In this document: positions 1 through 12,396 of the stretch, piece after piece
Numbering within the stretch: the first letter of the stretch is position 1
Layout: every line of letters begins with the position of its first letter
Source of the DNA: Oscillospiraceae bacterium
GTDB lineage: Bacteria > Bacillota_A > Clostridia > Oscillospirales > Oscillospiraceae
Direction of reading: 5' to 3'
Length of the DNA stretch: 12,396 nt
NCBI GenBank assembly: GCA_017455225.1
Contig: JAFTBL010000204.1
Span: 1-12,396, forward strand
Position numbers and translations under genes: made by a program
The notes under the pieces: model-generated
What the model was told of the DNA's origin: nothing
The model's database searches: none
What the model saw: only the letters and a program-made list of their open reading frames with translations

Positions 1-2
1 CG

Positions 3-1121
3 TTAGTTGTTCCAGATGGGGTTGCCGTAGGAGATGACCCGCCCGTCGTTGGGGTCGCCGATCTCCACCCGGTAGAACATGGCACTCTCATCCGCATCCA
101 GCGCGATGGGCGCGTTGTCCCGGTTGGAGATCAGCTGGCTGTACACGATCCCCTGATCGGTGTACACGTCCAGCCGGTACTGACGCGCATCCGCGCTCAC
201 GTACTGGTGGAACTTGCCCACCTCGATCACGAGGCGTTGACCGGCAAAGTCCGTGGTACCGCCCATAGGCGTGCTGCCCACGCACATCTTGATGCCCACG
301 GAGCCGGCAGAAAAGTTGCCCCGCGCCAGCTCGCCTGTGATGAGCTCCGCCTTGTTGGTGCTGTCGGTATCTGCCTGCGCGTACACGCTGGTCAATGCCT
401 TTTCCGCCACCTGCGGGTTGCCGTCATCGTTCAGCGGCCCGTGGATATCACTGCCGGAGGTGGCCCAGACCTTGTGGCCCGACGCCAGCAGCTCCTTCCA
501 GAGCTCATAGTTCCGCCGCGTGTATGTGCGGCAGAGCGCATCTCCGTCGCCGCCGTCGGAACGGGTGGTCAGCGAACCGTAGACCACCTCAAGGGCCGTG
601 CCGTCGGCCAGGAAGTAATCCTCCGCCGTGCCGGAATATTTATACGCCGTGGGATGGGCGAACACGAACAGGCCGCCCTGGGCCTTCACCGCCTGCGCCA
701 GCTCCGCAAAACGGGCCTTGGTAAAGTTGGGGTACGTGTAGGCGCCGTAGGAGGGCGTGCAGTTGCCGGTGTAAGCGGCATTGTAACCGAACTCGGAAAA
801 CCCGTTCAGCACGTTCTCCAGCGAGGCCTTGTCCGGCATGATCATCAGATAGTGCGCCTTGCCCAGCGTCGCGCTGTAGGTGGGGCTGGTCAAACCGCTG
901 ATGTAGGTGCCGGGCTCCGTGCCGTAGAGGAACAGATCCTTATCCCACGCGCTGTTCTCAATGTGGTTGGTCTGCTTGTGATCCAGACTGCCCACAAAGT
1001 CCAGCGCATGCTCGGACATCTGCGTTTTCCACGTGTTCAGAGCGGCGGTCTCGTTGAGCTTGCCGTCGTTGTCGGCGTGGGCGTGGATATCGCCCTGATA
1101 AAGCGTCTTGCCGGCGTACAC
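3..1121 (-). CDS. PHP-domain metallohydrolase, CehA/McbA-like (separated by a TGA from the upstream GLUG protein)
   Basis: Predicted metal-dependent hydrolase of the PHP (polymerase and histidinol phosphatase) superfamily. Numbering from the GTG at 1119-1121, all metal-ligand motifs are visible: GDIHAHAD (D11, H13, H15), SLDH (D47, H48), AHYLMI (H90), LEVVYG (E178), FVFAHP (H156) and SGSDIHG (D225, H227). The C-terminus ends in a beta-rich segment with FYRVEIGD and GNPIWNN, which I associate with CehA/McbA-type secreted PHP proteins; the reaction (phosphoester or other ester/carbamate hydrolysis) is not readable. The 372-aa length covers a full domain and the TAA stop lies inside the window. 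The start is doubtful: GTG has no ribosome binding site. Coding-like sequence (RAPDVTATQADIDQLAA) continues upstream in the same frame to the TGA that ends the GLUG protein. Alone, this ORF has no signal peptide; as part of the upstream protein it would be secreted. It may be the broken-off C-terminal domain of a 1228-aa protein. Domain identity is fairly certain, functional status is not. Confidence 0.8.
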   Translation of the reverse strand: MYAGKTLYQGDIHAHADNDGKLNETAALNTWKTQMSEHALDFVGSLDHKQTNHIENSAWDKDLFLYGTEPGTYISGLTSPTYSATLGKAHYLMIMPDKASLENVLNGFSEFGYNAAYTGNCTPSYGAYTYPNFTKARFAELAQAVKAQGGLFVFAHPTAYKYSGTAEDYFLADGTALEVVYGSLTTRSDGGDGDALCRTYTRRNYELWKELLASGHKVWATSGSDIHGPLNDDGNPQVAEKALTSVYAQADTDSTNKAELITGELARGNFSAGSVGIKMCVGSTPMGGTTDFAGQRLVIEVGKFHQYVSADARQYRLDVYTDQGIVYSQLISNRDNAPIALDADESAMFYRVEIGDPNDGRVISYGNPIWNN

Positions 1122-1175
1122 GGCGGCAAGCTGATCGATGTCAGCCTGCGTCGCCGTAACGTCGGGAGCCCTTCA
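1122..1175 (-). other. In-frame TGA junction joining the GLUG protein to the PHP domain
   Basis: The TGA at 1173-1175 ends the 838-aa GLUG protein (last residues VNGGMD). The next 17 codons in the same frame read RAPDVTATQADIDQLAA and run directly into VYAGKTLYQGDIHAHAD of the PHP domain. There is no ATG, GTG or TTG before the GTG at 1121 and no Shine-Dalgarno sequence 5-10 bases ahead of it. The only purine run (GAAGGG, overlapping the stop) has no start codon at a useful distance. The stretch therefore looks like an interdomain linker rather than an intergenic spacer. Confidence 0.7.
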
Positions 1176-3689
1176 ATCCATGCCGCCATTGACAAGCTTC
1201 AGAGCCGGGAACTGGCCGTCCCGGGTGATCCAGCTGTTCGTCCAATCCAGCAAAGGCATGTTGGTCTGGGCGGCGCTGCCCTGAATGTCGGCGGCGGCCA
1301 CCAGCGTGATGGTCACGCTGCCCATGTGGTTGTTCCCCTCGATGCCGGTGCAGCTTTCGTTGGTACCGTAGCTGTTGCTGACGGTGCCGGAGGCGGTGCT
1401 GCTCAAATAGCCCAGCACGCGGCCGAAGCCGTCGGTGTGGCTGCCGGACATGACAATGGCGCCGGTGTTCAGGCAGCCGTCAATGGCCATTGTGGTGCCT
1501 TCCTGGGTGACATAGCCCACGATGCCGGCCACGCGGGGACAATTGTTTTCCGCAGTGTACTGCTCCACGTTGATGGTACCGCTGTTGTAGCAGTTGCGCA
1601 CGGCATTGGCGCCGCCGTAAGCAATGGCGATGATGCCGCCGGTACCCTGGGTGGTGGGGCTGGTGGTGGTGACGGTGCCGTCAAACCAGCAGTTCTCCAC
1701 GGTCACGCCGGTGGCAAAGCCCACCAGACCGCCTACCCAGCCCTTGGCAGTGACGCTGGCATTGGAGTAGACGTTGCGCAAAACACCGTTGCCGTTGCCG
1801 ATAATGCTGCCGAGACGGTTGTTGGAGGAGACAAAATAACTGTTCTCCAGACGGAAATTCTCCACCACGGCGGTGGCCGACGTGACACCGAAGAAGCCGG
1901 CGTTGGCGCCGCTGGCGCTCTGATACACGCCGCGGACGGTATGTCCCTGTCCGTCAAACGTACCGGCAAAGGGATAGCTGTCCGTTCCGATCTTCGCGTT
2001 CCACTTGGTGGCAGGCGCGGTGGCGCCGGCCGTCCAGCCCTCGTTCAGGTCGATGTCCGCGCCCAGCTTGATGGTCCAGCCGGCGAAGGTGTTGCTGTTG
2101 GAGGTCTGAGCAAATTTGATCAGTTCAGCGCCGGTGGTGATGGTATAGGATGCGGCGCCATCCTCAGAGAAGTACGCCGGGATGGGCACGCTACCGTCTT
2201 TGATGGCCCAATAGTTGTCGAAAACCAGCCACTGGTTCAACGCCAGACCATTCATACCATACAGCTCCGAGGGTTTCTTGCTGCTGTAATAGTCGGACGC
2301 TGTCTTTGTTATGCTGCTGCCGCTGGCTTCGCTTCCCACGTGGTTTTTCGTGCTGTACTCGTTGGCGCAGATGCAGTTCTCAAGGGCCAGCGCAACATTG
2401 TTGCGTCCGACGAACAGACCTCTATCGTTGGAGGCCGAGAATTTGCCCATGCTGGCGCAATCACGGATCGTGGCGCTGGCGCCGCTGAACGTAAAGCCAA
2501 CGAAGGTGCTGGAATAATTACCGCCGCCGGCTTCCACATAGCCGCTGAACAAGCTGTGCTCGATCACCAGTACCGCCGAAGCTGCATCCATGTCGCCGAT
2601 GAAGCCGCCCACGTAAGATCTGCTGGGGGCATTCACCGTGCCGTCAAACCAGCACTCGCTGATGGTGGCGCTGCCATCCAGGATCCCGAAGAAGCCACCG
2701 TAAACATTCGCCGCTGCTGCATTCACATAAGCGTTGGAGTAAATCTTTTCTGCTGTGCCGGCAAAGGAGCCGGCAATACCGCCCAGCCGTCCCGCGTTGC
2801 TGGTCAAGTAGCTGTTCTCCAACCGGAAATCCTTCAACGTAGCGGTAGCGGCTGTCTTGGCAAAGAGACCTGCGAACTGCGCCGTTGCGTTGACGTACAC
2901 GCCGCTGATCGTGTGTCCCTGACCGTCAAATGTGCCGGCAAAGGGTATGCTGGTACTGCCGATGGGCGTCCACGTCTGGGTGGGAGCGGTAGCGCTGGCC
3001 GTCCAGCCCTCGTTCAGGTCGATATCCTTCGTCAGCTTGACCTTCCAGTTTGCAAAGTTTCTGCTCTGGGAGGCCGTGGCAAAGGCGGTCAGATCCGCCG
3101 CGCTGGAGATCATGTAGTTGTTGAAGCTCTCGCACTCGTTGATTTTGATGGTGCGTTCTTCACCGCGCACCTCCGTGCCGTCCATGGTGACCCAGAACGG
3201 GATGAAGGACAGCGCCGTGCCGAACTTCGCGCTGCCGACGGTGAAGTTGTAGGCGCAGAAGTACTGAGACTCCGCGCTGAACACGCTGGGCTCATACTCC
3301 AGATTGGCCAGCCCGTCCGTGCCGACGATCCGGCGCGCCACCTTGGTGGTGGCGTATTCCTTCTCCGCTCCGCCGTCCACCGACACGAAGAAGCCCACCT
3401 TCTGATAGCGGGTGCTGTCCACCGTGGTGACCACGCGGATGCGCGTGCTGTCGTCGTCCTCGTTGGCAAGGTAGGTGAGCTGACACTTCACCTTCAGCAC
3501 GTCCTCGTCCACGAATTTCGGATAGGACGTTTCCCCATTCGACGGCGTGGTATACGTATCGTCCGTATAGTAGCCGGCGAAGACCTTGCCCTCTTCCGTG
3601 GGCGCATCCGCCCATGCCGCAGGTACGCCCACCATGACCAGCGAAAGGGTCATGATCAGCACCAGTGCAGCGCTCATAATCTTTTTCAT
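1173..3689 (-). CDS. Secreted protein with two GLUG-type repeat units
   Basis: An 838-aa exported protein. Residues 1-27 form a typical signal peptide (MKK, hydrophobic core, AWA then DA as probable cleavage site). Residues ~29-187 are a beta-rich domain I do not recognise. Residues ~191-507 and ~515-832 are two copies of the large GLUG-type repeat also found in the giant upstream gene. Each copy carries FAGTFDGQGHT (D255 and D579, 324 residues apart), an IYSNA or VYSNA motif, CWFDG, several GG(L/F/I)xG turns, and a closing W-x-x-x-D-G-x-x-P-A segment. GLUG repeats occur in bacterial surface proteins and probably form a beta-solenoid; a binding or adhesion role is inferred. There is no sortase motif or C-terminal membrane segment. 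The start is supported by AAGGAG at 3698-3703, 8 bases before the ATG. The frame continues past the TGA into a PHP hydrolase domain, so this may be the N-terminal two thirds of a fusion. Confidence 0.88.
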   Translation of the reverse strand: MKKIMSAALVLIMTLSLVMVGVPAAWADAPTEEGKVFAGYYTDDTYTTPSNGETSYPKFVDEDVLKVKCQLTYLANEDDDSTRIRVVTTVDSTRYQKVGFFVSVDGGAEKEYATTKVARRIVGTDGLANLEYEPSVFSAESQYFCAYNFTVGSAKFGTALSFIPFWVTMDGTEVRGEERTIKINECESFNNYMISSAADLTAFATASQSRNFANWKVKLTKDIDLNEGWTASATAPTQTWTPIGSTSIPFAGTFDGQGHTISGVYVNATAQFAGLFAKTAATATLKDFRLENSYLTSNAGRLGGIAGSFAGTAEKIYSNAYVNAAAANVYGGFFGILDGSATISECWFDGTVNAPSRSYVGGFIGDMDAASAVLVIEHSLFSGYVEAGGGNYSSTFVGFTFSGASATIRDCASMGKFSASNDRGLFVGRNNVALALENCICANEYSTKNHVGSEASGSSITKTASDYYSSKKPSELYGMNGLALNQWLVFDNYWAIKDGSVPIPAYFSEDGAASYTITTGAELIKFAQTSNSNTFAGWTIKLGADIDLNEGWTAGATAPATKWNAKIGTDSYPFAGTFDGQGHTVRGVYQSASGANAGFFGVTSATAVVENFRLENSYFVSSNNRLGSIIGNGNGVLRNVYSNASVTAKGWVGGLVGFATGVTVENCWFDGTVTTTSPTTQGTGGIIAIAYGGANAVRNCYNSGTINVEQYTAENNCPRVAGIVGYVTQEGTTMAIDGCLNTGAIVMSGSHTDGFGRVLGYLSSTASGTVSNSYGTNESCTGIEGNNHMGSVTITLVAAADIQGSAAQTNMPLLDWTNSWITRDGQFPALKLVNGGMD
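1194..3119 (-). repeat. Two tandem GLUG-type protein repeat units
   Basis: Unit 1 spans roughly 2169-3119 and unit 2 roughly 1194-2147. The FDGQGH signature codons fall at 2925 and 1953, a period of 972 bases (324 codons). Both units open with a Y/M-[IT]-x-S/T-A-x-[ED]-L-x-x-F-A pattern, then a KLxxDIDLNEGWTA segment, the FDGQGHT signature, a YSNA motif and CWFDG. They resemble units E and F of the giant gene more than its units A and B, suggesting a shared origin within this operon. Confidence 0.8.
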
Positions 3690-3697
3690 CTGCTATG

Positions 3698-3703
3698 CTC
3701 CTT
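3698..3703 (-). promoter_or_regulatory. Ribosome binding site of the secreted GLUG protein
   Basis: AAGGAG on the minus strand, 8 bases upstream of the ATG at 3687-3689. It fixes the start ahead of a good signal peptide. The 48-base gap from the preceding 39-codon gene contains no terminator-like hairpin, so the two are probably cotranscribed. Confidence 0.75.
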
Positions 3704-3737
3704 CCGTTCTTAAAATTGGCTTTTCATTGGACGCGCT

Positions 3738-3857
3738 TTACAGCTCGCCACCTTCGTTGCCGGGATCCTCGTCCACGCCTGTCAGACTGGTGCAGATGAT
3801 ATCGCTCCATTTCAGCTCATCCACCTCCAGCACAGGGGAACTGTAACGCCGTTTCAT
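3738..3857 (-). CDS. Small 39-residue protein of unknown function
   Basis: A short open frame from ATG (3855-3857) to TAA (3738-3740), encoding 39 residues. The N-terminus is basic (MKRRYSSP), the middle reads VLEVDELKWSDIICTSL, and the tail is acidic and glycine-rich (TGVDEDPGNEGGEL). It has one of the best ribosome binding sites in the window, AAGGAGG at 3865-3871, 7 bases before the ATG. It lies on the same strand between two large exported-protein genes, 102 bases after the giant gene and 48 bases before the signal peptide gene. There is no signal peptide or membrane segment and only one cysteine. The pattern P-x-x-E-V-x-x-[LF]-x-x-x-D-I-[IV]-x-T-S resembles short unannotated proteins I have seen in Clostridia; that is memory, not a search. 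A peptide precursor or small regulator is possible, but no modification enzyme is visible here. It is real as an ORF with an RBS; its function is unknown. Confidence 0.7.
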   Translation of the reverse strand: MKRRYSSPVLEVDELKWSDIICTSLTGVDEDPGNEGGEL

Positions 3858-3864
3858 GTTCTCT

Positions 3865-3871
3865 CCTCCTT
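3865..3871 (-). promoter_or_regulatory. Strong ribosome binding site of the 39-codon gene
   Basis: AAGGAGG followed by AGAGAAC and ATG, a 7-base spacing. This near-perfect site is the main reason for accepting the very short gene behind it. Confidence 0.75.
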
Positions 3872-3919
3872 TCTCGTGCTGCTTTTAAAAGTCTCCTTTG
3901 GTTGATGGTATATCTGCCC

Positions 3920-3952
3920 GTGTCTGCCGCGCCGCGACAGCGCGGCAGACAC
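3920..3952 (-). other. Perfect 13-bp inverted repeat in the intercistronic gap
   Basis: GTGTCTGCCGCGC, a 7-base loop (tgtcgcg on the minus strand), then GCGCGGCAGACAC. It starts 7 bases after the TAA of the giant gene. The stem is long and GC-rich, so a stable RNA hairpin is expected. What follows in the transcript is GGGCAGATATACC, with no T run, so it is not a standard intrinsic terminator. It could attenuate transcription, protect the upstream message from 3' decay, or mark a processing site. The rest of the 3858-3959 gap holds only the downstream ribosome binding site; I see no convincing -35/-10 promoter. Confidence 0.6.
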
Positions 3953-3959
3953 GCAACAT

Positions 3960-6900
3960 TTACGGTGTAGTCACCAAGCTTTTCAGCGCAGGCACGGCAC
4001 CGTCGCGGGTAACCCAATGCTCTTCAAAGTCCAGCCAGCTTGCCAGCCACGCGCCGTCGTCGCCCTTGAGCTGCTCCCGCGTCCTGGAGCTGACGTTGAC
4101 GGCGTTGCCGGCGTAGGCGCCGCTGTTGCCGTACCACTTGGCGCTGCCCACGCCCACGGAGTTGTTGGCGGTGAGCACGGAGCTGGCCGTCTGCCGGCCG
4201 CCGATGAGTTCGCCCTTCTGACCGGCGGTGATGACGCCGATGGCAAGGGTGTCGTCCATGGTGATGTGACTGTCTGCGGCGAAAGCAAAGCCGCAGATGC
4301 CGCCCACCTGCTGGCCGGCGGTGATGACGCCGCTGAACAGGCAGTGCTGTACCGTCACGTTTGCAGCAGTATCCAGCGCGCCGATGAGACCGCCCACGTA
4401 GGAGTTGCCCGCGGCGCTGACCGTGCCGTCAAACCAACATTCGCTCAACGCGGCGGCGGCACCCTCCACGTTGCCGAACAGACCGCCGTAGCGGCTGTTG
4501 CCGGAGGTGGTCTTGTGAACGATGGCGCTGGAATAGATCCGCTCCGCCGTGCCGGCAAAGGCACCGGCTATGCTGCCCTGATAGGGCGCCTCGGTGAGGA
4601 AGCAGCTGTTCTCCAGACGGAAGTTCTTCAAAACCGCCGTTTCCGCCGTCTTGACAAAGAGCCCCGTCTTCTGCGTGCTGCCTGCGCTGACATATACGCC
4701 GCGGATGGTGTGATCCTGCCCGTCAAACGTGCCGGCAAAGGGCACGGAGGTGGAGGCGATCATCTCCCACACCAGATCCGGCGCCGCCTCGGCGGAGGCG
4801 TCCCAGCCGGGGTTCAGGTCAATATCCGCCGAGAGCGTCACGGTGCTGCCGGCAAAGCTCATGCTCTTGGAGAGCCGGGCAAAGGCGAGGAGATCCTCCG
4901 CGTCGGCAACGGTATATACGCGCTTGCCGTCCTCATCCTCGGTATAGCTGTTGTGGAAACCGTCGGTCATGCTCTGCAGGGCAGGAACCGCGTCCGGGCG
5001 CGTAACCCAATAGTTGTTGAAATCCAGCCACGCAGCCAGGAACGCACCGCCGTCTCCCTTGAGCTGCTCCAGCGTCCGGGAGCTGACGTTGTCGGCGGCG
5101 TTCTGTACGTAGGCGCCGCTGCTGCCGTACCACTTGGCACTGCCAACGCTCACGGAGTTGTTGGCGGTAAGCACGCACTCGGCGCTCTGCCGGCCACCCA
5201 CAAGACCGCCCCACTGGGCGGCGTTGATGACGCCGGCGGCAAGCGTATCCTCAAAGGTGATGCCCGCTGCGCTGATGGTGTTGCCGCAGATGCCGCCCAC
5301 GCCCTTTTCTGCCGTGATGCTGCCGCTGAACAGGCTGTGAGACACGGTGACCGCGTCATACGCACCGCCGATCAGTCCGCCGACCCACTGCTTTCCGGCG
5401 GCGTCGATCACACCGTCAAACCAGCACTCGCTGACAGTCGCGTCGCCGTACCTCGTTTCGCCGAACAGGCCGCCGAAGTAAGCCGCTCCGCCGGTGACTG
5501 CCAGGGTGGCGTTGCTGTAAATCTTCTCCGCCGTGCCGGCAAAGTGTGCCGCGATGGTACCGGCATAGCCGGCGGATGTGGTGACATAGCTGTTGGTAAG
5601 GCGGAAGTCCTTCAACACAGCCGTAGACGCCACCTGCGTGAAGAGTCCGGCGTTGCCCGCCGCGCTCCGATATACGCCGGAGATGGTGTGGCCCTGGCCG
5701 TCAAACGTGCCGGCAAAGGGTACGCTTGTGCTTCCGATGGGCGTAGACCACTGGTTGGCGGGCGCGTCGGCGCCGGCCATCCAGCCCGGGTTCAGGTCGA
5801 CGTCTGCCGCCAGCTTTACAATGCTGTCTGCAAAGGTGTTGTTTTGAGACAGCAAAGCAAATGCCTTCAGATCATCCGCGTTATTCACGGTGTGGACCCG
5901 CTTGCCGTTCTCGTCCTTTTCGGCGCTGTTTTGGAAATCCTCCATGGCCTGCTGCAGCGCCGAGAGCTTGCCGGACAAGCTGCGCAGCGCAGGAACGTCC
6001 TGATCCCGCACCACCCAGTGGTTGTCAAAGTCCAGCCAGGTCGCCAGGAACAATCCATCCTCGCCCTTGAGCCGGTCGCGGGTGCGGGAGTTGATCTTGG
6101 CGGCGTCTGTAATTTCCTTTGCTACTGCGGTGCCTGCCAGATCCTGCGTGCCCACGCCTGCGCAATGGCGGATAGTGATGGTGGGGGCGGCGCTGTATCT
6201 GCCGCCTACCAGCGTGCCCACGGTGGCGCCCGTCGTTTCCAGCGTGCCGATACTCAACGAATCCACGATGGTGATGCCGCCATCTACCAGGTAGCCGCAA
6301 AGTCCTCCCAAGTGGTCCTTGGCCGTCGCCGTGCCGCTGAAGAGGCAATGGCTCACAGTGACGGCGCCGGCCTTATTGTCCAGGCTGCCGATCAAACCGC
6401 CTATGTAGCGGTTATCCGCGGCGTTGACCGCGCCGTCAAACCAGCACTCGGTCAGAGAAGCCTCGCCTGTCACGGCGCCGGCCAGTCCGCCGAAGCGGCT
6501 GCGTTCCTTCCCTGCGGCCTGCACGGTGGCGTTGCTGTAAACGTGCTCCATCGTACCGGTGAAAATGCCGGCCACGGCGCCGCAGTAAGGCCCGTTCTTG
6601 GCAAAGAAGCTGTTTTCTATGCGCAGATCCTTCACTGTCGAGCCTGCTGCCGTCTGGGCAAACAGCCCGGTAGGATCGTCGCTCTTGATGTTTTGGTAAA
6701 GGCCGCTGATGGTATGCCCCTGTCCGTCAAACGTACCGGCAAAGGGTTTGGCGGCGCTGCCCACGCTCATCCACGCATTGCCGGGAGCTGTTTCATCCCA
6801 ATCTGCGGCGCTGCCCGGATTCAGCGTGACGTCCGACGCCAGCTTCACCGTACAGCCGGCGTAGTCCGTCAGTCTGGACAGCAGAGCAAATGCAGTGAGA

Positions 6901-9900
6901 TCCTTGACGTTATGGATGGTATACGTCCCCTTGCCGTCCTTATCCAACGCGGCGGAGTTGCGGAAGTCCTCCATTGCCTGCTGCAGTGGTGAGAGCTTGC
7001 CGGACAAGCTGCGCAGCGCGGGAACGTCCTGATCGCGAACGACCCAATGGCTGTTAAAGTCCAGCCACGCTGCCAAAAACAGTCCGTCGCCGCCCTTCAA
7101 ATCGTTCCGGGTGCGGGAGTTGATCTTGGCGGCGTTGGTCACTTCCTTCGCTGCGGCGCTGCCCGACAAATTCTCATTGCCCACGCCGGCGCTGTTTCGG
7201 ATGATGATATCTGGCTTGGCGCTCCATCTGCCTCCTACCAGTGTGCCGACGTTCGCTCCGGCCGTGGTCATCGTACCGATCGCCAGCGAGTCCTCGATGA
7301 CGATGCCGCCGTCCACCAGATAGCCGCACAGACCGCCGAGCTGATCGGCGGCGGACGCCGTGCCGCTGAAAAGACAATGGTCTATACTGACAATGCCCGC
7401 GTTGTTGTCCAGGCTGCCGATCAGACCGCCGATGTAGCGGTTATCCGCGGCGTTGACAGCACCGTCAAACCAACATTCGTTCAGCGACGCCTCACCTGTG
7501 ACGGCGCCGATCAGGCCGCCGAAACGGCTGCGTTCTTTCCCTGCGGCCTGCACGATCGCATTGCTGTAAATGTGATCCAGCGTGCCGGTAAACGTGCCTG
7601 CCACAGCGCCGCAGTAAGGCCCGTCCTTTTCAAAATAGCTGTTGAGCAGCCGGAAATTGCTGATCTGCGATTGAACAGAGGCGAACATTCCCGTAGGATC
7701 CTCTGATTTTGATTTCAAATACAGTCCGCTGACGGCATAGCCCTGCCCGTCAAAGTTGCCGAGAAAGCCGTATACGGGAAACCACGGATCGGCAGGCGCG
7801 CTGCTTGCCCAGTCTGCGGCGCTGCCTGTGTTGATGGAGATATTGCCGCCCAGCTTTACTGTCTTGCGGGCAAAATCCGTGTTGTAAGAGAGATAGGTGA
7901 AGCCGTACAGATCCTCCGGGGAATCCAATATGTACTCCTTCTCCCGCACGCTGTACCAGCTTGTATCCATCTTTTTGGCAAGGCCGTTCACCGAGGGAAC
8001 GCTGTCCGCAAAAGACTGCAAAACAGGCGTGCCGTTGGGCTGGATCGCCCAGTACTCGTCAAAGTCCAGCATCGTCCAGCAATAGGCGTTGCTGCCGGTG
8101 AGATATTCCCTGCCGATCATCATACAGCCGCCGGTAAAGGTCTCCTGCACGTTGTTCACCGTGGCAATACAGCTGTCCGATGCGGCGTAGGTGTTGTCAA
8201 AGGACAGGGTGGATCTCTTACTGATCCAGCTCGTAGCGGCGCCCACGTGCTTGTCGCCGTCGATCACGCCCACATTCAGGCAGTCGGTGATCTCCACCAT
8301 GTTGGAAACCAGGCCGATGAGACCGCCCTTCAGGATACCGCCCGAAATGCTGCCGCTGTTGAGACAGTGCTGCAAGCGCACCGCCGTACCGCCGAGGATC
8401 CCGGCTATGATGCCGCCGGACTGGCTGGCCTGCTCGCCCACCAGTTCGATGGAGCCGTCAAACCAGCAGTTGTTGACGGTGACCGTTTCCATGCCGGCCG
8501 CACTGCCTGCGATACCGCCGGTGGTGCGCGCGGCAGAGCTGACGATGATGGCGTTGCTGTACACCGTGTCGATCATGCCCTCGGCACAGCCCACAACACT
8601 GCCCATGTAGGAGATGCGGTATGTTTCATTGAGAAAGCGGCTGTTCACCAGCCGGAAGTTTTTGAGCGCGCCGGCGGCGGTGATGGACGTGAACAGTCCC
8701 GTCCCGGGTTGATTGCTGTGCAGGTACACACCGGAGATGGTATGACCCTGCCCGTCAAAGGTGCCGGCAAAGCGGTTGATGGGGTACCACGGCTTCTCCG
8801 GCGCCTTCTCCGCCCAATCCGCGGCATCGCCCTCATTGACGGTGATGTCCGCGCCCAGCTTTATCGTTTTGCCCGTGAAGTTATGGTCGGCGGAGAGGAT
8901 GTAGAAACCATAAAGCTGATCCAGCGTTGTAAGGGTATATTCGCTCTTTCCCTCGTCGTACCAACTGATATCGTATGCTTTCTCCGCTGTTGTTTCGCTG
9001 CTTGTCTTTTTGGCGAAGCAGCGCAGCTGGGGCATGCCGTCTTCCGTTATCGTCCAATGGTCTTCAAAATCCAGATCTGTCCATTGCAAAGCCGCATCGC
9101 CAATAAAGCAGGCTTTTTGCAGCCCGATGGGATAGGACTGGAACGCCCCGTCCCAGCAGCCGAGCACGGCAGGGTATCCGTCCAGATTCGTATAGGCGTG
9201 TTCTGCCGCCAGCGTAGCGCTTCCCTCCAGGCGCCCCACGGCCGTGCCGATGCTGTCTTTTCGTTCGGCGGTGATGGAGCCGGCAGAAAGGCTGTCTTCG
9301 ACCCTCAGGTGCGCGCCGTCCTGCAGGATGCCTGCAAACCCGCCGATACGCGGGTCATCCGTGATAAAGTCGTTGGTGATGTTTGCCGTGTTCAGGCAAT
9401 GGGTGATGGTGGTGTTCTCGCTTGCCTTCTTCACCGTGCCGATCAACCCGCCGCCGCCCATGGCGCGGCCCTCGCCCTCCATGCGCAGCTCGCCGTCAAA
9501 CCAGCAATCGGTAAGATGGAACGATCCGTTTTCCGCCACGCCCACCAAGCCGCCGGTATTTTGCCAGTAAGCCACCACGACGGCGTTGCTGTACACGGTG
9601 TCCAGCGTACCTGCGCCGTTTGCCACGATACTGCCGCCGCCGTTGTTGGACCAGTTATAGAAAACGCTGTCGATCACGTTCAGATCCTTAATGAGACAGC
9701 TGTCCTTCGTGTAGGCGAACAGCCCCGTGGGCAAGTACAGGGACTTCCCGCTCCAGTACTCCACCTGCGGATGCTTTTCATAATAGTGATCCAGCTGCGC
9801 AAGATCATACCCCATGGCATACACGCCGCTGATGGTATGGCCCTGCCCGTCAAAGGTGCCGGCAAACTGGTAGATGGGGTTGTTCCACACCGTCTCCGGC

Positions 9901-10178
9901 ATGGCCGTCCCCCAATCCTCTGGCGTGCCCTCGTTCATGACGATATCCTTGCCCAGCTTGAAGGTCTGCCCGGCAAAGTCGTAGTACCGGCTCAGCTTCG
10001 CCATGTCGAACAGTTCCTGCGCCGTGGTGATGGTATAGACCTTCTTGCTCTCGCTGTACCAGTCCACACCCGCCTTGTTGCCGGACGCAGTCAGTTTGAC
10101 GGAAAGCCAGCCGCCCGCGCCTGCGGCGATCAGGAGGGCTGCGATGCCGGCAGCGATCATGACTGTTTTCTTTTTCAT
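3960..10178 (-). CDS. Giant membrane-anchored protein of six GLUG-type repeats
   Basis: About 2072 aa. The N-terminus is MKKKTVMIAAG followed by a hydrophobic stretch to about residue 25, then a polar segment: a signal anchor or uncleaved signal peptide with no clear A-x-A site. The remainder is six tandem repeats of 326-365 residues, each with FAGTFDGQGHTISGVY or a close variant, [IV]YSNA, xCWFDG, several GGLxG turns, and a closing W-x-[IV]-x-x-x-x-x-P-x-L-x-S/C segment. GLUG-type repeats are known from large bacterial surface proteins and probably form a beta-solenoid; ligand binding or adhesion is inferred. There is no LPXTG, catalytic domain or C-terminal anchor; it ends ALKSLVTTP. I chose the ATG at 10176-10178 because AAGGAGG (10187-10193) lies 8 bases from it but only 2 bases from the ATG at 10182-10184. 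The upstream hydrolase gene stops inside this ribosome binding site, indicating tight operon coupling. Confidence 0.9.
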   Translation of the reverse strand: MKKKTVMIAAGIAALLIAAGAGGWLSVKLTASGNKAGVDWYSESKKVYTITTAQELFDMAKLSRYYDFAGQTFKLGKDIVMNEGTPEDWGTAMPETVWNNPIYQFAGTFDGQGHTISGVYAMGYDLAQLDHYYEKHPQVEYWSGKSLYLPTGLFAYTKDSCLIKDLNVIDSVFYNWSNNGGGSIVANGAGTLDTVYSNAVVVAYWQNTGGLVGVAENGSFHLTDCWFDGELRMEGEGRAMGGGGLIGTVKKASENTTITHCLNTANITNDFITDDPRIGGFAGILQDGAHLRVEDSLSAGSITAERKDSIGTAVGRLEGSATLAAEHAYTNLDGYPAVLGCWDGAFQSYPIGLQKACFIGDAALQWTDLDFEDHWTITEDGMPQLRCFAKKTSSETTAEKAYDISWYDEGKSEYTLTTLDQLYGFYILSADHNFTGKTIKLGADITVNEGDAADWAEKAPEKPWYPINRFAGTFDGQGHTISGVYLHSNQPGTGLFTSITAAGALKNFRLVNSRFLNETYRISYMGSVVGCAEGMIDTVYSNAIIVSSAARTTGGIAGSAAGMETVTVNNCWFDGSIELVGEQASQSGGIIAGILGGTAVRLQHCLNSGSISGGILKGGLIGLVSNMVEITDCLNVGVIDGDKHVGAATSWISKRSTLSFDNTYAASDSCIATVNNVQETFTGGCMMIGREYLTGSNAYCWTMLDFDEYWAIQPNGTPVLQSFADSVPSVNGLAKKMDTSWYSVREKEYILDSPEDLYGFTYLSYNTDFARKTVKLGGNISINTGSAADWASSAPADPWFPVYGFLGNFDGQGYAVSGLYLKSKSEDPTGMFASVQSQISNFRLLNSYFEKDGPYCGAVAGTFTGTLDHIYSNAIVQAAGKERSRFGGLIGAVTGEASLNECWFDGAVNAADNRYIGGLIGSLDNNAGIVSIDHCLFSGTASAADQLGGLCGYLVDGGIVIEDSLAIGTMTTAGANVGTLVGGRWSAKPDIIIRNSAGVGNENLSGSAAAKEVTNAAKINSRTRNDLKGGDGLFLAAWLDFNSHWVVRDQDVPALRSLSGKLSPLQQAMEDFRNSAALDKDGKGTYTIHNVKDLTAFALLSRLTDYAGCTVKLASDVTLNPGSAADWDETAPGNAWMSVGSAAKPFAGTFDGQGHTISGLYQNIKSDDPTGLFAQTAAGSTVKDLRIENSFFAKNGPYCGAVAGIFTGTMEHVYSNATVQAAGKERSRFGGLAGAVTGEASLTECWFDGAVNAADNRYIGGLIGSLDNKAGAVTVSHCLFSGTATAKDHLGGLCGYLVDGGITIVDSLSIGTLETTGATVGTLVGGRYSAAPTITIRHCAGVGTQDLAGTAVAKEITDAAKINSRTRDRLKGEDGLFLATWLDFDNHWVVRDQDVPALRSLSGKLSALQQAMEDFQNSAEKDENGKRVHTVNNADDLKAFALLSQNNTFADSIVKLAADVDLNPGWMAGADAPANQWSTPIGSTSVPFAGTFDGQGHTISGVYRSAAGNAGLFTQVASTAVLKDFRLTNSYVTTSAGYAGTIAAHFAGTAEKIYSNATLAVTGGAAYFGGLFGETRYGDATVSECWFDGVIDAAGKQWVGGLIGGAYDAVTVSHSLFSGSITAEKGVGGICGNTISAAGITFEDTLAAGVINAAQWGGLVGGRQSAECVLTANNSVSVGSAKWYGSSGAYVQNAADNVSSRTLEQLKGDGGAFLAAWLDFNNYWVTRPDAVPALQSMTDGFHNSYTEDEDGKRVYTVADAEDLLAFARLSKSMSFAGSTVTLSADIDLNPGWDASAEAAPDLVWEMIASTSVPFAGTFDGQDHTIRGVYVSAGSTQKTGLFVKTAETAVLKNFRLENSCFLTEAPYQGSIAGAFAGTAERIYSSAIVHKTTSGNSRYGGLFGNVEGAAAALSECWFDGTVSAAGNSYVGGLIGALDTAANVTVQHCLFSGVITAGQQVGGICGFAFAADSHITMDDTLAIGVITAGQKGELIGGRQTASSVLTANNSVGVGSAKWYGNSGAYAGNAVNVSSRTREQLKGDDGAWLASWLDFEEHWVTRDGAVPALKSLVTTP
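3963..10040 (-). repeat. Array of six ~1-kb tandem coding repeats (A-F)
   Basis: Unit starts on the minus strand are about 10040 (A), 8942 (B), 7937 (C), 6926 (D), 5897 (E) and 4919 (F). The aspartate codon of the FDGQ signature falls at 9849, 8754, 7749, 6726, 5700 and 4722. Intervals are 1095, 1005, 1023, 1026 and 978 bases, all multiples of three. A and B are the most divergent, C and D are nearly identical over a long block, and E and F form another similar pair (shared WYG-x-SGAY and NVSSRT-x-EQLKGD segments). Unit C has degraded the signature to FLGNFDGQGYAVSG and F to FDGQDHTIRG. Confidence 0.88.
5962..7640 (-). repeat. Recently duplicated block shared by units C and D
   Basis: Matching landmarks keep a constant offset of 1029 bases (343 codons): gagagcttgccgg at 5962 and 6991, gttatccgcg at 6411 and 7440, gcgccgcagtaagg at 6577 and 7606. 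The copies span about 5962-6615 and 6991-7640, with most differences at silent positions and no net indel between landmarks. At protein level the copies share VQAAGKERSRFGG, AVTGEASL, ECWFDGAVNAADNRYIGGL and VVRDQDVPALRSLSGKLS. Confidence 0.85.
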
Positions 10179-10186
10179 GGTCATTC

Positions 10187-10193
10187 CCTCCTT
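10187..10193 (-). promoter_or_regulatory. Ribosome binding site that decides the giant gene's start
   Basis: AAGGAGG overlaps the TAA stop (10192-10194) of the upstream hydrolase gene. Spacing is 8 bases to the ATG at 10178 and only 2 bases to the ATG at 10184, so MKKKTV is favoured over MTMKKK. The stop/RBS overlap suggests translational coupling. Confidence 0.75.
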
Positions 10194-11589
10194 ATCGCGG
10201 CGGCTTGGCTACGTTGTAGCTCCACTCTCGCATCGGCAGGGTCGTGGCCGAGCCCACCGTATAGGGAAACTGCATCACCACAGTTCCCTCGCCATAGGTG
10301 TAGGATTCCTGTGCCACCTCGTTCAAGTGGAGAAGCTGCACCGTGTGGGTGCCGTAGCCCGTGTCGCCGCCCAGCAGCTTATGATAGTTGGGGTAAAGCA
10401 CCGTATCCACCCGTTTGAGATAATCGGTAAACTGATCGAACACGTCGTAGCCGTGATGTGACGGGAAATATACGTCCAGATCCAGATACTCGCTGCCGTA
10501 GGCACGCATGATGAACTGCTGTGCGGCAAAGGTGCCGTCTGCGGGAAACAGGATCGTCTGCCCCTCCACGTAGTACATCAGCCACGTGCTGGTGGCGTTT
10601 TCTCCCGTCCACTCCTCGTAGGGCATTGCCTCCGAGGTAAACACCGCCTCCACCGTGATGTCGTTGAAATAGTAGCGGTCGCCCAGTACGATCTCGTGGA
10701 GCACGGGCGCCGCGCCGTCCGATCGCTTGAGCATAGGCGGCAGGCCCCTGACGTAGTTGCTCAGCTTTTCACCGCCGTAGTAGGTCTCCGCCTCCGCGCT
10801 GACGCAGTTATAATACACGTTTTCCACATAGACCCTGTCCATCTGCTCCTTGTTCTCCAAAAACGCCTTGAAAACGCCCATGTGGTCGATATGGGGATGG
10901 GACATGAACCATGCCTCGATCACCGGCTTCTCCCCTTCCGGCGTCAGCTTTTCCAGATCGTCCAGCAGATAGGGCAGCTCGTTCTCCGTGCCGCCGTCGT
11001 TGATGATAAAATGGCCGTTTTTGAGCTGGAAGAAAAAGCTGGCGCCGGTGGTGTAGAGCTCGGGAAGATACAGCGTCGTTTTGGCGCCCGGCTTGTTGCC
11101 TGCCAGATAGTCCTCGTTGTATGCAAGGTGCTCCGACCACGCGCCCTTTTCACAGGCGGAGATCATGGTGCGGTTCAAGCGGGTGAAATACGTCACGGAA
11201 AGGCGCAGGCTGTCCTTCTGGAAATACGTCTTATAGACGTATCCGCCCAGACCGTGCTCGCCGTTGTCCGTATATCGGGTAAAGCCGCTGTTCTCCAGCA
11301 CCTTCAAGTATGCGTTGTATTCATCCTGCGTGGTATCATAGACGTTGATGCTGTATGTATCGGCACCGTCGTCCACCGCGTTTTCATAGCGGACGGATGC
11401 GCCGGTAAGCGCCGGCACATTGGCAAACAGATCATATTGCGAATACGCTCCCAGCGTGGAAGCATCTCCGGAAACGATCGTTTTTTTCTCCGGCAGAGCC
11501 TGCGCCGCAGCGCGCCCGCCGAAAAAGCAGGCGGCCGCCAGCGCCAGTGCAGCGGTGCCCAGCAATACGTGCTTTGCAGATTTCTTCAT
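10192..11589 (-). CDS. Exported metallo-beta-lactamase-fold hydrolase
   Basis: A 465-aa protein with MBL-fold hydrolase motifs. The N-terminus (MKKSAKHVLL, an alanine-rich core, GRAAAQA) is a signal peptide or anchor; AAAC at 18-21 is a weak lipobox. Residues ~50-160 form a separate alpha/beta-looking domain (TYSINVYDTTQDEYNAYLK) that I have seen ahead of MBL domains in Firmicutes but cannot name. The MBL domain starts around residue 185: NDGG at 197-200, the metal motif SHPHIDHMG (H231, H233, D235, H236), FPADG (D351) and FPSHHGYD (H378/H379). The HHG ending and spacing resemble ComEC-type MBL domains. The usual third-histidine position is not evident, as VEAVFTSEA holds none. The substrate is unknown; outside the cell it could cleave phosphoesters or lactone/ester bonds. 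The start has GGGAGG at 11597-11602, 7 bases away. The gene lies 19 bases after the permease and 13 bases before the giant gene, consistent with one operon. Confidence 0.85.
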   Translation of the reverse strand: MKKSAKHVLLGTAALALAAACFFGGRAAAQALPEKKTIVSGDASTLGAYSQYDLFANVPALTGASVRYENAVDDGADTYSINVYDTTQDEYNAYLKVLENSGFTRYTDNGEHGLGGYVYKTYFQKDSLRLSVTYFTRLNRTMISACEKGAWSEHLAYNEDYLAGNKPGAKTTLYLPELYTTGASFFFQLKNGHFIINDGGTENELPYLLDDLEKLTPEGEKPVIEAWFMSHPHIDHMGVFKAFLENKEQMDRVYVENVYYNCVSAEAETYYGGEKLSNYVRGLPPMLKRSDGAAPVLHEIVLGDRYYFNDITVEAVFTSEAMPYEEWTGENATSTWLMYYVEGQTILFPADGTFAAQQFIMRAYGSEYLDLDVYFPSHHGYDVFDQFTDYLKRVDTVLYPNYHKLLGGDTGYGTHTVQLLHLNEVAQESYTYGEGTVVMQFPYTVGSATTLPMREWSYNVAKPPR

Positions 11590-11608
11590 GCCGTAACCTC
11601 CCTTCCGC

Positions 11609-12396
11609 TCAGCCCTTCAGCGCGCCCATCATCAGCCCTTTGTTGAAAAACTTCTGCACGAACGGGAACAGGCACAGCATGGGCACCGTGGATACCACGA
11701 TCACGCCGTATTTCAGTACGTCGCCCATCTGCGCCGCCTGACTGGCCAGCTCCGCGTCGGATACCATGGTTACGTCCATCTGGCTTGCTTCCAGAATGCG
11801 CCGCAGGATAAGCTGTAAGGGGTGCAGATTCGTAGGCCGCAGATAGATCATGGGCCCGAAATAGTTGTTCCATTCCGCCACGATGAGATACAGTGTGATC
11901 ACCGACAGCACCGGCCTTGCCAGCGGCAGTGCGATCTTCAGAAGATACTGAATATCCGTCACGCCGTCGATCTTTGCCGATTCCAGCATTTCACTGGGGA
12001 TCGCCGTCTGGAAATACGTGCGCATGATGATCACATAGGTGATGTTGATGCTGCCCATGATGAGATAGCCCCAGCGGGAATTGTTCAGCCCCAGGCTGGA
12101 AATGAGGATGTAGCTGGGGATCAGACCGCCGCTGAACCACATGGAGAACACGCAGATCATGGTAAAGAACTTGCGGCCCTGAAACGTCTTGCGGGAGAGG
12201 ACATAGGCTACCAGCACGATCTGCGTCAGCAGTATGACGGTTCGCCCCGCCGTGTAAAAGAGCGTATTGGCATAGCCCAGCCACACCGCCTTGTAGTTGA
12301 ACACCAGCCTGTAACCCTCCAGCGAGAAGTCCACCGGCCACACAAGCACCTTGCCCTCCGTCACGGCGGTGCCGGAGGAGAAGGAGGAGGACACCA
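11609..12396 (-). CDS. Carbohydrate ABC transporter permease, LplC/YtcP type (5' end outside the window)
   Basis: Inner-membrane subunit of a binding-protein-dependent sugar importer. The visible ~262 residues have several hydrophobic segments and the family-typical stretches GGLIPSYILISSLGL, IIMRTYFQTAIP and the EAA loop ESAKIDG...KIALPLARP that contacts the ATPase (about residues 137-160 of the visible part). The C-terminus MGALKG followed by TGA is typical of this family, which confirms TGA as a normal stop here. Relatives are near 295 aa, so roughly 30-40 residues are missing at the N-terminus. The frame runs off the right edge and the GTG near 12394 is internal (SSSFSSGTAVTEGKV follows). 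In relatives, a partner permease and a solute-binding protein are usually encoded just upstream, which here would be outside the window. These transporters import oligosaccharides or lipo/glyco-conjugates; the substrate cannot be read. It is followed after 19 bases by the MBL hydrolase. Confidence 0.92.
   Translation of the reverse strand, partial: VSSSFSSGTAVTEGKVLVWPVDFSLEGYRLVFNYKAVWLGYANTLFYTAGRTVILLTQIVLVAYVLSRKTFQGRKFFTMICVFSMWFSGGLIPSYILISSLGLNNSRWGYLIMGSINITYVIIMRTYFQTAIPSEMLESAKIDGVTDIQYLLKIALPLARPVLSVITLYLIVAEWNNYFGPMIYLRPTNLHPLQLILRRILEASQMDVTMVSDAELASQAAQMGDVLKYGVIVVSTVPMLCLFPFVQKFFNKGLMMGALKG

Follow-up and report, generated by a model that had tools for sequence, protein, structure and literature searches.

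A private in-frame stop codon in the linker of a GLUG-like/PHP hydrolase fusion gene, probably arising from a recent nonsense change

Introduction

Relatives of the PHP-type metallohydrolase considered here occur both as stand-alone enzymes and as parts of longer proteins. The NCBIfam family NF038032 (CehA/McbA family metallohydrolase) holds a related hydrolase domain, which in the present gene has become separated from the signal peptide. Among solved structures the PHP fold is matched by PDB 3e38 (BVU_3505), a two-domain PHP-like phosphoesterase that is 16% identical to our hydrolase and whose 343-residue chain leaves no room for a GLUG-like part; a sequence search of solved structures returned no match. 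The nearest likeness is to a set of fusion proteins (P0080-P0087) that have a signal-like N terminus, GLUG-like repeats, the same linker region and the same hydrolase at 53-62% identity, but which are longer (1552-1942 aa versus 1228 codons) and have no stop in the linker; P0084, from an Oscillospiraceae bacterium metagenome-assembled genome record (IJT78_00570), is annotated as a hypothetical protein. A literature search returned no paper that links GLUG and PHP domains.

We describe a gene of this kind that is interrupted by a single in-frame TGA, in a contig of 12,396 nucleotides from an Oscillospiraceae bacterium, hereafter the window. A preliminary description of the window had proposed that two adjacent reading frames are halves of one fusion gene and had offered a nonsense mutation, readthrough or a sequence error as explanations. 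Here we compare the gene with its relatives and weigh these explanations against one another.

Results

All features described lie on the reverse strand of the window. A GLUG-like repeat protein of 838 aa (1173..3689), with an N terminus that is signal-like by a crude test and a ribosome-binding site (GGAAGGAG) upstream of its start, forms the first half of the fusion, and a PHP-type (CehA/McbA-like) metallohydrolase of 389 codons with C-terminal beta strands (3..1172, including the TAA) forms the second. ORF coordinates bear out the earlier observation that the two share one frame with a single TGA between them; this TGA (1173..1175) is codon 839 of a fused frame of 1228 codons. Third-position GC is 0.798 in the first half and 0.855 in the hydrolase.

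The stop falls within an interdomain linker delimited by structure model confidence (codons 834-847, 1149..1190), which has low predicted order and, at 14 codons, makes up 1.1% of the gene. The predicted structure of the 838-aa protein is confident to approximately residue 830, and in segments of at least three residues pLDDT is below 50 only at residues 1-27 and from residue 834 to the end at 838; the first predicted helix of the hydrolase begins at fused-frame residue 848. The 838-aa protein ends in FPALK followed by seven residues, and similar ends were found in all four neighbouring genes examined (two of them near copies of each other), whose proteins stop 4-9 residues past a VPxxK/R motif. 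For the GLUG motif PF07581 the 838-aa protein scores 8.4 bits, below the Pfam threshold of 20.5 bits, and the same model did not match a 2074-aa protein even at E 5. At E 0.001, no Pfam model matched the hydrolase, the 838-aa protein, the 2074-aa protein or a 465-aa protein.

The hydrolase scores 73.4 bits (E 2.1e-20) against NF038032, under the curated cut-off of 80 bits, and by sequence is a relative of that family and not a formal member. H30, H32, H65, E86, H173, D242 and H244, which we take to be the PHP metal ligands, are invariant across 47 aligned rows, and none of 38 columns conserved at 95% or more in the family is changed, in agreement with the earlier view that the domain is intact. 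It deviates at 2 of 64 columns that are invariant in 16 relatives, where a like test on the eight nearest intact relatives gave no deviations in six, and one and five in the others. A further 12 of 153 columns invariant in those eight relatives differ in the window, as is expected of a sister to all eight, but this figure does not prove constraint since the split. The terminal branch of the window hydrolase is 0.26, within a range of 0 to 0.40 among its relatives.

A protein search that scored the 7984 candidates with the most shared words listed 34 proteins. One is the 838-aa piece of the window itself; in the remaining 33 the hydrolase follows a long N-terminal part, and 19 of these proteins are GLUG-like. 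Together with open fused frames in DNA, these 33 proteins sustain the proposal that the two ORFs are halves of what is a single gene in relatives. The window belongs to a clade of nine rows (support 100/100), the other eight being GLUG-like fusions whose hydrolases are 53-62% identical to its own; the frame that is uninterrupted in these fusions is broken in the window gene alone, by the TGA at codon 839. The next set in the tree has 17 rows, comprising 12 fusions, three longer proteins with a start that looks, by eye, like a membrane anchor, one fragment-like row and the window. In a clade of fusions the window alone carries a stop; fusion is therefore the earlier condition here, and the stop is a private one.

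Database proteins exclude internal stops by construction, and the linker site is covered in 28 of the 33 alignments. In DNA, six places were examined, of which two hold stand-alone genes. The remaining four, in two genomes (L001, L002/L010, L011/L026 and L003/L007, the last with its start cut by a contig end), have a fused frame that is open across the site. Pairwise alignment places G (four), E (three) or S (one) opposite the TGA in the eight nearest relatives, in a linker that is poorly conserved. Two findings that the preliminary description had set against its reading, a hydrolase that is always separate and a conserved stop, are both absent from the nearest clade, but the hydrolase does stand alone in more distant relatives. 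Wider sampling brought no closer relative: the hydrolase occurs in 2 of 299 genomes of one related genome's family (that of G001), both known before, and in 23 of 196 genomes of another's (G003), with no internal stop among the places listed. With the closest relative 62% identical, the age of the stop is not measurable. A phage origin was discarded, there being no match in phage records and no relative on a viral contig.

Directly 5' of the fusion gene lies a gene for a small protein of 39 aa (3738..3857) that is conserved among the GLUG-like relatives. A conserved small protein of about 40 aa is encoded just 5' of all four GLUG-like fusion genes for which upstream DNA was at hand, and three of its members matched no Pfam or NCBIfam model. 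This side observation may be of more interest than the stop itself.

Discussion

We consider it probable that a recent nonsense change has reduced what was a GLUG-hydrolase fusion to a surface protein with the GLUG part only. It is unlikely, though deserving of serious attention, that the TGA is instead a sequencing or assembly error in an organism that has an ordinary intact fusion. The TGA is known from a single contig, the only sequence of the same population found across the junction being the window's own piece, and the nearest relatives are fused and open and the hydrolase is undecayed, all of which fits such an error. Against this, a random error would strike the 14-codon linker only about 1% of the time (14/1228 codons), a figure tempered by the finding having been chosen for its oddness, and no interruption is seen in the window's three other long genes, of which the permease is cut by the contig end. 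A functional split, with the hydrolase re-initiated at or near a GTG (1119..1121) as a separate cytoplasmic enzyme, would resemble the stand-alone hydrolases that are common among more distant relatives, and the database gene call (P0002) does start at this codon. We regard it as improbable: this first possible internal start has no ribosome-binding site, as the preliminary description had noted, whereas each of four further gene starts checked in the window is preceded by one; a hairpin is predicted with this codon at its base; and starting there would leave only the last residue of helix 9-18 of the model (pLDDT 98 over residues 11-20). A sequence motif is recognisable in 70 of 77 listed proteins; the distance from start to motif is at least 19 residues in 69 of these and 11 in one (P0078), compared with nine for the window GTG, and between 900 and 4100 there are no promoter-like sites, where 1.0 would be expected by chance. 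The cluster represented by P0002, a 372-aa piece, has three member sequences, and should the other two also begin after a stop, the split could be an older, retained one.

Leaky termination, by which some ribosomes pass the TGA to give a minor secreted fusion, is no better a candidate than internal initiation. The frame past the stop is intact and conserved, but this is equally expected under a recent change, and a stop at this place is seen in none of the fused relatives, which speaks against conserved readthrough. The predicted RNA hairpin 3' of the TGA (1120..1157; -24.4 kcal/mol; z -2.0 over 59 bases, z -2.5 over 105 bases) was rejected as a readthrough signal because the intact gene L026 folds more strongly at the matching place (z -4.3); at the same place z was +1.0 in L001 and -1.15 in both L002 and L003, which are identical in sequence. 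With the stop private, G, E or S opposite it in the eight nearest relatives and the hairpin not linked to it, the earlier suggestion of readthrough finds no support. That the stop is kept for the sake of two secreted products, mostly a bare GLUG-like scaffold with a little hydrolase-bearing scaffold by leakage, seems more doubtful again. Decoding of the TGA as an amino acid, through selenocysteine or a changed code, would account for the open frame beyond it but is scarcely credible and was rejected. Neither Cys nor Sec nor Trp stands opposite the TGA in the eight nearest relatives; the permease ORF also ends in TGA, which upholds the earlier argument against a global code change; and the hairpin loop, CAUCGA, is without the GU that the loop of a bacterial SECIS element requires. 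Searches for SelB and tRNA-Sec in four related genomes, perhaps incomplete and not including the window's own, gave no match above the curated cut-off in any of them (controls above it: 2 and 5 of 14), one tRNA-Sec match (G003) coming within 1 bit. The SelB matches in these relatives, all below the cut-off, included frames of 402 and 410 aa that are presumably other elongation factors.

Under the preferred reading of a recent nonsense change, the ancestor would have been a secreted GLUG-like/PHP-hydrolase fusion gene in an uncultured bacterium, whose nearest relatives with a name come from records of Lachnospiraceae and Oscillospiraceae. A private change in the interdomain linker, either fixed or polymorphic in the population, would then have introduced the stop, which is probably both real and recent. 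Translation would still begin at 3689, the signal peptide would export the product and synthesis would cease at the TGA, yielding a complete GLUG-only surface protein that is likely to be stable and secreted. The hydrolase half would no longer be produced in useful amounts, because no start-like site lies nearby, and is probably silent.

Domain loss of this sort is an already known kind of event, and among the matches listed in the literature on domain loss none concerned this case. The broken gene's family may have received less study than the break, given that no paper joining GLUG and PHP was found and that three members of the small protein are unmatched in Pfam and NCBIfam. If real, the stop would represent domain loss at an early stage, in which a surface protein is shedding its enzyme through a change at a place that leaves both halves foldable.

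A single stop codon divides the fused frame

The fused frame lies on the minus strand as an 838-aa GLUG-like ORF, running from an ATG at 3689 to a TGA at 1173-1175, after which 389 codons encoding a PHP-type hydrolase stay open in the same frame as far as a TAA at 3-5; codons 839 and 1229 are its only in-frame stops. The preliminary description had these coordinates and the reading of the frame correct, as it did the absence of any possible start for 17 codons past the TGA, the first candidate being a GTG at 1121. On the opposite strand (3-3713, plus), one frame is open for 1236 codons, probably a by-product of high third-position GC.

In the predicted structure of the first half, pLDDT is 88 over residues 821-830; confidence holds up to about residue 830 and drops below 50 from 834, and the first hydrolase helix is predicted to start at residue 848, counted in the fused frame. 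The stop, codon 839, thus falls inside a linker of 14 of the 1228 codons (1.1%). The 838-aa protein ends in FPALKLVNGGMD; four neighbouring genes with similar ends terminate 4-9 residues past a VPxxK/R motif, namely those for the window's 2074-aa protein, the 1338-aa ORF of locus L001, the 979-aa ORF of L002 and the gene preceding the small ORFs on contig C46 of related genome G002, the last two being near copies of each other. The linker position suits a tolerated change more than a random error, with modest weight because the finding was picked for its oddness.

Fusion of the hydrolase in relatives

As judged by sequence comparison, the two ORFs of the window are one gene in relatives. A search using the hydrolase region as query, with length limits for fusions and scoring only the 7984 candidates that shared most words, returned 34 proteins: one was the 838-aa protein of the window itself, and the other 33 have 1141-1970 aa (P0100 being marked partial), 31 of these showing a signal-like N terminus by a crude test. 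Eighteen of the 33 are GLUG-like by an FxGxFDG pattern, and P0089 was added by its position in the tree; the other 14 (P0095, P0098, P0099, P0101, P0102 and P0104-P0112) have different N-terminal parts and are placed elsewhere in the tree, which suggests more than one event of fusion between the hydrolase and a secreted protein. Database proteins lack internal stops by construction, so DNA evidence matters. Among six places in four genomes, four, from two genomes, fall within uninterrupted fused frames (L001; L002/L010; L011/L026; and L003/L007, cut by a contig end), and two are stand-alone hydrolase genes (L004/L008 and L005/L009). Stand-alone hydrolases are common yet further removed, most of the listed rows being at 33-44%, some without a signal and some with a lipoprotein-like one. 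The uninterrupted fusion that the preliminary description proposed to look for thus exists in related genomes, and its reading of the window as a divided fusion was right.

Neighbouring genes

A gene for a 39-aa protein (3857-3738, minus strand), with a strong ribosome-binding site, lies directly upstream of the fusion gene. Its relatives occupy the same place at L001 (4144-4430; two copies, one without a clear start), L002 (2960-3245; two) and L026 (245-379; one), so that one or two copies precede all four GLUG-like fusion genes with upstream DNA examined, the window included. The protein also occurs at L060, and two further copies on G002:C46 precede a gene whose start resembles P0087; none was found before L027, the only non-GLUG fusion whose upstream DNA was looked at. 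Conserved at about 40 aa, the protein has an acidic tail and follows the pattern MKKxYxxP...DVICTSG. A search at E 0.01 placed wider relatives in 13 of 299 genomes, and one at E 0.001 from a broader alignment placed them in 10 of 150; the 11 loci examined carry 16 copies, several adjoining large secreted-looking genes (L066 and L067 not clearly so). At an E of 1, neither Pfam nor NCBIfam matched any of three members.

Elsewhere in the window, a 465-aa protein (10192-11589, minus) begins with what resembles a signal or anchor and matches metallo-beta-lactamase weakly (16 bits against a cut-off of 22.7); its gene is flanked by those of a sugar-type ABC permease and of the 2074-aa GLUG-like protein.

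Origin of the stop

Separate production of the hydrolase from an internal start is unlikely. As had been claimed, the bases preceding GTG 1121 (ATCGATCAGCTTGCCGCC) contain no ribosome-binding site, and the other four window genes checked (the fused gene, the small ORF and the 2074-aa and 465-aa genes) each have one. The GTG is predicted to lie in the base of a hairpin, and starting there would cut helix 9-18 of the model to its last residue. A recognisable motif is present in 70 of the 77 proteins listed in one hydrolase search (without P0002, the 372-aa database piece beginning at this GTG); its distance from the start is at least 19 residues in 69 of the 70 and 11 in P0078, against 9 for the window GTG. 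Across 900-4100, a search for promoter-like sites came back empty, against a chance expectation of 1.0.

Readthrough of the TGA, one of the explanations offered initially, is without support. No fused relative seen in DNA has a stop at the matching place, and the residue opposite the TGA in the eight nearest kin (GLUG-like/PHP fusions P0080-P0087, 53-62% identical to the window hydrolase) is G in four, E in three and S in one, which argues against selenocysteine. In four related genomes of unstated completeness, none being the window's own, neither SelB nor tRNA-Sec scored above cut-off, one tRNA-Sec match falling within 1 bit. The permease ORF is likewise ended by TGA. A fold is predicted past the TGA, with z -2.0 over 59 bases and -2.5 over 105; it is not matched at the corresponding place in L001 (+1.0) or in L002 and L003 (both -1.15, with one shared sequence), and L026, an intact gene without a preceding stop, is predicted to fold more strongly (-4.3), so the fold is not tied to the stop. 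An error in the contig is a minority possibility, appreciably likelier than readthrough; in its favour, 231 residues across the junction matched no second sequence from the window's population. The 372-aa piece represents a database cluster of three sequences, whose members may be fragments or further instances of the split. The hydrolase half shows no sign of decay in conserved columns, end branch length or third-position GC: it deviates at none of 38 family columns at least 95% conserved, at 2 of 64 invariant in 16 kin (a like test on the eight nearest intact kin, over 64-69 columns, gave no deviations in six, one in one and five in one) and at 12 of 153 invariant in those eight; its end branch, 0.26, is not unusual in the tree, and its third-position GC is 0.855 against 0.798 in the first half. 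Hence either the change is a recent one, the product remains in use, or the stop is spurious. The split gene is a real observation; a private, recent nonsense change, the fresh mutation already considered, is the likeliest source of the stop, with an error as the alternative.

Direction of change

The hydrolase-domain tree comprised the window and 106 of 110 relatives, P0064, P0068, P0077 and P0079 being left out with fewer than 330 aligned residues. In it, the window is sister to the eight GLUG-like fusions, with support of 100/100 for the nine; of the starred sets that enclose this clade, the next has 12 fusions and the one after it 19, both together with three longer membrane-anchored-looking proteins and P0071, a fragment-like row. 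Because the window is nested among fusions, fusion is the earlier state in this clade, and by this phylogeny the stop arose on the branch leading to the window. As an event the split is ordinary. With proteins sorted into five crude architecture classes, one of them that of the window, the whole tree needs 11 changes, and the junction is therefore a place where proteins of this family get joined and cut.
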